Source: Veillonella infantium
GTDB taxonomy: Bacteria; Bacillota; Negativicutes; Veillonellales; Veillonellaceae
NCBI RefSeq assembly: GCF_002959895.1
Contig: NZ_PPDD01000009.1
Location: forward strand, 124,001 to 188,000
Length of the DNA: 64,000 nucleotides
Direction of reading: 5' to 3'
Below, in pieces: positions 1 through 64,000 of the stretch. The translations under genes were made by a program, and so were the position numbers. Each line of letters begins with the position of its first letter. The stretch's first letter is position 1. The notes beneath the pieces are model-generated. The model was not told the origin of the DNA, did no database searches, and saw only the letters and a list, made by a program, of their open reading frames with translations.

Positions 1-390
1 GCTAAGATTACAAAGGAAATGGGGCATATAGACTGGTCTAAGTCAGCCCATGAAATTGTCAATCTTATTAGAGGTCTTAATCCAGCTCCTGGATGTTATA
101 CGTATCTCGATAGAAAACGTTTAAAAGTATGGTCTGGTGAAGTGGTCCCAAGTGATACGACTCACTGTTTGATAGATGTCCATGGTAAACATGTACCAAT
201 TGCTATATCAGCCACAACTGTGCCTGGTACAATCGTATCTAAAATAGCCGGTTTAGGTGTATTTTGTGGTGATGGAAATATAATTCTATTAACAGAAGTC
301 CAACCAGAAAATAAAAAACGTATTTCTGCAATTGATTTTATTAATGGACATCAGATAAAGGAAGGTATCGTTTTTGGAGACTCAATATAA
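1..390 (+). CDS. fmt: Methionyl-tRNA formyltransferase, C-terminal part (5' end outside window)
   Basis: Fmt formylates the amino group of initiator Met-tRNA using 10-formyl-tetrahydrofolate, providing fMet-tRNA for cytosolic translation initiation. The frame is open from base 1 and about 129 residues are visible, so the catalytic N-terminal domain lies upstream. What can be seen is the C-terminal tRNA-binding domain: an 'IRGLNPAPGCYTYL' segment (family form RGLxPxPGxxT) followed by the beta-rich 'LKVWSGE' stretch. The stop overlaps the next gene by 17 bases, and rsmB follows one gene later; fmt-rsmB linkage is common in bacteria, so one operon is likely. Confidence 0.9.
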   Translation, partial: AKITKEMGHIDWSKSAHEIVNLIRGLNPAPGCYTYLDRKRLKVWSGEVVPSDTTHCLIDVHGKHVPIAISATTVPGTIVSKIAGLGVFCGDGNIILLTEVQPENKKRISAIDFINGHQIKEGIVFGDSI

Positions 391-1156
391 GCAGTACGAA
401 ACGTATCCGTTATACCTGATATTATCATCAATTACATGTGCCATAATTACTGTAATTATGGGATTTCTAATGTATATATTAGAGCCTGGACTTTCACAAT
501 TACATCCTGTTGCACCCATAATAAGTACAGTGATTTTTTCGGTATGCATTTGTGTTATATGGTTATTGTGCGCATCCTTGATTATTGCTAGTTTCGGTAT
601 ACTACGGTTACATCCTATTGTTTTAAGGCTTGCTAACCAGTTTATATATGGACTGTTTCCAGTGTCCCTATTGATTGGTAAAGTGAGAGGGGTTACTAAG
701 GATCAATTGCGTCAGTCTATGATTGACTTGATTAATCATCTAGTGATGCTTGATATGTATACAGTTGATCCAGAACGTATATTGTTATTGACACCTCATT
801 GTTTACAGGAAAGTTCATGTGTTCATAAGGTTACACATGATGTATACAATTGTAAACAATGTGGTAGATGCCAAGTTGGAAGTTTATTGCAAATTGCTAA
901 AGAGTATGGCTGTCAATTTATAGTGGTAACAGGTGGTACATTAGCGCGAATGAAGGTAAAAGAAGCACGACCAAAGGCTATTGTAGCTATTGCTTGTGAA
1001 CGTGATTTAGCAAGTGGTATGGCTGATGTATTTCCGATACCTGTCATTGGCGTTTTAAATGAAAGACCTAATGGACCTTGTTGCAATACTACAGTAGATC
1101 CTGAACGTGTTCGAGCAGCAGTTGAACAATTAATTGGTAGGAAAAACGATGACTGA
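374..1156 (+). CDS. DUF116 domain membrane protein with cysteine cluster
   Basis: 260-residue protein of the DUF116 family, whose function is not established. Two hydrophobic segments (about residues 13-36 and 48-76) suggest an N-terminal membrane anchor. The soluble part carries a cysteine-rich region, C143, C149, C160, C163 and C166, the last three within 'NCKQCGRCQVGSL', which looks like a metal or Fe-S binding motif, and a further pair in 'NGPCCN' near residue 238. The start is TTG at 374, chosen because AAGGAAGG lies 8-12 bases upstream; no ATG lies nearby. It overlaps fmt by 17 bases and rsmB by 8, so it is translationally packed between them. A role in translation or RNA modification would be a guess from context only. 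Confidence 0.75.
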   Translation: METQYKQYETYPLYLILSSITCAIITVIMGFLMYILEPGLSQLHPVAPIISTVIFSVCICVIWLLCASLIIASFGILRLHPIVLRLANQFIYGLFPVSLLIGKVRGVTKDQLRQSMIDLINHLVMLDMYTVDPERILLLTPHCLQESSCVHKVTHDVYNCKQCGRCQVGSLLQIAKEYGCQFIVVTGGTLARMKVKEARPKAIVAIACERDLASGMADVFPIPVIGVLNERPNGPCCNTTVDPERVRAAVEQLIGRKNDD

Positions 1157-2504
1157 AGTTAAAACGAATCAACAACTAAATATTCGATTGCTCGCAGTGA
1201 AAGCTTTGAGTGATATTAATCGTAATGGTGCTTATGCCAATATCAAGTTACAAGAGTATTTACAAAAATATCATTTATCCGATTTAGATCGAAGATTTTT
1301 CACGGAGTTGGTCTATGGTGTCATCCGTAGAAAAAATTATTTAGATGCCATTATTGTTCATTTTGCCAAAAGACCATTAAAGAAATTATCATCCATGGTT
1401 GTAGAAATTCTTAGACTTGGCATTTATCAAATTATCTATATGGATAAAGTCCCTGAAAGCGCAGCGGTCAATGAATCTGTAAAATTGGCAAAAAAGTTAA
1501 CTAGAGGATTATCTGGCTTTGTAAATGCCGTATTACGTTCAGTATTACGTGAAAGTGATAGTATTTCTATTGGTGAACTTGCCAAGTCTGAGGCTGAAGA
1601 AATTTCTTTCATTTATAATCAACCTTTATGGTTAGTTAATTTATGGATAAATGAAATGGGGAAGGATAAGACTATAGATCTTTGTGCTTGGTTTAATGAA
1701 CAACCTCGTTTGACAGCACGTATAAATACTGTAAAAGTATCTATTGAGGATTGTTTAAAAGAACTACGAGATTTAGGTTGGACTGTTGAACAGGACAATG
1801 ATATTCCAGAAGTAGTTTATATTGATGCACATCAAGGGCACTTGGAAAAAGCAAAACCTGTTATGGAAGGTCATATTACCTTTATGGATAAAGCCTCTAT
1901 GCTCGTTGCTCATGTAGTTGATCCTAAGCCAGGCGAGCGCATATTAGATTGTTGTGCTGCACCAGGTGGTAAGTCTATGCATATGGCAAGTCTCATGAAT
2001 AATACGGGTGCTATTATGAGTTGTGATATATACGATCATAAATTAGAGCTTATGAATCAAAATGCTGAACGACTTGGAGTATCCATAGTTTCAACTAAGC
2101 TACAAGACGGTCGTTATTTACCCGATAATTGGAAAGAACAATTCGATCGCGTCTTAGTAGATGCACCGTGTTCTGGACTTGGCATATTACAAAAAAAGTT
2201 GGATATGCGTTGGCGTAAAACACAATCTTTACTTACTGACTTACCTCCATTACAGCTTGAAATATTAGAAAAAGCTGCTGAAATGGTTAAAGTTGATGGA
2301 TATTTAGTATACTCTACTTGTACTATCAATAGTGGGGAAAATGAGGATGTACTAGAAAAATTTCTAGCAACTCATAAGAACTTTATCATTGATTCTGTAT
2401 CATTTGATGGGTTGCCACAAGCTGTAGAGGGTATGATTACAACATATCCGCCACGAGATCAGATGGATGGATTCTTTATGGCTCGTGTAAAACGCATATC
2501 ATAA
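1149..2504 (+). CDS. rsmB: 16S rRNA (cytosine-967-C5)-methyltransferase RsmB
   Basis: RsmB methylates C967 of 16S rRNA with S-adenosylmethionine. The 451-residue protein has an N-terminal NusB-like RNA-binding domain (about 1-140) followed by a Rossmann methyltransferase domain. Visible motifs are the SAM-binding 'DCCAAPGGKS' (about 266-275), 'DAPCSG' (about 337-342; Cys binds the target base region) and 'YSTCTINSGENE' (about 387-398), which holds the catalytic cysteine of the NOL1/NOP2/Sun family. An upstream in-frame TTG at 1134 exists, but ATG 1149 is preferred because AGGAAAA lies just before it. It overlaps the DUF116 stop by 8 bases. Confidence 0.93.
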   Translation: MTEVKTNQQLNIRLLAVKALSDINRNGAYANIKLQEYLQKYHLSDLDRRFFTELVYGVIRRKNYLDAIIVHFAKRPLKKLSSMVVEILRLGIYQIIYMDKVPESAAVNESVKLAKKLTRGLSGFVNAVLRSVLRESDSISIGELAKSEAEEISFIYNQPLWLVNLWINEMGKDKTIDLCAWFNEQPRLTARINTVKVSIEDCLKELRDLGWTVEQDNDIPEVVYIDAHQGHLEKAKPVMEGHITFMDKASMLVAHVVDPKPGERILDCCAAPGGKSMHMASLMNNTGAIMSCDIYDHKLELMNQNAERLGVSIVSTKLQDGRYLPDNWKEQFDRVLVDAPCSGLGILQKKLDMRWRKTQSLLTDLPPLQLEILEKAAEMVKVDGYLVYSTCTINSGENEDVLEKFLATHKNFIIDSVSFDGLPQAVEGMITTYPPRDQMDGFFMARVKRIS

Positions 2505-2522
2505 TAATAGAAATGGAGTACC

Positions 2523-3569
2523 ATGATAGAATTATTGGGTAAGTCTTTAGAAGAGTTACAATCTATCTTTAAGACCCATAATATACAAAAGTTTCGAGCG
2601 AAACAGTTAATAGACTATATTTATCATAGATATATATTTGATTTTGAAGAGATGACGCAGTTTCCTAAAGAGTTGCGTCAATGGTTAAGTGATAACTGTG
2701 TTATTTCTTTACCAACATTAATTACTGAGTCTGTATCTCCAGATGGGAAGACTCGTAAAATCCTTGTTGAAATGATAGATCAAAGCCGGGTAGAAGCCGT
2801 TTTAATGGAGCAACACTATGGATACTCTGTATGTGTTTCTTCTCAAGTTGGCTGTGCCATGGGCTGTGTGTTCTGCGCCTCTACACAGGGTGGTTTATAT
2901 CGTGATTTAACTGTGTCTGAAATCATTGGACAAGTCGTTATTTTCGGAGCTCTTACAAAAGAGCAAATCCACTCTGTTGTAGTTATGGGGGCAGGGGAAC
3001 CATTGCAAAACTATGATAATGTTTTGCAGTCACTGCAACTATTACATGATCCTATGATTTGTAATATTAGTTATCGGAAGATGACTATTTCTACTTGTGG
3101 GTGGGTTCCAAACATCTATAAATTAGCTGATGAAGGATTACCTATAACTTTGGCACTCTCATTACACGCTACAAATAATGAAGTGCGTCGTAGTATTATG
3201 CCAGTTGGGGCTCGTTATGAATTGACGGAAGTCTTAGATGCGGTAAAATATTATTATGATACGACTCAACGTCGTATCACCTTTGAGTATATTCTTATAG
3301 ATTCAGTAAATGCATCTATGGAGGAGGCTTATGCATTGGGGAAAATCTGTAAAGATTTCCCAAATTGCCATGTTAACTTAATACCTGTTAATGGCAATGA
3401 ACATATAGAATTATATAAACCATCTATTACAAATATGAATACATTTAAAGACATCGTTGCTTCCTATGGCGTATCTGTAACGGTACGAAAAGAGATGGGC
3501 GATGCTATCCAAGCCGCATGTGGGCAATTAAAAGCAGCTCATGGTCGGAAAAAGGAGAATTATGAATAA
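2523..3569 (+). CDS. rlmN: Dual-specificity 23S rRNA/tRNA adenine-C2 methyltransferase RlmN
   Basis: RlmN is a radical-SAM enzyme that methylates C2 of A2503 in 23S rRNA and, in some species, A37 of tRNAs. The 348-residue length is typical. The 4Fe-4S cluster motif is 'CAMGCVFC' near residues 111-118 (CxxxCxxC), followed by a 'GAGEPLQN' SAM-binding segment and a C-terminal 'QAACGQL' carrying the cysteine that forms the transient protein-RNA adduct. The ATG at 2523 follows AATGGAG about 8 bases upstream. The gene sits 18 bases after rsmB and its end overlaps the phosphatase gene by 8 bases. Confidence 0.95.
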   Translation: MIELLGKSLEELQSIFKTHNIQKFRAKQLIDYIYHRYIFDFEEMTQFPKELRQWLSDNCVISLPTLITESVSPDGKTRKILVEMIDQSRVEAVLMEQHYGYSVCVSSQVGCAMGCVFCASTQGGLYRDLTVSEIIGQVVIFGALTKEQIHSVVVMGAGEPLQNYDNVLQSLQLLHDPMICNISYRKMTISTCGWVPNIYKLADEGLPITLALSLHATNNEVRRSIMPVGARYELTEVLDAVKYYYDTTQRRITFEYILIDSVNASMEEAYALGKICKDFPNCHVNLIPVNGNEHIELYKPSITNMNTFKDIVASYGVSVTVRKEMGDAIQAACGQLKAAHGRKKENYE

Positions 3570-4263
3570 TTTTGTTGGTTTAAGTAAAATTGGACTTGTG
3601 CGTCAGCGCAATGAAGATCGATTTTTTATAGACGGTCCTATTTGTGCTGTCACTGATGGCATGGGTGGATATAGTGGCGGTGAAATCGCCAGTACCTATG
3701 CTGTTGATGAAATTAAAGAGTATTTGGCCTCCCTTGAAACAGTGGGGCAACAAGATTTATGTGATGCTATTATTCATGCCAATGAACGTATAGCCAATCG
3801 CGTAGCTCATGAAGAACGTCTTGCTGGTATGGGCACTACTGCTGTTGTTACGGCCGTTAATGGTGACCAATTATACTGGGCAAGTGTTGGTGATAGTCGT
3901 TTGTATGTATATAGAGATGGTCTTTTACGACAAATTACTACAGATCATTCTATGGTACAAGAATTATTAACTGCTGGAGAGATTACAAAGGATGAAATGC
4001 TAAATCACCCTCAACGAAACTTATTGACCCGTGCAGTTGGGGTTGATGATACTTTAGAGGTTGATAGTGGTGTAGAATCTATTCTTCCAGGTGATCGTAT
4101 TTTACTTTGCACTGATGGACTATGTGGTTATGTATCAGATGATGTTATTGCTAGTGCATTACAATCTAATAATGATGATATGAAGGTTGTAGAATCATTG
4201 ATGGAAACCGTATATGATGTCGGAGCAGGAGATAATGTGACCATTGTGGTGGGAACAATCTAA
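3562..4263 (+). CDS. prpC: PP2C-type serine/threonine phosphatase (PrpC/Stp)
   Basis: Metal-dependent phosphatase that reverses phosphorylation by the PASTA kinase encoded next to it. The 233 residues span one PP2C domain with the expected metal-binding signatures: 'RQRNEDRFF' near the start, 'AVTDGMGGYSGGE', 'GMGTTAVV', 'ASVGDSRLYVY', 'LLCTDGLCGYVSDD' and 'GAGDNVTIVV' at the end. An ATG at 3541 would add seven residues, but ATG 3562 has AAAGGAG six bases upstream and is preferred. It overlaps the rlmN stop by 8 bases, and the kinase starts 18 bases downstream, as in many Firmicutes. Confidence 0.92.
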   Translation: MNNFVGLSKIGLVRQRNEDRFFIDGPICAVTDGMGGYSGGEIASTYAVDEIKEYLASLETVGQQDLCDAIIHANERIANRVAHEERLAGMGTTAVVTAVNGDQLYWASVGDSRLYVYRDGLLRQITTDHSMVQELLTAGEITKDEMLNHPQRNLLTRAVGVDDTLEVDSGVESILPGDRILLCTDGLCGYVSDDVIASALQSNNDDMKVVESLMETVYDVGAGDNVTIVVGTI

Positions 4264-4281
4264 TCTAGAAATGGAGAAATA

Positions 4282-6216
4282 ATGAGTACTATGAATATAA
4301 AAGGTATACTTCTAGATAACCGCTACCGAATTGTTGATAAAATTGGCGTTGGCGGAATGGCTGACGTATACCTTGGGGAAGATACCTTACTAGGTAGACA
4401 AGTAGCAATTAAAGTATTGCATGCTAACTTTGCTAATGATGATGAGTTTGTTACGCGTTTTAAACGAGAAGCACAAGCGGCGGGCAAACTAAATCATCCT
4501 AATATTGTAAATATGTATGATGTAGGGTTTGATCAAGATTTACACTATATCATTATGGAATATGTAGATGGTGAAACATTAAAAGAGTATATAACGCGAC
4601 ATGGAAGACTATCCATAGACGAGGCGGTAAAATTCACTATTGCTATCGCAGAGGGGTTAGAACATGCGCATACGATGGGAATAGTGCATTGTGATATTAA
4701 ACCTCATAATGTCATTATTACTCGTACGGGGCGTGTAAAAGTAACTGACTTTGGTATTGCTCGAGCTATGAATGCTACTAATACAGTTATGTACACGAAT
4801 TCAATTTTAGGCTCTGCTCACTATTTATCACCTGAACAAGCCAGTGGGAAACCAGTAGATGGTAATACTGATATCTACTCTTTAGGCGTAGTTTTATATG
4901 AAATGCTTACAGGTAGAGTTCCTTTTGAAGGGGAGACTCCAATTGCAGTAGCATTAAAACATGTACGTGAAAAAGTAGCTCCTCCAACTCGATATAATCC
5001 TTCAATCCCACCGCTTTTAGAAGCTGTTGTAATGAAGGCATTATCTAAAAACCCTGCAGATCGTTTTGATTCTATTTCTGACATGATAAGTGATTTACGA
5101 TTGTCTCAAGGCTTTACAATGGGTAAAACTCAACGTCATGAACCATATGATTTTGCAACCCAAATGATACCAGCTGTTGATCCTGAAGCACTTGAGGATT
5201 TCAGTGATATTCAAGAAGAGCAAAAAGATGAGGGTAAAAAGAAGAGTATGTTAAGTAAAATAGCATCTATCCCACAAAAATATATCGTCCTAGGGGCTGC
5301 CGTAATTTTTTTAGTAGCCTTCTTAGGTGCCTTTTTGAGTTATGGTAATTTCTGGAGTAACACAACTGTGGATGTACCTAATGTTGTGGGTAAACAAGTT
5401 TCTGTAGCTAAAAATATTTTAGAAGATAAACATTTGCGTGTTTCTACAAGCGAGGTTACTAATCCTGATGTACCAGCTGGTCAAGTTATTTCTCAAACAC
5501 CAGGTGCAGGAGAGAAGGTTAAAGAACAACGTACAATTCACCTTGTTGTATCTAAAGGTGTTGGTGATATTACAGTACCGGATTTGTCTGGTTTAACAGT
5601 AGATCAAGCTCGACAACGACTTAAAGATGTTGGTTTAGTTGTTGGTAAAGTAACACAACAGTCTGTAGATAATAAACCTGATGGTGTTATCATAGCTCAA
5701 AGTCCATCTGGTGATTCTAAAGTTTCTAAAGGCACAACAATTGATCTCGTTGTAAATAAAGCAAAAGCTAAAAAGATTCAAATGCCAAATGTCATTGGTA
5801 TGACTTTAAAAGATGCACGAGATACATTGAGTAATGCTCATCTTGGTGTTAATCAAGTCGCTGGTTCTGTAGAGGAAAAATCTATTGTAACAGAACAAAG
5901 CATAAAAGCTGGCGATGAAATTGATGAAGGTACTGCAGTAAATCTAACTACTGAATATAAAAATGATAAAAAGAAAGATGATAAAAAATCTGACAGTAGT
6001 AGTAATAAAACTACTGGTACGGTAGATATTACAGTTCCGGCAGGCTCTAAAAACCAAGAGCTAAAAATTGTCGTAAAAGATGATGACGGTTCTGCTGTTA
6101 TCTACGATGATACAAATAAACCTGGCGATCGTATTGTTAAAAAAGTGTCTGGTGTAGGTAATGTTCGCATTGAGGTTTATCTCAATGGTGCATTAGTACA
6201 AGAAACAGCATTATAG
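4282..6216 (+). CDS. prkC: PASTA-domain Ser/Thr protein kinase (PrkC/Stk)
   Basis: Membrane kinase that senses cell-wall precursors/muropeptides through extracellular PASTA repeats and phosphorylates cytoplasmic targets. Order in the 644 residues: kinase domain about 13-275 (glycine loop 'GVGGMADVY', lysine in 'VAIKVL', 'DFGIARA', 'SPEQASG'), juxtamembrane linker, one TM helix about 332-355, PASTA repeats starting near 360, 428 and 496, a Lys/Asp/Ser-rich linker (about 564-578) and a final non-PASTA beta-rich segment (579-644). The catalytic loop reads 'HCDIKPHN' (136-143), so the usual HRD arginine is Cys. The gene lies between the PP2C phosphatase and rsgA (gap 7 bases). Confidence 0.94.
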   Translation: MSTMNIKGILLDNRYRIVDKIGVGGMADVYLGEDTLLGRQVAIKVLHANFANDDEFVTRFKREAQAAGKLNHPNIVNMYDVGFDQDLHYIIMEYVDGETLKEYITRHGRLSIDEAVKFTIAIAEGLEHAHTMGIVHCDIKPHNVIITRTGRVKVTDFGIARAMNATNTVMYTNSILGSAHYLSPEQASGKPVDGNTDIYSLGVVLYEMLTGRVPFEGETPIAVALKHVREKVAPPTRYNPSIPPLLEAVVMKALSKNPADRFDSISDMISDLRLSQGFTMGKTQRHEPYDFATQMIPAVDPEALEDFSDIQEEQKDEGKKKSMLSKIASIPQKYIVLGAAVIFLVAFLGAFLSYGNFWSNTTVDVPNVVGKQVSVAKNILEDKHLRVSTSEVTNPDVPAGQVISQTPGAGEKVKEQRTIHLVVSKGVGDITVPDLSGLTVDQARQRLKDVGLVVGKVTQQSVDNKPDGVIIAQSPSGDSKVSKGTTIDLVVNKAKAKKIQMPNVIGMTLKDARDTLSNAHLGVNQVAGSVEEKSIVTEQSIKAGDEIDEGTAVNLTTEYKNDKKKDDKKSDSSSNKTTGTVDITVPAGSKNQELKIVVKDDDGSAVIYDDTNKPGDRIVKKVSGVGNVRIEVYLNGALVQETAL

Positions 6217-6223
6217 GGGAATT

Positions 6224-7087
6224 ATGATTACAGGTATTGTTGTCAAAAATATGAATGGTTACTTCTATGTACAAGACGATGCAAGTACTGTTCATGAATG
6301 TAAAGTTCGAGGTAGATTAAAGAAAGGTCGCTACAGTTTACTTGTCGGTGATCGTGTTACGATTTCTGAGGATGGATTCGTTGAGTCCATCCTCGATCGT
6401 CATAATTCCATGGTTAGACCTGCGGTAGCTAATATTGATCAAGTTGTATTGGTTGTAGCTGCTCATGAACCAGATATTAATGAGCTTTTACTAAATAAAA
6501 TGCTTGTCATGATTGAACATGCAGATATCCCGATTGTATTATGTATTAACAAATGTGATTTGATGGATCCAGATACAGAAGCCATGGTAAAGCTTTATAA
6601 ATCTATCGGCTATGAAGTATTGATGACATCTACATATAATATGACAGGTATTGATGAGTTACGTCATGTGTTAGAGCATAAGGTAACTGCCTTTGCAGGC
6701 CCTTCTGGTGTTGGTAAAAGTAGTCTATTAAATGCTGTTGATCCTAAGTTTGCATTCCAAACGGGTGAGGTTAGTGACAAAATAAAGCGCGGTAAACATA
6801 CCACCCGTCATGCTTCTTTATATAGTTTGGATTCAGATTCTTTTATTATGGATACACCTGGATTTAGTGCGATTGAGTTTAACGATGTTTCATTAGAACG
6901 GTTACCTACGTTATTCCCTGAATTTAGTAATTATGTTGATACATGTAAATTTAATCCTTGTTATCATGAACATGAACCTATTTGTGGCATAAAAGATGCT
7001 TTAGATGCAGGCCATATTCATCAAGGACGATATGATGCATATATGTCTATACGTAATGACATAGAAAGTCAACGAAAGAGGTTTTAA
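6224..7087 (+). CDS. rsgA: Ribosome small-subunit-dependent GTPase RsgA
   Basis: RsgA is a GTPase that checks late 30S assembly and releases maturation factors. The 287-residue protein has an N-terminal OB fold, then the circularly permuted GTPase domain in which G4 ('NKCDL', about 108-112) precedes G1 ('GPSGVGKSS', about 159-167) and G3 ('DTPG'). The C-terminal zinc finger is visible as a Cys...'NPCYHEHEPIC' arrangement. The start ATG is preceded by AGGGGAATT. It lies 7 bases after the kinase gene and 1 base before rpe; this prpC-prkC-rsgA-rpe order is widespread in Firmicutes and indicates cotranscription. Confidence 0.95.
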   Translation: MITGIVVKNMNGYFYVQDDASTVHECKVRGRLKKGRYSLLVGDRVTISEDGFVESILDRHNSMVRPAVANIDQVVLVVAAHEPDINELLLNKMLVMIEHADIPIVLCINKCDLMDPDTEAMVKLYKSIGYEVLMTSTYNMTGIDELRHVLEHKVTAFAGPSGVGKSSLLNAVDPKFAFQTGEVSDKIKRGKHTTRHASLYSLDSDSFIMDTPGFSAIEFNDVSLERLPTLFPEFSNYVDTCKFNPCYHEHEPICGIKDALDAGHIHQGRYDAYMSIRNDIESQRKRF

Positions 7088-7088
7088 A

Positions 7089-7739
7089 ATGATTAAAATT
7101 GCACCATCTATGCTCTCTGCAAATTTTGCAACATTAAGCGAAGAAATAAAATCTATTGAATTAGCTGGAGCTGATTTATTGCATATTGATATTATGGATG
7201 GTCATTTTGTACCAAACCTAACATTTGGTGCACCTATCGTGAAAGCCATCCGTCCTTATACACAATTACCATTTGATGTTCACTTAATGGTTACAAATCC
7301 TGGTGACTATGTAGAAGAATTTGCAAAGATTGGTGTAGAGTATTTTACATTTCATCAAGAAACTGTGCCACATATGCATCGTTTAATCCAACATATTAAA
7401 CAATGTGGCATGAAAGCAGGGGTTGCACTTAATCCAAGTACACCAGTGTCCTTGTTAGAGGATGTGGCTGCTGATCTAGACATGATTTTAATTATGTCTG
7501 TAAATCCTGGCTTTGGTGGGCAATCTTTTATTCCAAATGCTATTAAAAAAGTTAAGCAAGCTAAAATGCTACTAGAGGAAGTAGATAATACAACTGCAGT
7601 TATTGAAGTAGATGGTGGCATTAATGATATAACATGTGTCCCAATTAAAAGAGCAGGTGCTACTGTTTTAGTAGCAGGATCTGCTGTATTTGGCGCTGAT
7701 GATCGAGCACATATGATTGAATCTATTCGCAATAATTAA
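7089..7739 (+). CDS. rpe: Ribulose-phosphate 3-epimerase
   Basis: Rpe interconverts D-ribulose 5-phosphate and D-xylulose 5-phosphate in the pentose phosphate pathway. The 216 residues form a TIM barrel with the standard signatures 'HIDIMDGHFVPNLTFG' (catalytic Asp and metal His), 'DVHLMVTNP', 'MSVNPGFGGQSF' and phosphate-binding 'VDGGI'. It is the last gene of the fmt-rpe run; a strong intrinsic terminator lies about 76 bases after the stop. Confidence 0.96.
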   Translation: MIKIAPSMLSANFATLSEEIKSIELAGADLLHIDIMDGHFVPNLTFGAPIVKAIRPYTQLPFDVHLMVTNPGDYVEEFAKIGVEYFTFHQETVPHMHRLIQHIKQCGMKAGVALNPSTPVSLLEDVAADLDMILIMSVNPGFGGQSFIPNAIKKVKQAKMLLEEVDNTTAVIEVDGGINDITCVPIKRAGATVLVAGSAVFGADDRAHMIESIRNN

Positions 7740-7815
7740 TATTTATATTAGTATCGGCGATATAGAATACAAGCTTTAATATAGTCTATTGACAATTAAT
7801 TCATTAAATTAAAAT

Positions 7816-7861
7816 AAGGAGTGATGGATTCTTAAAGAAATCCTCACTCCTTGCTTGCTTT
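7816..7861 (+). terminator. Intrinsic terminator after rpe
   Basis: The arm AAGGAGTGATGGATT (from 7816) pairs with AATCCTCACTCCTT (to 7852) apart from one bulged base, leaving a short A-rich loop; the 3' side runs into GCTTGCTTTT. It probably ends the upstream operon before the rpsB transcription unit. Confidence 0.75.
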
Positions 7862-7891
7862 TACAATAATTATTTGTTAAAATTATCAGGT

Positions 7892-7983
7892 ATGAAAAAT
7901 ATGCACGTCGGTGGACTTCGGTACTGTGCCTAATTTTGGGTGACCCGAAGGATGAAGCGGCGGAGGTTAATTAACAGGAGGTG
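7892..7983 (+). promoter_or_regulatory. Candidate structured 5' leader and Shine-Dalgarno of rpsB
   Basis: The roughly 125 bases between the terminator and rpsB are markedly more GC-rich than other spacers here. They can form GGTA-CTG-TGCC (7920-7930), or alternatively CTTCGG/CCGAAG (7916-7921 with 7945-7950). A 10-base palindrome (7966-7975) precedes a strong AGGAGGTG Shine-Dalgarno (7978-7985). Ribosomal protein operons are often autoregulated through such leaders, so S2 feedback is a reasonable inference. I could not identify a named leader family. A clear promoter is not obvious. Confidence 0.4.
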
Positions 7984-7988
7984 CCACA

Positions 7989-8702
7989 ATGGCAGTTGTA
8001 TCAATGAAACAATTATTAGAGGCTGGTGTACACTTTGGTCATCAGACTAGAAGATGGAACCCTAAAATGGCGAAATTCATCTTCACTGAACGCAATGGTA
8101 TTTATATCATTGACTTGTCTAAAACAGTTAAAAAAGTAGAAGAAGCTTACTCTTTCTTACGCGAAGTTGCTTCCCAAGGCGAAGTAATCTTGTTCGTAGG
8201 TACTAAAAAACAAGCTCAAGAAGCTATTAAAGAAGAAGCTATCCGCGCTAACATGTTCTTCGTTAACGAACGTTGGTTGGGCGGTATGTTGACTAACTTC
8301 AAAACAATTGAAACTCGTATTAAACGTTTAAAACAATTGGAAGCTATGGCAGAAGATGGTACTTTCGAAGTATTGCCTAAAAAAGAAGTTATCGGTCTTC
8401 GTCATGAAATGGAAAAATTGGAAAAATACCTTGGCGGTATCAAAGATATGCCTAAAATGCCAGGTGCTCTTTTCGTAGTTGATCCTAAAAAAGAAAAAAT
8501 CGCTATTGCAGAAGCTAAAAAATTGGGTATTCCAGTTGTTGCAACAGTTGACACTAACTGTGACCCAGATGAAGTTGAATTCCCAATCCCAGCAAATGAT
8601 GACGCTATTCGTGCTGTAAAATTATTGGCTGGTAAAATGGCTGACGCTGTTCTTGAAGGTCGTCAAGGCGAATCCTTGGACGGTGCTGAAGCTGCGGAAT
8701 AA
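7989..8702 (+). CDS. rpsB: 30S ribosomal protein S2
   Basis: S2 is a late-binding protein of the 30S subunit and bridges to S1 function in initiation. The 237 residues match the family from the start ('[20 protein letters not shown]') through '[14 protein letters not shown]' and '[12 protein letters not shown]' to an acidic tail. Codon use is strongly biased towards a few codons, as expected of a highly expressed gene. ATG 7989 follows AGGAGGTG. tsf follows after 115 bases with an intervening hairpin, the classic rpsB-tsf order. Confidence 0.98.
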
Positions 8703-8763
8703 TTCTGCAAAGCTACTAAATCATTTCTGATTAGCATTTGAAAGATAAATCTATAACATATAT

Positions 8764-8796
8764 AATTAGGGTAAGGACTATTTCCTTACCTTAATT
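8764..8796 (+). promoter_or_regulatory. Strong hairpin between rpsB and tsf
   Basis: A 14-bp stem with a 5-base loop: left arm 8764-8777 (core GGTAAGGA), loop 8778-8782, right arm 8783-8796 (core TCCTTACC), with only one G-U pair. No U-tract follows, and the tsf Shine-Dalgarno AGGAGG starts four bases later. It could be a processing or stability element, or a weak attenuator that sets the S2 to EF-Ts ratio. Function is inferred. Confidence 0.6.
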
Positions 8797-8817
8797 AATA
8801 CTAGGAGGAACAAAATA

Positions 8818-9498
8818 ATGGCAATTACTGCTGCTTTGGTAAAAGAATTGCGCGACATGACTGGCGCAGGTATGATGGACGCTAAAAAAGCATTGGTTGA
8901 AACTGACGGTAATATCGAAAAAGCGGTTGACCTTCTTCGTGAAAAAGGTTTGGCTGCTGCTGCTAAAAAAGCAGGTCGTATCGCAGCTGAAGGTGTAGTA
9001 CAATCTTACATCCATGCTGGTGGTCGTATTGGCGTATTGGTAGAAGTTAACTGCGAAACTGACTTCGTTGCTAAAACTGATGATTTCCAAAGCTTGGCAC
9101 GCGATATCGCTATGCAAATCGCAGCTGTAAACCCTACATACTTGAACCGTGAAGAAGTTCCTGCTGAAGTAATCGAACACGAAAAACAAGTATTGTTGGA
9201 ACAAGCTAAAGTAGAAGCTGAAGAAGACGTAAAAGCTGGCCGTAAACCAAAACCTGAAGCTGTTTTGGAAAAAATGGTTGCTGGTCGTATTGAAAAATTC
9301 TATAAAGAAAACTGCCTATTAGAACAAGTATTCATTAAAGATGGCGACAAAACAGTTACAGACATCATTAATGAAAATATTGCAAAAATCGGTGAAAACA
9401 TCAACGTACGTCGTTTTGTTCGCTATGGTTTGGGCGAAGGCATTGAAAAACGCCAAGATGACTTCGTAGCTGAAGTAATGGCATCTGTTGGTAAATAA
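8818..9498 (+). CDS. tsf: Translation elongation factor Ts
   Basis: EF-Ts exchanges GDP for GTP on EF-Tu. The 226-residue protein is of the shorter class. It has an N-terminal UBA-like helical domain with '[16 protein letters not shown]' and the signature '[14 protein letters not shown]' near the C-terminus; the core contains '[15 protein letters not shown]'. The start ATG at 8818 has AGGAGGAA 9-10 bases upstream. Highly biased codon use matches rpsB. A perfect terminator follows the stop. Confidence 0.97.
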
Positions 9499-9507
9499 TT
9501 AAGAAAT

Positions 9508-9541
9508 AATAAGAGAACACCGTACAGTGTTCTCTTATTTT
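9508..9541 (+). terminator. Intrinsic terminator after tsf
   Basis: Perfect 13-bp stem AATAAGAGAACAC / GTGTTCTCTTATT with a 6-base loop, ending in a short T-run. It lies only about 20 bases before pyrH, so partial read-through into pyrH is likely unless a promoter within tsf serves it. Confidence 0.85.
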
Positions 9542-9560
9542 GCAATAGAGGAGTAAACAC

Positions 9561-10286
9561 ATGGCAAAGAGAAACTTTAGACGTATTGTTTTGAAGTTGA
9601 GTGGTGAAGCATTAGCGGGTGAACAAGGTTTTGGTATTAACCCTGATGTTGTTGAAGAATTTGCAAAAGAAATTGCTGCTTTAGCAAAATCCACTGATTT
9701 AGAAATCGCAATTGTTGTTGGTGGCGGTAACTTATGGAGAGGATTAGCTGGTAGTAACCAAGGTATGGATCGTGCTACAGCTGACTATATGGGTATGCTA
9801 GCAACAGTAATGAACTCCTTAGCATTGCAAGATGCATTAGAACAAGCAGGCGTAGATACTCGCGTTCAAACTGCTATCGAAATGCAAGAAATTGCAGAAC
9901 CTTATATTCGTCGTCGTGCCATCCGTCATTTAGAGAAAAAACGTATCGTAATCTTCGGTGCTGGTCTTGGTAAACCATATTTCTCTACAGATACGACTGC
10001 TGCATTACGGGCTGCTGAAATTGAAGCAGATGCAATTCTGATGGCGAAGAAATTTGCTGACGGTGTATATGATTCTGATCCTAAAACGAATCCTAATGCC
10101 GTTAAATTTGATGAATTAACATATAATGATATCATTACAAAAGAATTAAAGGTTATGGATGCAACATCCACAACTTTATGTAAAGATAACAATATTCCTA
10201 TTATCGTATTTAGCATGGACATTCCGGGTAACATTACAAAAGCCGCTAAAGGTGAAGAGATTGGTACCATTGTTCGAGGAGAATAA
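9561..10286 (+). CDS. pyrH: UMP kinase
   Basis: PyrH phosphorylates UMP to UDP in pyrimidine nucleotide synthesis and is an amino-acid-kinase-fold hexamer, unrelated to eukaryotic UMP/CMP kinase. The 241 residues show '[17 protein letters not shown]', '[10 protein letters not shown]', '[15 protein letters not shown]' and '[14 protein letters not shown]'. ATG 9561 follows AGAGGAG. It sits between tsf and frr, the standard rpsB-tsf-pyrH-frr order; frr begins 5 bases later. Confidence 0.97.
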
Positions 10287-10291
10287 TTCAA

Positions 10292-10852
10292 ATGGAAATT
10301 AAAGAATTGTTACAACAAGCAGAAGAACGCATGAATAAGTCTATTGAGGCTTTAAAACATGAATTCGCATCTATTCGTACAGGCCGTGCTAGTGTAGCAT
10401 TGCTTGATAAAGTAATGGTTGATTATTATGGTAGCCCTTCTCCAATTAACCAAGTTGCGAATATTTCTGTACCTGAGCCTCGCATGATTGTAATTGCACC
10501 TTGGGATAAAACTATGATTGGTGCCATTGAAAAGGCAATTTTACAATCCGATCTTGGTTTAAACCCAGGTAATGATGGTGCTCAAATTCGTTTAACTATT
10601 CCTCAATTAACTGAGGAGCGCCGTAAAGAAATCGTTAAAGTTGTTCATAAAAAAGCTGAAGATGCTAAAGTTGCAGTACGTAACATTCGTCGTGATGTAA
10701 ATGATGCATTAAAAAAAGAAGAAAAAGCTAAAACAATTACTGAAGATGATGCTAAAGACGGTTTAGATCAAATCCAAAAACTTACAGATGCTAAAATTAA
10801 GCAGATTGATGAGTTAAAAGCAGTAAAAGAAAAGGACGTATTAGAAGTATAA
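10292..10852 (+). CDS. frr: Ribosome recycling factor
   Basis: RRF works with EF-G to split post-termination ribosomes. The 186-residue length is normal. The protein opens with the long helix and the 'IRTGRASVALLDKVMVDYYG' segment that contacts the ribosome, followed by 'PEPRMIVIAPWD' of domain II, and ends in the helical 'DAKIKQIDELKAVKEKDVLEV'-like tail. It follows pyrH closely, and its stop overlaps the next start by one base (TAATG). Confidence 0.97.
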   Translation: MEIKELLQQAEERMNKSIEALKHEFASIRTGRASVALLDKVMVDYYGSPSPINQVANISVPEPRMIVIAPWDKTMIGAIEKAILQSDLGLNPGNDGAQIRLTIPQLTEERRKEIVKVVHKKAEDAKVAVRNIRRDVNDALKKEEKAKTITEDDAKDGLDQIQKLTDAKIKQIDELKAVKEKDVLEV

Positions 10853-11103
10853 TGTTAGATTCTAATAGCCTTATTGGAATGCCATGGCAGCTTGCAAAGT
10901 CTCGTTTGCAGGCTGCCCATATTCCTTTTAAGGTAATGATTGGGGGATCCTTTAATCGCTTTTTTGATATTGCCGATAAGGGACTTTATGTAGCACGTAT
11001 TACCAAGGTTGATGAGTGTTTACATATACTAGTGTATAGACCAATGATTGCCAGCGACTTCGGAAATTCTATCGAGGTAGACTATGCTAAAGAAATTATT
11101 TAA
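10852..11103 (+). CDS. Small conserved-looking protein of unknown function between frr and uppS
   Basis: 83-residue protein that I do not recognise. It has no obvious signal peptide or TM segment. The N-terminal half contains 'SLIGMPWQLAKSRLQAAHI', which superficially resembles the helix start of PASTA repeats or of I78-type inhibitor folds; the C-terminal half is beta-like ('LYVARITKVDECLHILVYRP'). It shares one base with the frr stop and overlaps uppS by 20 bases. The double overlap and neighbour-like codon use argue that it is a real translated gene. A role linked to ribosome recycling or isoprenoid carrier synthesis would only be a guess. Confidence 0.65.
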   Translation: MLDSNSLIGMPWQLAKSRLQAAHIPFKVMIGGSFNRFFDIADKGLYVARITKVDECLHILVYRPMIASDFGNSIEVDYAKEII

Positions 11104-11848
11104 CCGTAAACCATCTGATACGCCTGATATTGATAGTAATGCAATACCAAAACACGTTGCTATTATTATGGATGGCAATGGTCGTTGGGCTAAACGAAGA
11201 GGGATGCCACGATCTATGGGGCATCGTGCAGGAGCCGACGTATTAAAGCAGATTGTTATTGCTGCAAATGAGATTGGAATTAGAGCTCTTACGGTATATG
11301 GTTTCTCCACAGAGAACTGGAAGCGTCCTGAACAGGAAGTTTCTTTACTTATGGCTCTCATAAAAGAATACTTAAACAATAATGTTAAGTATATGCATGA
11401 ACATAATGTACGCATTCGCTTTATTGGATATATTAGTGCTCTTTCTGATGAGCTTCAAAAGATTATTCGCGATGCAGAATTATTAACTCAGAATAATACA
11501 GGCCTTACCTTACAGTTAGCTATAAACTATGGTGGGCGTGATGAAATAGTAAGAACTATCCGCAACATTACAAACTCTGTTGCAGATGGAACTATAACTA
11601 CAGACGATATTACAGAAGACTATGTTAGCTCCCAACTTTTCACGAAGGAGTTTAGTGATGTAGACTTATTAATTCGTCCAAGTAGTGATTTTAGAATTAG
11701 TAACTTTTTATTGTGGCAGCTAGCTTATGCTGAATTCTGGTTTACTGATTTACATTGGCCGGATTTCACTAAAGAAACATTATTGGAAGCTGTTGCAGCA
11801 TATCAAAAACGAGAACGCCGATTTGGTGGCTTACGTGATGAGGAATAA
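11084..11848 (+). CDS. uppS: Isoprenyl transferase (undecaprenyl diphosphate synthase)
   Basis: UppS condenses isopentenyl diphosphate units onto farnesyl diphosphate to build the C55 carrier lipid for peptidoglycan and O-antigen assembly. The 254 residues carry the cis-prenyltransferase signatures 'IMDGNGRWAKRRGMPR' (Asp near residue 30 binds Mg), 'LTVYGFSTENWKRP' and 'DLLIRPSSDFRISNFLLWQ' with the downstream 'AEFWFTDLHWPDF'. The family usually has RPSGE/GGExRLSNF here, so 'SSDFRISNF' is slightly divergent. It overlaps the small gene upstream by 20 bases and lies 3 bases before cdsA. Confidence 0.95.
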   Translation: MLKKLFNRKPSDTPDIDSNAIPKHVAIIMDGNGRWAKRRGMPRSMGHRAGADVLKQIVIAANEIGIRALTVYGFSTENWKRPEQEVSLLMALIKEYLNNNVKYMHEHNVRIRFIGYISALSDELQKIIRDAELLTQNNTGLTLQLAINYGGRDEIVRTIRNITNSVADGTITTDDITEDYVSSQLFTKEFSDVDLLIRPSSDFRISNFLLWQLAYAEFWFTDLHWPDFTKETLLEAVAAYQKRERRFGGLRDEE

Positions 11849-11851
11849 AAA

Positions 11852-12676
11852 ATGTTAAAAACACGTGTTATAACCGCTGTTATAGGTTTTATTATTGCCT
11901 TAGGGGCCATTACATTAGGCGGATCTGTGTATGATGTTCTTATTACATTATTAGCTCTATTGGGATGGCGTGAGTTTGTTTTACTAGGTAAAGCTAAACA
12001 TGTGCGAATGTCCATTTTATGGGGTTATATTAGTATTTTATTATTGATGATTGCCTTTGCATGTCATCAGTATATTTTAGCAATTGCTATAGTAGTATTG
12101 AGTTTATCAGCTAATTATATGTTATGTACATTTGGTGAAAATAAATACTCTTTAGCTAGCGTTTCTTTTAGTGTATTTGGTTTATTATATGTTGGTATTG
12201 GCATGATTTCTTTGCTCATGATTCGTCATGACTCTATTTACATGTCTTTATCAATGCCCTTTGAATTATATAATTGGGGAACAATTACTCTTTGGCTAGT
12301 ATTGTTTACCACATGGGCTAGTGATACTTTTGCGTACTTTGCGGGTCGTGCCTTTGGTAAACATAAAATTGTTCCATCCATTAGTCCTAATAAAACATTA
12401 GAAGGTTTTATTGGTGGCTTTATTGGCTGTATTATTACAGGTGCTGTATTTTCGTATATCGTGGGTATTCCATGGTGGATGGGTATTCATGTTGGTATGA
12501 TTAGCGGTATACTTGCACCATTAGGTGATTTATTTGAATCAAAGATTAAACGATTATGTAATGTGAAAGATTCTGGTACCTTATTACCAGGTCATGGCGG
12601 TGTATTAGATCGGTTTGATAGCTTATTATTTACGGCACCTATTACATTGATTTATATATTACTATTCTCGTTCTAA
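11852..12676 (+). CDS. cdsA: Phosphatidate cytidylyltransferase
   Basis: CdsA makes CDP-diacylglycerol from phosphatidic acid and CTP, the precursor of all phospholipid head-group classes. The 274-residue protein is a polytopic membrane enzyme with about seven or eight hydrophobic segments. The C-terminal family signature is present: 'SKIKRLCNVKDSG' followed by 'LLPGHGGVLDRFDS' (about residues 230-256). It is placed between uppS and dxr, the common order in Firmicutes and Proteobacteria. Confidence 0.95.
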   Translation: MLKTRVITAVIGFIIALGAITLGGSVYDVLITLLALLGWREFVLLGKAKHVRMSILWGYISILLLMIAFACHQYILAIAIVVLSLSANYMLCTFGENKYSLASVSFSVFGLLYVGIGMISLLMIRHDSIYMSLSMPFELYNWGTITLWLVLFTTWASDTFAYFAGRAFGKHKIVPSISPNKTLEGFIGGFIGCIITGAVFSYIVGIPWWMGIHVGMISGILAPLGDLFESKIKRLCNVKDSGTLLPGHGGVLDRFDSLLFTAPITLIYILLFSF

Positions 12677-12694
12677 TCTAATAGAGGTAAGCTT

Positions 12695-13840
12695 ATGAAA
12701 TACCTAAGTATTATTGGCAGTACTGGCTCAATCGGTACACAGACACTAGATGTGGTGTCTCAACATCCAGATCAATTCAAGGTGGTTGCCCTAGTGGCAC
12801 ATCATAATATTGACCTCTTAGAAAAACAAATTAAAGAATATCAGCCATTAGTAGCCGGTCTAGTTGATGAAAGTGCTTTTAAAGAGCTACAAGGACGCTA
12901 TACAGGTCCTACAAAACTTGTGGGCGGTAAGGAAGCACTCATAGCTGCTGCTACGATTCAAGAAGCGACTATGGTTGTAACTGCTATTGTTGGTGCTGCA
13001 GGTATTGAACCTACTGTAGAGGCTATAAAGAAACGTAAGACTATAGGTCTAGCTAATAAGGAAACATTAGTTGCTGGTGGACCATTGATTACATCTTTGG
13101 CTAAGGAGTATGGCGTACAAATTCTACCTATTGATAGTGAACATAGCGCAATATTCCAGTGTTTAGAAGGTCAAAATCGCGAGAATGTTGATTCCTTAAT
13201 TGTTACCGCTTCTGGTGGTCCTTTACGCACTTGGGATTCTGATAAAATTCAAACTGCCACAGCTGCTGATTGCCTACGTCATCCAACTTGGAATATGGGT
13301 AACAAGATTACGATTGACTCTGCATCTCTATTTAATAAAGGGTTAGAAGTAATTGAAGCTCATTGGCTATTTGGTTTTGATTTTGATCATATTGACGTAG
13401 TGGTACATCCACAAAGCATTGTTCATTCAATGATACGAATGAAAGATGGGGCCATCTTAGCACAAATGGGGAATCCCGATATGAGGGAGCCTATTCAGTA
13501 TGCTTTGACATATCCTAAACGTGAAACTTTACATATGAATCACCTAGATTTTTCAAAGGCTTTACAATTAGAATTCTTGCCACCTCGATATGATGATTTC
13601 CCGGCTCTTCGTCTTGCTTATGAAGTGGGCCGATCAAGCGGTTTTAAACCAGCTGTGTTTAATGCTGCAAATGAAACTGCAGTTTATGCATTTTTAGATG
13701 ATAAAATCGCCTTTGGTGATATTTATAAAGTCGTCACATCAGTCCTTGAATCTATGGGACCTGAAGATGACTTTACATTAGACAATTTATTGGCCATCGA
13801 TAGATGGGCTCGAGAAAAGGCCACATCATTGATGGTATAG
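12695..13840 (+). CDS. dxr: 1-deoxy-D-xylulose 5-phosphate reductoisomerase
   Basis: Dxr converts DXP to 2-C-methyl-D-erythritol 4-phosphate with NADPH, the first committed step of the non-mevalonate isoprenoid pathway. The 381 residues start with the Rossmann motif 'GSTGSIGTQTLDVV', then 'ANKETLVAGG', the metal/substrate segment 'PIDSEHSAIFQCL' and 'MGNKITIDSASLFNKGLEVI'. ispG of the same pathway lies two genes downstream, and the UppS product uses the pathway's IPP. Confidence 0.97.
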   Translation: MKYLSIIGSTGSIGTQTLDVVSQHPDQFKVVALVAHHNIDLLEKQIKEYQPLVAGLVDESAFKELQGRYTGPTKLVGGKEALIAAATIQEATMVVTAIVGAAGIEPTVEAIKKRKTIGLANKETLVAGGPLITSLAKEYGVQILPIDSEHSAIFQCLEGQNRENVDSLIVTASGGPLRTWDSDKIQTATAADCLRHPTWNMGNKITIDSASLFNKGLEVIEAHWLFGFDFDHIDVVVHPQSIVHSMIRMKDGAILAQMGNPDMREPIQYALTYPKRETLHMNHLDFSKALQLEFLPPRYDDFPALRLAYEVGRSSGFKPAVFNAANETAVYAFLDDKIAFGDIYKVVTSVLESMGPEDDFTLDNLLAIDRWAREKATSLMV

Positions 13841-13848
13841 GAGTATAT

Positions 13849-14865
13849 ATGACAACGGCATTAGCCACAATATTTGTATTTGGTTTAATCGTGTTTATTC
13901 ATGAATTAGGCCATTTCATTACAGCAAAAATGTCAGGTATGCAAGTAGACGAATTTGCCATTGGTTTTGGACCTGCCATATTCAAGGTTCAAAGAGGGGA
14001 AACTTTATACTCGATTCGTATCATTCCTCTTGGTGGATTTAATCGTATTGCAGGTATGACACCTGACGAGCCTCTTAATGAGCGTTCATTTTATACTAAA
14101 CCTGCATGGAAGAAATTTATTGTTATTTCTGCAGGTGCTGTATTTAATTTTTTATTGGCCATAGTTTTATTCTTTGGTCTCAATGCAACAGTAGGTAATC
14201 TCACGTATACAAATGATCCTGTTATTGGTAATATCATCCCAGGTAGCGCTGCTGAACAGGCACATTTACAATCTAACGATAGAATTCTTACCATCGATGG
14301 TAAAAAAATCTCTACATGGGATGAAATCCGTCCTAGCCTACAAGGTACTGCCAATCATGGTGTTACTGTTGTAGTAGATAGAGAAGGGGAAACTGTAGAA
14401 ACTACAGTGATTCCAAAAATGGAACAGGATAGTCCTAAAATTGGTATTTATCCTAGTTATACTCGAGAAACTTATAGTATTGGAGAATCTTTTAGTTTAG
14501 CCGTTACTCGCACAGGTCAAACAATTGTTGCTATGTTAAGTGGCTTATATGATATGATTCGAGGCACACAGGCAGCAGAGCTATCTGGCCCTGTAGGGAT
14601 TTCACAAATGGCTGGTACTATTGCACAATCTGGCTTTGCGCCACTATTAAGTTTTGCAGCATTTTTAAGTATTAACTTAGGGGTTATTAATCTTTTGCCA
14701 TTACCTGTATTAGATGGTGGTCATTTAATTATTATTTTGGCTGAAGCTATCACAGGTCGTAAGTTACCTGCTAAGGCACTTATGTATATTCAAATGGTTG
14801 GTGTTGCTTTGATGGTAGCATTATTCTTATATGTAACAACTCAGGATATATTCCGATTACTATAA
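13849..14865 (+). CDS. rseP: RIP zinc metalloprotease RseP (site-2 protease family)
   Basis: Intramembrane protease that cleaves membrane-bound anti-sigma factors and leftover signal peptides. In 338 residues the first TM helix holds the zinc motif 'HELGH' (about 18-22); a PDZ domain lies around residues 110-190 ('NIIPGSAAEQAHLQSNDRIL'); the C-terminal TM region has 'NLLPLPVLDGGHL' (about 281-293), whose Asp is the third zinc ligand. A longer frame begins inside dxr at 13804, but ATG 13849 with AGGAG six bases upstream is the likely start. It is sandwiched between dxr and ispG as in many bacteria. Confidence 0.94.
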   Translation: MTTALATIFVFGLIVFIHELGHFITAKMSGMQVDEFAIGFGPAIFKVQRGETLYSIRIIPLGGFNRIAGMTPDEPLNERSFYTKPAWKKFIVISAGAVFNFLLAIVLFFGLNATVGNLTYTNDPVIGNIIPGSAAEQAHLQSNDRILTIDGKKISTWDEIRPSLQGTANHGVTVVVDREGETVETTVIPKMEQDSPKIGIYPSYTRETYSIGESFSLAVTRTGQTIVAMLSGLYDMIRGTQAAELSGPVGISQMAGTIAQSGFAPLLSFAAFLSINLGVINLLPLPVLDGGHLIIILAEAITGRKLPAKALMYIQMVGVALMVALFLYVTTQDIFRLL

Positions 14866-14883
14866 GATAGATGGGAGATTACA

Positions 14884-15969
14884 ATGATTGTACGTAAACC
14901 AACAAATGGTATCTATGTAGGTACAGTTAAAATAGGTGATTATGCACCGGTAAGCATTCAATCTATGATTACCACTGATCCGGTTCACACGGAAAAGGCT
15001 ATTGCTGAAATAAATCGCTTAGCTGAGGCTGGTTGTGAATTAGTACGTGTTGCAGTACCTACAATGGCATCTGCAAAAGCTTTAAAAGCAGTTCGTGCTG
15101 GTATCGATATTCCTTTAATTGCTGATATTCATTTCGACTATAAATTAGCTTTAGAAGCTATTGAGAATAATGTAGATGGATTGCGTATTAACCCAGGAAA
15201 TATTGGGGGCGAAGATAAGGTATTAGCTGTTATTGAAAAAGCTAAACCTAAACAAATTCCAATTCGTATAGGTGTCAATGCTGGTTCTTTACCTAAGCAT
15301 ATCCTCGATGCTCATGGCGGTCATCCTACAGCAGATGGTATGGTAGAGACTGCATTAGAACATGTGCGAATTCTCGAAAAGCTCGACTATCGCCAAATGA
15401 AATTATCCATTAAAGCAACGGAAGTTCCTTTAATGGTAGAAGCCTATCGTAAGTTATCCGATAAGATTCCTTATCCTTTACATTTAGGTGTTACTGAGGC
15501 TGGGACGATAAAACAAGGTACCATTAAGTCTGCTATGGGCATTGGTGCTTTATTATTAGACGGTATTGGTGATACATTACGGGTATCTTTAACGGGTGAC
15601 CCAATACATGAAATAGAAGTAGGCCGAAGTATTTTAAGTAACTTGGGATTACGCAACTTTGGTGCTACAATGATTTCCTGCCCTACATGTGGCCGATGCC
15701 AAGTTAATCTGTTTGACATGGCGGGAATTGTAGAGGAGCGCTTAGCATCTATTAAAGCTCCGATTAAAGTTGCTGTTATGGGATGTGTTGTAAATGGGCC
15801 CGGTGAGGCTCGTGAAGCTGATTTTGGTATTGCTGGTGGTAATGGTCAAGGTATTGTTTTCCGAAAGGGTGAAGTTATCAAGACTGTACCAGAAGCTGAA
15901 TTAGTAGATACATTATTTAGAGAAATTGATCAATATTTAGAAAGCTTAAATGAGGAGTCTTTATGTTAG
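14884..15969 (+). CDS. ispG: 4-hydroxy-3-methylbut-2-en-1-yl diphosphate synthase
   Basis: IspG reduces methylerythritol cyclodiphosphate to HMBPP using a 4Fe-4S cluster, the penultimate step of the DXP pathway. The 361-residue length fits the shorter bacterial form without the plant insert. The N-terminal TIM barrel has 'IQSMITTDPVHTEKAI'; the Fe-S domain has 'ISCPTCGRCQ' (about 262-271) and 'GCVVNGPGEA' (about 299-308), giving the three cluster cysteines. Its stop overlaps the proS start by 7 bases. Confidence 0.97.
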   Translation: MIVRKPTNGIYVGTVKIGDYAPVSIQSMITTDPVHTEKAIAEINRLAEAGCELVRVAVPTMASAKALKAVRAGIDIPLIADIHFDYKLALEAIENNVDGLRINPGNIGGEDKVLAVIEKAKPKQIPIRIGVNAGSLPKHILDAHGGHPTADGMVETALEHVRILEKLDYRQMKLSIKATEVPLMVEAYRKLSDKIPYPLHLGVTEAGTIKQGTIKSAMGIGALLLDGIGDTLRVSLTGDPIHEIEVGRSILSNLGLRNFGATMISCPTCGRCQVNLFDMAGIVEERLASIKAPIKVAVMGCVVNGPGEAREADFGIAGGNGQGIVFRKGEVIKTVPEAELVDTLFREIDQYLESLNEESLC

Positions 15970-17681
15970 CCACTAAATTATATGCACCTACATTGCGTGA
16001 GGTTCCATCTGACGCTGATGTAGTTAGCCAACAGCTTATGCTTCGCGCAGGTTTTATGCGCAAAACTGCAAATGGTTTATATAGCTTTTTGCCATTGGGG
16101 TGGAGAAGTATCAAAAAAATTGAAGCCATTGTACGTGAAGAAATGGATCGTGCTAGTGCTCAAGAAATCATGATGCCTATCTTACAACCTGCAGAAATTT
16201 GGAAAGAGTCTGGCCGTTGGAACGCATATGGCGCAGAAATGATGCGTATTAATGATCGTCATGATAATGAATTCTGCTTGGGGCCAACTCATGAAGAGAT
16301 GATTACAACTCTTGTAAAAAATGAGATTAACTCCTATCGTCAATTACCAGTAAATTTATATCAAATCCAAAGTAAATTCCGTGATGAACGTCGTCCACGT
16401 TATGGTTTGATGCGTAGTCGCGAATTTATTATGAAAGATGCATATTCTTTTGATGTAGATGAAGCTGGTTTAGACGAATCTTATAAATCTATGTATGATG
16501 CATATACACGTATTTTTACGCGTTGTGGGCTTACATTCCGTCCTGTAGAAGCTGATAGTGGTGCCATCGGTGGTAGTGGAACACATGAATTTATGGCAAT
16601 TGCTGAAGCTGGTGAAGCTGATATTGTATATTGCACAAAATGTGACTATGCTGCAAACATTGAAATTGGTAAACCTGGTATTATGAAACAGGAAGAAGAA
16701 GCACTACAAGAGTTATCCGTTGTGGACACTCCAAATGCAAGTACTATTGAAGCTGTGGCGGAAATGTTGAACTTACCACTACATAAAACTATTAAAGCTG
16801 TAGTTTTCTCCATTGATGGTAAAGTGGTATTAGCAATTGTTCGTGGTGATCATGAAGTCAATGAAGTGGCAGTACAACATGCAGTTTTGGGTTCTGTAGA
16901 ACCTGAAATGGCTACACCTGAAGAATTAGAAAAAGTTGGCTTAACAGCTGGCTTCATTAGTCCAGTAGGATTAAAACAAACAGAGGAGTTTGCTATTGTT
17001 GTGGATGAATCTGTTATGGAATCTTACAATGTTTGTGGCGGTGCCAATAAAAAAGATGCGCACTATGTTAATATCAACCCTAAACGTGACTTTAATGTAG
17101 AAGATATTATTGTTGCACCAATTCGTTTAATTACAGATGACGATGTTTGCCCAACTTGTGGTGGTGCATTAGAACATGCTAAAGGTATTGAAGTTGGTCA
17201 AGTATTTAAATTAGGCACAAAATATTCTGAAGCATTACAAGCGACATTCTTAGACCAAAACGGTCGTCCTAATCCAATGATTATGGGCTGTTATGGCATT
17301 GGTGTATCTCGTACATTAGCTGCAGCTATTGAGCAATACCACGATGAAAATGGTATTATTTGGCCTCGTTCTATTGCACCATTTGAAGCTGTTATCGTAC
17401 CGATTAATGCTAAAGACGAAGCGTTGATGTCTACAAGTCAAACCATTTATACTGCATTACAAACTGCAGGTGTAGATGTGTTACTTGATGACCGCAAAGA
17501 TCGCGCTGGTGTAAAATTTAAGGATGCTGATTTAATTGGTTATCCACTTCGTATTACAGTAAGTAAAAATACACTTGAAAATAATGAAGTAGAAATTCAA
17601 ATTCGTAAGTCTGGAGAAGCCATTACATGTGCTATTGATTCTGTAGCAACTAAGGTTACTGAATTGCTTCAAGATTTATAA
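15963..17681 (+). CDS. proS: Prolyl-tRNA synthetase (bacterial type, with editing domain)
   Basis: Class II synthetase charging tRNA-Pro. The 572 residues contain motif 1 region 'GLYSFLPLGWR', motif 2 'FRDERRPRYGLMRSREF' and motif 3 'GCYGIGVSRTLAAAIEQY', with the INS editing insertion (about 225-405), which clears misacylated Ala-tRNA-Pro and contains the YbaK-like 'HKTIKAVVF' segment, followed by the anticodon-binding C-terminus. The ATG at 15963 overlaps ispG by 7 bases. A terminator directly follows. Confidence 0.97.
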   Translation: MLATKLYAPTLREVPSDADVVSQQLMLRAGFMRKTANGLYSFLPLGWRSIKKIEAIVREEMDRASAQEIMMPILQPAEIWKESGRWNAYGAEMMRINDRHDNEFCLGPTHEEMITTLVKNEINSYRQLPVNLYQIQSKFRDERRPRYGLMRSREFIMKDAYSFDVDEAGLDESYKSMYDAYTRIFTRCGLTFRPVEADSGAIGGSGTHEFMAIAEAGEADIVYCTKCDYAANIEIGKPGIMKQEEEALQELSVVDTPNASTIEAVAEMLNLPLHKTIKAVVFSIDGKVVLAIVRGDHEVNEVAVQHAVLGSVEPEMATPEELEKVGLTAGFISPVGLKQTEEFAIVVDESVMESYNVCGGANKKDAHYVNINPKRDFNVEDIIVAPIRLITDDDVCPTCGGALEHAKGIEVGQVFKLGTKYSEALQATFLDQNGRPNPMIMGCYGIGVSRTLAAAIEQYHDENGIIWPRSIAPFEAVIVPINAKDEALMSTSQTIYTALQTAGVDVLLDDRKDRAGVKFKDADLIGYPLRITVSKNTLENNEVEIQIRKSGEAITCAIDSVATKVTELLQDL

Positions 17682-17683
17682 TT

Positions 17684-17725
17684 AAATTGCGATTCTAGTG
17701 AATACTCATTAGGGTCGCAATTTTT
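17684..17725 (+). terminator. Intrinsic terminator after proS
   Basis: Outer stem AAATTGCGA (17684-17692) / TCGCAATTT (17715-17723) with an inner stem CTAGTGA / TCATTAG separated by small internal mismatches, then a T-run. It closes the long rpsB-proS block. Confidence 0.85.
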
Positions 17726-17798
17726 CTTTCTAAACTTGAATTAATAGACTAAATCGGTCATAATTAAAAGATAGGATATTTGTAATGGGAGGTGCTCT

Positions 17799-18626
17799 AT
17801 GCTTGTAGATTTTCACATGCATTCCGTTTATTCCGATGGTATTAAAACTCCAAAGGAATTATTGCGTCATGCCTTAGATTGCAATGTATCTATGATGGCT
17901 TTAACTGATCATGATGAAATTGATGGAATTAAAGCATTGCGTACCGCACAACTAGAATTAGATCCTAATGAAACGATTAAAATTATAAACGGCTGTGAAT
18001 TTAGTGCTGATTATAAAGATAAGTCTATCCACATTTTAGGATATTGTTTTGATGAAAATAATGAAGAGTTAAATGATTTTATTACGTTCTTCAAAAGAAA
18101 ACGTGAAGAACGTATTGATGAAATTATAAGACGCTGTAATATCGAAGGTTATTATATTACAAAAGAAGATTTAATCAAACAATTTCCTGATACTAAAGCT
18201 TATGGACGTCCACATATAGGTACACTTTTAATCAATGGTGGATATGCTAAGGATGTTAATGAAGTCTTTAGAGGGATCCTTCGTAAGGATAGTCCTTGCT
18301 ATGTGCCTAAGGTTAAGGTTGAGGTTCCATATATTATTGATATTATTCATAAAGCTGGAGGCCTTGCCGTTATGGCTCATCCTAAATTAGTATCTAGTGA
18401 TGAGTATGTAGTAGAAATGTTAGCTTATGATTTTGATGGTATGGAGGTTTACCATACTAAACATAACGCGGATGATGTGAAACGATATAAAGCATTAGCT
18501 ACAGAACATAACTTGTTTATTACAGGTGGTTCTGATTATCATGGTATTCCAGGAAAGGCACCAGATAAATTTGGAGACTACTTGGTATCATCTGAGAATG
18601 TATCAGAATTTATTAGTTTGTTATAA
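17799..18626 (+). CDS. PHP-domain phosphoesterase (RNase AM/TrpH-like)
   Basis: 275-residue polymerase-and-histidinol-phosphatase domain protein. Metal-ligand motifs are visible: 'FHMHSVYSDG' (His6, His8), 'LTDHDEIDG' (about 38-46), Glu in 'NGCEFSA', 'AMAHPKLV'-type 'VMAHP' (about 192) and the final 'GSDYHG' (about 246-251). The layout resembles the YciV/TrpH family, which includes nucleoside 3',5'-bisphosphate phosphatase and the RNase AM 5'-3' exonuclease. The exact substrate cannot be told from sequence alone. GGAGGTG precedes the ATG by 6 bases. Confidence 0.85.
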   Translation: MLVDFHMHSVYSDGIKTPKELLRHALDCNVSMMALTDHDEIDGIKALRTAQLELDPNETIKIINGCEFSADYKDKSIHILGYCFDENNEELNDFITFFKRKREERIDEIIRRCNIEGYYITKEDLIKQFPDTKAYGRPHIGTLLINGGYAKDVNEVFRGILRKDSPCYVPKVKVEVPYIIDIIHKAGGLAVMAHPKLVSSDEYVVEMLAYDFDGMEVYHTKHNADDVKRYKALATEHNLFITGGSDYHGIPGKAPDKFGDYLVSSENVSEFISLL

Positions 18627-18641
18627 ATAATGAGGTTGACT

Positions 18642-19517
18642 ATGGAAGTCATTGCATTTGTAGGTAGTAGTGGCACTGGTAAAAGCCATCGTGCGCTCGT
18701 AGTTGCTCATGAAAACAATATTGAATGTATTATCGATGATGGCATTTTAATTCACGATAATAAGATTGTAGCTGGTTTTTCTGCTAAGAAGGAATCTAGC
18801 CGATTAAAAGCTGTTCGTCGTGCTATTTTCCAAGATGAAGTGCAAGTAAAATCAGTACGTGATCAATTAGATAAAATCAATCCTAATAAACTTATGATTA
18901 TTGGTACATCCGATAATATGGTTAAGAAAATTACTAAAGCATTAGGCTTGCAAGATCCTGATCGGTATATTCGCATTGAGGACGTTGCTACACCTAAAGA
19001 AATTGAAAAGGCACAACATGCTCGTCTAAAAGAAGGTAAACATATTATTCCAGTTCCAACGATGGAATTGAAACCTCACTTTAGAGGGTACTTAATTGAT
19101 CCAATCAAAACTATGTGGCGTCGACGTACATTAAAAAAACAAGACCAAGATACATTGGGGCAAATTGGGTCAGAAGGCTTTGAACGTTCTGTAGTACGCC
19201 CTGCTTTCAGCTATTATGGACGACTCACCTTTGATGATGATGTAATTATTAAATTGATTCGCAATGGCCTTAAAAAAGTAGCTGGTGTTGACGAGTCTAG
19301 TGTTATTTCTTTCAAAAAAGGTGATAAAGGCCAAAATGGTCTCGTTGTTGATATGGCTGTTGTTATTGAACATGGTTATCCTGTAAAAACATTGATGCAG
19401 CAAGTACAAAAATCTGTACGTAATGAGATTGAATACATTACAGGCATGTCTATAGAACGGATGTCCATAAAAGTTAAAAATATTATAGAAACAAAACGTA
19501 AGATTGTTAAAGTATAG
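18642..19517 (+). CDS. P-loop ATP-binding protein fused to an Asp23/Gls24-like domain
   Basis: 291-residue protein with two parts. The N-terminus (about 1-150) starts with a Walker A sequence 'FVGSSGTGKSHRA' and has 'KLMIIGTSDN' as a possible Walker B-like strand. After a basic linker (about 155-180), the C-terminal part (about 185-288) resembles the Asp23/Gls24 alkaline-shock domain: 'YYGRLTFDDDVIIKLI', 'GLVVDMAVVIEHGYPV' and 'VRNEIEYITGMSIERMSIKV'. Asp23 proteins are envelope-stress associated in Firmicutes. ATG 18642 is chosen over ATG 18630 because TGAGG lies just before it. It lies between the PHP gene and miaB. Function unknown; a nucleotide-dependent envelope-associated role is an inference. 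Confidence 0.75.
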   Translation: MEVIAFVGSSGTGKSHRALVVAHENNIECIIDDGILIHDNKIVAGFSAKKESSRLKAVRRAIFQDEVQVKSVRDQLDKINPNKLMIIGTSDNMVKKITKALGLQDPDRYIRIEDVATPKEIEKAQHARLKEGKHIIPVPTMELKPHFRGYLIDPIKTMWRRRTLKKQDQDTLGQIGSEGFERSVVRPAFSYYGRLTFDDDVIIKLIRNGLKKVAGVDESSVISFKKGDKGQNGLVVDMAVVIEHGYPVKTLMQQVQKSVRNEIEYITGMSIERMSIKVKNIIETKRKIVKV

Positions 19518-19525
19518 GAGTTAGA

Positions 19526-20842
19526 ATGAAGTCTTATTATATTTACACCTATGGTTGTCAAATGAATACTGCTGATTCTGAGCGCTTATCGCATCAGTTA
19601 GAATCTGTTGGCTATACACCTACAGAGGACGTAGAAACTGCAGATTTAATATTATTAAATACTTGTGCAGTACGTGAGAATGCAGAAACAAAAGTCTATG
19701 GCCGCATAGGTGAGCTAATGAGACTGAAGAGAAAAAATAAAAACTTAATTCTTGCTGTTACAGGATGCATGGCACAGAAGAATCAAGCAGAAATGTTTAA
19801 GCGCGCTCCCCATATTGATATTGTCTTAGGTACTCATAATATTCAACATATTAATGAAATGATTGAAGAGGTACAACGAGGTCATACACACCAAATCAAT
19901 GTAGATATGGATAATTCCGTGTTACCTGAATTGGAAGCAAAACCTAATGGTACCTTTTATGCATGGGTACCTATTATGAATGGGTGCAATAAGTTCTGTA
20001 CGTACTGCATCGTTCCTCACGTTCGTGGTAGAGAAATTAGTCGTCCTGTAGAGGCCATCGTAAAAGAGGTAACCGAACTAGGGGCAAAAGGGTTTAAAGA
20101 GATTACTTTGTTGGGGCAAAATGTAAACTCTTATGGCTTAGATTTTAAAGATGGTACTGATTTTGGTACATTAGTGGACGCTCTTGATGGTATTCCAGGT
20201 ATTGAACGTATTCGTTATATGACAAGTCATCCTCAAGATATGACTAAATCTATGATAGATGCCCTTGGTCGATCTTCTAATATTGTTACTCATTTACATT
20301 TACCGATTCAATCTGGTTCAGACCGTATTTTGAAGAAGATGAACCGTCATTATACGGTGGAGCATTATAAAGAATTACTCTCTTACTGTCGTGAGAAAAT
20401 TAAAGATGTAGTAGTTACTACAGATATTATCGTAGGTTTCCCGGGTGAAACAGAGGAAGATTTCCAAGCTACACTACAATTATTAAAAGATGTACGTTAT
20501 GATATGGCGTATACCTTTATTTATTCCAAACGTTCTGGAACGCCAGCAGCGACTATGGATGATCAAGTACCAGAAGAGGTTAAACGCGTACGTTTACAAA
20601 CATTGATGGATGTGCAAAATGAAATCTCTTATGAATTAAATAAACCTATGGAAGGGCAAGTGTTTGATATTATTGTAGAGGGGCCAAGTCCTCGTGATGA
20701 AGATATGTGGTTTGGTCGCACATCAGGAAATAAAATGGTATTATTCCCGAAAGACGATTCTTTATCAATTGGCGAAACTGTACCTGCATATATTGATAAA
20801 GCACAAACTTGGGTTTGCTACGGTACAATACAAAAGGGGTAA
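19526..20842 (+). CDS. miaB: tRNA-2-methylthio-N6-dimethylallyladenosine synthase MiaB
   Basis: Radical-SAM methylthiotransferase that converts i6A37 to ms2i6A37 in tRNAs reading UNN codons. The 438 residues show the auxiliary cluster cysteines in 'TYGCQMNTADSE', 'LNTCAVRENAE' and 'VTGCMAQ', the radical-SAM 'CNKFCTYCIVPHVRGRE' (about 154-170) and a C-terminal TRAM domain. MiaA, which makes the i6A substrate, is encoded four genes downstream. AGGAG lies seven bases before the ATG. mutS begins 2 bases after the stop. Confidence 0.96.
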   Translation: MKSYYIYTYGCQMNTADSERLSHQLESVGYTPTEDVETADLILLNTCAVRENAETKVYGRIGELMRLKRKNKNLILAVTGCMAQKNQAEMFKRAPHIDIVLGTHNIQHINEMIEEVQRGHTHQINVDMDNSVLPELEAKPNGTFYAWVPIMNGCNKFCTYCIVPHVRGREISRPVEAIVKEVTELGAKGFKEITLLGQNVNSYGLDFKDGTDFGTLVDALDGIPGIERIRYMTSHPQDMTKSMIDALGRSSNIVTHLHLPIQSGSDRILKKMNRHYTVEHYKELLSYCREKIKDVVVTTDIIVGFPGETEEDFQATLQLLKDVRYDMAYTFIYSKRSGTPAATMDDQVPEEVKRVRLQTLMDVQNEISYELNKPMEGQVFDIIVEGPSPRDEDMWFGRTSGNKMVLFPKDDSLSIGETVPAYIDKAQTWVCYGTIQKG

Positions 20843-20844
20843 GT

Positions 20845-23478
20845 ATGGCAAAAAAGCAAACACCTATGATGGAGCAGTATTTAGATATTAAATCTAGATA
20901 TTCTGAAGAATTACTGTTCTTTCGGTTAGGTGACTTTTATGAATTATTTAATGATGATGCATTAATTGCATCTCGTGAACTTAATATAACCTTAACCGGT
21001 CGCCCAACAGGAGATGAGGAACGCACACCAATGTGTGGCGTTCCTTTTCATGCTGCTGAAAGTTATATAGAAACATTGGTAAAAAAAGGTTATAAAGTTG
21101 CTATTTGTGAACAATTAGAAGATCCTAAAGCAGTTAAGGGTATTGTTAAGCGTGACGTTATTAAGGTTATTACACCGGGAACTGTAATGACTGAAAATGG
21201 TAATGATGCACGGTCAAACAATTTTTTATCGTTATTTTATATGGTAAAAGATGCATGGATACTCGTATTTTCAGATGTATCTACTGGGGAAGTTATTTGG
21301 CATCGTATTACTGATTGTGAAAAACGAAGTGATATGTTTGATGCACTCAGTATGTATCGTCCAAGTGAAATTATATTGCCTGAAGGAACTGTATTACCGC
21401 AAGATATAAAAGACTTTATGGATAATCAATTCAGCAATATTGTATTATCTCCATTTAGTACATATCATACACAACGAGAGGTAGCGGAAAAAGCAGTTAC
21501 TCACTTTGGTGATTTAGGCCTTATGGAAGAGGATGTATGGGAAGCATTAGGGTATATGCTTTTATATTTAGAGGATATTATTAAGACTGAAATTTCCCAT
21601 ATTAACTATGTACATCAATTGAGTGTAGGTAATCGTCTAATCTTAGATACATCTTCCTTACGTCATCTTGAAATTACCCATAATTTACGTGATGGCGGTC
21701 AAAAAGGTACATTACTCGATGTACTTGATCGAACATTGACACCAATGGGGGCGCGCCTATTAAAACAATGGCTTGAAAGTCCGTTGACTGATGTAAATCA
21801 AATTCAACGTAGACAAGCTGCCGTAGCAGAACTTATTACACGCGGTGCTGAACGGTCTCATATGCGTAGCTTATTAGATTGTATTTATGATTTTGAGCGC
21901 ATCGTAGGTCGTGTAGAAACAGGTTCTGTGTCACCTAGAGATTTAACGGCTCTTCGTGAATCTCTAGCAGTATTGCCAGATATTAAAAATGTATTAGGTA
22001 CATGCTCAAGTTTAGCATTAACATCTATTAATGACCGCATCCAAGATCATAAAGACATTTATGATTTATTATGTCTTGCTATTGCTGACCAACCAGCATT
22101 GACATTAAAAGAAGGCCGAGTTATTAAAGATGGTTTCAATCCAGATTTAGATGAACTACGTTCTTTAGCTACTAATAGTGAGCAATGGCTAGCTAAGATG
22201 GAAGCTGATATTAAAGAGGCTACTGGTTTATCTAAAATTAAAACTGGTTATAATAAGGTATTTGGATATTACTTTGAAGTATCCCATAGTAAATCTGAAC
22301 AAGTACCTGATTACTTTATTCGAAAACAAACTTTAGCTAATGCAGAGCGTTATATTACGCCTGAGTTAAAGGAATTTGAAATCAAAATTCTTAGCGCTAA
22401 AGACAAGATAATCGCTTTAGAACATGAATTATATCAACAATTACGAAATGATATAAAACTTGTTATTAAAGAGGTACAAGAAACAGCTCGTGCTCTTGCT
22501 GAGCTTGATGTATTGTGTTCTTTGGCACTAGTAGGTTACGAAGAAAATTATATTTGCCCTACCATCGTAATGAATGGCCAAATCAATATTCGAGATGGTC
22601 GTCATCCTGTAATTGAAAAATTCTTGAAGCGTGAAGTTTTTGTACCAAATGATATCGTTTTAAATCATGATGATGAGGAATTCTTGCTCATTACAGGTCC
22701 TAATATGGCCGGTAAATCAACATATATGCGTCAAGCTGCTATTTTGATGATTATGGCTCAAATAGGCTCCTTTATTCCTGCCCGTGAAGCATCTATTTCT
22801 CCAGTGGATCGCATCTTTACCCGTGTAGGTGCTAGTGATGATATTTCTACTGGTCAAAGTACGTTCATGGTAGAAATGAAAGAGGTAGCCTATATTTTAG
22901 AGAATGCTACACATAACAGCTTAATCATCTTAGATGAAATTGGTCGTGGCACTAGTACATTTGATGGTTTAAGTATCGCTCAAGCTGTAGTTGAGCATAT
23001 TTGTAAGCATATTCACGGCAAGACATTATTTGCTACCCATTACCATGAGCTAATTAGTTTAGAAGAAAGCTATAGTAAATTAAAGAATTACACTGTAGCT
23101 GTAAAAGAAAAAGGTAAGGATGTGGCATTCTTGCGCCGCATCATCAGAGGTGGCGCAGATCGAAGCTATGGTATTCATGTAGCGAGATTGGCAGGATTGC
23201 CAAATTCTGTGTTAAAACGTGCAGAGGTAATTTTGGAATCTTTGGAAGACCAAAGTCATGATGCTAGTGATTTAAATAATCGTGTTATGGGAGCTCAACT
23301 TAATAATGTCGTGAAGCCAGTTACTAAACAAGTGAGTGATTCTTCACTAGGTAACTTATTTACTCATTCTGTAGTCGATAGCTTACTCGAAGTGGATGTA
23401 ATGAGTATGACACCGATTGAAGCATTAAATAAATTATATGAACTACAAGAGGAGGCTCGTAAAGGAGGCGGGAAATAA
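20845..23478 (+). CDS. mutS: DNA mismatch repair protein MutS
   Basis: MutS recognises mismatches and signals to MutL. The 877-residue protein contains the mismatch-inserting 'GDFYELFNDDA' (Phe-x-Glu, about 29-39), connector, lever and clamp domains, and the ABC-type ATPase with 'GPNMAGKSTYMRQ' (about 617-629), 'LDEIGRGTSTFDG' and 'FATHYHEL'. ATG 20845 directly follows the miaB stop; the longer frame starting at 20809 lies inside miaB and lacks a better ribosome site. Its TAA overlaps the mutL ATG by one base. Confidence 0.97.
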   Translation: MAKKQTPMMEQYLDIKSRYSEELLFFRLGDFYELFNDDALIASRELNITLTGRPTGDEERTPMCGVPFHAAESYIETLVKKGYKVAICEQLEDPKAVKGIVKRDVIKVITPGTVMTENGNDARSNNFLSLFYMVKDAWILVFSDVSTGEVIWHRITDCEKRSDMFDALSMYRPSEIILPEGTVLPQDIKDFMDNQFSNIVLSPFSTYHTQREVAEKAVTHFGDLGLMEEDVWEALGYMLLYLEDIIKTEISHINYVHQLSVGNRLILDTSSLRHLEITHNLRDGGQKGTLLDVLDRTLTPMGARLLKQWLESPLTDVNQIQRRQAAVAELITRGAERSHMRSLLDCIYDFERIVGRVETGSVSPRDLTALRESLAVLPDIKNVLGTCSSLALTSINDRIQDHKDIYDLLCLAIADQPALTLKEGRVIKDGFNPDLDELRSLATNSEQWLAKMEADIKEATGLSKIKTGYNKVFGYYFEVSHSKSEQVPDYFIRKQTLANAERYITPELKEFEIKILSAKDKIIALEHELYQQLRNDIKLVIKEVQETARALAELDVLCSLALVGYEENYICPTIVMNGQINIRDGRHPVIEKFLKREVFVPNDIVLNHDDEEFLLITGPNMAGKSTYMRQAAILMIMAQIGSFIPAREASISPVDRIFTRVGASDDISTGQSTFMVEMKEVAYILENATHNSLIILDEIGRGTSTFDGLSIAQAVVEHICKHIHGKTLFATHYHELISLEESYSKLKNYTVAVKEKGKDVAFLRRIIRGGADRSYGIHVARLAGLPNSVLKRAEVILESLEDQSHDASDLNNRVMGAQLNNVVKPVTKQVSDSSLGNLFTHSVVDSLLEVDVMSMTPIEALNKLYELQEEARKGGGK

Positions 23479-25541
23479 TGGCAACCATTCATGTATTGGA
23501 TGAAACCACAATCAATAAGATAGCTGCTGGTGAAGTTGTGGAACGTCCCGCATCAGTTATTAAAGAGCTCATTGAAAACTCCATTGATGCGTCCGCCACT
23601 AATATTGAGGTTGAAATCGGCGATGGCGGTGTAGCTTACATGAGGATTACCGATAATGGTATCGGTATGACAGAGGAAGATGCACGCCTGGCAATTTTGC
23701 GTCATGCTACCTCTAAAATACAACAGGTAGAGGATTTATTTGATATAGCATCCCTCGGCTTTCGTGGGGAGGCTTTGGCTAGTATTGCCTCGGTGTCTCA
23801 TTTTTCTTTGACTACACGTAAAGCTGACTCTGATTTGGGCACTCGTATTACCGTAGATGGTGGTACTTTCACCGATTGTATTCCTTATGGTGCGGCACCT
23901 GGTACGACAATTGAAATTAAAGATTTGTTTTATAATACGCCAGCACGTCGCAAATTCTTGAAAACAGAGCGTACCGAATCTTCTAAAATTCAAGATATTG
24001 TAGGCAAACTGGCCCTTAGTAACCCACATATTTCTTTTAAACTCATCGTAGATGACCGTGTGGCTATTATTACGCCTGGAAACGGCAATATTGGTGATAC
24101 GGTAGCCGCATTATATGGCTATAAAACGAAAGATGATATTTTCACTGTTGCTTATGAAAGTGACTCTATTTATATCGATGGTGTAGTGAGTAAACCAACA
24201 CTTCTTAAAAGTACAAGAATTTGGCAAACTATTATCGTTAATAACCGTGTTATTTCCGATAAAACAATAATGAAGGCTATCGATAATGCTTACCATGCAT
24301 TATTACCTAAAAACGGTCATCCTTTAGTGGTACTTAATATTACTGTACCTGCTGGTATGGTTGATATTAACGTTCATCCACGAAAGAGTGAAGTAAAATT
24401 CTCAGATGATAAGATAATATTTAAAGCTGTTTATCATGGTATTTTAAACGCCTTAAATAATCCTCTCCATGAGCGATACGAACGAGAATCATCTTCTTAT
24501 ATAAATGGCACAATTAATAATGGAGCTGATTTCCGCAATAACGAAACCAATAGTAATGACGTAAATACTAACAGGAATGCTACAGTTACTAATTCTAGTT
24601 CTTATGGTAGTTTATCTCATCATGGCAATAGTACATATGATTCGTATAGAATACCTTCTGTTGTACAAGATGAGATACAGTCTGCTGAGCATATAGCTAC
24701 TGCGGTAGATTATGACAAAGTATTTGGTAGTCGCCGTACTAAAGGATACGAAGTCATGCGCGGTGAGACTACACAGTTTGTAGAGAGTCTTAAAACTAAG
24801 GGTTTTACACCACCTCCGCCAAAGGCTACTTATGAACAGTCGTCCTTTACAGACGAAAGCTTCGATGCTGTTCCTACTGAATATACTAGTTATACGAAGG
24901 AAGACGTTGATAAATTTAAGTCTTTAGCTCAAGATATTCGTAAAGAAAATACAGAGGAGCGTACTATTCAAAATTCTGGATTCTTACCTATGGGGCAAGT
25001 CGCTTCTTGTTATATTTTGGCTAAAAAGGGTGATGATCTCTACATAATAGACCAACACGCAGCTCATGAACGTGTACGTTATGATAAACTTTGTAAGTCT
25101 TCTGAATCCATTCCTATGCAATCTATTCTGGTGCCTCAATATAGTGAGGCTACAGATGATGAAATGAATTTGGTAGAGGAAGAGCGTGAAACCTTACTAG
25201 ATCTTGGGTTTGATGTAGAGTTAGGTGGTCCTACGAAAATTAAATTGGTAGGGGCTCCTGTAGATTTAGTAGAGTCAAAGGCTTTTGAAATTCTCCAATA
25301 TGTATTTTCTTACTTACACGAACACCAACAGCCTACCAAGGCTCAGTTACGTCATGAAATGCTAGCGTATGCATCTTGTAGAGGAGCCATTAAGGCAGGT
25401 CATAATTTAAATATGTATCAAATGACTACCTTAATTGAGGATCTCTTTAGTACAGAGAAACCGTACGTATGCCCTCATGGTCGTCCAACGATAATCAAGT
25501 TTACACCTGATGAATTAGGTAAATTATTCTTACGGTCTTAA
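23478..25541 (+). CDS. mutL: DNA mismatch repair protein MutL (endonuclease-type)
   Basis: MutL couples MutS recognition to strand incision. The 687 residues comprise a GHKL ATPase ('LIENSIDAS', 'ITDNGIGM', 'SLGFRGEALASI', 'GTTIEIKDLF'), a long low-complexity linker rich in Asn/Ser (about 335-480), and a C-terminal dimerisation/endonuclease domain with 'DQHAAHERVRYD' (about 526-537), 'ASCRGAIKAG' and 'CPHGRPTII'. These match the metal-binding motifs of MutLs from bacteria lacking MutH, with the last acidic position of DQHA(x)2E(x)4E being Asp. The next gene begins one base after the stop. Confidence 0.95.
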   Translation: MATIHVLDETTINKIAAGEVVERPASVIKELIENSIDASATNIEVEIGDGGVAYMRITDNGIGMTEEDARLAILRHATSKIQQVEDLFDIASLGFRGEALASIASVSHFSLTTRKADSDLGTRITVDGGTFTDCIPYGAAPGTTIEIKDLFYNTPARRKFLKTERTESSKIQDIVGKLALSNPHISFKLIVDDRVAIITPGNGNIGDTVAALYGYKTKDDIFTVAYESDSIYIDGVVSKPTLLKSTRIWQTIIVNNRVISDKTIMKAIDNAYHALLPKNGHPLVVLNITVPAGMVDINVHPRKSEVKFSDDKIIFKAVYHGILNALNNPLHERYERESSSYINGTINNGADFRNNETNSNDVNTNRNATVTNSSSYGSLSHHGNSTYDSYRIPSVVQDEIQSAEHIATAVDYDKVFGSRRTKGYEVMRGETTQFVESLKTKGFTPPPPKATYEQSSFTDESFDAVPTEYTSYTKEDVDKFKSLAQDIRKENTEERTIQNSGFLPMGQVASCYILAKKGDDLYIIDQHAAHERVRYDKLCKSSESIPMQSILVPQYSEATDDEMNLVEEERETLLDLGFDVELGGPTKIKLVGAPVDLVESKAFEILQYVFSYLHEHQQPTKAQLRHEMLAYASCRGAIKAGHNLNMYQMTTLIEDLFSTEKPYVCPHGRPTIIKFTPDELGKLFLRS

Positions 25542-25542
25542 T

Positions 25543-26355
25543 ATGAATATACTAACGACATCTCAAAAATCTAATGAGGCCATTCAGGAGGAAGCCAAAG
25601 CACTGGCTTCCTCTATGCATATGACATATATTAAACGAGGTAAAACATCGATACCAGCCTTATTCGGTAAGTATCAATGCGAATATATTGCGGTTCTTGC
25701 TGGTTCTGGATTAACGATTCATTTTCCAGAAAATCAACAACATACCTTTCATTTGTCTATGGCTCAATTACGTATATTGCGTTTACAACGCGGTGAAGGC
25801 GATCATCTAATTAATGCGGTACAAGTCATATTAGATAAAAAAGGATTATCTAATAGAGATAAATTTACATTTTTCGACTGTACAATTGGTCTTGGTAGTG
25901 ACAGTATTGTAGTGAGTTATGGTTACCCACAGGCTCAAATAACTGGTCTAGAAGGGTCTTTACCTATATGGCTTGCCACTAGTCATGGTTTAGCTCATTA
26001 TATTCATAGTGACGATAGTGTAACGAATGTATTGCGACGTATTAAAGTAAATCATGATACCTTTGAGCACTATTTACCAAACCTACCTGACAATAGTATT
26101 GATATTATTTATTTTGATCCTATGTTTGAAGTTCCTGTAGAGGAAAGTCCTCAATTCAAACCTCTTCGGGGACATACTGTGGAAAGTCATATAGAGGATA
26201 AAATCATGGCACAGGCTATGCGTGTTGCCACGTATGGTGTTATTATTAAAGAACGACCATTTAGTTCGGTCTTTCAAAACTATCCACCGCATCAATGGGT
26301 GGGCGGAAAATATAGTCGTATAGGCTATGGAATATATATGAAGGAGTTAATGTGA
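25543..26355 (+). CDS. RsmJ/YpiP-like class I SAM-dependent methyltransferase
   Basis: 270-residue protein with a Rossmann methyltransferase core. 'FFDCTIGLGSDSIVVSYG' (about 108-125) resembles the 'DATAGLGRDA' SAM-binding motif of RsmJ, and 'IDIIYFDPMFEVP' (about 185-197) is the acidic motif IV equivalent. It is closer in layout to the Firmicute YpiP family than to enterobacterial RsmJ (16S rRNA m2G1516 methyltransferase), so rRNA methylation is likely but unproven. It is packed between mutL (1-base gap) and miaA (4-base overlap, ATGA-like coupling). Confidence 0.8.
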   Translation: MNILTTSQKSNEAIQEEAKALASSMHMTYIKRGKTSIPALFGKYQCEYIAVLAGSGLTIHFPENQQHTFHLSMAQLRILRLQRGEGDHLINAVQVILDKKGLSNRDKFTFFDCTIGLGSDSIVVSYGYPQAQITGLEGSLPIWLATSHGLAHYIHSDDSVTNVLRRIKVNHDTFEHYLPNLPDNSIDIIYFDPMFEVPVEESPQFKPLRGHTVESHIEDKIMAQAMRVATYGVIIKERPFSSVFQNYPPHQWVGGKYSRIGYGIYMKELM

Positions 26356-27281
26356 ATCCCTTAATTACCATTGTTGGACCAACGGCGGTAGGAAAAACAG
26401 ATCTTACCTTGGACTTAGCAGAACAGCTACATGCTGAGGTTATTTCTGGTGATGCTTACCAAGTATATAAACAACTCAATATTGGTACCGCCAAACCATC
26501 GGTGGATGAACTTAAGCGTGTGAAACATCATCTTATCGATATATTAGAACCAAATGATTCATATTCAGTATCTATTTTCCAAAATCAAGCAAAAGAGATA
26601 ATTGGTAGATTAAATGATAGGAATATTCTACCTATTCTGTCTGGTGGTACAGGGTTATATGTTCAATCGTTATTAGAGAGCTATAACTTTAATGACGTTA
26701 AGCCTGATGAAAGTTTACGATTAGAGCTAGATGAGCTATTTAATGCCAAAGGTATTGATGGTTTACGAGAATATGCTTTCACATTAGGAAGAAAACATAA
26801 TATAGAAATTCAATATAGTGATAAGCATCGTTTGTATCGAGCTATTGAAATATTGCATCATGGTGATATAGATTCGTTACGTAATCAGACTAAAGATGGC
26901 ATATCTTATAAAGGGCCTGTTATCGGTCTTATGAGAGATCGTGATCAGTTATATGAACGCATTAATTTACGCGTTGATATGATGTTTGATGCAGGTTTGA
27001 TTGAAGAAGTAGAACAACTCATTAAGTCTGGAGTAAATCCAGATTGCCAAGCGTTTAAGGGGATTGGTTATAAAGAGGTTGTAGAATATATGAATGGCAG
27101 TATTAGCCTCGATGAATGCCGCGATTTAATTAAGAAGAACACGCGTCATTTTGCAAAACGCCAAATCACTTGGTATAAACGAATGCCATATATTGAATGG
27201 ATTCATATTGATAGCAATACATCTAAAGATTTTATATTTAATAAAGCTATGGATTTAATCCGTAGAGAAGGACTAGCATGA
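26352..27281 (+). CDS. miaA: tRNA dimethylallyltransferase MiaA
   Basis: MiaA transfers dimethylallyl from DMAPP to A37 of tRNAs, giving i6A, the substrate of MiaB encoded upstream. The 309 residues have the P-loop 'GPTAVGKTDLTLDLA' (about 8-22), 'GDAYQVYKQLNIGTAKPS', 'LSGGTGLYVQSL' and C-terminal 'FKGIGYKEVVEY' with 'NTRHFAKRQITWYKR'. The start is GTG at 26352, overlapping the methyltransferase stop (GTGA). Its own stop overlaps the next gene by 4 bases (ATGA). Confidence 0.96.
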   Translation: MNPLITIVGPTAVGKTDLTLDLAEQLHAEVISGDAYQVYKQLNIGTAKPSVDELKRVKHHLIDILEPNDSYSVSIFQNQAKEIIGRLNDRNILPILSGGTGLYVQSLLESYNFNDVKPDESLRLELDELFNAKGIDGLREYAFTLGRKHNIEIQYSDKHRLYRAIEILHHGDIDSLRNQTKDGISYKGPVIGLMRDRDQLYERINLRVDMMFDAGLIEEVEQLIKSGVNPDCQAFKGIGYKEVVEYMNGSISLDECRDLIKKNTRHFAKRQITWYKRMPYIEWIHIDSNTSKDFIFNKAMDLIRREGLA

Positions 27282-28516
27282 CATTAGAAGAAATACGCAG
27301 TAAAGCCCTTGAGATGGCTGAACCAGAATTTAAAAAGTTTGAACCTATTGCATTGGCCAATACTAAAAAGGTGTTAGAAGCCTTTAAAGAATGCCAAGTA
27401 TCTGATTATCATTTTACTGGTACAACTGGTTATGGTTATAACGATGTAGGGCGTGAAAAATTAGACGAAGTATTTGCCTATGTATTTAAAGGTGAAAAGG
27501 CTATCGTTCGACCTCACTTCGTATCTGGTACACATGCGTTAGCAACTACATTAATTTCTTTGATGGGAAATGGGTCTAAAGGTACGGAGTTTATCTATGC
27601 AGTAGGGGCTCCTTACGATACGATGCAATCCGTAATTGGTGCTGCTCGTGAAGTACGTGGTTCTTTAGTAGAAAAAGGCTTTACTTATACTGAGGTACCA
27701 TTGAAAGATAATACCTATGATGTTGAAGCTATTGCTAACGCCGTTAATGATAATACGCGGGTAGTGGTCATTCAACGTTCTCGTGGTTATAGCACACGTG
27801 AACCATTATCCATTGCTGATATTAAGATCATTGTAGATGCTGTAAAAGCTAAAAATCCTAATACCATTTGTTTCGTAGATAATTGTTATGGTGAGTTCAC
27901 AGAGCTTCAAGAACCTTTAGAAGCAGGCGCAGATATTATGGCTGGTTCTCTCATTAAGAATGCTGGGGGCGGTTTAGCACCAACAGGTGGCTATATCGTA
28001 GGTCGTGAAGACTTAGTTGAAGATGCAGCGTACCAACTCACTGCTCCTGGACTTGGTGATCATATGGGCTCTTATGCGCCTGGTTACCGTTTATTCTTCC
28101 AAGGGTTGTTTATGGCTCCTCATGTAGTATTACAAGCTCTTAAAGGGGCTGTATATACAGCTGCAGTAGGTGAATTATTAGGATATGATGTCTTCCCTAA
28201 GGTAAATGCTGATCGCTATGATTTAATCCAAGCTATCAATTTAAAAAATGGAGAAGAAATGGAGCACTTCTGTGTAGGTATGCAAGCATATTCCCCTGTA
28301 GATGCTCACGTACATCCAATTCCTGGTGATATGCCTGGGTACGAAGATAAAATCATCATGGCCGGTGGAACCTTTGTACAAGGATCTTCTATTGAATTGA
28401 GTGCAGATGGTCCTGTTCGTCCTCCGTATACGATTTTCATGCAAGGTGGACTTGTATTTGAACATTCTATGCTAGGTATTTTAGGTGCTGCAGAAGAATT
28501 ACTAAAACATAGATAA
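27278..28516 (+). CDS. PLP-dependent methionine gamma-lyase family/aluminum-resistance-like protein
   Basis: 412-residue fold-type I PLP protein of the COG4100 group (YnbB-like), annotated in many genomes as aluminum resistance or methionine gamma-lyase family protein. Typical stretches are 'YHFTGTTGYGYNDVGREK', 'RPHFVSGTHALATTL', 'CFVDNCYGEF' (Asp that contacts the pyridine nitrogen) and 'MAGSLIKNAGGGLAPTGGY' with the likely Schiff-base Lys near residue 227. The true substrate is not known. It follows miaA with a 4-base overlap, an order also seen in other Firmicutes, and ends the operon at a terminator. Confidence 0.88.
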   Translation: MTLEEIRSKALEMAEPEFKKFEPIALANTKKVLEAFKECQVSDYHFTGTTGYGYNDVGREKLDEVFAYVFKGEKAIVRPHFVSGTHALATTLISLMGNGSKGTEFIYAVGAPYDTMQSVIGAAREVRGSLVEKGFTYTEVPLKDNTYDVEAIANAVNDNTRVVVIQRSRGYSTREPLSIADIKIIVDAVKAKNPNTICFVDNCYGEFTELQEPLEAGADIMAGSLIKNAGGGLAPTGGYIVGREDLVEDAAYQLTAPGLGDHMGSYAPGYRLFFQGLFMAPHVVLQALKGAVYTAAVGELLGYDVFPKVNADRYDLIQAINLKNGEEMEHFCVGMQAYSPVDAHVHPIPGDMPGYEDKIIMAGGTFVQGSSIELSADGPVRPPYTIFMQGGLVFEHSMLGILGAAEELLKHR

Positions 28517-28521
28517 TAATT

Positions 28522-28556
28522 AGAATCTCTTTCTTTTGATGAAAGGGATTCTTTTT
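28522..28556 (+). terminator. Intrinsic terminator after the PLP-family gene
   Basis: 12-bp stem AGAATCTCTTTC / GAAAGGGATTCT (one G-U pair) with a 7-base loop, followed by TTTTTATTT. It ends the PHP-miaB-mutSL-miaA block. Confidence 0.88.
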
Positions 28557-28602
28557 ATTTCAAATCTTTTCAATGTACCTAATTCTAGGCTATAATATAA
28601 GT

Positions 28603-28611
28603 TGCTATAAT
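28603..28611 (+). promoter_or_regulatory. Likely extended -10 promoter of mnmA
   Basis: TGC TATAAT forms an extended -10 element; a second TATAAT lies at 28591-28596. The -35 regions are weak for both. It lies between the preceding terminator and mnmA, where a promoter is expected. Predicted start is near 28618, giving a leader of about 98 bases. Confidence 0.5.
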
Positions 28612-28627
28612 TTCATAGCAATACTAC

Positions 28628-28701
28628 TCGGACTTTTACACCGAACTAGTGTTTTACACGTCAGGCTTTCACCCTGATTAGTTTTATGATCAAGAGATCA
28701 T
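28628..28701 (+). promoter_or_regulatory. Array of four small hairpins in the mnmA leader
   Basis: Successive stems are TCGG/CCGA (28628-28644), GTGT/ACAC with a TTT loop (28649-28659), TCAGG/CCTGA (28661-28677) and a perfect ATGATC-AAGA-GATCAT (28686-28701). The last ends about five bases before the mnmA Shine-Dalgarno AAGGAG. The first three units share TTTTACAC/TTTCACC in or near the loops. This may be a structured leader controlling mnmA; no named riboswitch class is recognised. Confidence 0.4.
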
Positions 28702-28715
28702 TAAAAGGAGAAAGT

Positions 28716-29777
28716 ATGGAAAAAGTTATCGCTGTAGCTATGAGTGGCGGCGTAGATAGTTCTTTAACTGCTGCAATGTTACTAAAACAAGGCTATAAAG
28801 TATTTGGTATTACCCTATGGCTGTGGGTGAGTGGTACACCTTATGATTCGGTTCCCCTCGCTGTAACGGATGCTAAGAAGATGTGTGATTTTCTTGGTAT
28901 CGAGCATCACGTTATCGATGCTCGCGATGTATTCTACGATAATGTAGTAGATTACTTCGTAAAAGAATATGCCTATGGTCGTACACCAAATCCTTGTGTA
29001 TTCTGTAATAAAAATATCAAATTTGATTTGATGCTCAATCGAGCCCTTGAACTTGGTGCCACACATATGGTTACTGGTCATTATGCACAGGTTAATTATA
29101 ATGAACAAACAGGTTTATATGAGTTACATAAAGGTGTTGATCCTACAAAAGACCAAAGTTATGTTATGTACAATATGAACCAACGCATTTTGAGTCACCT
29201 CATGTTCCCACTAGGTGGACAATGTAAGACTGAAACACGTAAATTAGCTGCTGAATACGATTTACCAGTAGCTAAAAAACCAGATAGTGTAGATATTTGT
29301 TTCTTGCCTCACGGTAACTACCAAAAACTCGTAGTAGAAGAAATGAAGGATAAACCAAAGTCTGGTAATATCGTTACTGAAGATGGTGAGGTATTAGGTA
29401 AACATAATGGTTTATTTAACTACACTATAGGCCAACGTAAGGGTCTAGGGATTGCATATAAGCATCCATTATATGTAATTGGCTTTAATGGTGAACGCAA
29501 TGAAGTCATTGTAGGTCCTAATGATCGACTTTTTACGAATCGTATGATTTGTAAGTTCTATAATTTCCTGGATGATACGATTCATAAAGAATTAAAAGCA
29601 GAAGGTAAAATTCGCTATGCAGCAAATCCTTCACCTTGTACTGCACGTATCTTAGATGATGATACGATGGAAGTTATCTTCGAAGAACCACAACGGGCTA
29701 TTACACCAGGTCAGTCCGTAGCCTTTTATAATGGCACTCAATTATTAGGAGGTGCTGTTATCGATCGCGTATGTTAG
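28716..29777 (+). CDS. mnmA: tRNA-specific 2-thiouridylase MnmA
   Basis: MnmA thiolates U34 of Lys, Glu and Gln tRNAs, using ATP and sulfur relayed from a cysteine desulfurase. The 353 residues begin with the PP-loop 'AVAMSGGVDSSLTAAMLL', have the catalytic nucleophile in 'NPCVFCNKNIKF' (about 92-103), the second catalytic Cys in 'SVDICFLPHGNY' (about 194-205), and the C-terminal 'YTIGQRKGLGIA' domain. A frame extends to 28686, but ATG 28716 has AAAGGAG directly upstream. lepA follows 38 bases downstream. Confidence 0.96.
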   Translation: MEKVIAVAMSGGVDSSLTAAMLLKQGYKVFGITLWLWVSGTPYDSVPLAVTDAKKMCDFLGIEHHVIDARDVFYDNVVDYFVKEYAYGRTPNPCVFCNKNIKFDLMLNRALELGATHMVTGHYAQVNYNEQTGLYELHKGVDPTKDQSYVMYNMNQRILSHLMFPLGGQCKTETRKLAAEYDLPVAKKPDSVDICFLPHGNYQKLVVEEMKDKPKSGNIVTEDGEVLGKHNGLFNYTIGQRKGLGIAYKHPLYVIGFNGERNEVIVGPNDRLFTNRMICKFYNFLDDTIHKELKAEGKIRYAANPSPCTARILDDDTMEVIFEEPQRAITPGQSVAFYNGTQLLGGAVIDRVC

Positions 29778-29818
29778 AAAGGAGAATACAAGTTCCTTGA
29801 ACTTGTTTACATAGTATG
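29778..29818 (+). promoter_or_regulatory. Distant Shine-Dalgarno of lepA with bridging hairpin
   Basis: AAAGGAG (29778-29784) is 31 bases from the lepA ATG at 29816, too far for normal use, and no Shine-Dalgarno-like sequence lies closer. Between them is a perfect 8-bp hairpin, ACAAGTTC-CTT-GAACTTGT (29788-29806). Folding it removes 19 bases and leaves an effective spacing of about 12. An in-frame TGA at 29798-29800 rules out an upstream lepA start. The bridging role is inferred. Confidence 0.55.
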
Positions 29819-31615
29819 TCAACGAAAAAGATTAGAAACTTCTGTATTATAGCTCATATTGACCATGGTAAATCTACCATTGCCGACAGATTAATTGAAT
29901 ATACTGGCACATTACAAAAGCGTGAAATGGAGGCTCAAGTTTTGGACTCCATGGATTTAGAACGAGAACGCGGTATTACTATTAAGGCGCAATCTGTTCG
30001 AATTTTGTATAAAGCACAAGATGGAGAAGAGTATACTTTGAACCTTATCGATACTCCTGGCCATGTGGATTTCAGCTATGAAGTATCTCGTTCTCTTGCA
30101 GCTTGTGAAGGTGCATTACTGGTAGTAGATGCTGCACAAGGTGTAGAGGCTCAAACGTTGGCGAATGTGTATCTCGCTTTAGAACATGATCTTGAAATTA
30201 TTCCTGTTATTAACAAAATAGATTTGCCTTCTGCCGATCCTGATCGAGTTAAACATGAAATTGAAGATATCATTGGTTTAGACGCATCAGAAGCAGTATT
30301 ATGTTCTGCTAAATCTGGCATTGGCATTCCAGATATTTTAGAAGCCATTGTAAATAAGGTCCCTGCACCACCAGATAAATCCGATCAACCTACGAGAGCA
30401 TTGATTTTTGATAGCCGCTTTGATGCTTATAAAGGTGCTATTGCTTATGTGCGCGTAAAAGAAGGTACTATTAAAACAAAAGATACCATTCGCATGATGC
30501 ATGATAATAAGGATTTTGATGTAACAGAGCTCGGTATCTTTACACCAAATCTTGTGCCTGTTCAGGAATTACCATGTGGTTCTGTAGGTTGTATTGCGGC
30601 AAGTATTAAGAATGTAGCGGACTGTCACGTAGGTGATACGGTAACATTAGCTGATAATCCTGCACCAGAACCATTACCAGGCTATCGCAAAGCCGTATCC
30701 ATGGTATATTGTGGCTTGTATCCAACAGATTCTAAGGACTATGAAAATCTTCGTGATGCATTAGAAAAGTTACAGCTTAATGATGCTGCTTTAGAATATG
30801 AAGCTGAAACATCTTTAGCATTGGGTTTTGGTTTCCGTTGTGGCTTCCTTGGTCTGCTACATATGGATGTAATTCAAGAACGGTTAGAGCGTGAATATAA
30901 CTTATCCCTTATTACAACAGCTCCATCTGTAAACTACAAGGTTTATAAGACGAATGGAGAAATGCTTGAAGTGGATAACCCTGCTAAATTACCACCTCCT
31001 ACAGAAATCGACTACATTGAAGAACCATATGTAAAAGCTACTACAATTGTGCCTAAAGACTTTGTTGGTACTATTATGGAGTTATCTCAAGATAAACGTG
31101 GTGAATATCAATCCATGGAATATTTGGATGAAACACGTGTATCTGTTGTGTATCACTTGCCTTTGAGTGAAATTATTTACGACTACTTTGATAAATTGAA
31201 ATCTGCTACCAAGGGTTATGCATCTCTTGACTATGAGTTGATTGGGTATAAACAATCTCCAATGGTTAAGATGGATATTCTGTTAAATGGTGATCCAGTA
31301 GATGCATTGTCCATTATCGTACATAAGGATCGTGCTGCTACACGTGGTCGTGCGTTAGCTGAAAAATTAAAAGAATTGATTCCTCGTCAAATGTTTGAAA
31401 TTCCAATTCAAGCAGCGGTAGGCACGAAAATTGTGGCTCGTGAAACCGTAAAGGCTTGGCGTAAAGACGTTTTAGCAAAATGTTATGGTGGCGATATTTC
31501 TCGTAAACGTAAACTCTTAGAAAAACAAAAAGCCGGTAAGAAACGTATGAAGTCAGTGGGCTCTGTAGAGATTCCACAAGAAGCATTCATGGCTATTCTC
31601 AAGGTTGAGGACTAA
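29816..31615 (+). CDS. lepA: Translation elongation factor 4 (LepA)
   Basis: EF4/LepA is a ribosome-dependent GTPase that affects 30S maturation and stalled or back-translocated ribosomes. The 599 residues carry G1 '[14 protein letters not shown]' (about 13-26), G2 '[10 protein letters not shown]', G3 'DTPGHVDF', G4 '[12 protein letters not shown]', and the diagnostic C-terminal domain with '[19 protein letters not shown]' and '[12 protein letters not shown]'. hemW begins a few bases after the stop; lepA-hemW linkage is common in Firmicutes, where it precedes the hrcA operon. Confidence 0.97.
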
Positions 31616-31619
31616 TATA

Positions 31620-32804
31620 ATGAAAACAGATTCTAATACCCTGAATCTGTCTACACTTGGGGATATGGGCTTGTATGTCCATATCCCTTTTTGTAAACAG
31701 AAATGTATGTATTGTGATTTTCCAGCCTATCAAAATTTACAAGATTATTATGAAACCTATGTCTATGCATTAGTACAAGAAATGGATTTGTGGGTTTCGG
31801 AACACCCCGAGTCTAAATCTAAACCTATTGATACTATTTATTTTGGTGGTGGAACACCTACTGAATTATCAATTCAACAGTTACAGATGATTGTAGATAA
31901 AATCAAAAGTACTTTTACTATTACTGACGATTGTCATATGACTATAGAGTCTAATCCTGGTGAAGTAGATCTACAGTATCTAACTAAGTTAGTTAAACTA
32001 GGTTTTAATCGCATTAGTTTCGGCGTTCAAACCTTTGATGATAAGGCGCTTACCATGTTGCATCGTAGTCATGATGGAGAAAAGGCCATACAAGCCGTAT
32101 ATGATGCTAAAGAGGCTGGCTTTACAGATATTAATATTGATTTAATCTATGGCTTGCCACGACAAACCTTAGAGGATATTCAGCATAATTTAAATATTGT
32201 AAAAGATTTGCCAATTAATCATATTTCTACGTATGGTTTACAAGTTGAGGTAGGCACTTATTTATATCATTTAGTACAAAAGAACTTGATCTCTATTCCT
32301 AGTGAAAGTATTGATGAATCCATGTATGATACGATGATGTCTGGTTTAAAAGCACTAGGGTTTGAGCGATACGAGATTTCAAATTTCGCGAAGGGTAATT
32401 CCTACAGTCGTCATAATTTAAAATATTGGCATTATATAGACTATTTAGGCTTTGGTGCAGGTGCGCATTCCTTCTATGATGGAGTCCGCCGTAGTAACAA
32501 TCGTAATGTAATGCCTTATATACAGTCCGTTGATCGATACACTATGCCTACTATCGATACGGAGACGATTACTGTAGAGCGGGCCCAAGAAGATTTTTGT
32601 TTCTTAGCACTTCGCACTAAATGGGGTCTTGATGATCAAAAATTTGAGGATAGATTTGGCGTATCTGTTCATAATTTATTTGGTAATATATTAGAAGAAT
32701 TAGTTACTAAAGGCTTATTAGAGTATCAAAATGGTAGTTATCATTTAAGTTCTGAAGGGGCTAAGCATGGTAACTATGTATTTAGTCAATTTATTCGAGA
32801 GTAA
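31620..32804 (+). CDS. hemW: Radical SAM heme chaperone HemW
   Basis: HemW is related to oxygen-independent coproporphyrinogen III oxidase (HemN) but acts as a heme-binding chaperone for respiratory enzymes. The 394-residue protein has 'HIPFCKQKCMYCDFPAY' (about 21-37; CxxxCxxC plus a family His), 'YFGGGTPTELS', 'ESNPGEVD' and 'RISFGVQTFDDKAL'. It lacks the N-terminal extension typical of true HemN. ATG 31620 is preferred over TTG 31605, which lies within lepA. The stop lies 81 bases before the siroheme-type gene. Confidence 0.92.
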   Translation: MKTDSNTLNLSTLGDMGLYVHIPFCKQKCMYCDFPAYQNLQDYYETYVYALVQEMDLWVSEHPESKSKPIDTIYFGGGTPTELSIQQLQMIVDKIKSTFTITDDCHMTIESNPGEVDLQYLTKLVKLGFNRISFGVQTFDDKALTMLHRSHDGEKAIQAVYDAKEAGFTDINIDLIYGLPRQTLEDIQHNLNIVKDLPINHISTYGLQVEVGTYLYHLVQKNLISIPSESIDESMYDTMMSGLKALGFERYEISNFAKGNSYSRHNLKYWHYIDYLGFGAGAHSFYDGVRRSNNRNVMPYIQSVDRYTMPTIDTETITVERAQEDFCFLALRTKWGLDDQKFEDRFGVSVHNLFGNILEELVTKGLLEYQNGSYHLSSEGAKHGNYVFSQFIRE

Positions 32805-32837
32805 TTTCTCACAGTTTCTCAAAATCTAATATGTTAG

Positions 32838-32843
32838 TATAAA
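32838..32843 (+). promoter_or_regulatory. Weak -10-like box before the siroheme-type gene
   Basis: TATAAA lies 17 bases after a poor -35 match (TTTCTC, 32815-32820) in the 81-base gap downstream of hemW. It could give the next gene its own transcript, but cotranscription with hemW is equally possible. Confidence 0.3.
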
Positions 32844-32885
32844 TAGGATGATGATGAATAAGCATGCTAGATTTGAGGAGGAACG

Positions 32886-33488
32886 ATGAAGACATCTGTT
32901 ATTTTACATGGTTTACATAACGAATTTACTTTAGATCAAATGAAGGCATGCATAGAATTAGCTGAAAAATATGGTGGATCTTTCCGCCATGTTGTAACAG
33001 GTATACAAATTACAGGTATTGAAAAAGACGATAAGGAACAACTTATCTCTGAATTACCAGAAGGTGTAACCACTGTTATTCATAGAGGTGTTAATTCCTT
33101 AATTGCTTGCGTAGGTAAAGGCTATTGTAAAAATGGCCAAATGGAAACTAAAGAATTGGCTGATTATGTAGAGAGAAAACATTACGGCCGAAAAACATCT
33201 CACAAGTGCAAAATTGGAATTAGTGGCTGTGGTCGTAACTGCCCGGATGCAATGGTAAAAGATATTGCTTTTATTGGTACATCCCAAGGTTTTATGCTGG
33301 CTGTTGGTGGCAATACAGGAATGCGACCAGAGGCTGGTAAAATATTGGCTAGAAAGCTTACTGTTGAGCAATCCAAAAAAGCTGTAGATATCTTAGTAGA
33401 TTGGTATGCAGAACATGGCGAGCCCCGTGAGCGTATGGGAAAATTATTAGAACGCCTAGGTAATCCCTTAGAAGGTGTAGAACTATAA
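32886..33488 (+). CDS. Compact nitrite/sulfite reductase-like siroheme and 4Fe-4S protein
   Basis: 200-residue protein corresponding to one repeat of the nitrite/sulfite reductase family. A ferredoxin-like half (about 1-62) precedes the siroheme/4Fe-4S domain. The cluster cysteines fit the family pattern C-x5-C...C-x3-C: C75 and C81 in 'IACVGKGYCKNG', C115 and C119 in 'ISGCGRNCPDAM'. C108 is extra. Full assimilatory enzymes are roughly 450-600 residues with two repeats, so this is a minimal form akin to small Dsr-like proteins of anaerobes. Its substrate is unknown. GAGGAGGAA lies 6-8 bases before ATG 32886. A non-coding stretch of almost 400 bases follows. Confidence 0.82.
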   Translation: MKTSVILHGLHNEFTLDQMKACIELAEKYGGSFRHVVTGIQITGIEKDDKEQLISELPEGVTTVIHRGVNSLIACVGKGYCKNGQMETKELADYVERKHYGRKTSHKCKIGISGCGRNCPDAMVKDIAFIGTSQGFMLAVGGNTGMRPEAGKILARKLTVEQSKKAVDILVDWYAEHGEPRERMGKLLERLGNPLEGVEL

Positions 33489-33596
33489 GTTGCTATATTT
33501 TTAGGGCTAATGGTTTTATAGTTCTTGATCTGTACGTTTATCTAGAGAGTGATTAGTTTTTCTCCAAATTTTAGTAACAATAAAATTATTACATAT

Positions 33597-33704
33597 AAAC
33601 ACTTATACTATTTTATGGTTTTAATAATAAAAATTTTATTAGACCATCATATTCTACTTTTTAGATTTTAGAATATGACATAAATGTAGATAGTATAAGT
33701 GTTT
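33597..33704 (+). other. Cloverleaf-like palindromic element upstream of hrcA
   Basis: A 15-bp perfect outer inverted repeat (AAACACTTATACTAT, 33597-33611, with its complement at 33690-33704; two more pairs inside) encloses three successive hairpins: ATGGT.../...ACCAT (33615-33647, extended by AT pairs with one bulge), CATATTCTA/TAGAATATG (33648-33677) and ACA-TAAA-TGT (33678-33687). A short T-run follows. It has none of the conserved tRNA sequences. Nearly every base of the 108 is in a stem or short loop, which suggests a small RNA, a large terminator or a miniature palindromic element. Confidence 0.6.
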
Positions 33705-33724
33705 TCTTATTATTACACTTTGAT

Positions 33725-33810
33725 TTTTTGACTAATTAATTTAAAATGTTCAATTGTCTTTTTGACTAAATAGATATTATTTGACTTTTTAAGGATTTTT
33801 TTGCTTGACA
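33725..33810 (+). repeat. Repeated TTGACT boxes upstream of hrcA
   Basis: TTGACT occurs at 33728-33733, 33762-33767 and 33781-33786, the first two within an identical TTTTTGACTAA 11-mer, followed by the likely hrcA -35 TTGACA at 33805-33810. No matching -10 boxes are seen for the first three. The remaining bases of the 33489-33884 intergenic region (apart from the cloverleaf, promoter and CIRCE) show nothing I can name. Confidence 0.5.
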
Positions 33811-33832
33811 ATTTTTTCCTATGTGATAATAT
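33805..33832 (+). promoter_or_regulatory. Housekeeping promoter of the hrcA operon
   Basis: Consensus -35 TTGACA (33805-33810) and a -10 in GATAATATTAT, best TAATAT at 33827-33832 with 16-base spacing. The CIRCE operator begins 12 bases downstream, so the transcript start would fall at or just before the operator, as in other HrcA-controlled operons. Confidence 0.7.
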
Positions 33833-33843
33833 TATACATGCGA

Positions 33844-33870
33844 TTAGCACTCAAAGTTTATGAGTGCTAA
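33844..33870 (+). promoter_or_regulatory. CIRCE operator (HrcA binding site)
   Basis: TTAGCACTC (33844-33852), nine-base spacer, GAGTGCTAA (33862-33870): an exact match to the canonical CIRCE inverted repeat. HrcA repressor binds it until heat shock titrates GroEL. It directly precedes hrcA and overlaps the predicted start of transcription. Confidence 0.98.
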
Positions 33871-33884
33871 CAAGAGGTGTCATT

Positions 33885-34901
33885 ATGGATGAAAGAAAAC
33901 AGCGCATCTTGCGAGCCATAATTGAAGACTACGTTAAATCTGCTGAACCTGTAGGTTCCAGGACGATTGCAAAGAATTATAATCTTGGTATTAGTCCTGC
34001 AACAGTAAGAAATGAAATGTCCGATTTAGAGGAGTTAGGCTATTTGGAGCAACCTCATACATCGGCGGGACGTATTCCTTCAGCTAAAGGCTATCGCTTA
34101 TATGTTGATTCTATGTTGAGTCAACAACCTGTTCCATTACAGGATGCTGAGAAAATTGAAATGTTATGGAAACATTCTAATGGATCTACCAGTGAGCTCT
34201 TCTTAAATATGGCTAAATTATTATCACAAGTGAGCCATAGTATGAGTCTGTTCTTAGCTCCAGCCCATGATAGAGCATTAATTAAATACATTCATGTATT
34301 ACCGCTAGATTCACATCAAGCTGTCATGGTTGTTATTACTGAGACTGGTGCTCTTGATAATGAATTAATGTACTTTACTGAAGGGGTTTCGCCTGATGTA
34401 TTACAAAGTTTAGCTATGCAATTTAGCAATGCTTTACAGAATATAGGTATTGGTCATGTAACGGCTGAAGCGTTAGGAACACTATTGATTCATATGGAAG
34501 GTCCACAAGGGATTTTGATGATCCTTTCAGAAACATTATTACGAGCAATTAATAAACGTAAGTTGTTCTATTCTGTAGGTACCACAGAGTTGTTAAATCA
34601 ACCAGAGTTTAAGTCTGTTGAAAAGGTACAACCCTTACTTTCATTAGTGGAAGAACAAAATCAATTGGGGCAACTATTAAAAGATGATTCACCTACACCT
34701 GTAAAGGTAAAGATTGGCAATGAAAATGATACCGAAGCACTTCAATCGATGAGTGTAGTACAAGCTGATTTTACAAATCAAGATCAACCTATCGGTACTC
34801 TTGCTATTCTAGGACCGACACGAATGGAATATGGTCGTATCATTGGCATGTTGTCTCATATGAAACATATAATGGAATCTATGGTAAAAGAACAAAAATA
34901 G
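33885..34901 (+). CDS. hrcA: Heat-inducible transcription repressor HrcA
   Basis: HrcA represses heat-shock operons through CIRCE. The 338 residues have an N-terminal winged helix ('ERKQRILRAIIEDYVKSAEP', 'SPATVRNEMSDLEELGYL', 'QPHTSAGRIPSAKGYRLYVD'), a GAF-like core and the C-terminal 'GTLAILGPTRMEYGRII'. A GTG at 33864 would place the start inside the CIRCE; ATG 33885 with AGAGGTG upstream is preferred. It is the first gene of the autoregulated hrcA-grpE-dnaK-dnaJ operon. Confidence 0.96.
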   Translation: MDERKQRILRAIIEDYVKSAEPVGSRTIAKNYNLGISPATVRNEMSDLEELGYLEQPHTSAGRIPSAKGYRLYVDSMLSQQPVPLQDAEKIEMLWKHSNGSTSELFLNMAKLLSQVSHSMSLFLAPAHDRALIKYIHVLPLDSHQAVMVVITETGALDNELMYFTEGVSPDVLQSLAMQFSNALQNIGIGHVTAEALGTLLIHMEGPQGILMILSETLLRAINKRKLFYSVGTTELLNQPEFKSVEKVQPLLSLVEEQNQLGQLLKDDSPTPVKVKIGNENDTEALQSMSVVQADFTNQDQPIGTLAILGPTRMEYGRIIGMLSHMKHIMESMVKEQK

Positions 34902-34913
34902 AAAGGGCATATA

Positions 34914-35459
34914 ATGGCTGAAGAACAAGACATTAAACAAGAAACAGTTGACGAAACAGTGGAAACTACAAATGTAGAGACGCCAGCTGTTGAGGAAGCC
35001 GAAGAAGTTGTGGCGGACGCAGCTCAAGTATTAGAGGAGCTCAAAGCAGACTTTGATAATCGCTATAAGCGTTTACAAGCGGACTTCGACAACTTCAAAC
35101 GTCGTACTAATCAAGAAAAAGAGAAACTTGCAGGATATGTTAAAGGGGATGTACTTACAGATCTACTTCCTGTATTAGATAACTTTGAACGAGCTGTTCA
35201 AAGCCCAGTGGAAGGTGATGCAAAGGTATTCCTTGATGGATTTATCATGATCCATCAAAACTTGATGGCTATGTTATCTAAACATGGTTTAGCCGTTATC
35301 GATGCGGTAGGTAAACCATTTGATCCAAATTTCCATCAAGCGATTATGCGAGTGCCGTCAGATGAATATGAATCTGATACGGTATGTGAAGTATTGCAAA
35401 CTGGTTATACTGTTGATGGTCGTTGTATTCGTCCAGCAATGGTAAAAGTTGTTGAATAG
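34914..35459 (+). CDS. grpE: Nucleotide exchange factor GrpE
   Basis: GrpE releases ADP from DnaK. The 181 residues begin with an acidic disordered tail (Glu/Val/Asp-rich, about 1-40), continue with the long dimerising helix ('LQADFDNFKRRTNQEKEKL') and end in the beta-domain ('GKPFDPNFHQAIMRV', 'VLQTGYTVDGRCIRPAMVKV'). It lies 12 bases after hrcA and 28 before dnaK. Confidence 0.96.
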   Translation: MAEEQDIKQETVDETVETTNVETPAVEEAEEVVADAAQVLEELKADFDNRYKRLQADFDNFKRRTNQEKEKLAGYVKGDVLTDLLPVLDNFERAVQSPVEGDAKVFLDGFIMIHQNLMAMLSKHGLAVIDAVGKPFDPNFHQAIMRVPSDEYESDTVCEVLQTGYTVDGRCIRPAMVKVVE

Positions 35460-35487
35460 ATTATAAAGGTTTTAGGAGGCATATATT

Positions 35488-37329
35488 ATGGCAAAGGTAA
35501 TTGGTATTGATTTAGGTACTACAAACTCTTGTGTTGCGGTTATGGAAGGCGGCGAACCTACGGTTATTACTAACCAAGAAGGCGCTCGTACTACTCCTTC
35601 CGTTGTTGGTTTTGCAAAAAATGGCGAACGTTTAGTAGGTCAATTGGCTAAACGTCAAGCTGTATCTAACCCAGAAAACACAATCATTTCTATTAAACGT
35701 CACATGGGTACAGACTACAAAGTAACTGTAGAAGGTAAATCTTATACTCCTCAAGAAATTTCTGCAATGATTCTTCAAAAAATCAAAGCTGATGCAGAAG
35801 CATATTTGGGCGAACCTGTTAAACAAGCAGTTATCACAGTTCCTGCTTACTTTACAGATGCTCAACGTCAAGCTACTAAAGACGCTGGTGCTATTGCAGG
35901 CCTTGAAGTACTTCGTATCATCAACGAACCTACAGCAGCAGCTCTTGCATATGGCGTAGATAAAGATGAAGATGGTAAAGTTCTTGTATTTGACCTTGGT
36001 GGTGGTACATTCGACGTATCCATTCTTGAACTTGGCGATGGCGTTTTTGAAGTATTAGCAACATCTGGTAACAACCATCTTGGTGGTGATGACTTCGACC
36101 AACGCATTATGAACTACCTTATTGAAGAGTTCAAAAAAGAAACAGGCATCGATTTATCCAATGATAAATTAGCTGATCAACGTTTAAAAGAAGCTGCTGA
36201 AAAAGCTAAAATTGAATTGTCTGGCGTAGCTAGCACAAATATCAATTTGCCATTCATCACAGCTGATGCTACTGGTCCTAAACACTTAGATGTAACATTG
36301 ACTCGCGCTAAATTCGAAGAATTAACTGCTGATTTGGTACAAGCTACTATCGAACCTACTCGTAAAGCTATGAACGATGCTGGTTTATCTGCATCCGATA
36401 TCGATAAAGTATTGTTAGTTGGTGGTTCTAGCCGTATTCCAGCTGTACAAGAAGCTATTAAAAAAGTATTGGGTAAAGAACCAACTAAAAACGTTAACCC
36501 AGATGAATGTGTAGCTATTGGTGCTGCTATTCAAGGTGGTGTATTAGTAGGTGAAGTTAAAGACGTATTGTTACTTGACGTAACTCCATTGTCTCTTGGT
36601 ATCGAAACAATGGGTGGTGTATTCACACGTATTATCGATCGTAACACTACAATTCCTACATCTAAATCTCAAGTATTCTCCACTGCAGCAGATAATCAAC
36701 CAGCTGTAGATATCCATGTATTACAAGGTGAACGTGAGTTCGCAGCAGATAATAAAACATTGGGTCGCTTTAACTTGGATGGTATTCCAGCAGCTCCTCG
36801 TGGGGTTCCTCAAATCGAAGTAACATTCGACATCGATGCTAATGGTATCGTACATGTAAAAGCAAAAGACTTGGGTACTCAAAAAGAACAAAAAATTACA
36901 ATCACTTCTTCTAGCGGTTTAAAAGAAGACGAAATCGATCGCATGGTTAAAGAAGCTGAAGCACATGCAGCAGAAGATAAAGCTAGAAAAGAAGAATTAG
37001 ATGTTAAAAACAATGCAGATTCCTTGGTATACCAAGCTGAAAAAGCATTGAAAGAACTTGATGGTAAAGGCGACACAGCTTTGTTGAAAGAAGTTGAAGA
37101 AGCAAAAGATAAATTGAAAAAATCTATCGAAGCAGGCAACATCGAAGATATCAAAAAAGACAGTGAAGCTTTGGAACAACCATTACATAAATTAGCAGAA
37201 CAAATGTATGCAGCAGCACAACAAGCTCAACAAGCAGCTGGTGGTGCAGAGCAAGGTCAACAACAAACAAAATCTGATGACAATGTAGTTGATGCTGATT
37301 ACACAGTAGTGGATGACGATAAGAAATAA
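35488..37329 (+). CDS. dnaK: Molecular chaperone DnaK (Hsp70)
   Basis: ATP-dependent Hsp70 chaperone. The 613 residues contain the nucleotide-binding domain ('[17 protein letters not shown]', '[17 protein letters not shown]', '[17 protein letters not shown]'), the interdomain linker '[15 protein letters not shown]' and the substrate-binding domain, ending in a Gln/Ala-rich lid tail and an acidic terminus. It lacks the 24-residue nucleotide-domain insertion of proteobacterial DnaK, as usual in Firmicutes. Codon bias is strong. AGGAGG lies seven to eight bases upstream of ATG 35488. Confidence 0.98.
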
Positions 37330-37345
37330 GAAGGGTTGGTAACTA

Positions 37346-38503
37346 ATGGCACGTGATTATTATGACATCTTAGGGGTCAGTAAAAATGCCTCTCAAGATG
37401 AAATCAAAAAGGCCTTCCGTAAAAAGGCACGCCAATACCATCCAGATGTAAATAAAGATAATCCTAAGGAAGCGGAAGCAAAGTTTAAAGAAGCGAACGA
37501 AGCTTACGAAGTATTGTCTGACGAAACTAAAAAAGCTCAATATGACCAATTCGGCCACGACGCCTTCAAACAAGGAGGCGGCGCTGGCGCCGGTGGTTTC
37601 CAAGGAGGCTTTGGCGGTTTCGGTGGTCAAGCTGGCGGCTTTGGTGATATCTTTGGCGACATTTTTGGTGGCATGTTTGGCGGTGGTCGCCAACAACAAG
37701 GCCCTCAAAAAGGCAATGACTTGCGCGAAGATATTGATATTTCCTTTGAAGATGCAGCCTTTGGTAAATCTATGGAAATAGAAGTGCATCGTCATGAAGA
37801 ATGTGATCACTGTCATGGTACTGGTGGTGAACCAGGATCTCGTGTCGATACTTGTCCAAACTGTCATGGTTCTGGTCAAGAAGCGGTTATTCAAAATACT
37901 CCATTTGGACGTATGCAATCCGTTCGCACTTGTTCTCGTTGTCATGGTACTGGTAAAAGCATTGAAAAACCTTGTTCTAAATGCCGTGGTACAGGTGAAA
38001 TGCTTGCTAAGCGCAAGATTTCTATCAAGATTCCAGCTGGCGTAGACAGCGGTTCTCGCTTACGTGTAGCTAATGAAGGGGAACCAGGTATTTTGGGCGG
38101 TCCTAAGGGTGACCTTTACGTATATATCTTTGTTCGTCCTCATAAGGAATTTGAACGAAATGGTAATGACGTTATTAGCCGTGTAAATATTAGTTTTGCT
38201 CAAGCTGCATTAGGTGCTACTATACAAGTTAACACCTTAGATGGTAAAGTAGAGTTAAAGATCCCAGAAGGTACTCAAACGGGAACGGCATTCCGCGTAA
38301 AGGGCAAAGGTATTCCATATTTGCGTAACCCTAAGCAACGAGGGGCCCAACATATTGTGGTAACTGTTCAAACGCCTAAGAAGTTGACAGATACTCAACG
38401 TGAGTTGTTATTACGCTTTGCAAACGAAAGTAACGAAGATGTAAATAACTTACAAGTGAGCAAAAGTCTTTTTGAAAAAATTAAGGACGTTTTGACTAAA
38501 TGA
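37346..38503 (+). CDS. dnaJ: Chaperone protein DnaJ (Hsp40)
   Basis: DnaJ delivers substrates to DnaK and stimulates its ATPase. Order in 385 residues: J domain (HPD motif in '[10 protein letters not shown]'), Gly/Phe-rich region (about 75-125), zinc-finger domain with four repeats 'CDHCHGTGG', 'CPNCHGSGQ', 'CSRCHGTGK' and 'CSKCRGTGE', and the C-terminal substrate-binding domains. It lies 16 bases after dnaK. prmA follows after a short gap. Confidence 0.97.
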
Positions 38504-38558
38504 ACAGCTCATGTGAAGGAATGGTTTGTTCCGTCACATTCCCTATAAAGGAGCATAT

Positions 38559-39422
38559 ATGCAGTGGATAGAAGTATCCATTGTCTGTGAAAGAGTAGCC
38601 ACCGATGAGGTGACTACTCTTTTTGACGATTATGCAGACAATGGAATTATAGAAGAAGATGTAGAAAATCAACCAAATTTAATTAAATTAACTATGTATG
38701 CAGATCCATCATTGGACTCTAATACAATTAAGTCAGACTTAGAAAATCGTCTTACAGAAGCAAATATTAGTGTCACATCCGTTGACACAAATATATTGGA
38801 TGAATCTACATGGCTTAACTCTTGGCAGCAATATATTGAACCCACAGAAATTCTACCTAATTTGATTATTAAACCTGCTTGGCAAGAATATGATAATGTG
38901 GACAATAAAACAATTATAGAAATCGATTCCGATATTTCCTTTGGTACTGGCTCTCATGAGACAACACGTACATGTGCTGAACTATTGAAATCTTATAGTG
39001 AATCCATGGATCTTAATCAAGTTACTTGTTTAGATATTGGTACAGGAACGGGTATTCTCTTATTGGTAGCAGCACATTTAGGGATCAAGCATTTGGTTGG
39101 GATTGATATTGAGGAATATGCTGCAAATCAAGCTCGTATTAACTGTGAGAATAATCATGTATCTGCAGAGATTATTTGTGGTAATTTGGATAGTGATTTC
39201 AATGGTACTGCCCAATTAATTTTAGCTAACTTAACAGTGGATCCACTTAAAATACTACTACCTCAAATTGGTAAAAAACTAGAGGATAAGGGGATTTTAA
39301 TTATAAGTGGCATTATAGATGATCGGCATGATGAGATTATGCCATATATTGAGGCTAATTGGCATATTATTGAGGAGCGCATTGCAGGGCCTTGGCATAC
39401 ATTTGCGCTAGAAAAGCGATGA
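38559..39422 (+). CDS. prmA: Ribosomal protein L11 methyltransferase
   Basis: PrmA methylates lysines and the N-terminus of ribosomal protein L11. The 287-residue protein has an N-terminal L11-recognition domain with 'STWLNSWQQYIEP', and a SAM-binding domain: 'FGTGSHETTRTCAELL' (about 128-143), 'CLDIGTGTGILLLVA' (about 155-169) and 'LILANLTVDPLKIL'. A longer frame begins at 38526, but ATG 38559 with AAAGGAG upstream is the likely start. Its stop overlaps rsmE (ATGA). dnaJ-prmA-rsmE is a common Firmicute order. Confidence 0.95.
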   Translation: MQWIEVSIVCERVATDEVTTLFDDYADNGIIEEDVENQPNLIKLTMYADPSLDSNTIKSDLENRLTEANISVTSVDTNILDESTWLNSWQQYIEPTEILPNLIIKPAWQEYDNVDNKTIIEIDSDISFGTGSHETTRTCAELLKSYSESMDLNQVTCLDIGTGTGILLLVAAHLGIKHLVGIDIEEYAANQARINCENNHVSAEIICGNLDSDFNGTAQLILANLTVDPLKILLPQIGKKLEDKGILIISGIIDDRHDEIMPYIEANWHIIEERIAGPWHTFALEKR

Positions 39423-40150
39423 AAAAGATTTTTATTCCTACACCATTAGATGAAATAATAGAATTACCGAAAGATGTGACGCATCATGTGTTACATGTAT
39501 TTCGTCATAATATGGAAAAACCTATTACTGTAACGGGTAGTGATAATCGTTGTGGTATCTATCAGATTACCGATGAAGTTGATGGTATAGCACAAGCTAA
39601 ACTTATTGAATATGTAGCGACTGATGTATCATCGTATCGAACTATTCTAGTTCAATCCTTATTAAAAGGTGAAAAGTTAGAATGGGTATTACAAAAGGCG
39701 ATGGAGTTAAATGTAGATACCATTTATCTTGTATCTACTGCAAACTGTGTAGCTAAATATGATGATAAAAAACTACAATCAAAAGTCAGTCGTTGGGAAA
39801 AAATTATGCTAGAAGCAGCCCAACAGTGTGGACGCAATCAACTGCCCACACTTGTAGTAGGTGAAACGCTTTCACAAGTATTAGCAATCGAAGCTGACGC
39901 ATTAAAACTAGTAGCCTATGAAAATGAAGATGGTCACACTATTAAGTCTGCACTACAATCAGTACACACTAATCAAACTATAACTGATATTCTAATCTGT
40001 GTTGGTCCAGAGGGGGGCTATCAAGAGAAGGAAATCAATGCTATTATAGAGAGTGGTGGCAAATCAGTATCGCTGGGCAATACTATTTTACGAGCTGAAA
40101 CAGCTGCCATTGGATCATTAGCAATGATTCAATATGAATTAGAACTATAA
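39419..40150 (+). CDS. rsmE: 16S rRNA (uracil-1498-N3)-methyltransferase RsmE
   Basis: RsmE methylates N3 of U1498 in 16S rRNA; it is a SPOUT-class enzyme with a deep trefoil knot. The 243 residues have the N-terminal PUA-like domain and the C-terminal SPOUT motifs 'LEAAQQCGRNQLP', 'ICVGPEGGYQEKEI' and 'VSLGNTILRAETAAI'. ATG 39419 overlaps the prmA stop by 4 bases; the upstream frame extension lies within prmA. Confidence 0.94.
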   Translation: MKKIFIPTPLDEIIELPKDVTHHVLHVFRHNMEKPITVTGSDNRCGIYQITDEVDGIAQAKLIEYVATDVSSYRTILVQSLLKGEKLEWVLQKAMELNVDTIYLVSTANCVAKYDDKKLQSKVSRWEKIMLEAAQQCGRNQLPTLVVGETLSQVLAIEADALKLVAYENEDGHTIKSALQSVHTNQTITDILICVGPEGGYQEKEINAIIESGGKSVSLGNTILRAETAAIGSLAMIQYELEL

Positions 40151-40174
40151 ATTAAATAAGAATAGAGAGGTGCA

Positions 40175-41470
40175 ATGAAAACCGTTGCTTTTACAACCTT
40201 GGGCTGTCGCGTCAATCAGTATGACACAGATGCTATGAAAGGTTTATTTTTACAAAATAATTACGAAGCAGTAGACTTCGATGAAAAAGCTGATATATAT
40301 GTAATTAATACATGTTCTGTAACGAATATGGGGGAAAAGAAATCCCGTCAATTAATTCGGAAAGCTAAGCGTCAAAATGAGGATGCCCATGTTATTGTAA
40401 CTGGTTGTTATGCTCAACTTGATCCAGATGCTATTGCAGCTATCGATGGTGTTAACCTCGTTATTGGTACCAATAATCGATCTAAAATCGTTGAGCTAGT
40501 AGAGCAATTAGAATCTACAGAACGTCAAATCAATGCTGTTAGAGATATTATGAACGAGTCTAACTTTGAAGAAATGCCATTATATGGTAATGAATCTGAT
40601 AAAGCTCGTGCTTTCATGAAAATTCAAGAAGGTTGTAATAACTACTGTGCCTTTTGTATCATTCCGTATACTCGAGGAAAATTAAAATCTCGTAAAGTAG
40701 ATGATATTGTACAAGAAGCAAAACGTTTAGTAGACCATGGATTCCATGAAATTGTATTAACAGGTATACATTTGGGGAATTATGGTGTAGAATTGCCAGG
40801 TCGCCCTACATTAGCCGATGTAGTAAAAGCTTTATTAGAGATTCCTAATTTATATCGTATTCGTTTCGGGTCTATTGAGTCTGTAGAGGTTTCTGATGAA
40901 TTAGTAGAATTAATGGCTACTAATAAACGTGTTTGTCCACATTTACATTTACCACTACAAGCTGGTTCTGATCATGTATTAAAGTTGATGAAACGCCATT
41001 ATACATTGCAAGAATATAAAGACTTGATTGCAAGTTTGCGTTCTCGTATTAAAGATTTATCTATTACGACTGATATTATTGCAGGTTTCCCGCAAGAAAC
41101 AGATGAAGACTTTGAAGAAACATTAAATACAGTACGGGAAATTGGGTTTACCCATATTCATGCATTCCCATACTCTATTCGTGAGGGCACACCTGCAGCT
41201 ACTATGCCGGATCAAGTACCTGAAGCTGTAAAGAAAACTCGTGTAGCGCTTTTAAATGGTCTTAGCCAATCTGGTTATGATGCATACGCAAAATCTCGCA
41301 TTGGTAAACCTGGTGAGATTCTCATTGAAAAGGAAGAGAATGGATACTACATGGGCTTAACAAATGAGTATGTAAATGGTAAAGTAAAGTCTGATGGATT
41401 ACATAAGATAGGTGATCTCATCGGTGGTACTGTTGTAGGTTTAGAAGATAATTATTTGATTATTGAATAA
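40175..41470 (+). CDS. mtaB: tRNA (t6A37) methylthiotransferase MtaB
   Basis: Radical-SAM enzyme that converts t6A37 to ms2t6A37 in tRNAs decoding ANN codons. The 431 residues show the MTTase cysteines in 'TLGCRVNQYDTDAM', 'NTCSVTNMGEKKS' and 'VTGCYAQ', the radical-SAM motif 'CNNYCAFCIIPYTRG' (about 150-164) and a C-terminal TRAM domain. 'CRVNQYD' and 'SVTNMGEKKSRQ' distinguish it from MiaB, which is also encoded in the window. It lies after rsmE, as in Bacillus (yqeV). Confidence 0.94.
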   Translation: MKTVAFTTLGCRVNQYDTDAMKGLFLQNNYEAVDFDEKADIYVINTCSVTNMGEKKSRQLIRKAKRQNEDAHVIVTGCYAQLDPDAIAAIDGVNLVIGTNNRSKIVELVEQLESTERQINAVRDIMNESNFEEMPLYGNESDKARAFMKIQEGCNNYCAFCIIPYTRGKLKSRKVDDIVQEAKRLVDHGFHEIVLTGIHLGNYGVELPGRPTLADVVKALLEIPNLYRIRFGSIESVEVSDELVELMATNKRVCPHLHLPLQAGSDHVLKLMKRHYTLQEYKDLIASLRSRIKDLSITTDIIAGFPQETDEDFEETLNTVREIGFTHIHAFPYSIREGTPAATMPDQVPEAVKKTRVALLNGLSQSGYDAYAKSRIGKPGEILIEKEENGYYMGLTNEYVNGKVKSDGLHKIGDLIGGTVVGLEDNYLIIE

Positions 41471-41481
41471 GGAGCTATAGT

Positions 41482-41826
41482 ATGAGTGACTGCATTTTCT
41501 GTAAAATTATCAACGGCGAAATTCCTTCTAAAAAAGTATTAGAAAACGATAAATTCTATGCATTTCATGATATTGAACCAGTGAAAAAAGTACATGTTTT
41601 AATTGTACCTAAAAACCACGTTTCCAATATTGCTCATCTTAATGAAAATAACGAAGACTATGTAGAAGGTTTATTGCCTTTTGTTCGTGATGTAGCTAAA
41701 GAACTTGGTATTTCTAAAGATGGTTATCGTTTGATTTTTAATACTGGTAAAAAAGCAGGTCAAACTGTATTCCATATGCATGCTCATCTTTTAGGTGGCG
41801 AAGAAATGGGCTGGCCAGAAGCTTAA
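41482..41826 (+). CDS. HIT family hydrolase (HinT-like)
   Basis: 114-residue histidine-triad protein of the Hint branch, which hydrolyses nucleoside phosphoramidates and acyl-adenylates. The N-terminal 'CIFCKIINGEIPSKKVLEND' has a zinc-type CxxC typical of bacterial Hint, and the catalytic triad is in 'QTVFHMHAHLLGGE' (about 94-107). It follows mtaB by 11 bases and is the last gene of the heat-shock/rRNA-modification block before the rpsU promoter. Confidence 0.93.
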   Translation: MSDCIFCKIINGEIPSKKVLENDKFYAFHDIEPVKKVHVLIVPKNHVSNIAHLNENNEDYVEGLLPFVRDVAKELGISKDGYRLIFNTGKKAGQTVFHMHAHLLGGEEMGWPEA

Positions 41827-41891
41827 TATTGAGTATAATGTATTCTTTTTATAATACTTATTAAAATTCCTATAAAATATACCGGAAAATA

Positions 41892-41920
41892 TTGACAACA
41901 TCTATACCTATACATATAAT
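41892..41920 (+). promoter_or_regulatory. Consensus housekeeping promoter of rpsU
   Basis: TTGACA (41892-41897), a 17-base spacer and TATAAT (41915-41920): both boxes and the spacing are perfect consensus. Transcription should begin near 41927, giving a leader of about 57 bases before rpsU. Confidence 0.9.
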
Positions 41921-41983
41921 ATTATATGTGCGTATGTAAATTATCAGCACTTCCCGAGATTATTTTTGGAGGGAGGGATATAG

Positions 41984-42163
41984 ATGTCTGAAATCAAAGT
42001 CGGTAAAAACGAAACGCTTGAAAGTGCTCTTCGTCGATTCAAACGCTCCTGCCAAAAAGCGGGTGTTTTGTCTGAAGTAAGAAAACGCGAACACTACGAA
42101 AAACCAAGCGTAAAAAGAAAGAAAAAATCTGAAGCAGCAAGAAAACGCAAATTCAGAGCATAA
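41984..42163 (+). CDS. rpsU: 30S ribosomal protein S21
   Basis: 59-residue basic protein of the small ribosomal subunit, needed for natural mRNA initiation. The sequence matches the family from '[20 protein letters not shown]' through '[20 protein letters not shown]' to the Lys/Arg-rich tail '[13 protein letters not shown]'. A GGAGGGAGG-like Shine-Dalgarno precedes the ATG. It has its own consensus promoter and a terminator directly after the stop. yqeY lies downstream, as in other Firmicutes. Confidence 0.97.
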
Positions 42164-42170
42164 GATGATT

Positions 42171-42223
42171 ACCCTAATTCTGCCTTTTCATGGCTTCATG
42201 AAATCCAGGATTAGGGTTTCTTT
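42171..42223 (+). terminator. Intrinsic terminator after rpsU
   Basis: Outer stem ACCCTAAT / ATTAGGGT with CTG/CAG inside it and a nested perfect TTTCATG-GCTT-CATGAAA hairpin, followed by TTTCTTTATATT. It separates rpsU from yqeY. Confidence 0.85.
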
Positions 42224-42276
42224 ATATTATTTTATCTATAATATAATAATGTTGTATGACTAAATGTGTTATATCT

Positions 42277-42306
42277 TTGCATGCTGTGAAGATTAACCTT
42301 TATAAT
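42277..42306 (+). promoter_or_regulatory. Promoter of yqeY
   Basis: TTGCAT (42277-42282), 18-base spacer, TATAAT (42301-42306). It lies between the rpsU terminator and yqeY, so yqeY can be transcribed independently. Confidence 0.65.
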
Positions 42307-42352
42307 AGTATGATGTAGATTATTACTAATTAAAATAGATCAGGAGGATACA

Positions 42353-42796
42353 ATGAGCTTAAAAGATCAATTAAAAGAAGATATGAAAGCGGCTATGAAA
42401 GCACGCGAAGAAGGTAAAACTGCTCTTTCTGTTATTCGCATGGTTAATAGTGCTATTAAAAATACAGAAATCAATGACAAAGTAGAACTTGATGATAATG
42501 GTATTCTTGGTATTTTGGCAAAAGAAATGAAAACTCGTCAAGATTCTTTAACTGAGTTTGAAAAAGCTGGCCGTGAAGATTTGATCGCTCATGTAAAAGA
42601 AGAGATGGCTGTGCTTCAAAAATATTTACCAGCTCAAATGAGTGAAGATGAAATCCGCACTGTTGTAAAAGAAGCTATTGCAGCTTGTGGCGATGCTGTA
42701 AACATGGGTAATGTTATGAAACATGTAATGCCAAAAACTAAAGGCCGTGCAGATGGTAAAGTAGTTAATAATATCGTTAAAGAATTACTTGGATAA
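42353..42796 (+). CDS. yqeY: GatB/YqeY domain-containing protein
   Basis: 147-residue YqeY-family protein. The domain also forms the C-terminal tail of GatB and binds tRNA in the amidotransferase, but the role of the stand-alone form is unsettled. Typical stretches are 'LKEDMKAAMKAREEGKTALS', 'LAKEMKTRQDSLTEFEKAGR', 'LQKYLPAQMSEDEI' and 'MGNVMKHVMPKTKGRADGKV'. It follows rpsU, the conserved arrangement in Firmicutes, with CAGGAGG seven bases before the ATG. Confidence 0.93.
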   Translation: MSLKDQLKEDMKAAMKAREEGKTALSVIRMVNSAIKNTEINDKVELDDNGILGILAKEMKTRQDSLTEFEKAGREDLIAHVKEEMAVLQKYLPAQMSEDEIRTVVKEAIAACGDAVNMGNVMKHVMPKTKGRADGKVVNNIVKELLG

Positions 42797-42858
42797 TCAA
42801 TTATAAATATAGAAGTAAACATTTCATATAGTCAGTATTTTCGATACATTAAAATTGA

Positions 42859-42880
42859 ACTCTTAACCACATAGTTAAGA
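42859..42880 (+). terminator. Possible weak terminator or hairpin after yqeY
   Basis: Perfect 8-bp stem CTCTTAAC / GTTAAGAG with a 6-base CACATA loop, but only AATTATG follows, with no T-run. It may be a 3' stabiliser rather than a terminator. Confidence 0.35.
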
Positions 42881-42906
42881 GAATTATGAAATTCTATAGA
42901 AAGTTA

Positions 42907-42936
42907 TTGACATGTATTTTCACTATATGATATTAT
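42907..42936 (+). promoter_or_regulatory. Promoter of the glutamine synthetase gene
   Basis: Consensus -35 TTGACA (42907-42912), 18-base spacer, -10 TATTAT (42931-42936). Transcription would start near 42943, about 20 bases before a strong terminator-like hairpin in the leader. Confidence 0.75.
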
Positions 42937-42962
42937 GATTTCAACAAAATAATTGGTCAACG

Positions 42963-43020
42963 AAGACTCCACTTTAGATATATAGAAATATATATCTATT
43001 TGTTGGAGTCTTTTTATTTT
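42963..43020 (+). terminator. Terminator hairpin in the leader of glutamine synthetase (attenuator candidate)
   Basis: AAGACTCCA (42963-42971) pairs with TGGAGTCTT (43004-43012), enclosing a perfect 10-bp stem TAGATATATA-GAAA-TATATATCTA (42975-42998), followed by TTTTTATTTTT. It lies between the gene's own promoter and its Shine-Dalgarno (AGGAGG, 43022-43027), so it would stop most transcripts before the gene unless antitermination occurs. Confidence 0.8.
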
Positions 43021-43034
43021 TAGGAGGAACCATT

Positions 43035-44939
43035 ATGACAAATACTAAAGATTTATTGTATTATATTCCAGCTGGTCAATATGGTAAGGAAGGCGTTCTC
43101 GCATTATTAGAACAACATCCAGAAATTAAATTCGTATCTCTTGTAGGTATCGATTTAGCAGGTAATGATACAGACGAAAAAATTCCTATGTCTGCATTCT
43201 TTGATGATTATGAAGCATTCTTTGAAGGTCGTGCAGTACAAACTGACGGTTCCTCTGTAGTACTTACAAATATTGCCACTTTGAATAATGCACGTGTAGA
43301 TATGTGGGGCGACCCAAGTGTAAACTGGTTTGTTGATTATAACTATGAAAATATCGATGAAGCAACAGGTTTGCCAACTGGTACACTTCGTATTCCTGCA
43401 TTCTTGATGCATAACTATCGTTATGTTGATTCTCGTTCTATCTTAAAAAATAGCTGTGACTATGTTCGTGCAGAATTATTATCTTTGATTAAAGAACATG
43501 GTCTACCTGGTATGCCTCATGTGAAAGCTGATGACGTTGTAGATATTATCTTCACATCTGCTACTGAATTGGAATTCTGGGTAAAAACTCCATCTAGAAC
43601 AGTTACTAAAAAAGAATTATCCGTATCTCAAAAATTACAAGAACAATACTGGCAACGTACTCATGGTACAGTTCGTACTGCATTAGAACAAGCGGTAGAA
43701 CGTCTTGATCAATATGGTATGGAAGCAGAGATGGGCCATAAAGAAGTAGGTGGCGTTAAAGCTAAACTTGATGAAGATGGTCATGAAGCAGTAGTATTAG
43801 AACAATTGGAAATCGACTGGAAATTCTCTGGTAACCCATTACAAACAGCAGATAATGAATTACAAGCTCGTATTATCGTTCGTGAAGTATTCCGTGAAAA
43901 CGGTCTTGATGTAACATTCAATGCGAAACCTATTATTGGTGTAGCTGGTTCTGGTGAACATACACACTTTGGTGTTATGGCTAAATTGAAATCTGGTAAA
44001 CTTGTTAACTTGTTCAGCCCAGAAGATATGCGTAAAGAATCTGCTAGCTCCTTAGGTATTGGTGCAATCATGGGTCTATTGAAACACTACGAAGCAATTA
44101 ATCCATTCATCAGCTCCACAACAGACTCCTTAAATCGTTTAAAACCTGGTTTCGAAGCTCCAGTATGTATCGTTACATCTTTAGGTACTGATCCTTCCGA
44201 ACCAAGCCGTAACCGTACAATCCTTTGTGGTTTGATTCGTGATATCGATAATCCTATGGCTACACGTTATGAATTGCGTTCTCCTAACCCTTATACAAAT
44301 ACATATACTGCATTAGCATTGATCTTCATCTCTGCATTTGATGGTATGAAATATGCTATTACATCTGGTAAAACACAAGCACAATTAGAAGCAGAGCTTT
44401 CCAAAGAAGTGGGTGAATCTGCTGATTACCTTGCTACAAATCGTGCATATCGTACAGAAAAAGACGTATTCGATGATTTCACTCAAGAAGAACGTAATCA
44501 AATGTTTGGTGTTGCACCAGCCACTGTATGGGAAAACATTAAAGGTTACCATAACAATCCTGAATTAGTTGAAACATTAGCTCAAGGCAATGCATTCGCT
44601 AAAGACTTGATGGATTCCTTCATCGCATCTATTTTGAAACGTTGGAAACTTGTATTGGCTCACCGCTTAATTCCTGATAATCTTGATACAGTTCGTAAGA
44701 TGGTAGCTATTCATACTGATAGCCGTAATAGTGTAGATGATAAACGTTTTGCAGAAGTTAATGACTTACGTTTCTATCTTGCTAAAGATAGCGATGATCG
44801 CAAATCTTTATTCACTCGTTTAATCGATGCACTTAACTCTGGTGAATATGACTTAGCATCTCAATTGCAAATTGAAATGAACGATAAAATGGAAGAATTA
44901 GAAGCTAAATATGCTAACTATGCAAAAAATATCTTCTAA
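43035..44939 (+). CDS. glnA: Glutamine synthetase, large form
   Basis: Makes glutamine from glutamate, ammonia and ATP. The 634 residues exceed the roughly 440-470 of GlnA type I and approach the long type III-like forms of anaerobes; I do not assign the subtype firmly. Catalytic-core signatures are visible: 'EAEMGHKEVGG' (metal glutamates, about 231-241), 'GVAGSGEHTHFG' (about 304-315, the His-containing motif), 'NRLKPGFEAPV' and 'EPSRNRTILCGL' followed by 'ATRYELRSPNPYTN', corresponding to the substrate/ATP arginine region. No Tyr-adenylylation motif is obvious. Expression is probably controlled by leader attenuation. Confidence 0.88.
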   Translation: MTNTKDLLYYIPAGQYGKEGVLALLEQHPEIKFVSLVGIDLAGNDTDEKIPMSAFFDDYEAFFEGRAVQTDGSSVVLTNIATLNNARVDMWGDPSVNWFVDYNYENIDEATGLPTGTLRIPAFLMHNYRYVDSRSILKNSCDYVRAELLSLIKEHGLPGMPHVKADDVVDIIFTSATELEFWVKTPSRTVTKKELSVSQKLQEQYWQRTHGTVRTALEQAVERLDQYGMEAEMGHKEVGGVKAKLDEDGHEAVVLEQLEIDWKFSGNPLQTADNELQARIIVREVFRENGLDVTFNAKPIIGVAGSGEHTHFGVMAKLKSGKLVNLFSPEDMRKESASSLGIGAIMGLLKHYEAINPFISSTTDSLNRLKPGFEAPVCIVTSLGTDPSEPSRNRTILCGLIRDIDNPMATRYELRSPNPYTNTYTALALIFISAFDGMKYAITSGKTQAQLEAELSKEVGESADYLATNRAYRTEKDVFDDFTQEERNQMFGVAPATVWENIKGYHNNPELVETLAQGNAFAKDLMDSFIASILKRWKLVLAHRLIPDNLDTVRKMVAIHTDSRNSVDDKRFAEVNDLRFYLAKDSDDRKSLFTRLIDALNSGEYDLASQLQIEMNDKMEELEAKYANYAKNIF

Positions 44940-44961
44940 TATCGGTTGATTTTATTACTCA

Positions 44962-44993
44962 AAAAGGGCTCCTACATTTGTAGGAGCCCTTTT
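44962..44993 (+). terminator. Intrinsic terminator after glutamine synthetase
   Basis: Perfect 14-bp stem AAAAGGGCTCCTAC / GTAGGAGCCCTTTT with an ATTT loop. The flanking A- and T-runs allow it to work in both directions, so it may also end psiE on the - strand. Confidence 0.92.
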
Positions 44994-45031
44994 ATTCATA
45001 TTAACTTTTTATAATTTAGTCGTTAAAGCTA

Positions 45032-45427
45032 TTACTCGTTATGTCCTATAAACTTTTCTACTAGTACTAAGCTACATACAAGTACAAAAATTGCAACAGA
45101 CCAGATTAAATTATCATATGACGATTCATGATCGATGATTAGCAGTCTAACAATTGCAGTTATGCCAATATATAAAAAGAAATTAAGCGGGAAGTGGAAG
45201 TTATTTTTAAAGTATTTTACGATGAGAGCAATAAACTCAAAGTATAAGAAGAAGGTAATTAATTCTTCAATTAATAAATAGTAAGTGCTATAACCTTGGA
45301 TATTTGCCCACGTAATAAATCCTAGGCTAATTAAGGTATTAATGAGGGCAATACAAAGAGCAATGCCTACACCTACAAGGGCTATATTTTTTATAGTTAA
45401 TAATAATTTAGAAATACGTATCCACAT
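45032..45427 (-). CDS. psiE: PsiE-family membrane protein
   Basis: 131-residue protein with four predicted TM helices (about 8-32, 46-70, 78-98, 107-126). It matches the phosphate-starvation-inducible PsiE family by 'EFIALIVKYFKNNFHFPLNF' and 'LYIGITAIVRLLIID'. The biochemical function of the family is unknown. Its ATG is preceded on the - strand by AGGTG about 8 bases upstream. It lies downstream of tpx on the same strand, but a terminator sits between them, so it is probably expressed separately. Confidence 0.85.
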   Translation of the reverse strand: MWIRISKLLLTIKNIALVGVGIALCIALINTLISLGFITWANIQGYSTYYLLIEELITFFLYFEFIALIVKYFKNNFHFPLNFFLYIGITAIVRLLIIDHESSYDNLIWSVAIFVLVCSLVLVEKFIGHNE

Positions 45428-45470
45428 ATATAATTCACCTACAATAAATATCTAAATACTATACCACATA

Positions 45471-45499
45471 AAAAAGACCGTACACCGTACGGTCTTTTT
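45471..45499 (-). terminator. Intrinsic terminator after tpx
   Basis: Perfect 13-bp stem AAAAAGACCGTAC / GTACGGTCTTTTT with a 3-base loop, T-rich in either direction. It stops transcription coming from tpx on the - strand before psiE. Confidence 0.88.
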
Positions 45500-45538
45500 A
45501 CGATTACACCACAGTATAATCAAGAGAATATCAAAGGA

Positions 45539-46054
45539 TTAGATATCAGCTTTAATTGCTTCTAATGCAGCATCGAAGTTAACTGCTTGAGTTACTTCAG
45601 GTACATATTCAACATAAGTAACTTTGTCTTCTTTGTTGATTACTACTACGCCACGAGTCAAAAGACGAAGTTCTTCGATCAAGAAACCATAGTTCTCACC
45701 GAAGGAAGCATCTTTGTGGTCGGATAAAGTAATAACTTTATCAACGCCAGCAGCGCCACACCAACGTTTTTGAGCGAACGGCAAGTCCATAGAAATTGTC
45801 AATACTACAACATCATCAGAAAGTGCAGTAGCATCTTGGTTGAACCAACGAGTTTGAGCGTCACAAACGCCTGTATCAAGGGAAGGAACAACGGAGATAA
45901 CTTTTACTTTACCTTCGAAATCTTTTAATGTTTTAGGTTGTAAGTCGTTGCTTAAAACTGTGAAGTCAGGAGCTTGTTGACCTACTTTAACTTCTGGACC
46001 AACCAATGTGATAGGGCCACCTGCAAATGTTACTACGCCAGTACGTTTTTCCAT
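45539..46054 (-). CDS. tpx: Thiol peroxidase (atypical 2-Cys peroxiredoxin)
   Basis: Tpx reduces hydroperoxides with thioredoxin as electron donor, protecting against peroxide in the cytosol. The 171 residues carry the peroxidatic Cys in '[17 protein letters not shown]' (about C60) and the resolving Cys in '[11 protein letters not shown]' (about C94), the Tpx arrangement. The N-terminal '[12 protein letters not shown]' is typical. On the - strand TTAGGAGGAATACAAC precedes the ATG, a strong Shine-Dalgarno. Codon use is strongly biased, suggesting high expression. An individual promoter is visible upstream. Confidence 0.96.
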
Positions 46055-46117
46055 GTTGTATTCCTCCTAAGAGTTTTAATTCTAATGTTTATAAGGATAC
46101 GTTTTGTATCTATGCAT

Positions 46118-46146
46118 AGTATAACACTTACATTACTATAAGTAAA
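46118..46146 (-). promoter_or_regulatory. Promoter of tpx
   Basis: On the - strand: TTTACT (complement of 46141-46146), 17-base spacer, TATACT (complement of 46118-46123). An 8-bp inverted repeat, ATAACACT (46121-46128) and AGTGTTAT (46163-46170), brackets the -35, and AT-rich palindromic sequence resembling but not matching a PerR box lies near 46167-46195. Confidence 0.5.
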
Positions 46147-46340
46147 CTAAAAAATTCGATATAGTGTTATTATAGATTATAAAAATTATATTATTGGTAA
46201 CTACTAATGAGAGAATATTATAATAAACTACATGATATACGTATAGGTGTATTAAGATATATGAAAAAAATGTGTATACTATAAGGAGTATATTTAAATA
46301 ATGATAATCCTGTAATATAGAAATTTAACTGAGAGGTCCT

Positions 46341-48068
46341 ATGAAACCTATAGAGCTATTTATGCAGTTTTTCCGCCGAGAAGGCTGGGTTTATGCCATC
46401 GGCTTAACTATGCTAATTGCTATTGATATAGCATTTTTATTTGTGCCACAATTCATTGGTAATGCCATCGATACACTAAGTCACAATAAAGAAGGCTTAG
46501 TCAATTATATTATTTACTTTATTCTATTATTTATTATCATAACGATTCTAAAAGTTATTTCACGACGTACCTTACTTGGTTCCATCCGTCGTATGGAGTA
46601 CCTTTTTCGTGAAATTTTGTGTAGAAAAGCATTACAAATAAAAACAACATACTATGAGGCAAATGGACCTGGTAAAGTAATGGCGTTAATGACGAATGAT
46701 GTTACATCTCTTCGTGTAGCGTTAGGTTTAGGTGTAATGATTGTGGTGGATATCATATTTTATTCCATTGTAGGATCAATTATTCTCATACAAAAGATAA
46801 ATGGTCTATTAGCTTTCAAAATTATGACACCTGTATTTTTCATCATTGTAGCTATCTTTGTGTTAGGTCGAAAATTACGTGCTAAACAGCGTAGTGCGCA
46901 GGCAACGTATAGTGACATGACAGAATTTGGCCAAGAATTATTTCAAGGTATAGATGTAATTAGAGCTTTTAATCGGGAACGTATTATTTCTAACTCTTTT
47001 GAAAAAATAAATAAATTGAACTACAAGAAAAATATGGATGTTGCATTATTAGATTCTGTACTAACCCCTTTAACAAGAATTGCACCGTTTATTTGTATTA
47101 GTATTAGTATTTTCATATGTGGACATCTAGCTGTCGAAGGTAATATGACTATAGGTGAATTTGTAACCATAAATTCATTTATTATGTTAATAGTAGGACC
47201 TTTAATTGGCTTTGGTGGACTTATTTCGATTGTACAAAAAGGATTGGCATCCTTAGATCGTATTACCGATTTCTTACGACTATCAATAGAGTCAATTGAT
47301 GACACAACTGAAGTATTACCACTTGAAGATATTAATATACGATATTTAGATTTTAATTATGAAAATTCTAAAGGTCATGCATTGTCTCAAGTATGTACAA
47401 CAATTCCAAAAGGAACTTTCATTGGCATTGTGGGTAAACCTGGTTCTGGTAAAAGTACGCTCTTTAAATTACTTATTGGTTTACAACAAAGTCCAGCTAA
47501 AGCTATTTATTTGGGGAACCAAGATATTTCAGATATACCTTTATCTAAGCTTCGAAATTCAATAGCTTATGTACCAACTCAGTCTTACTTGTTGAGTACT
47601 ACTATTGAAGATAATATTAAATTTGGTAAAAATTTACCTATGCATGAATCTGTAGAGGTGGCTGCTAAAAAAGCCGACCTATATAGAGATTTAGGAAATC
47701 TATTAGATAATGACTTACATACTCTTGCAGAAGAAGGACATGACTTATCTGGTGGTCAAAAGCAACGTATTAATATGGCTCGAGGCTTTTACAAAAATGC
47801 ACCTTATTTATTACTAGATGATTGTTTCTCAGCTTTAGATGCAGTAACAGTAAATACTATTTTAGAGACATTATATACGGTAAATGCACAAACTATATTG
47901 TGCATTTCACAGCGTTTAGAGGTTATAGAAAAAGCAGATAAAATCCTTGTATTTGATGAGGGCCGTATTGTAGAAGAAGGTACTCATGAAGAATTATTAG
48001 CTAAAAAAGGCTTATATCACACCTTATATGAAGCGCAGAAAGGAGGGTCTGGTAATGAAAAAGCGTAA
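46341..48068 (+). CDS. Heterodimeric ABC exporter subunit with degenerate catalytic site
   Basis: 575-residue half-transporter: six TM helices (about 18-310) then an ABC ATPase. Walker A 'GKPGSGKST' (about 367) and signature 'LSGGQ' (about 468) are canonical, but Walker B ends in 'LLLDDCFSALD', so the catalytic Glu is Asp, and the switch His is Gln in 'CISQRLEVI'. It therefore donates a good signature motif but a poor hydrolysis site, as in BmrC/TM287-type subunits. AGAGGT precedes the ATG. The partner gene starts 14 bases before this stop. Substrate unknown; lipid or drug export is plausible. Confidence 0.88.
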   Translation: MKPIELFMQFFRREGWVYAIGLTMLIAIDIAFLFVPQFIGNAIDTLSHNKEGLVNYIIYFILLFIIITILKVISRRTLLGSIRRMEYLFREILCRKALQIKTTYYEANGPGKVMALMTNDVTSLRVALGLGVMIVVDIIFYSIVGSIILIQKINGLLAFKIMTPVFFIIVAIFVLGRKLRAKQRSAQATYSDMTEFGQELFQGIDVIRAFNRERIISNSFEKINKLNYKKNMDVALLDSVLTPLTRIAPFICISISIFICGHLAVEGNMTIGEFVTINSFIMLIVGPLIGFGGLISIVQKGLASLDRITDFLRLSIESIDDTTEVLPLEDINIRYLDFNYENSKGHALSQVCTTIPKGTFIGIVGKPGSGKSTLFKLLIGLQQSPAKAIYLGNQDISDIPLSKLRNSIAYVPTQSYLLSTTIEDNIKFGKNLPMHESVEVAAKKADLYRDLGNLLDNDLHTLAEEGHDLSGGQKQRINMARGFYKNAPYLLLDDCFSALDAVTVNTILETLYTVNAQTILCISQRLEVIEKADKILVFDEGRIVEEGTHEELLAKKGLYHTLYEAQKGGSGNEKA

Positions 48069-49800
48069 TTTTAAAAATGATTGGGCTTTGTTCTCCTATA
48101 TAACTGCGTATATTAAGCCTTATTTGGGGATTTTATTGTTAGCTACCATTGCGCTAGCTGGCAATTTAGTACTTTTACTTTTAAGACCTTATTTAACTAA
48201 GCAAGTTATTGATCTTGGCTTTGCTACTAATGATATTAATGTTATCGAATATTATGCTGTAATATATGGTCTTACTATTATTGGTAGTGTGTTATGTATA
48301 TTTGTAGAAAATTATTTTTTGAAAAGCTTTGGACAAAAAATTATTTATAATATACGTGCCATTATATTTCAAAAGATACTTCATAAGTCCCATGATGAGT
48401 TTTATAAATTACCCATTGGTAATTGGGTAACTCGTATCACAAATGATGTAGAGTCATTGCGCACCTTATATACAGATGTATTACTAAATTTAGCGAGTAG
48501 CGGATTAATGATCATCGGTATTTTAGGATTCATGTATGCTATTAATGTACCATTAGCAATTATCATGACGATTTTATTACCCATAATGGGCGTAATCATA
48601 TGGGTATTCCAAAAGTTTTCTCGTAAAGCATTCCGTCAAGTTCGCCGTTCTGTAGCTGCCTCTAATGCGAGTATTAAAGAACTATTAAACTACATAGTCA
48701 TTGTCAAATCTTATGGCGGTGAAAAAGAAATTGAGGAGCGTTACAATTCGGTTAATAAAGGTTTCTTAGAAGCAGGCCTTTTTGAAGTTACAACGTTTTC
48801 TATTTTTAGACCTCTCGTAGATGGTTTATTCTTTGTAGCATTAATCGTTATTTTTACTACTACAAATATAATAGATTCTGTGGCCGATGCTGGCACTGTC
48901 TTTGCTTTCATCCAATATATGGATCGTTTTTTCCAACCTTTAAAAGAAATTGCTGATAAATATAATTCTCTACAAAGTGCATTAGCTGGTGCGGAGAGAT
49001 TAGTGCCTTTATTAGAGGAAGATGAGCGTCAAATAGTTAATGAAGTTCCTCTTGAATTTAAGCATATAGAATCTATTGACTTTGATCATGTATGGTTTTC
49101 TTATGACAATAACGATGTATACGCATTAGAGGACTTTACGTTAAGTATAAAGGCTGGAGAATTTATAGGCATCGTAGGACCTTCCGGCAGTGGTAAATCA
49201 ACGCTTTTATCCTTGTTAATGGGCCTTTATAAACCTAGTAAGGGAGCAATCTATATTAATGGCATTGATATTGCGAATTATGATAGTTCAGTTCTGCGTC
49301 ATTTGATGGGCTATGTTTTCCAGCAAGCGTATCTATTTAAAGGTTCTATAAAGGATAACTTAACACTTTTTGATACGTCTATTTCATTTGATGATATGGT
49401 AGATGCAGCGAAACAAGTAAATTTAGACAGTATGATTGAACAACTGCCAGAGGGTTATACTACACCTGTAGGTTATTTAGGTTCTCTATTATCTGATGGA
49501 CAAAAGCAATTATTGGCATTTGGACGCACGCTAATTAGAAAAACACCTATTCTATTGCTAGATGAGGCTACAGCCAATATAGATAGTCATACGGAGAAGC
49601 AAATTCAAGCAAGTATTGAAAATATTCGTGGTACTAAAACTATTGTAAGCATTGCTCATCGACTATCCACGGTACAGGATGCTAATAAAATAGTGTATAT
49701 GGAATATGGTAAAATAATAGAAAGTGGATCTTTTGAAGAACTTATCGATTCAAAAGGTGCCTTTTATAATCTCTGGAGTAATCAACAAAGCGGGAGTTAG
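48055..49800 (+). CDS. Heterodimeric ABC exporter subunit with canonical ATPase residues
   Basis: 581-residue partner of the preceding half-transporter: N-terminal six-TM domain (about 18-315) and ABC ATPase with Walker A 'GPSGSGKST' (about 373), 'LLLDEATANIDS' (catalytic Glu present) and switch 'IAHRLSTV' (His present). The signature is 'LSDGQ' instead of LSGGQ. The two genes complement each other: only this subunit's Walker sites with the other's LSGGQ form a consensus ATP site. ATG 48055 with GGAGGG upstream is preferred over the frame start at 48028. The overlap with the upstream gene implies coupled translation. Confidence 0.9.
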   Translation: MKKRNFKNDWALFSYITAYIKPYLGILLLATIALAGNLVLLLLRPYLTKQVIDLGFATNDINVIEYYAVIYGLTIIGSVLCIFVENYFLKSFGQKIIYNIRAIIFQKILHKSHDEFYKLPIGNWVTRITNDVESLRTLYTDVLLNLASSGLMIIGILGFMYAINVPLAIIMTILLPIMGVIIWVFQKFSRKAFRQVRRSVAASNASIKELLNYIVIVKSYGGEKEIEERYNSVNKGFLEAGLFEVTTFSIFRPLVDGLFFVALIVIFTTTNIIDSVADAGTVFAFIQYMDRFFQPLKEIADKYNSLQSALAGAERLVPLLEEDERQIVNEVPLEFKHIESIDFDHVWFSYDNNDVYALEDFTLSIKAGEFIGIVGPSGSGKSTLLSLLMGLYKPSKGAIYINGIDIANYDSSVLRHLMGYVFQQAYLFKGSIKDNLTLFDTSISFDDMVDAAKQVNLDSMIEQLPEGYTTPVGYLGSLLSDGQKQLLAFGRTLIRKTPILLLDEATANIDSHTEKQIQASIENIRGTKTIVSIAHRLSTVQDANKIVYMEYGKIIESGSFEELIDSKGAFYNLWSNQQSGS

Positions 49801-49801
49801 T

Positions 49802-50596
49802 ATGGAATTTATCCAATCGAAAGATAATAAAACTATAAAGCACATTATCTCATTAGGTCAGCGTAAGAATCGTCAAAAAAGTGGGGAATATATTGTTGAA
49901 GGCATACGCTCTATTCGTGATATTGCAGCTATGGGGGCAGTTAAAATAATTTTTATTCGTGAATCTAAATCGCAAGATAAAAACGTATTAGATTTATTAG
50001 CATTAGATGCTGTTCAATCTTTACCTACGTATATAGTTCAAGATCCTGTATTTGATAAAGTAGACAATACTGTGAATGGTCAAGGTGTTGTTGCCATAGT
50101 AGCCAAGCCAAAACATGATATTGATTCTGTTTCTATTGAAGACGGTTTATATATTACATTAGATGGTGTTCAAGATCCTGGTAATCTAGGCACCATTATT
50201 AGAACTGCTGTTGCAGCAGGTGTAAAAGGTATATTTTTGATGAAAGGTACTGTAGATCCTTTTAATGATAAAACGGTACGTAGTACAATGAGCGCCTTAC
50301 ATAAAATACCTTTATACGAGGATGTTACTTTGTCTATGTTACATGATATTGTAGCCGAGTCTAATATGACTACTTATGTTACTGCCTTAGAAGATTCTGA
50401 GCCTTATCATTCTGTGGATTATGCTAAACGAACTATGTTAGTGTTAGGTAACGAAGGTAATGGTGTGACACCAGAGGTGATGAATCTCTGTACTAATCGC
50501 ATCATGATTCCTATGTATGGAGATATGGAGTCATTAAATGTAAGTGTAGCAGCGGCATTATGTATGTATAAGGTTCAAGAGCAATTGATGAGTTAA
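49802..50596 (+). CDS. TrmH-family (SPOUT) RNA methyltransferase
   Basis: 264-residue 2'-O-methyltransferase-like protein acting on rRNA or tRNA; the exact target is not determinable. The N-terminal substrate-binding domain starts with 'QSKDNKTIKHIISLGQRKNR' and 'YIVEGIRSIRDI'; the SPOUT domain carries motif 1 'LDGVQDPGNLGTIIRTA' (about 118-134), motif 2 'LVLGNEGNGV' and motif 3 'IPMYGDMESLNVSVAAAL'. ATG 49802 follows GGGAG and lies one base after the ABC gene stop; the longer frame lies inside that gene. Confidence 0.9.
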   Translation: MEFIQSKDNKTIKHIISLGQRKNRQKSGEYIVEGIRSIRDIAAMGAVKIIFIRESKSQDKNVLDLLALDAVQSLPTYIVQDPVFDKVDNTVNGQGVVAIVAKPKHDIDSVSIEDGLYITLDGVQDPGNLGTIIRTAVAAGVKGIFLMKGTVDPFNDKTVRSTMSALHKIPLYEDVTLSMLHDIVAESNMTTYVTALEDSEPYHSVDYAKRTMLVLGNEGNGVTPEVMNLCTNRIMIPMYGDMESLNVSVAAALCMYKVQEQLMS

Positions 50597-50609
50597 ATTC
50601 GTATTGCTC

Positions 50610-50644
50610 AATAATACTGTATTTTTTATAGAGTATTATTTTAC
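50610..50644 (+). terminator. Possible AT-rich terminator after the RNA methyltransferase gene
   Basis: AATAATACT (50610-50618) pairs with AGTATTATT (50632-50640), with a 13-base T-rich loop and a short T-run. It is weaker than the hairpin at 50724. Confidence 0.45.
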
Positions 50645-50723
50645 ATAGAGCATAACTCCTTTAATTTAACCTTCGTTAAATGTATTCAATTTTCTATTTA
50701 TGACAAAAATTTATAACATTATA

Positions 50724-50759
50724 AAAAGTCCTCTACTAGTATACAAGTAGAGGGCTTTT
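50724..50759 (+). terminator. Intrinsic terminator upstream of chbG-like gene
   Basis: AAAAGTCCTCTACT (50724-50737) pairs with AGTAGAGGGCTTTT (50746-50759) with one G-U pair and an 8-base loop. This is the main end of the ABC-methyltransferase operon. Confidence 0.85.
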
Positions 50760-50762
50760 GTA

Positions 50763-50792
50763 TTGATTTTATAGCTCTGTATTTGGTACAAT
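50763..50792 (+). promoter_or_regulatory. Probable promoter of the chbG-like operon
   Basis: TTGATT (50763-50768), 18-base spacer, TACAAT (50787-50792). It sits between two terminator hairpins; predicted transcription start is near 50799. Confidence 0.5.
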
Positions 50793-50808
50793 AACATATA
50801 TCCTTTGT

Positions 50809-50835
50809 GGGAGAACAAAGTTCTCCCTTTTTTTT
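50809..50835 (+). terminator. Terminator hairpin at the 5' end of the chbG-like transcript
   Basis: Perfect 8-bp stem GGGAGAAC-AAA-GTTCTCCC followed by eight T residues, ending 18 bases before the ATG at 50854. If the promoter at 50763-50792 is used, the hairpin starts about 10 bases into the transcript, so it would act as an attenuator; otherwise it is a second terminator for upstream transcription. Confidence 0.7.
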
Positions 50836-50853
50836 ATGAAAAGGAAGTAAACT

Positions 50854-51708
50854 ATGTCCAAATTAATAGTAAATGCCGATGACTTTGGTCTTCATAGTGC
50901 AGTTAATGCTGCCGTCATTGATGGTCATCGTACAGGTATCATTACGAGTACCTCTCTATTAGCAGGAGGCGAAGCTTTTACAGAAGCTGTAAGTATGGCA
51001 AAAAATAACCCTAAGTTGGGCATTGCTGTTCATATCGCCTTAGTAGGTGGACTTAAACCAGTATGTAATCCAGCTGAAGTTCCATCGCTGCTGACCTCTG
51101 AGGGCGTATTTCCAGAAACATATATCGATTTTATGAAGCGAATTTATACTGGAAAGATTAATTATAGTGAATTGCGCAAAGAAATTCACGCTCAAATGGA
51201 ACGTATTATGGATTCTGGTTTACATGTAACACATATTGATGGTCATCAACATATGCATGTATTACCGACGGTACTACCAATCGTAATAGAGCAAGCAAAA
51301 CATTATGGTATTAATGCTATACGCATTCCAGATGAGTCTTCTTTATTTGTCAATTATATGTGCTCTCCGGTGCGATTGTTAGGTAAGGTGGGATTATCTA
51401 CTGTGGCTGCAAAAGCACGTCCTACAATACGTGATAATGGCATGTATTCCACACAATATTTTTGGGGTATGGTAAATGGAGGACACATTAACCAAAAAAC
51501 GTTAATGGGTATATTAAAATCCATATCTAAAAAATCGGGTACTCATGAATTGATGATTCATCCAGGTTTAAATAATACGCTTCTTGGAAATCAATATAAA
51601 TGGGGCTATCATTGGGAAGATGAATTACAAGCTGTATGTTCAAACCATACGCATTTATATATTAGACAACATAATATTGAGCTAATTAATTATGGAGACT
51701 TGATATGA
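50854..51708 (+). CDS. ChbG/HpnK (YdjC) family carbohydrate deacetylase
   Basis: 284-residue metal-dependent deacetylase of the YdjC fold. Visible features: N-terminal 'IVNADDFGLHSAVNAAV' (metal Asp pair near residues 7-8), 'STSLLAGGEAF', 'LGIAVHIALVGG' and 'VTHIDGHQHMHVLPTVLP' (metal histidines, about 125-140). Family members remove acetyl groups from chitooligosaccharides or act in hopanoid synthesis (HpnK); the substrate here is unknown. It is followed, with a 4-base overlap, by a flippase-like membrane protein, the same partner type that HpnK has in hopanoid clusters. Confidence 0.88.
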   Translation: MSKLIVNADDFGLHSAVNAAVIDGHRTGIITSTSLLAGGEAFTEAVSMAKNNPKLGIAVHIALVGGLKPVCNPAEVPSLLTSEGVFPETYIDFMKRIYTGKINYSELRKEIHAQMERIMDSGLHVTHIDGHQHMHVLPTVLPIVIEQAKHYGINAIRIPDESSLFVNYMCSPVRLLGKVGLSTVAAKARPTIRDNGMYSTQYFWGMVNGGHINQKTLMGILKSISKKSGTHELMIHPGLNNTLLGNQYKWGYHWEDELQAVCSNHTHLYIRQHNIELINYGDLI

Positions 51709-52697
51709 GTAAAATGATGAAGAGAGGCATTTTTATGTTTCTCTTACTATTGGCTGTGTCAATTGGTATCATTTACTACACTATTGATCTAGATGCATTA
51801 AAAACAATTTCATCATTTAATAGTATTTCTTTATTATTAGCTTTAGTGGCCTTAATAGCAGGCATGTATTTTGATGGTTTACGGTTACAAAGACTCGTAA
51901 AAATCGGAGGATATAAGTTATCTATAAAGGCTGTACTTCGTGTAATCTTTAGTAATTATTTCATGGCTATGTTAACCCCAGGTGCTAGTGGGGGTGCTGT
52001 TGCACAAGTATTAGTATTACGGAGTTATGGTGTGCCAATATCTAAAGGGACTCCTATTGTGTTAATACGTACCGTATTTTCTATTATGTTCCTTGTTATT
52101 ATGTTACCCTTCGTATTCTTAAGAGATGCTATTGAAATTCCATATATTTCAAGAGATATGCTATTGATTTTTGCAGTAGTATCTGTCATTGCAATACTGG
52201 TAGGTACTTATATCTTACAAACTAAATATATGCGTCAATTTGTATATAACTTAGCGCAACGGTTTAAAGCACATAAAACGAAAGATTGGCTTTCTAAATT
52301 AGAAACGTTAAATCAAGGTTTAGGATTACTATATAAACAACCAATTCAATCGTTTATTGTATTTATTGAATCTGGGTTGAGTCTATTATGCTTATACTGT
52401 ATTGCGCCAGCATTAATGTATGCTTTTACACCGGATATTCCGATCATTAATATATTAGATCGAATGATTCTATTGAATCTTATTTTATATTTTGCACCAA
52501 CACCAGGGGGAACAGGGATTGCAGAAGGACTATTTGTAGTATTGTTTAGTACCTTTGTCCCTAATGGAACGGTTGGTATTATTGCTGTAGCATGGCGCGT
52601 TATGGCAGAGTATTTGCCATTTTTTGTCGGCATGTATGCGGTGTTAACATTATATGGGCGTCAATTTGTAGCCCAAGAAACTTCAACAGAACAATAA
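51705..52697 (+). CDS. Lysylphosphatidylglycerol synthase TM-like (UPF0104/HpnL-type) membrane protein
   Basis: 330-residue polytopic protein with about eight TM helices, matching the membrane domain of MprF-like flippases and the stand-alone YbhN/HpnL family. Typical segments are 'RLQRLVKIGGYKLS', 'NYFMAMLTPGASGGAVAQVL' and the late 'YFAPTPGGTGIAEGLF'. There is no lysyltransferase domain. The ATG overlaps the deacetylase stop, so both are translated together. A role moving a glycan- or aminoacyl-lipid across the membrane is inferred from family and context. Confidence 0.85.
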   Translation: MSKMMKRGIFMFLLLLAVSIGIIYYTIDLDALKTISSFNSISLLLALVALIAGMYFDGLRLQRLVKIGGYKLSIKAVLRVIFSNYFMAMLTPGASGGAVAQVLVLRSYGVPISKGTPIVLIRTVFSIMFLVIMLPFVFLRDAIEIPYISRDMLLIFAVVSVIAILVGTYILQTKYMRQFVYNLAQRFKAHKTKDWLSKLETLNQGLGLLYKQPIQSFIVFIESGLSLLCLYCIAPALMYAFTPDIPIINILDRMILLNLILYFAPTPGGTGIAEGLFVVLFSTFVPNGTVGIIAVAWRVMAEYLPFFVGMYAVLTLYGRQFVAQETSTEQ

Positions 52698-52712
52698 GGG
52701 AGTGTGTGTTCT

Positions 52713-53162
52713 ATGACTAAACCAAAAAAAGATAAGTTTTATCTGGTGCAAGAAGATATTTTACCAGAAGCGATAAAAAAGACGATTAAGGTAAAAGAAA
52801 TTTTGAAACTAGGTGAGGTTAAGACTATTAATGAAGCAGTGGAAAAGATGGATTTGAGTCGTTCTGCATACTATAAGTATAAAGATTATGTATTCCCATT
52901 TTTTGAAATTGCTCAAGGTAAAATTGTAAGCATTTATGTTTCAATGTCTAATGAATCAGGTATGTTATCTAGTGTGTTAAAAGCAATTGCAGAGCGCAAT
53001 GGTAGCATATTGACAATCAATCAAGACATTCCACTACAAGGTATAGCTAATAGCAGCATTTCCTTTGAAACTAAAGACTTACAAGGTTCATTAGAAGATT
53101 TATTATTAGATATTCGCTCTATGAAGGGCATTATTAAAGTAGAAATTTTAGGCCAAGCATAG
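52713..53162 (+). CDS. ACT domain-containing protein (PheB/UPF0735 family)
   Basis: 149-residue protein with a short N-terminal helix-turn-helix-like part ('INEAVEKMDLSRSAYYKYKD', about 38-57) and a C-terminal ACT domain ('MSNESGMLSSVLKAIAERNG', about 75-94), which binds amino acids. Bacillus PheB belongs to this family and lies next to aromatic amino acid genes; here it precedes homoserine dehydrogenase, so a regulatory link to the aspartate family is plausible. ATG 52713 with AAGGGAG upstream is chosen over GTG 52704. Confidence 0.88.
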   Translation: MTKPKKDKFYLVQEDILPEAIKKTIKVKEILKLGEVKTINEAVEKMDLSRSAYYKYKDYVFPFFEIAQGKIVSIYVSMSNESGMLSSVLKAIAERNGSILTINQDIPLQGIANSSISFETKDLQGSLEDLLLDIRSMKGIIKVEILGQA

Positions 53163-53186
53163 GCTAATTAAGAGAGTAGGACAATT

Positions 53187-54476
53187 ATGACCAATATAAA
53201 AATTGCGTTATTAGGTTTTGGTACTGTTGCACAAGGTACATTTAATTTATTGCAAGATAATGCTGAGTTAATTAGAAATCGTACAGGTGTTAATGTTGAA
53301 ATTTCTAAAATCTTTGTACGTAATCCTGATAAATATAGCCATATTACATTGCCTGAAACAGCTCAATATGTAACAGATATTGATGAAGTACTAAAAGATG
53401 ATTCCATTCAAATGGTTGTGGAATTAATGGGTGGTACAACCTTTGCTAAAGATTGTGTAGAAGGTGCTTTAAAGGCTAAAAAAAATGTAGTAACTGCAAA
53501 TAAAGATTTGTTAGCAGAATCCGGCCCATATCTATTAGACTTAGCTAGCAAAAACGGCGTAGATTTACGCTTTGAAGCATCTGTATTAGGTGGGATTCCA
53601 ATTATCCGTACATTATATGAGTCTTTAGCTGGCAACCGTATTACTGAGCTCATCGGTATTATGAATGGTACTACAAACTTTATTTTAACTAAAATGTCTG
53701 AAGAAGGTTTAAGCTATCAAGACGTACTAAAGGAAGCGCAAGATCTTGGTTATGCTGAGGCCGATCCTACAGCAGACGTTGAAGGTCTAGATGCGGCACG
53801 TAAACTTGCTATCCTTGCATCTATTAGTTTCAACCGTCGCATTTTCTTTGAAGATGTATCCGTAGAAGGTATTACTTGCATTGATACGGAAGATATTAAA
53901 TTCGGTAAAGAATTTGGTTATAACATCAAGCTATTAGGTATTGCAAAAGAAACTAGTCAAGGGTTATCTCTAAATGTATACCCAGCATTTATTCCTACTA
54001 CACATCCTTTAGCATCTGTTCGCGGTTCTTATAATGCGATTTATGTAAAAGGTAATGGTATTGATGATGTAATGCTATACGGTCGTGGTGCTGGTAGCTT
54101 ACCTACAGGTAGCTCTGTAGTATCCGATATTATGGAAGTGGCTAAAAATGTTTCATACAACGAAACAGGTCGTTTGAAACCATTCTATTATGACCAAAAG
54201 AATATTTACTCTCCTGGTAAGATTCAATCTAGCTATTACTTACGTTTGGAAGTAGATAATAAAACAGGTGTATTGGCTAAAATTTCTGCTAAATTAGCAG
54301 AACAAAAGATTTCTGTTTTATCCATCGTTCAAAGAAATATGGATCCAGAAACTGCTGTATTAGCGATTGTAACCTCTAAATGTCCTAGATCTTATATTTT
54401 AAATCTTATCGATTCCTTTAACAGCTTGCGTTCCGTTAAGTCTGTTAATAGTGTAATTCGTATTATGGAAGCTTAA
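53187..54476 (+). CDS. hom: Homoserine dehydrogenase
   Basis: Reduces aspartate semialdehyde to homoserine, the branch point to threonine and methionine. The 429 residues have the NAD(P)-binding 'ALLGFGTVAQGTFNLL', 'VVELMGGTTFAKD', 'VTANKDLLAESG', catalytic-domain signatures 'GGIPIIRTL' and 'GIMNGTTNFILTKMSEEG' with 'YAEADPTADVEGLDAARK', and a C-terminal ACT domain ('YYLRLEVDNKTGVLAKISAK') for feedback control, probably by threonine. thrB follows 3 bases later. Confidence 0.96.
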   Translation: MTNIKIALLGFGTVAQGTFNLLQDNAELIRNRTGVNVEISKIFVRNPDKYSHITLPETAQYVTDIDEVLKDDSIQMVVELMGGTTFAKDCVEGALKAKKNVVTANKDLLAESGPYLLDLASKNGVDLRFEASVLGGIPIIRTLYESLAGNRITELIGIMNGTTNFILTKMSEEGLSYQDVLKEAQDLGYAEADPTADVEGLDAARKLAILASISFNRRIFFEDVSVEGITCIDTEDIKFGKEFGYNIKLLGIAKETSQGLSLNVYPAFIPTTHPLASVRGSYNAIYVKGNGIDDVMLYGRGAGSLPTGSSVVSDIMEVAKNVSYNETGRLKPFYYDQKNIYSPGKIQSSYYLRLEVDNKTGVLAKISAKLAEQKISVLSIVQRNMDPETAVLAIVTSKCPRSYILNLIDSFNSLRSVKSVNSVIRIMEA

Positions 54477-54479
54477 ACT

Positions 54480-55394
54480 ATGAACACTGTTCGCGTACAA
54501 GTACCAGCCACTAGTGCTAACTGTGGACCTGGTTTTGATTGCTTAGGTTTGGCACTCAATCTATATAATATTTTTAGCTTTACACCTGATGTAAAAGCTA
54601 CTGAATACACCTATACTTTTGAAGGTTTTGGCGCAGACATTTTACGTGCTGAAGATCCTAAAAAAAATCTTATTGGCTTTGCAATGGATCAAGTTTTTGC
54701 TACTGTGCAAGAACCAATTCAATATGGACATATTACGTCTGAAACCTTAATTCCACCATCTCGTGGTTTAGGTAGTAGTAGTACGGCAATTGTAGGGGGA
54801 CTTTTACTAGCAAACGCGTTAGTAAAACATCCGCTTTCAAAGGAAGAGTTACTTGTTATTGCAAATCGCATGGAAGGTCATCCAGATAATGTAGCACCGG
54901 CTATTTATGGTAATCTATGCTGTGCAACTGGTTTGAAAACCAAAGTGCTTAACACAGTTATTTCTGTCCCCTCTGAATTGCATTTTGCTGTTGTAGTACC
55001 TGAGGTCATGGTTTCTACAGAATACGCTCGTTCTGTGTTACCTAATCATGTACCATTTAAAGAGGCTGTGCAAAATGTGAGCCATGCATCTTTATTTGTA
55101 ACTAGTTTGATTACACATCAATTAAGCAATTTATCTGTTGCATTAGATGATAATTTACATGTTCCATATAGAAAAACATTGATACCACATTGTGATGCAG
55201 CCTTTGATGCTGCTAAAGCAGCTGGCGCATATGGTGCTACAATTAGTGGATCAGGTTCTACTTTAATTGCCTATGTAGATAAAGCCCACGTACAAGCCGT
55301 AGCAGATGCTATGGGTGCTGTATTTACAGCTAATGGTATTGAAAATAAAACCTACTGCTTAGAAGCCGATAGTACAGGAGCGTCAATTATCTAG
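54480..55394 (+). CDS. thrB: Homoserine kinase
   Basis: GHMP-family kinase that phosphorylates homoserine before threonine synthase. The 304 residues begin 'VRVQVPATSANCGPGFDCLG' and contain the ATP loop 'PPSRGLGSSSTAIVGG' (about 90-105), 'NRMEGHPDNVAPAIYG' and the C-terminal 'GAYGATISGSGSTLIAYVD'. Threonine synthase (thrC) is not in the window. The product pathway also feeds PduX further downstream, which uses threonine. Confidence 0.95.
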   Translation: MNTVRVQVPATSANCGPGFDCLGLALNLYNIFSFTPDVKATEYTYTFEGFGADILRAEDPKKNLIGFAMDQVFATVQEPIQYGHITSETLIPPSRGLGSSSTAIVGGLLLANALVKHPLSKEELLVIANRMEGHPDNVAPAIYGNLCCATGLKTKVLNTVISVPSELHFAVVVPEVMVSTEYARSVLPNHVPFKEAVQNVSHASLFVTSLITHQLSNLSVALDDNLHVPYRKTLIPHCDAAFDAAKAAGAYGATISGSGSTLIAYVDKAHVQAVADAMGAVFTANGIENKTYCLEADSTGASII

Positions 55395-55398
55395 TTTG

Positions 55399-55407
55399 TG
55401 GTATAAT
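55399..55407 (+). promoter_or_regulatory. Extended -10 promoter before htpX
   Basis: TGG TATAAT is an extended -10 element; no -35 match is visible. It lies directly after thrB, about 43 bases before htpX, in the 55-base gap. Confidence 0.5.
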
Positions 55408-55449
55408 TATAGTGTTAGGCATAGTCCATAACTATAATTGGAGGAAACT

Positions 55450-56325
55450 ATGAACAATATGAAAACAACGCTTTTATTAGCGACTTTGACGGCCATTTTA
55501 GTGGTCTTAGGTGATATGATTGGCGGTAGAAGTGGTATGATGATTATGTTCGTTATATCCATGGGCATGAATTTTATGTCCTATTGGTATAGCGACAAAA
55601 TCGTTTTAGCACAATATGATGCACAACAAGTTACTGCACAATCTAACCCTAAATTATATGGCATGGTAGAACGTTTGGCTAAGAATGGTAAGTTACCAAT
55701 GCCAAAGGTATATATCATCCCAAGTGATGTACCTAATGCATTTGCTACAGGCAGAAATCCGAGTCATGCAGCAGTTGCTGTTACAGAAGGTATTCAACGA
55801 CTATTAACAGATGACGAGCTAGAAGGTGTTCTAGGACATGAATTAACCCATGTTAAGAATCGTGATACATTGATTAGTACTATTGCAGCTATGATGGCGG
55901 GGGCTATTTCTATGATTGCTCACGTTCTTCAATTTTCTGCAATCTTTGGTCGCTCCGATGATCGAGAAGGTTCTAATCCTTTAGAATTAATAGGTGCCAT
56001 AATTATTGCTCCTATCGCAGCAGGTCTTATTCAGATGAGCATTTCTCGTGCCAGAGAATTCTTGGCTGATGAAGGTGGCGGAGACATGTGTCGCAATCCT
56101 TTAGCTTTGGCATCTGCCCTTGCAAAAATTGATTACTATTCAAAACATGGTGCATTGCCAAATGCAAGTAATGCAACAGCCCATATGTTTATCATCAACC
56201 CTATGGTTGGTATTGGTGAAAGCTTGAGCAATCTTTTTAGTACACATCCTCGTACAGAGGAACGTATTGCAAAATTGAAACAACAAGCAATGAATCCTAA
56301 ATATAAAGAGAAAGCATTATTTTAA
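55450..56325 (+). CDS. htpX: HtpX-family M48 zinc metalloprotease
   Basis: Membrane protease that degrades misfolded membrane proteins. The 291-residue protein has two N-terminal TM helices (about 7-50), the zinc site '[14 protein letters not shown]' (HExxH, about 134-147), further TM segments (about 154-178 and 187-205) and the third ligand Glu in '[12 protein letters not shown]' (about 205). ATG 55450, 8 bases after TGGAGG, is preferred over TTG 55438. ndk starts 22 bases downstream. Confidence 0.93.
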
Positions 56326-56347
56326 TTAATATCTACAGGAGGATATC

Positions 56348-56755
56348 ATGCAAGAAACATTAGTTTTAATAAAACCAGATGCAGTTAAGCGTCAATTAAG
56401 TGGTGAAATTATTAGCCGTTATGAACGTAAAGGTCTTGTCATTAAAGCGTTAAAACTTTTACAAGTACCTCGTGAATTAGCGGAAGAGCATTATGCTGAA
56501 CACAAAGAAAAACCATTCTTCGGTGAATTAGTTGATTTCATCACATCTGGTCCAGTTCTTGCTTTCGTATTGGCCGGAGACAACGCCATCGTATCCGTAC
56601 GTGCTTTAAACGGTGCCACAAATCCTGTAGATGCTGCCCCTGGTAGTATTCGTGGTGACTATGCCCTAACAATGGATGCAAATGTAGTACATGCGTCTGA
56701 TTCTCCAGAGGCTGCTGCTCGTGAAATTCAGCTTTGGTTCCCAGAATATAAATAA
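56348..56755 (+). CDS. ndk: Nucleoside diphosphate kinase
   Basis: Ndk balances (d)NTP pools by phosphate transfer between nucleotides via a phosphohistidine. The 135 residues start '[19 protein letters not shown]' and continue with '[20 protein letters not shown]'; the active site is '[18 protein letters not shown]', with His near residue 115. It lies between htpX and pduO. A small stem-loop TCTCA-AGGT-TGAGA follows the stop but lacks a T-run. Confidence 0.96.
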
Positions 56756-56820
56756 TCTCAAGGTTGAGAACATATAGCTTTTCATTCAACATTTATGTAT
56801 TTCTATAGGAGGTAATACAT

Positions 56821-57336
56821 ATGGCAAGTAGTGTTTACACAAAAACAGGCGATGCTGGTACAACTGGTTTATATACCGGTGAACGAGTACCTAAATCCTC
56901 TTTACGCGTAGAAGCTTATGGTACAATCGATGAATTACAAGCCTTTTTAGGCTTGGCTCGTTCCTATGCTGAAAATTCACGTGTTGCTACTGAATTATAT
57001 GATATTGAGCGCAACTTATGGACTTTAATGGCAGATATTGCTAGTTTAAATGCGGCGCCAGTCATTACAGAGCAACATGTTAAACATTTAGAAAAGGTTA
57101 TTGATCGCTTTGACGAAAAGCTTGAACCATTATCTAATTTTGTGATTCCTGGTGAAAAACAATCTTCAGCTTATTTACATGTAGCGAGAACGATTACTCG
57201 ACGTGCTGAACGTGATTTATGGCGTGTATTAGATGCTGGTGAAAGCGTTCACGAATCTAATTTAAAATATTTAAACCGTCTATCCGACCTTTGCTTTATT
57301 ATGTGTCGCGTAGAAGAGGAAATTGGAGCTGAATAA
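56821..57336 (+). CDS. pduO: PduO-type ATP:cob(I)alamin adenosyltransferase
   Basis: Transfers the 5'-deoxyadenosyl group of ATP to cobalamin (or cobinamide), forming the coenzyme. The 171 residues carry the ATP-binding 'VYTKTGDAGTTGLYTGER' near the start, 'EAYGTIDELQAFLGLAR', and the helix-bundle motif 'VARTITRRAERDLWRV' (about 119-134). It begins the block of cobalamin genes, though a terminator and an opposite-strand gene separate it from cobU. Confidence 0.94.
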   Translation: MASSVYTKTGDAGTTGLYTGERVPKSSLRVEAYGTIDELQAFLGLARSYAENSRVATELYDIERNLWTLMADIASLNAAPVITEQHVKHLEKVIDRFDEKLEPLSNFVIPGEKQSSAYLHVARTITRRAERDLWRVLDAGESVHESNLKYLNRLSDLCFIMCRVEEEIGAE

Positions 57337-57340
57337 ACAA

Positions 57341-57370
57341 AAAAAAGCTATGTATTTTACATAGCTTTTT
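57341..57370. terminator. Bidirectional terminator between pduO and the - strand gene
   Basis: Perfect stem AAAAAAGCTATGTA / TACATAGCTTTTT with a TTT loop, A-rich before and T-rich after. It serves pduO on the + strand and the converging unknown gene on the - strand. Confidence 0.9.
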
Positions 57371-57384
57371 GCTCGTTATAGACC

Positions 57385-57720
57385 TTATTGTGAAATTGTT
57401 TGATTTAAAACATCGTGAGGACTTGGATAGTAGAAGAAAATATGAGGAATTTCATAACGGAATTTTTCTCTCAATAGATCAGACAGTGTTGTTTCGAAGT
57501 TTATAATTTTATCAGCTCCGAAATCAAAATCTTCTACTAGAACCAATAATTGTGGCTCTACTTGTGGCGCATTTTCCGGTAACGCTTCTGGTGGTAGTGG
57601 AACATTAACTACTACACGGGCTGTACCGATATACTTGCCTTGTCCATCGTCAATGGCAACACGATAGGTATTATCCCATAAAGTAGCCATCATTTTTAGT
57701 TTCATATTCATAATTTCCAT
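57385..57720 (-). CDS. Unknown 111-residue protein within the cobalamin region
   Basis: I do not recognise this protein. It has no signal peptide or TM helix. The first half looks like a beta-sheet ('MMATLWDNTYRVAIDDGQGK', 'YIGTARVVVNVPLP'), then a Pro-rich turn ('PPEALPENAPQVEP'), then 'LLVLVEDFDFGADKII' and 'FRYEIPHIFFYYPSP'. ATG 57720 is chosen because AAAGGAG lies 8 bases upstream on the - strand; two further in-frame ATGs follow within six codons. It is transcribed divergently from cobU and ends at a shared terminator with pduO. Confidence 0.6.
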   Translation of the reverse strand: MEIMNMKLKMMATLWDNTYRVAIDDGQGKYIGTARVVVNVPLPPEALPENAPQVEPQLLVLVEDFDFGADKIINFETTLSDLLREKFRYEIPHIFFYYPSPHDVLNQTISQ

Positions 57721-57783
57721 AGTATCGCTCCTTTGTTATACTTATAATGATACTGAAATTATAAATTCTTGTATAGGTGCATT
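57721..57783. promoter_or_regulatory. Divergent promoter region between the unknown gene and cobU
   Basis: AT-rich 63-base gap that must hold start signals for both genes. On the + strand TTGTTA (57733-57738) is a possible -35, with AT-rich -10-like sequence around 57756-57765. AGTATC (57721-57726) and GATACT (57749-57754) form an inverted repeat that could be an operator. It is too short to hold a cobalamin riboswitch. Confidence 0.35.
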
Positions 57784-58362
57784 ATGAAATCACAAATTAT
57801 ATTATGTTCCGGTGGGGCACGAAGTGGAAAAAGTGAATTTGCAGAACGTTTAGCCCTTGCTACAGAAGGTCGAAAAGCTTATGTAGCAACAGGACAAGCT
57901 TTTGATGATGAAATGGTTGATCGTATAAAGAAACATCAAGAGCGACGTGGTAATATATGGACGAATTTTGAAATACCATTATATTTGGCCGAAGAGTGGC
58001 AACATATTAGCAGTGTAGCGGATGTAATACTCATAGACTGTTTAACCATGTTTACAACAAATCATATGATGGCTCATGGGTCAATTCAAGGCCAAGAAGA
58101 TGCAAATCGGTTAGAAGACACGGTACTTTCAGAATTAGAAGCATTATTAAATCTAATCAAAGCAAGTGATGATAAAATAGTTATATTTGTAACTAATGAA
58201 ATTGGTCTAGGTATTGTACCAGATAATAAGCTAGCAAGATATTTTAGAGATATTGCAGGCCGCGTCAATCGAACAGTAGCAACTGAGGCTGACAAATTAT
58301 ACTTAACGATTAGTGGCGTTACCATTGAATTAAAATCCCAGGAGGTTCATATAAATGGCTAA
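57784..58362 (+). CDS. cobU: Bifunctional adenosylcobinamide kinase / guanylyltransferase
   Basis: Phosphorylates adenosylcobinamide and then makes adenosylcobinamide-GDP, activating the nucleotide loop end. The 192 residues open with the P-loop 'ILCSGGARSGKSEFAERLA', then 'YVATGQAFDDEMVDRIKKHQ' (catalytic His region), 'VILIDCLTMFTTN' and 'FVTNEIGLGIVPDNKLAR'. ATG 57784 with AGGTG upstream is preferred over the frame start at 57769. It overlaps cobQ by 8 bases. Confidence 0.95.
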   Translation: MKSQIILCSGGARSGKSEFAERLALATEGRKAYVATGQAFDDEMVDRIKKHQERRGNIWTNFEIPLYLAEEWQHISSVADVILIDCLTMFTTNHMMAHGSIQGQEDANRLEDTVLSELEALLNLIKASDDKIVIFVTNEIGLGIVPDNKLARYFRDIAGRVNRTVATEADKLYLTISGVTIELKSQEVHING

Positions 58363-59872
58363 GAAAATTATGTTCCAAGGAACAAGTTCCAATGTAGGCA
58401 AAAGTATTTTATGTACTGCATTATGCCGTATCTTTTATAGAAGAGGTTTTAAAACTGTTCCCTTTAAAGCTCAAAATATGGCCCTCAATTCTTATGTGAC
58501 AAAATGGGGCGATGAAATTGGTCGTGCTCAAGTAGCGCAAGCTGAGGCTGCTGGCATAGATCCTATTGTACAAATGAACCCTGTGTTATTAAAACCTACA
58601 GGTAATCAATCTTCTCAAGTTGTATTGATGGGTAAGCCTGTGGGCGTTTATAGTGCTAAAGAATACCATACAAAATATTCCTTAACCGCTCTTGATAAGG
58701 TAAAAGAATCTATCGATTTCTTAGATTCCAATTTTGATATGATGGTTATTGAAGGTGCAGGTAGCCCTGCAGAAGTTAATCTCAAGGCTAATGATATTGT
58801 AAATATGCGCATTGCTAAGATGACGAAAGCACCTGTATATCTCATCGCTGATATCGATCGTGGTGGTGCTATTGCATCTATTGTGGGTACATTAGAATTG
58901 CTCGAACCAGAAGAACGAGATCTCATTAAAGGTATTGTTATCAATAAATTCCGCGGTGATATTAAACTATTAGAACCTGCACTTACCTTCATTGAAGAAA
59001 AAACAGGAAAAAAGGTAGTTGGTGTCATTCCTGCCATTGAAAACCTTGATATTGATGAAGAAGACTCTGTTGCACTGGAAAACAAACGCAATAGTGGAGC
59101 TAAAGAAATTCAAGTAGTGGTTATGCAAACACCTAAAATTTCTAACTTTACTGACTTTGATGCATTAAATTATGAACCAGATGTATCTGTTCGATTCGTC
59201 GGCCCTGGCGATGTTATTGGCAATCCGGACTTAATCATTTTACCGGGCTCCAAAAATACATTAGCAGATCTTACATATCTTCGTAACTCTGGTTTTGCCG
59301 ATGAAATAAAAAAACTTGCCGACCAAGGTACACCTGTTATTGGTGTATGTGGGGGCAATCAAATGTTGGGCAAAACAATTTATGATCCGCATCATATGGA
59401 AGGAGATATTGAAGAAATTGAAGGCCTTGGTTTAGTCGATTCTTCTACGACTATGAAGGATCAAAAAACAACACATCAAGTAGAATTCAATGTTTCAAAC
59501 CTTCAATTTTTAAATGGTACATTTACAGGTGAAAAACTAGTAGGCTATGAAATCCATATGGGTGATACTACACCATTAGTAGATACTGTGCGCCGTTGTT
59601 TCACCATTACAAGTCGCAGTGAAGAAGCCGTTAATGTAGTTGATGGTTTTATCGATGGTAATCACCAAGTAATGGGGACATATATTCATGGTGTGTTTGA
59701 TAATGATGAATTTAGACGCTTTATTATCAATCAGTTGCGTGAACGTAAGGGGTTAGAACCATTAGATGTAGTATTCCATTATTTCGAACACAAGAATGCA
59801 GCTTATAATCGATTAGCTGATATTGTAGAAGAACACTTAGATATGGATTATATTATGTCTACCTTGGGGTAA
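58355..59872 (+). CDS. cobQ: Cobyric acid synthase
   Basis: Amidates adenosylcobyrinic a,c-diamide at b, d, e and g, giving cobyric acid, using glutamine and ATP. The 505 residues have the ATP-binding 'FQGTSSNVGKSILCTALC' (about 8-25), 'PFKAQNMALNSYVT', 'EGAGSPAEVNLKANDIVN' and the class I glutaminase half with 'VIGVCGGNQMLG' (nucleophile Cys, about 332) and 'YIHGVFDN' (His, about 446). It is located between cobU and cbiB. Confidence 0.96.
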   Translation: MAKKIMFQGTSSNVGKSILCTALCRIFYRRGFKTVPFKAQNMALNSYVTKWGDEIGRAQVAQAEAAGIDPIVQMNPVLLKPTGNQSSQVVLMGKPVGVYSAKEYHTKYSLTALDKVKESIDFLDSNFDMMVIEGAGSPAEVNLKANDIVNMRIAKMTKAPVYLIADIDRGGAIASIVGTLELLEPEERDLIKGIVINKFRGDIKLLEPALTFIEEKTGKKVVGVIPAIENLDIDEEDSVALENKRNSGAKEIQVVVMQTPKISNFTDFDALNYEPDVSVRFVGPGDVIGNPDLIILPGSKNTLADLTYLRNSGFADEIKKLADQGTPVIGVCGGNQMLGKTIYDPHHMEGDIEEIEGLGLVDSSTTMKDQKTTHQVEFNVSNLQFLNGTFTGEKLVGYEIHMGDTTPLVDTVRRCFTITSRSEEAVNVVDGFIDGNHQVMGTYIHGVFDNDEFRRFIINQLRERKGLEPLDVVFHYFEHKNAAYNRLADIVEEHLDMDYIMSTLG

Positions 59873-59884
59873 TAGGGGAGATAT

Positions 59885-60877
59885 ATGGAACATTTAACAA
59901 TCTTGCATTGGTTTACAAAGTATAGCTTTGTATGTATACCAGTCTTAGCATTTTTATTAGATTTACTCATTGGAGATCCTAATAGTAAATACCATCCTGT
60001 AGCTATTATTGGTCGCATTATATCTTTTTTTGAAGCAGTTCTCTATAAAGATACTGATAACGATACTAAAAAATTATGGTACGGTGGTATTGCGGTTGGC
60101 TTAATCCTCGTTTCTGTATATATTATAGTGTCTTTAATATTGTGGCTTGGTGGCGTAATTGATGAATGGGTAGAATATGCTCTTGAAGTAATTATTTTAT
60201 ATATTGCTATATCTCCACGTTCACTAGCTGGTGCAGGCTTTACTATTAGCCAATTAATTAAACAAGATAATATTGTAGAAGCACGCAAGCGATTATCTTG
60301 GATTGTAGGTCGCGATACAGAAGAATTAGATGAAAGTGAAATTACACGAGCTACGGTAGAAACCATTGCAGAAAACACAGTAGATGGCATTATTGCTCCG
60401 TTATTCTTCTTTATCCTTGGCGGTCCAATGGGTGCAATTCTATATAGAACTGCCAATACTATGGACTCTATGCTTGGGTATAAGAACCAAAAATATTTAT
60501 ACTTTGGACGAGTAGCAGCTCGCTTTGATGACGTGCTCAACTGGATTCCTGCACGCATTACCTTTATATTATTAATAATTTCTGCATTCTTTTTACGCTT
60601 TGATGCTAAAAAAGCCTTACAAATTGGCTTGCGTGATGCCCATAAGCATCCAAGTCCTAATGGCGGTTATGCAGAAGCACCAGTTGCAGGAGCCTTACAT
60701 ATTCGATTAGGTGGTTACAACCAATATTTCAAAAAAATGACCTTCCGTGAATACATGGGAGATCCCATTGAAAAATTAAATCGTAACCACATTACACGTA
60801 CAATTTATATGATGTATTTTACGACTATACTAATGATTATAATTAGTACAGCCATTACTTATGGGATGAATGTATAA
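59885..60877 (+). CDS. cbiB: Adenosylcobinamide-phosphate synthase
   Basis: Attaches (R)-1-amino-2-propanol phosphate to cobyric acid. The 330-residue integral membrane protein has about five TM segments and typical stretches 'FLLDLLIGDPNSKYHPVAII', 'ETIAENTVDGIIAPLFFFI', 'TANTMDSMLGYKNQKYLYFG' and 'GYAEAPVAGALHIRLGGYN'. Its stop overlaps the cobS start by one base. The gene is called cbiB in the anaerobic-pathway nomenclature and cobD in the aerobic one. Confidence 0.95.
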   Translation: MEHLTILHWFTKYSFVCIPVLAFLLDLLIGDPNSKYHPVAIIGRIISFFEAVLYKDTDNDTKKLWYGGIAVGLILVSVYIIVSLILWLGGVIDEWVEYALEVIILYIAISPRSLAGAGFTISQLIKQDNIVEARKRLSWIVGRDTEELDESEITRATVETIAENTVDGIIAPLFFFILGGPMGAILYRTANTMDSMLGYKNQKYLYFGRVAARFDDVLNWIPARITFILLIISAFFLRFDAKKALQIGLRDAHKHPSPNGGYAEAPVAGALHIRLGGYNQYFKKMTFREYMGDPIEKLNRNHITRTIYMMYFTTILMIIISTAITYGMNV

Positions 60878-61770
60878 TGACACCTTTTTTCATAGCATTA
60901 CAGTTTCTAACACGTTTAAAAATCGTTAATCAAACAGAATGGTCTGTAGAAGATTTTGGTAAATCCGTTGTAGCCTTTCCCTATGTAGGCTTAATTATTG
61001 GCCTTATTTTAGCATTATTGTATGGTATATTATCACCATTTATACCGTTAGTACCATTGATGTTAATCCTTGTGATAGCGGAATTCTTAATTACAGGTGG
61101 TCTTCATGCTGATGGCCTAATGGACACCAGTGACGGTTTATTTTCTGGACGTGAAAGGGACCGTAAGTTAGAAATTATGAAAGATAGCCGTATAGGCTCT
61201 TTTGGTGTTGTTGCTTTTGTATTTGTTACACTTTTAAAATGGCAATTATTAACAGTGATTCCAACAGCGGAATTTATTCCAATGGCACTGATTATGATGC
61301 CATTAATGAGCCGTTGGTCCCTTGTTTTGAGTATTCGATCCTATCCCTATGCACGAGAGCAGGGGATGGGGGCTGCATTCGCCAATTTAGCACCAAAACA
61401 TGTTATTACGTACAATACACTTTCAACCTTCTTTATGCCTATTGTAATATTACTAATTGGTGTAATTTTATATACCCTTTTATATGGTGTATATTCTATT
61501 TTTTCTGTAGCTGATGTAGGCTATGTTGTTGGATTAGGTGTATTGGTTTACGCTACATTAGGTATTTTTCAAATCAATATTGTAAGTATGATTATTACCT
61601 ATATTATCAATCGTATACTTAACCATTATATTGTTAAGCAACTTGGTGGTACTACAGGTGATACTTACGGATTTGTTGTTGAAGTTACAGAGGTTTTACT
61701 ACTTTTAATTTATATTATTATATTATCTGTATTATCTGCTTCTGTGGCCTCTAACACTACGATGTTTTAA
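60877..61770 (+). CDS. cobS: Adenosylcobinamide-GDP ribazoletransferase (cobalamin synthase)
   Basis: Joins AdoCbi-GDP and alpha-ribazole (phosphate) to form adenosylcobalamin (phosphate) at the membrane. The 297-residue protein has about seven hydrophobic segments. The conserved acidic motif is 'ITGGLHADGLMDTSDGLFSG' (about 71-90), followed by 'MKDSRIGSFGVVAFV' and a late 'GGTTGDTYGFVVEVTEV'. It is longer than many homologues by a hydrophobic insertion in the second half (about 190-235). Confidence 0.94.
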   Translation: MTPFFIALQFLTRLKIVNQTEWSVEDFGKSVVAFPYVGLIIGLILALLYGILSPFIPLVPLMLILVIAEFLITGGLHADGLMDTSDGLFSGRERDRKLEIMKDSRIGSFGVVAFVFVTLLKWQLLTVIPTAEFIPMALIMMPLMSRWSLVLSIRSYPYAREQGMGAAFANLAPKHVITYNTLSTFFMPIVILLIGVILYTLLYGVYSIFSVADVGYVVGLGVLVYATLGIFQINIVSMIITYIINRILNHYIVKQLGGTTGDTYGFVVEVTEVLLLLIYIIILSVLSASVASNTTMF

Positions 61771-61835
61771 TAATTATTTATCCATTGTTTTGTAAAAATA
61801 ATTACTATTTTTGTTTAATGCGAAAGGAGTTTAAT

Positions 61836-62720
61836 GTGACCTATTATGTAAGAGCCCCAGGTACATGTGGGGAATTTCTACAAGGTTCTATTAATGGCCA
61901 GTCATTTTTAGTGACTTGTCCTATTAATCGTTACTCCTACGCATTAAGTAATGTAAAACATCCATTTTCAAAACATTATTGTGCATTACAACCTAAGTCA
62001 GCTCTGGCAAGACAATTAGTACAACGATTATTAAAGAAAAATAATAAAGATCAAACTTGTCCACCTGTATATGTACGTTCTGACATTATACAAGGTAAAG
62101 GAATGGCTTCAAGTTCTGCGGATATTTCTGTAACGGCTATGGCTACTGCTTTAGCTATGGATTATAATTTATCACTAAAAGAACTAGAGCAAATCTGTTT
62201 ATCTGTAGAACCTACAGATGCTTCATTTTACCAAGGTGTAACGCAGTTTGATTATATTAAAGGTACCATTTCTCAACCACTAGGAATGTGTCCGCCATTG
62301 AAAATTCTTGTATTTGATGAAGGCGGTAGTATAGATACCATTACCTTTAATCAACAAGTAGATTTACAAACTAAAATTTTAGAAAAAGAGTCTATTATAC
62401 GTGAGTCACTAGATTTATTTAAACGAGGCTTAAATACACATGATATCAATTTAATTGGTCAAGCAGCTACATTGAGTGCTTTTGGTAATCAACGCATACT
62501 ATATAAAGCAAACTTATATGATTTTCACGATATAGGTAATTACTATAACAGTGTTGGTACAATCATAGCTCATAGTGGTACCATAATGGGACTTCTATTT
62601 CCCGTAGATTATGGTCGCATTGATGATTGTAAGCAAGAAATCATACGTAAGTTACCTCACTTATCCTATGTGGATACAGTAGAAACCACAAATGAAGGAT
62701 TAACCTATATTAAACGATAA
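61836..62720 (+). CDS. pduX: L-threonine kinase PduX (GHMP family)
   Basis: PduX phosphorylates L-threonine; the product is decarboxylated by CobD to aminopropanol phosphate for the cobalamin side arm. The 294 residues start with 'YYVRAPGTCGEFLQGSINGQ' and contain the ATP-binding 'QGKGMASSSADISVTAMA' (about 86-103) and 'SVEPTDASFYQGVTQFD'. The start is GTG 61836, with AAAGGAG 7 bases upstream; earlier in-frame codons lie before or within this ribosome site and are less likely. cobD follows after 24 bases. Confidence 0.9.
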   Translation: MTYYVRAPGTCGEFLQGSINGQSFLVTCPINRYSYALSNVKHPFSKHYCALQPKSALARQLVQRLLKKNNKDQTCPPVYVRSDIIQGKGMASSSADISVTAMATALAMDYNLSLKELEQICLSVEPTDASFYQGVTQFDYIKGTISQPLGMCPPLKILVFDEGGSIDTITFNQQVDLQTKILEKESIIRESLDLFKRGLNTHDINLIGQAATLSAFGNQRILYKANLYDFHDIGNYYNSVGTIIAHSGTIMGLLFPVDYGRIDDCKQEIIRKLPHLSYVDTVETTNEGLTYIKR

Positions 62721-62744
62721 TATATTTAATAGAAAGAGAATTAA

Positions 62745-63875
62745 ATGTCTAAGATACATGGGGGCAATATATTTCAGTTTGCCCATGAACAACGAATTGA
62801 ACCATATGAGGTAGTCGACTTTAGCGCTAATATTAATCCCCTTGGACCTAGTCAACGTGGATTAGATGCATTAAATGCACAATTACGCTATATTTCTCAT
62901 TACCCTGATGCTACCAATGATGATGTATTAAATGCTATTGCTGATACATATGGAATGAATAAACATCAAATTATAGTTGGTAATGGTGCAGCCGAGCTAT
63001 TATATGCTATTTGCCGTTTACCTAGCTATACAGGTGCTTTTGTTCCAGCACCAGGGTTTTCTGAGTATAAAGAGGCTCTTGAAGCAAGTAAGATTCCTGT
63101 ACGTGATATTTTTTATCGACCTCGGGAAGATGATAATGGAAAACCTTATTTTGAGGTACCATATTTGGCATTAGAAACCTTTGCAGCTGAACTAAAAGGG
63201 CAAGATGGTCGCATCATTGTATTTTTAGGTAATCCTAATAATCCAGATGGTACATCACTTGATAAAGATCATATTCGCACTGTAGCGAGCATGTTGAAAG
63301 ATGCAAATAGCTTACTTGTTATAGATGAATCATTTATCGATTTTGTTGGTAATGATCCATTACAAGATAATGAGTATTCTATGCGCTCATTAGTAAATGA
63401 ATTTGATAATATCATCGTAGTTCATTCCTTCACAAAATTCTATGCTGTACCTGGTTTACGCATTGGTGCCGCTTTTGCTAACAAAACATTAATTACTCAA
63501 TTACAGCAATATATCCCTAGTTGGTCTGTAAATACATTAGCGCAAGCATATACAAAGGCTGCCTTGAATGATGTGGATTACATTAAGCGAACAAAACAAG
63601 AATTGAATGAAGAAAGAGCATTCATGTACAATGCATTAGATGCTTTAGAAGGAATCACTGTATATCCACCTTCAGCTAACTTTATTTTGTTCCAAGTTAA
63701 TCAAGAAGGAATTACAGCAAACTATATTAATGAAGAGCTGAAGAAATATAATATGATTGTGCGCAATTGTGACTCCTATGTAGGTTTAACTAATCACTGG
63801 GTACGCATTGCTATTAAAGATCACGAGACTAATATCAAACTAGTGGATAAACTGACAGATATTTTGAAAGTATAG
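62745..63875 (+). CDS. cobD: L-threonine-O-3-phosphate decarboxylase
   Basis: PLP enzyme that makes (R)-1-amino-2-propanol O-2-phosphate, the substrate of CbiB. The 376 residues resemble histidinol-phosphate aminotransferase: 'VVDFSANINPLGPSQRGLDA', 'VGNGAAELLYAICRLP', 'FLGNPNNPDGTSLD', 'VIDESFIDFVG' and 'VVHSFTKFYAVPGLRIGAAF', the last holding the Schiff-base Lys near residue 229. The pduX neighbour and the B12 operon support CobD rather than HisC. Confidence 0.93.
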   Translation: MSKIHGGNIFQFAHEQRIEPYEVVDFSANINPLGPSQRGLDALNAQLRYISHYPDATNDDVLNAIADTYGMNKHQIIVGNGAAELLYAICRLPSYTGAFVPAPGFSEYKEALEASKIPVRDIFYRPREDDNGKPYFEVPYLALETFAAELKGQDGRIIVFLGNPNNPDGTSLDKDHIRTVASMLKDANSLLVIDESFIDFVGNDPLQDNEYSMRSLVNEFDNIIVVHSFTKFYAVPGLRIGAAFANKTLITQLQQYIPSWSVNTLAQAYTKAALNDVDYIKRTKQELNEERAFMYNALDALEGITVYPPSANFILFQVNQEGITANYINEELKKYNMIVRNCDSYVGLTNHWVRIAIKDHETNIKLVDKLTDILKV

Positions 63876-63882
63876 GAAGATT

Positions 63883-64000
63883 ATGAAGACATTATATATT
63901 GTGCGCCATGGTGAAACTGATTGGAATAAAATGGGGAAATATCAAGGTATTACAGATGTTCCTCTCAATGAAAACGGTTTAAATCAAGCTAAAGCATGTG
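63883..64000 (+). CDS. cobC: Histidine phosphatase family protein, probable alpha-ribazole phosphatase (3' end outside window)
   Basis: Only the first 39 codons are present. 'TLYIVRHGETDWNKMGKYQG' has the RHGE phosphohistidine motif, and 'DVPLNENGLNQAKA' the second family motif. Histidine phosphatases include phosphoglycerate mutase and CobC, which dephosphorylates alpha-ribazole phosphate or cobalamin phosphate. The position as next gene in the cobalamin operon, 7 bases after cobD, favours CobC. GGAAG lies 6 bases before the ATG. Confidence 0.75.
   Translation, partial: MKTLYIVRHGETDWNKMGKYQGITDVPLNENGLNQAKAC

Follow-up and report, generated by a model that had tools for sequence, protein, structure and literature searches.

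A branched RNA stem between the lepA-hemW-nir genes and hrcA of Veillonella is very probably a non-canonical terminator

The window analysed here, a stretch of 64,000 nucleotides, belongs to Veillonella, and its nearest named relative in the genome set is Veillonella sp. T11011-6 (G002), which is 97% identical over the gap considered below. In this region lepA, hemW and a small gene with a NIR_SIR domain are followed by hrcA with its CIRCE operator and then by grpE, dnaK and dnaJ, the last three being named by the translations of their ORFs and not by family search. All of these genes lie on the + strand. Between the stop of the NIR_SIR-domain gene and the hrcA ATG is a gap of 396 bases (33489-33884), and within it, about 109 nt after the stop, begins a palindromic element of 108 bases (33597-33704). 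The element thus stands at the border of two co-directional gene runs, which are taken to be operons. The first-pass annotation had put it in a gap of about 400 bases, about 100 bases before a heat-shock promoter, and both distances proved correct (Table 1). The mechanically called hrcA ORF begins at a GTG (33864) within CIRCE, and the likely ATG is preceded by AGAGGTG.

Table 1. Features of the gap upstream of hrcA and of its flanking genes (window coordinates)
Feature	Position	Strand	Basis or remark
Upstream gene with NIR_SIR 4Fe-4S domain, last in the lepA-hemW-nir run	32886..33488	+	
5' arm of outer stem, AAACACTTATACTATTT	33597..33613	+	Fold; 81-100% identity, 8 orthologs
First interior hairpin	33614..33647	+	Fold (hairpin 33615-33647); retained in five parvula-group sequences
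Second interior hairpin	33648..33677	+	Fold; one pair with a compensated U-A to A-U change
Marginal third 3-bp hairpin or junction linker	33678..33687	+	In the MFE structure, absent from the centroid
3' arm of outer stem, AGATAGTATAAGTGTTT	33688..33704	+	Fold; 3' arm and tail 96-100% identity, 8 orthologs
U-tract TTTTCTTATT, predicted RNA release region	33702..33711	+	Invariant in 8/8 aligned orthologs
hrcA promoter, TTGACA-16-TAATAT	33805..33832	+	Downstream of the element; -35 box about 100 nt after it
CIRCE operator, TTAGCACTC-N9-GAGTGCTAA	33844..33870	+	Read in the sequence; pattern match
hrcA	33885..34901	+	ATG at 33885 the likely start

The arms of the element (33597-33611 and 33690-33704, 15 nt each) are 100% complementary and 78 nt apart, and RNA folding extends the outer stem to 17 bp (33597-33613/33688-33704), as had been proposed. 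The three consecutive hairpins described inside it stand in part: two are robust, and the third is a marginal leaf of 3 bp that is absent from the centroid and lost in most orthologs. The outer stem is poor in G-C pairs (3/15), its 5' arm has an A-run that pairs with the Us at the start of the U-tract, and the U-tract itself is interrupted (8 U in 10). The minimum free energy of the element is -32.6 kcal/mol compared with -14.2 +/- 2.6 in dinucleotide shuffles (z -6.97), and none of 200 shuffles was as good. The structure is therefore not a product of chance, and the suggestion of an accidental AT-rich inverted repeat was discarded. A known structured RNA or a tRNA was also considered and rejected, since covariance models gave no Rfam family at gathering score and ARAGORN found no tRNA, in agreement with the lack of tRNA landmarks reported before.

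Searches for copies in the window's own genome and across the genus used the DNA sequence, the pattern of the arms and a covariance model. In its own genome the element occurs once, and it is orthologous in 9 of the 14 Veillonella genomes, including V. parvula SKV38 (G007), its near relative G009, V. rogosae (G003) and V. denticariosi (G008). It lies every time between the NIR_SIR-domain gene and hrcA and nowhere else, so the further copies that had been thought worth looking for came down to one true locus per genome. Secondary covariance-model matches elsewhere were weak (E 6e-4 to 0.8, 41-82 nt); at these lengths none was a full copy. The other five Veillonella genomes carry unrelated hairpins followed by T-runs at the same place. 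These are simple in G001, G004, V. tobetsuensis (G006) and V. atypica (G013); the replacement in G005 is a different nested stem, AACTAAGGAGTATAG...CTATATTTCTTAGTTTTT. Stable hairpins with T-runs are also found just upstream of the hrcA promoter in another genus of the family (L015, L017, L018).

The two parts of the element have evolved differently. The arms and the U-tract are 81-100% identical across eight orthologs. Between the window and V. rogosae the arms and T-tract are 100% identical, against 53% at the fourfold sites of the upstream gene, and in the V. denticariosi pair (G008, G010) the arms are 81-96% identical against 36% at those sites. For these more distant species (fourfold identity 0.36-0.53), identity to the window is 45-59% in the interior and 19-38% in the upstream flank. 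On these comparisons the arms are under purifying selection, and their sequence is conserved more strictly than pairing alone requires. The interior of about 75 nt has been replaced between clades, with two hairpins in the parvula group and a single long hairpin in V. rogosae and the V. denticariosi pair; it nevertheless folds in 7/7 tested sequences (z -3.5 to -5.0). Covariation, which had been proposed as a check, thus gave a divided answer. The near-invariance of the arms leaves it weak in the outer stem (one pair compensated; 67 of 500 shuffles did as well), but the retention of the fold despite wholesale replacement of the interior is strong evidence. The compensated pair is a change from A-U to C-G in G010 alone; in its sister G008 a single base bulges out at this point.

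The folding energies differ according to the molecule considered. The energy of the sense RNA is nearly constant (-32 to -36 kcal/mol) in eight distinct element sequences, and the unrelated stem of G005 reaches -29. Antisense RNA is weaker in 9/9 sequences (-18 to -31), and the DNA hairpins range from -8 to -23; the nine sequences compared are related and do not represent nine independent tests. This difference agrees with the presence of G-U pairs (2-8 per sequence), which only the sense transcript can form. The constant stability of the sense RNA speaks for an RNA transcribed from the upstream operon rather than to a DNA cruciform or an antisense RNA.

We consider it very probable that the element is a branched, non-canonical Rho-independent terminator that closes the lepA-hemW-nir transcript and shields the hrcA-grpE-dnaK-dnaJ operon, which is under HrcA/CIRCE control, from read-through. 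This reading is carried by the observed structure, conservation pattern, strand preference, position, replacement in sister species and genome-wide class in V. parvula. As in other Rho-independent terminators, a stable stem on the coding strand is directly followed by a U-rich tract (the 17-bp stem ends at 33704 and the tract spans 33702-33711), the 5' flank is rich in A, and sister species carry other terminator-like hairpins in its stead. The position is also that of an operon end, after the last gene and in the same orientation, upstream of the hrcA promoter, and it is the same in nine genomes. Textbook terminators, however, have a G-C-rich stem, and the A+T-rich stem and the interrupted U-tract of the element are the main reservations against this reading. 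The conservation of the arms beyond what pairing requires and the weak covariation of the outer stem also count against it. Instead of the canonical short loop (3-13 nt), its stem of 15-17 bp surrounds 74-78 nt that fold independently; hence the term branched and non-canonical. A short loop and a G-C-rich stem mark the canonical form on which prediction programs rely; they do not belong to the mechanism itself.

We infer the actual stop of RNA polymerase and the order of folding as follows. During transcription the two interior hairpins would fold first and draw the 5' arm near the 3' arm as this emerges; the outer stem of 17 bp would then zip against the U-tract (UUUUCUUAUU) and release the RNA. 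Function would reside in the arms and the U-tract, which are conserved; the interior, which would have only to fold compactly, would be free to change in sequence. A simple terminator scan missed the element because its loop limit was 8. Rules of the TransTermHP type allow loops of 3-13 nt and stem-loops of up to 59 nt, and the median terminator loop in the study that gives them is 4 nt (PMC12207403); such predictors would therefore miss the element, and nested sites like it, as wholes. A search of a limited collection of papers found no RNA-seq or term-seq map of transcript ends for Veillonella and no paper on branched terminators.

Oversized stems of this kind are numerous in V. parvula. The whole genome of V. 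parvula SKV38 was surveyed for perfect arms of at least 11 bp with a T-rich tail, with one dinucleotide shuffle of the genome as control and ORFs called by a simple length rule instead of a gene finder. The survey gave 191 sites with loops of up to 12 nt, 46 with 13-24, 43 with 25-50 and 20 with 51-150; the shuffle gave 1, 0, 3 and 3 in the same classes. Stems with interiors of more than 24 nt and a T-tail thus number 63 versus about 6 in the shuffle. Forty-eight of them (36 + 12) are intergenic: 15 convergent, 31 co-directional, 1 divergent and 1 without a class. Where co-directional sites have the tail on one strand only, it runs along the gene direction in 14 and against it in 4. This orientation pattern is the signature of terminators. 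The first-pass annotation had allowed for a terminator but found the element too elaborate for one; the former is now the best-supported reading, and the objection did not hold, as oversized nested stems with a U-tract are common at V. parvula gene ends.

Folding of 41% of the surveyed interiors beats shuffles by more than 2 SD, and at a second nested site (G007 1461660) the arms are kept and the folded interior drifts in V. rogosae and G012. These nested sites share with the hrcA element the perfect arms, an often folded interior, the T-tail, the intergenic position and the rarity of divergent settings. They differ in that most interiors are 25-50 nt long and the stems are richer in G-C, and the hrcA element is among the largest and most A+T-rich of the class. 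As for other families, 240 kb of one G+C-richer genome (G032) gave one site at 51-150 nt and two at 25-50. We tentatively raise the possibility that branched, nested intrinsic terminators form a class spread over the whole genome in Veillonella, with about 60 candidate sites in V. parvula (interiors of more than 24 nt); conservation would be confined to the arms and the U-tract. The interiors would evolve freely and sometimes hold mobile-element ends, current predictors would miss the class, and some members may be subject to regulation or serve additionally as stable 3'UTR RNAs.

Several nested sites of V. parvula (G007 14313-14393, 249044-249124, 419538-419635 and 1603283-1603363) have inner palindromes within unrelated outer arms, either TGAACTG..CCAAAAATTG..CAATTTTTGG..CAGTTCA or TGATATGTACCCC...GGGGACATATCA. 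We take these to resemble the ends of the IS3/IS150 group, as though terminator loops had taken in the ends of mobile elements. The same genome also has two very large intergenic folds of 150-170 nt (293708-293880 and 2145405-2145557; MFE about -68 and -71 kcal/mol) that gave no Rfam match at gathering score and are possibly unclassified structured RNAs.

Among other explanations, the element might form a stable 3' terminus on the lepA-hemW-nir mRNA and in addition serve as a 3'UTR-derived small RNA, either directly or after processing, its branched fold blocking 3' exonucleases or offering a binding surface. This is compatible with termination at the U-tract, and the sense-strand fold kept in all orthologs and an arm conservation in excess of pairing needs speak for it. 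It is nonetheless unlikely, for the interior, where a seed would be expected, is replaced between clades, and the hairpins that five Veillonella species carry in this place are unrelated to the element. A separate small RNA gene under its own promoter, one of the earlier suggestions, would suit the strong fold, the isolated position in the gap and the upstream space available in the window. However, the 5' arm begins just 24 nt after the stop codon in G008 and G010, too close to accommodate a promoter, and a scan of the window's + strand between the NIR_SIR-domain gene and the element gave no sigma-70-like match scoring 9/12 or better. These two facts make such a gene very unlikely; the poor conservation of the upstream gap in more distant species also counts against it, and no conserved upstream promoter of its own was found.

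Action at the level of DNA, either as a cruciform, another of the earlier suggestions, or as a two-part operator with a regulator of hrcA bound to its symmetric arms, was suggested by the near-invariant, perfect inverted repeats that precede the hrcA promoter by about 100 bp. We regard it as extremely unlikely. Stability is conserved for the sense RNA through G-U pairs and not for DNA or the antisense strand, although a cruciform calls for stable hairpins on both strands. The five sister species without the arms retain hrcA, CIRCE and the TTTTTGACTAA motif, and the arm motif does not recur elsewhere in the genus above the level of a reversed control. The size and inverted-repeat form of the element, together with the IS-end-like palindromes in the loops of other nested V. 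parvula stems, recall a miniature mobile element, which the first-pass annotation had also proposed. REP/BIME, BOX and MITE palindromes are likewise intergenic and about 100 nt long, but they form dispersed multi-copy families, in contrast to a single-copy element at one orthologous locus in nine genomes; MITE or REP identity was rejected for lack of dispersed copies. With purifying selection on the arms, no match in phages and a single partial, weak match in plasmids (a C. difficile plasmid, 40% cover, E 8e-3), the mobile-element reading is close to refuted.

Some further observations concern the control of hrcA. The motif TTTGATTTTTTGACTAA/TTGTCTTTTTGACTAA lies at 33719-33735 and 33754-33769 of the window and is present in tandem (1-3 copies) in the interval that separates the hrcA promoter from the element or whatever replaces it (L003-L022). 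The last copy lies about 36 nt upstream of the -35 box and is shared by several genera of the family. V. parvula has TTTTTGACTAA at four places, two of them at the hrcA locus and two with no nearby downstream ORF. The motif may be a site for an unrecognised regulator of the hrcA operon; it does not fit the spacing of the CtsR consensus. A simple pattern search of the whole V. parvula genome (G007) found no canonical CtsR box. Only two perfect CIRCE operators are present in that genome (1006888-1006914 and 1167560-1167586), of which one precedes hrcA and the other lies elsewhere, presumably at groES.

If the element is, as we think, a branched terminator, it shows that a simple operon boundary can take the form of an intricate palindrome. 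The element belongs to an ordinary kind, and its large nested form, common to dozens of V. parvula sites, is of modest interest. Terminators in this genus can carry folded interiors of 25-100 nt that standard predictors discard. Operon maps of Veillonella would therefore miss boundaries such as the one that protects the heat-shock operon from read-through.
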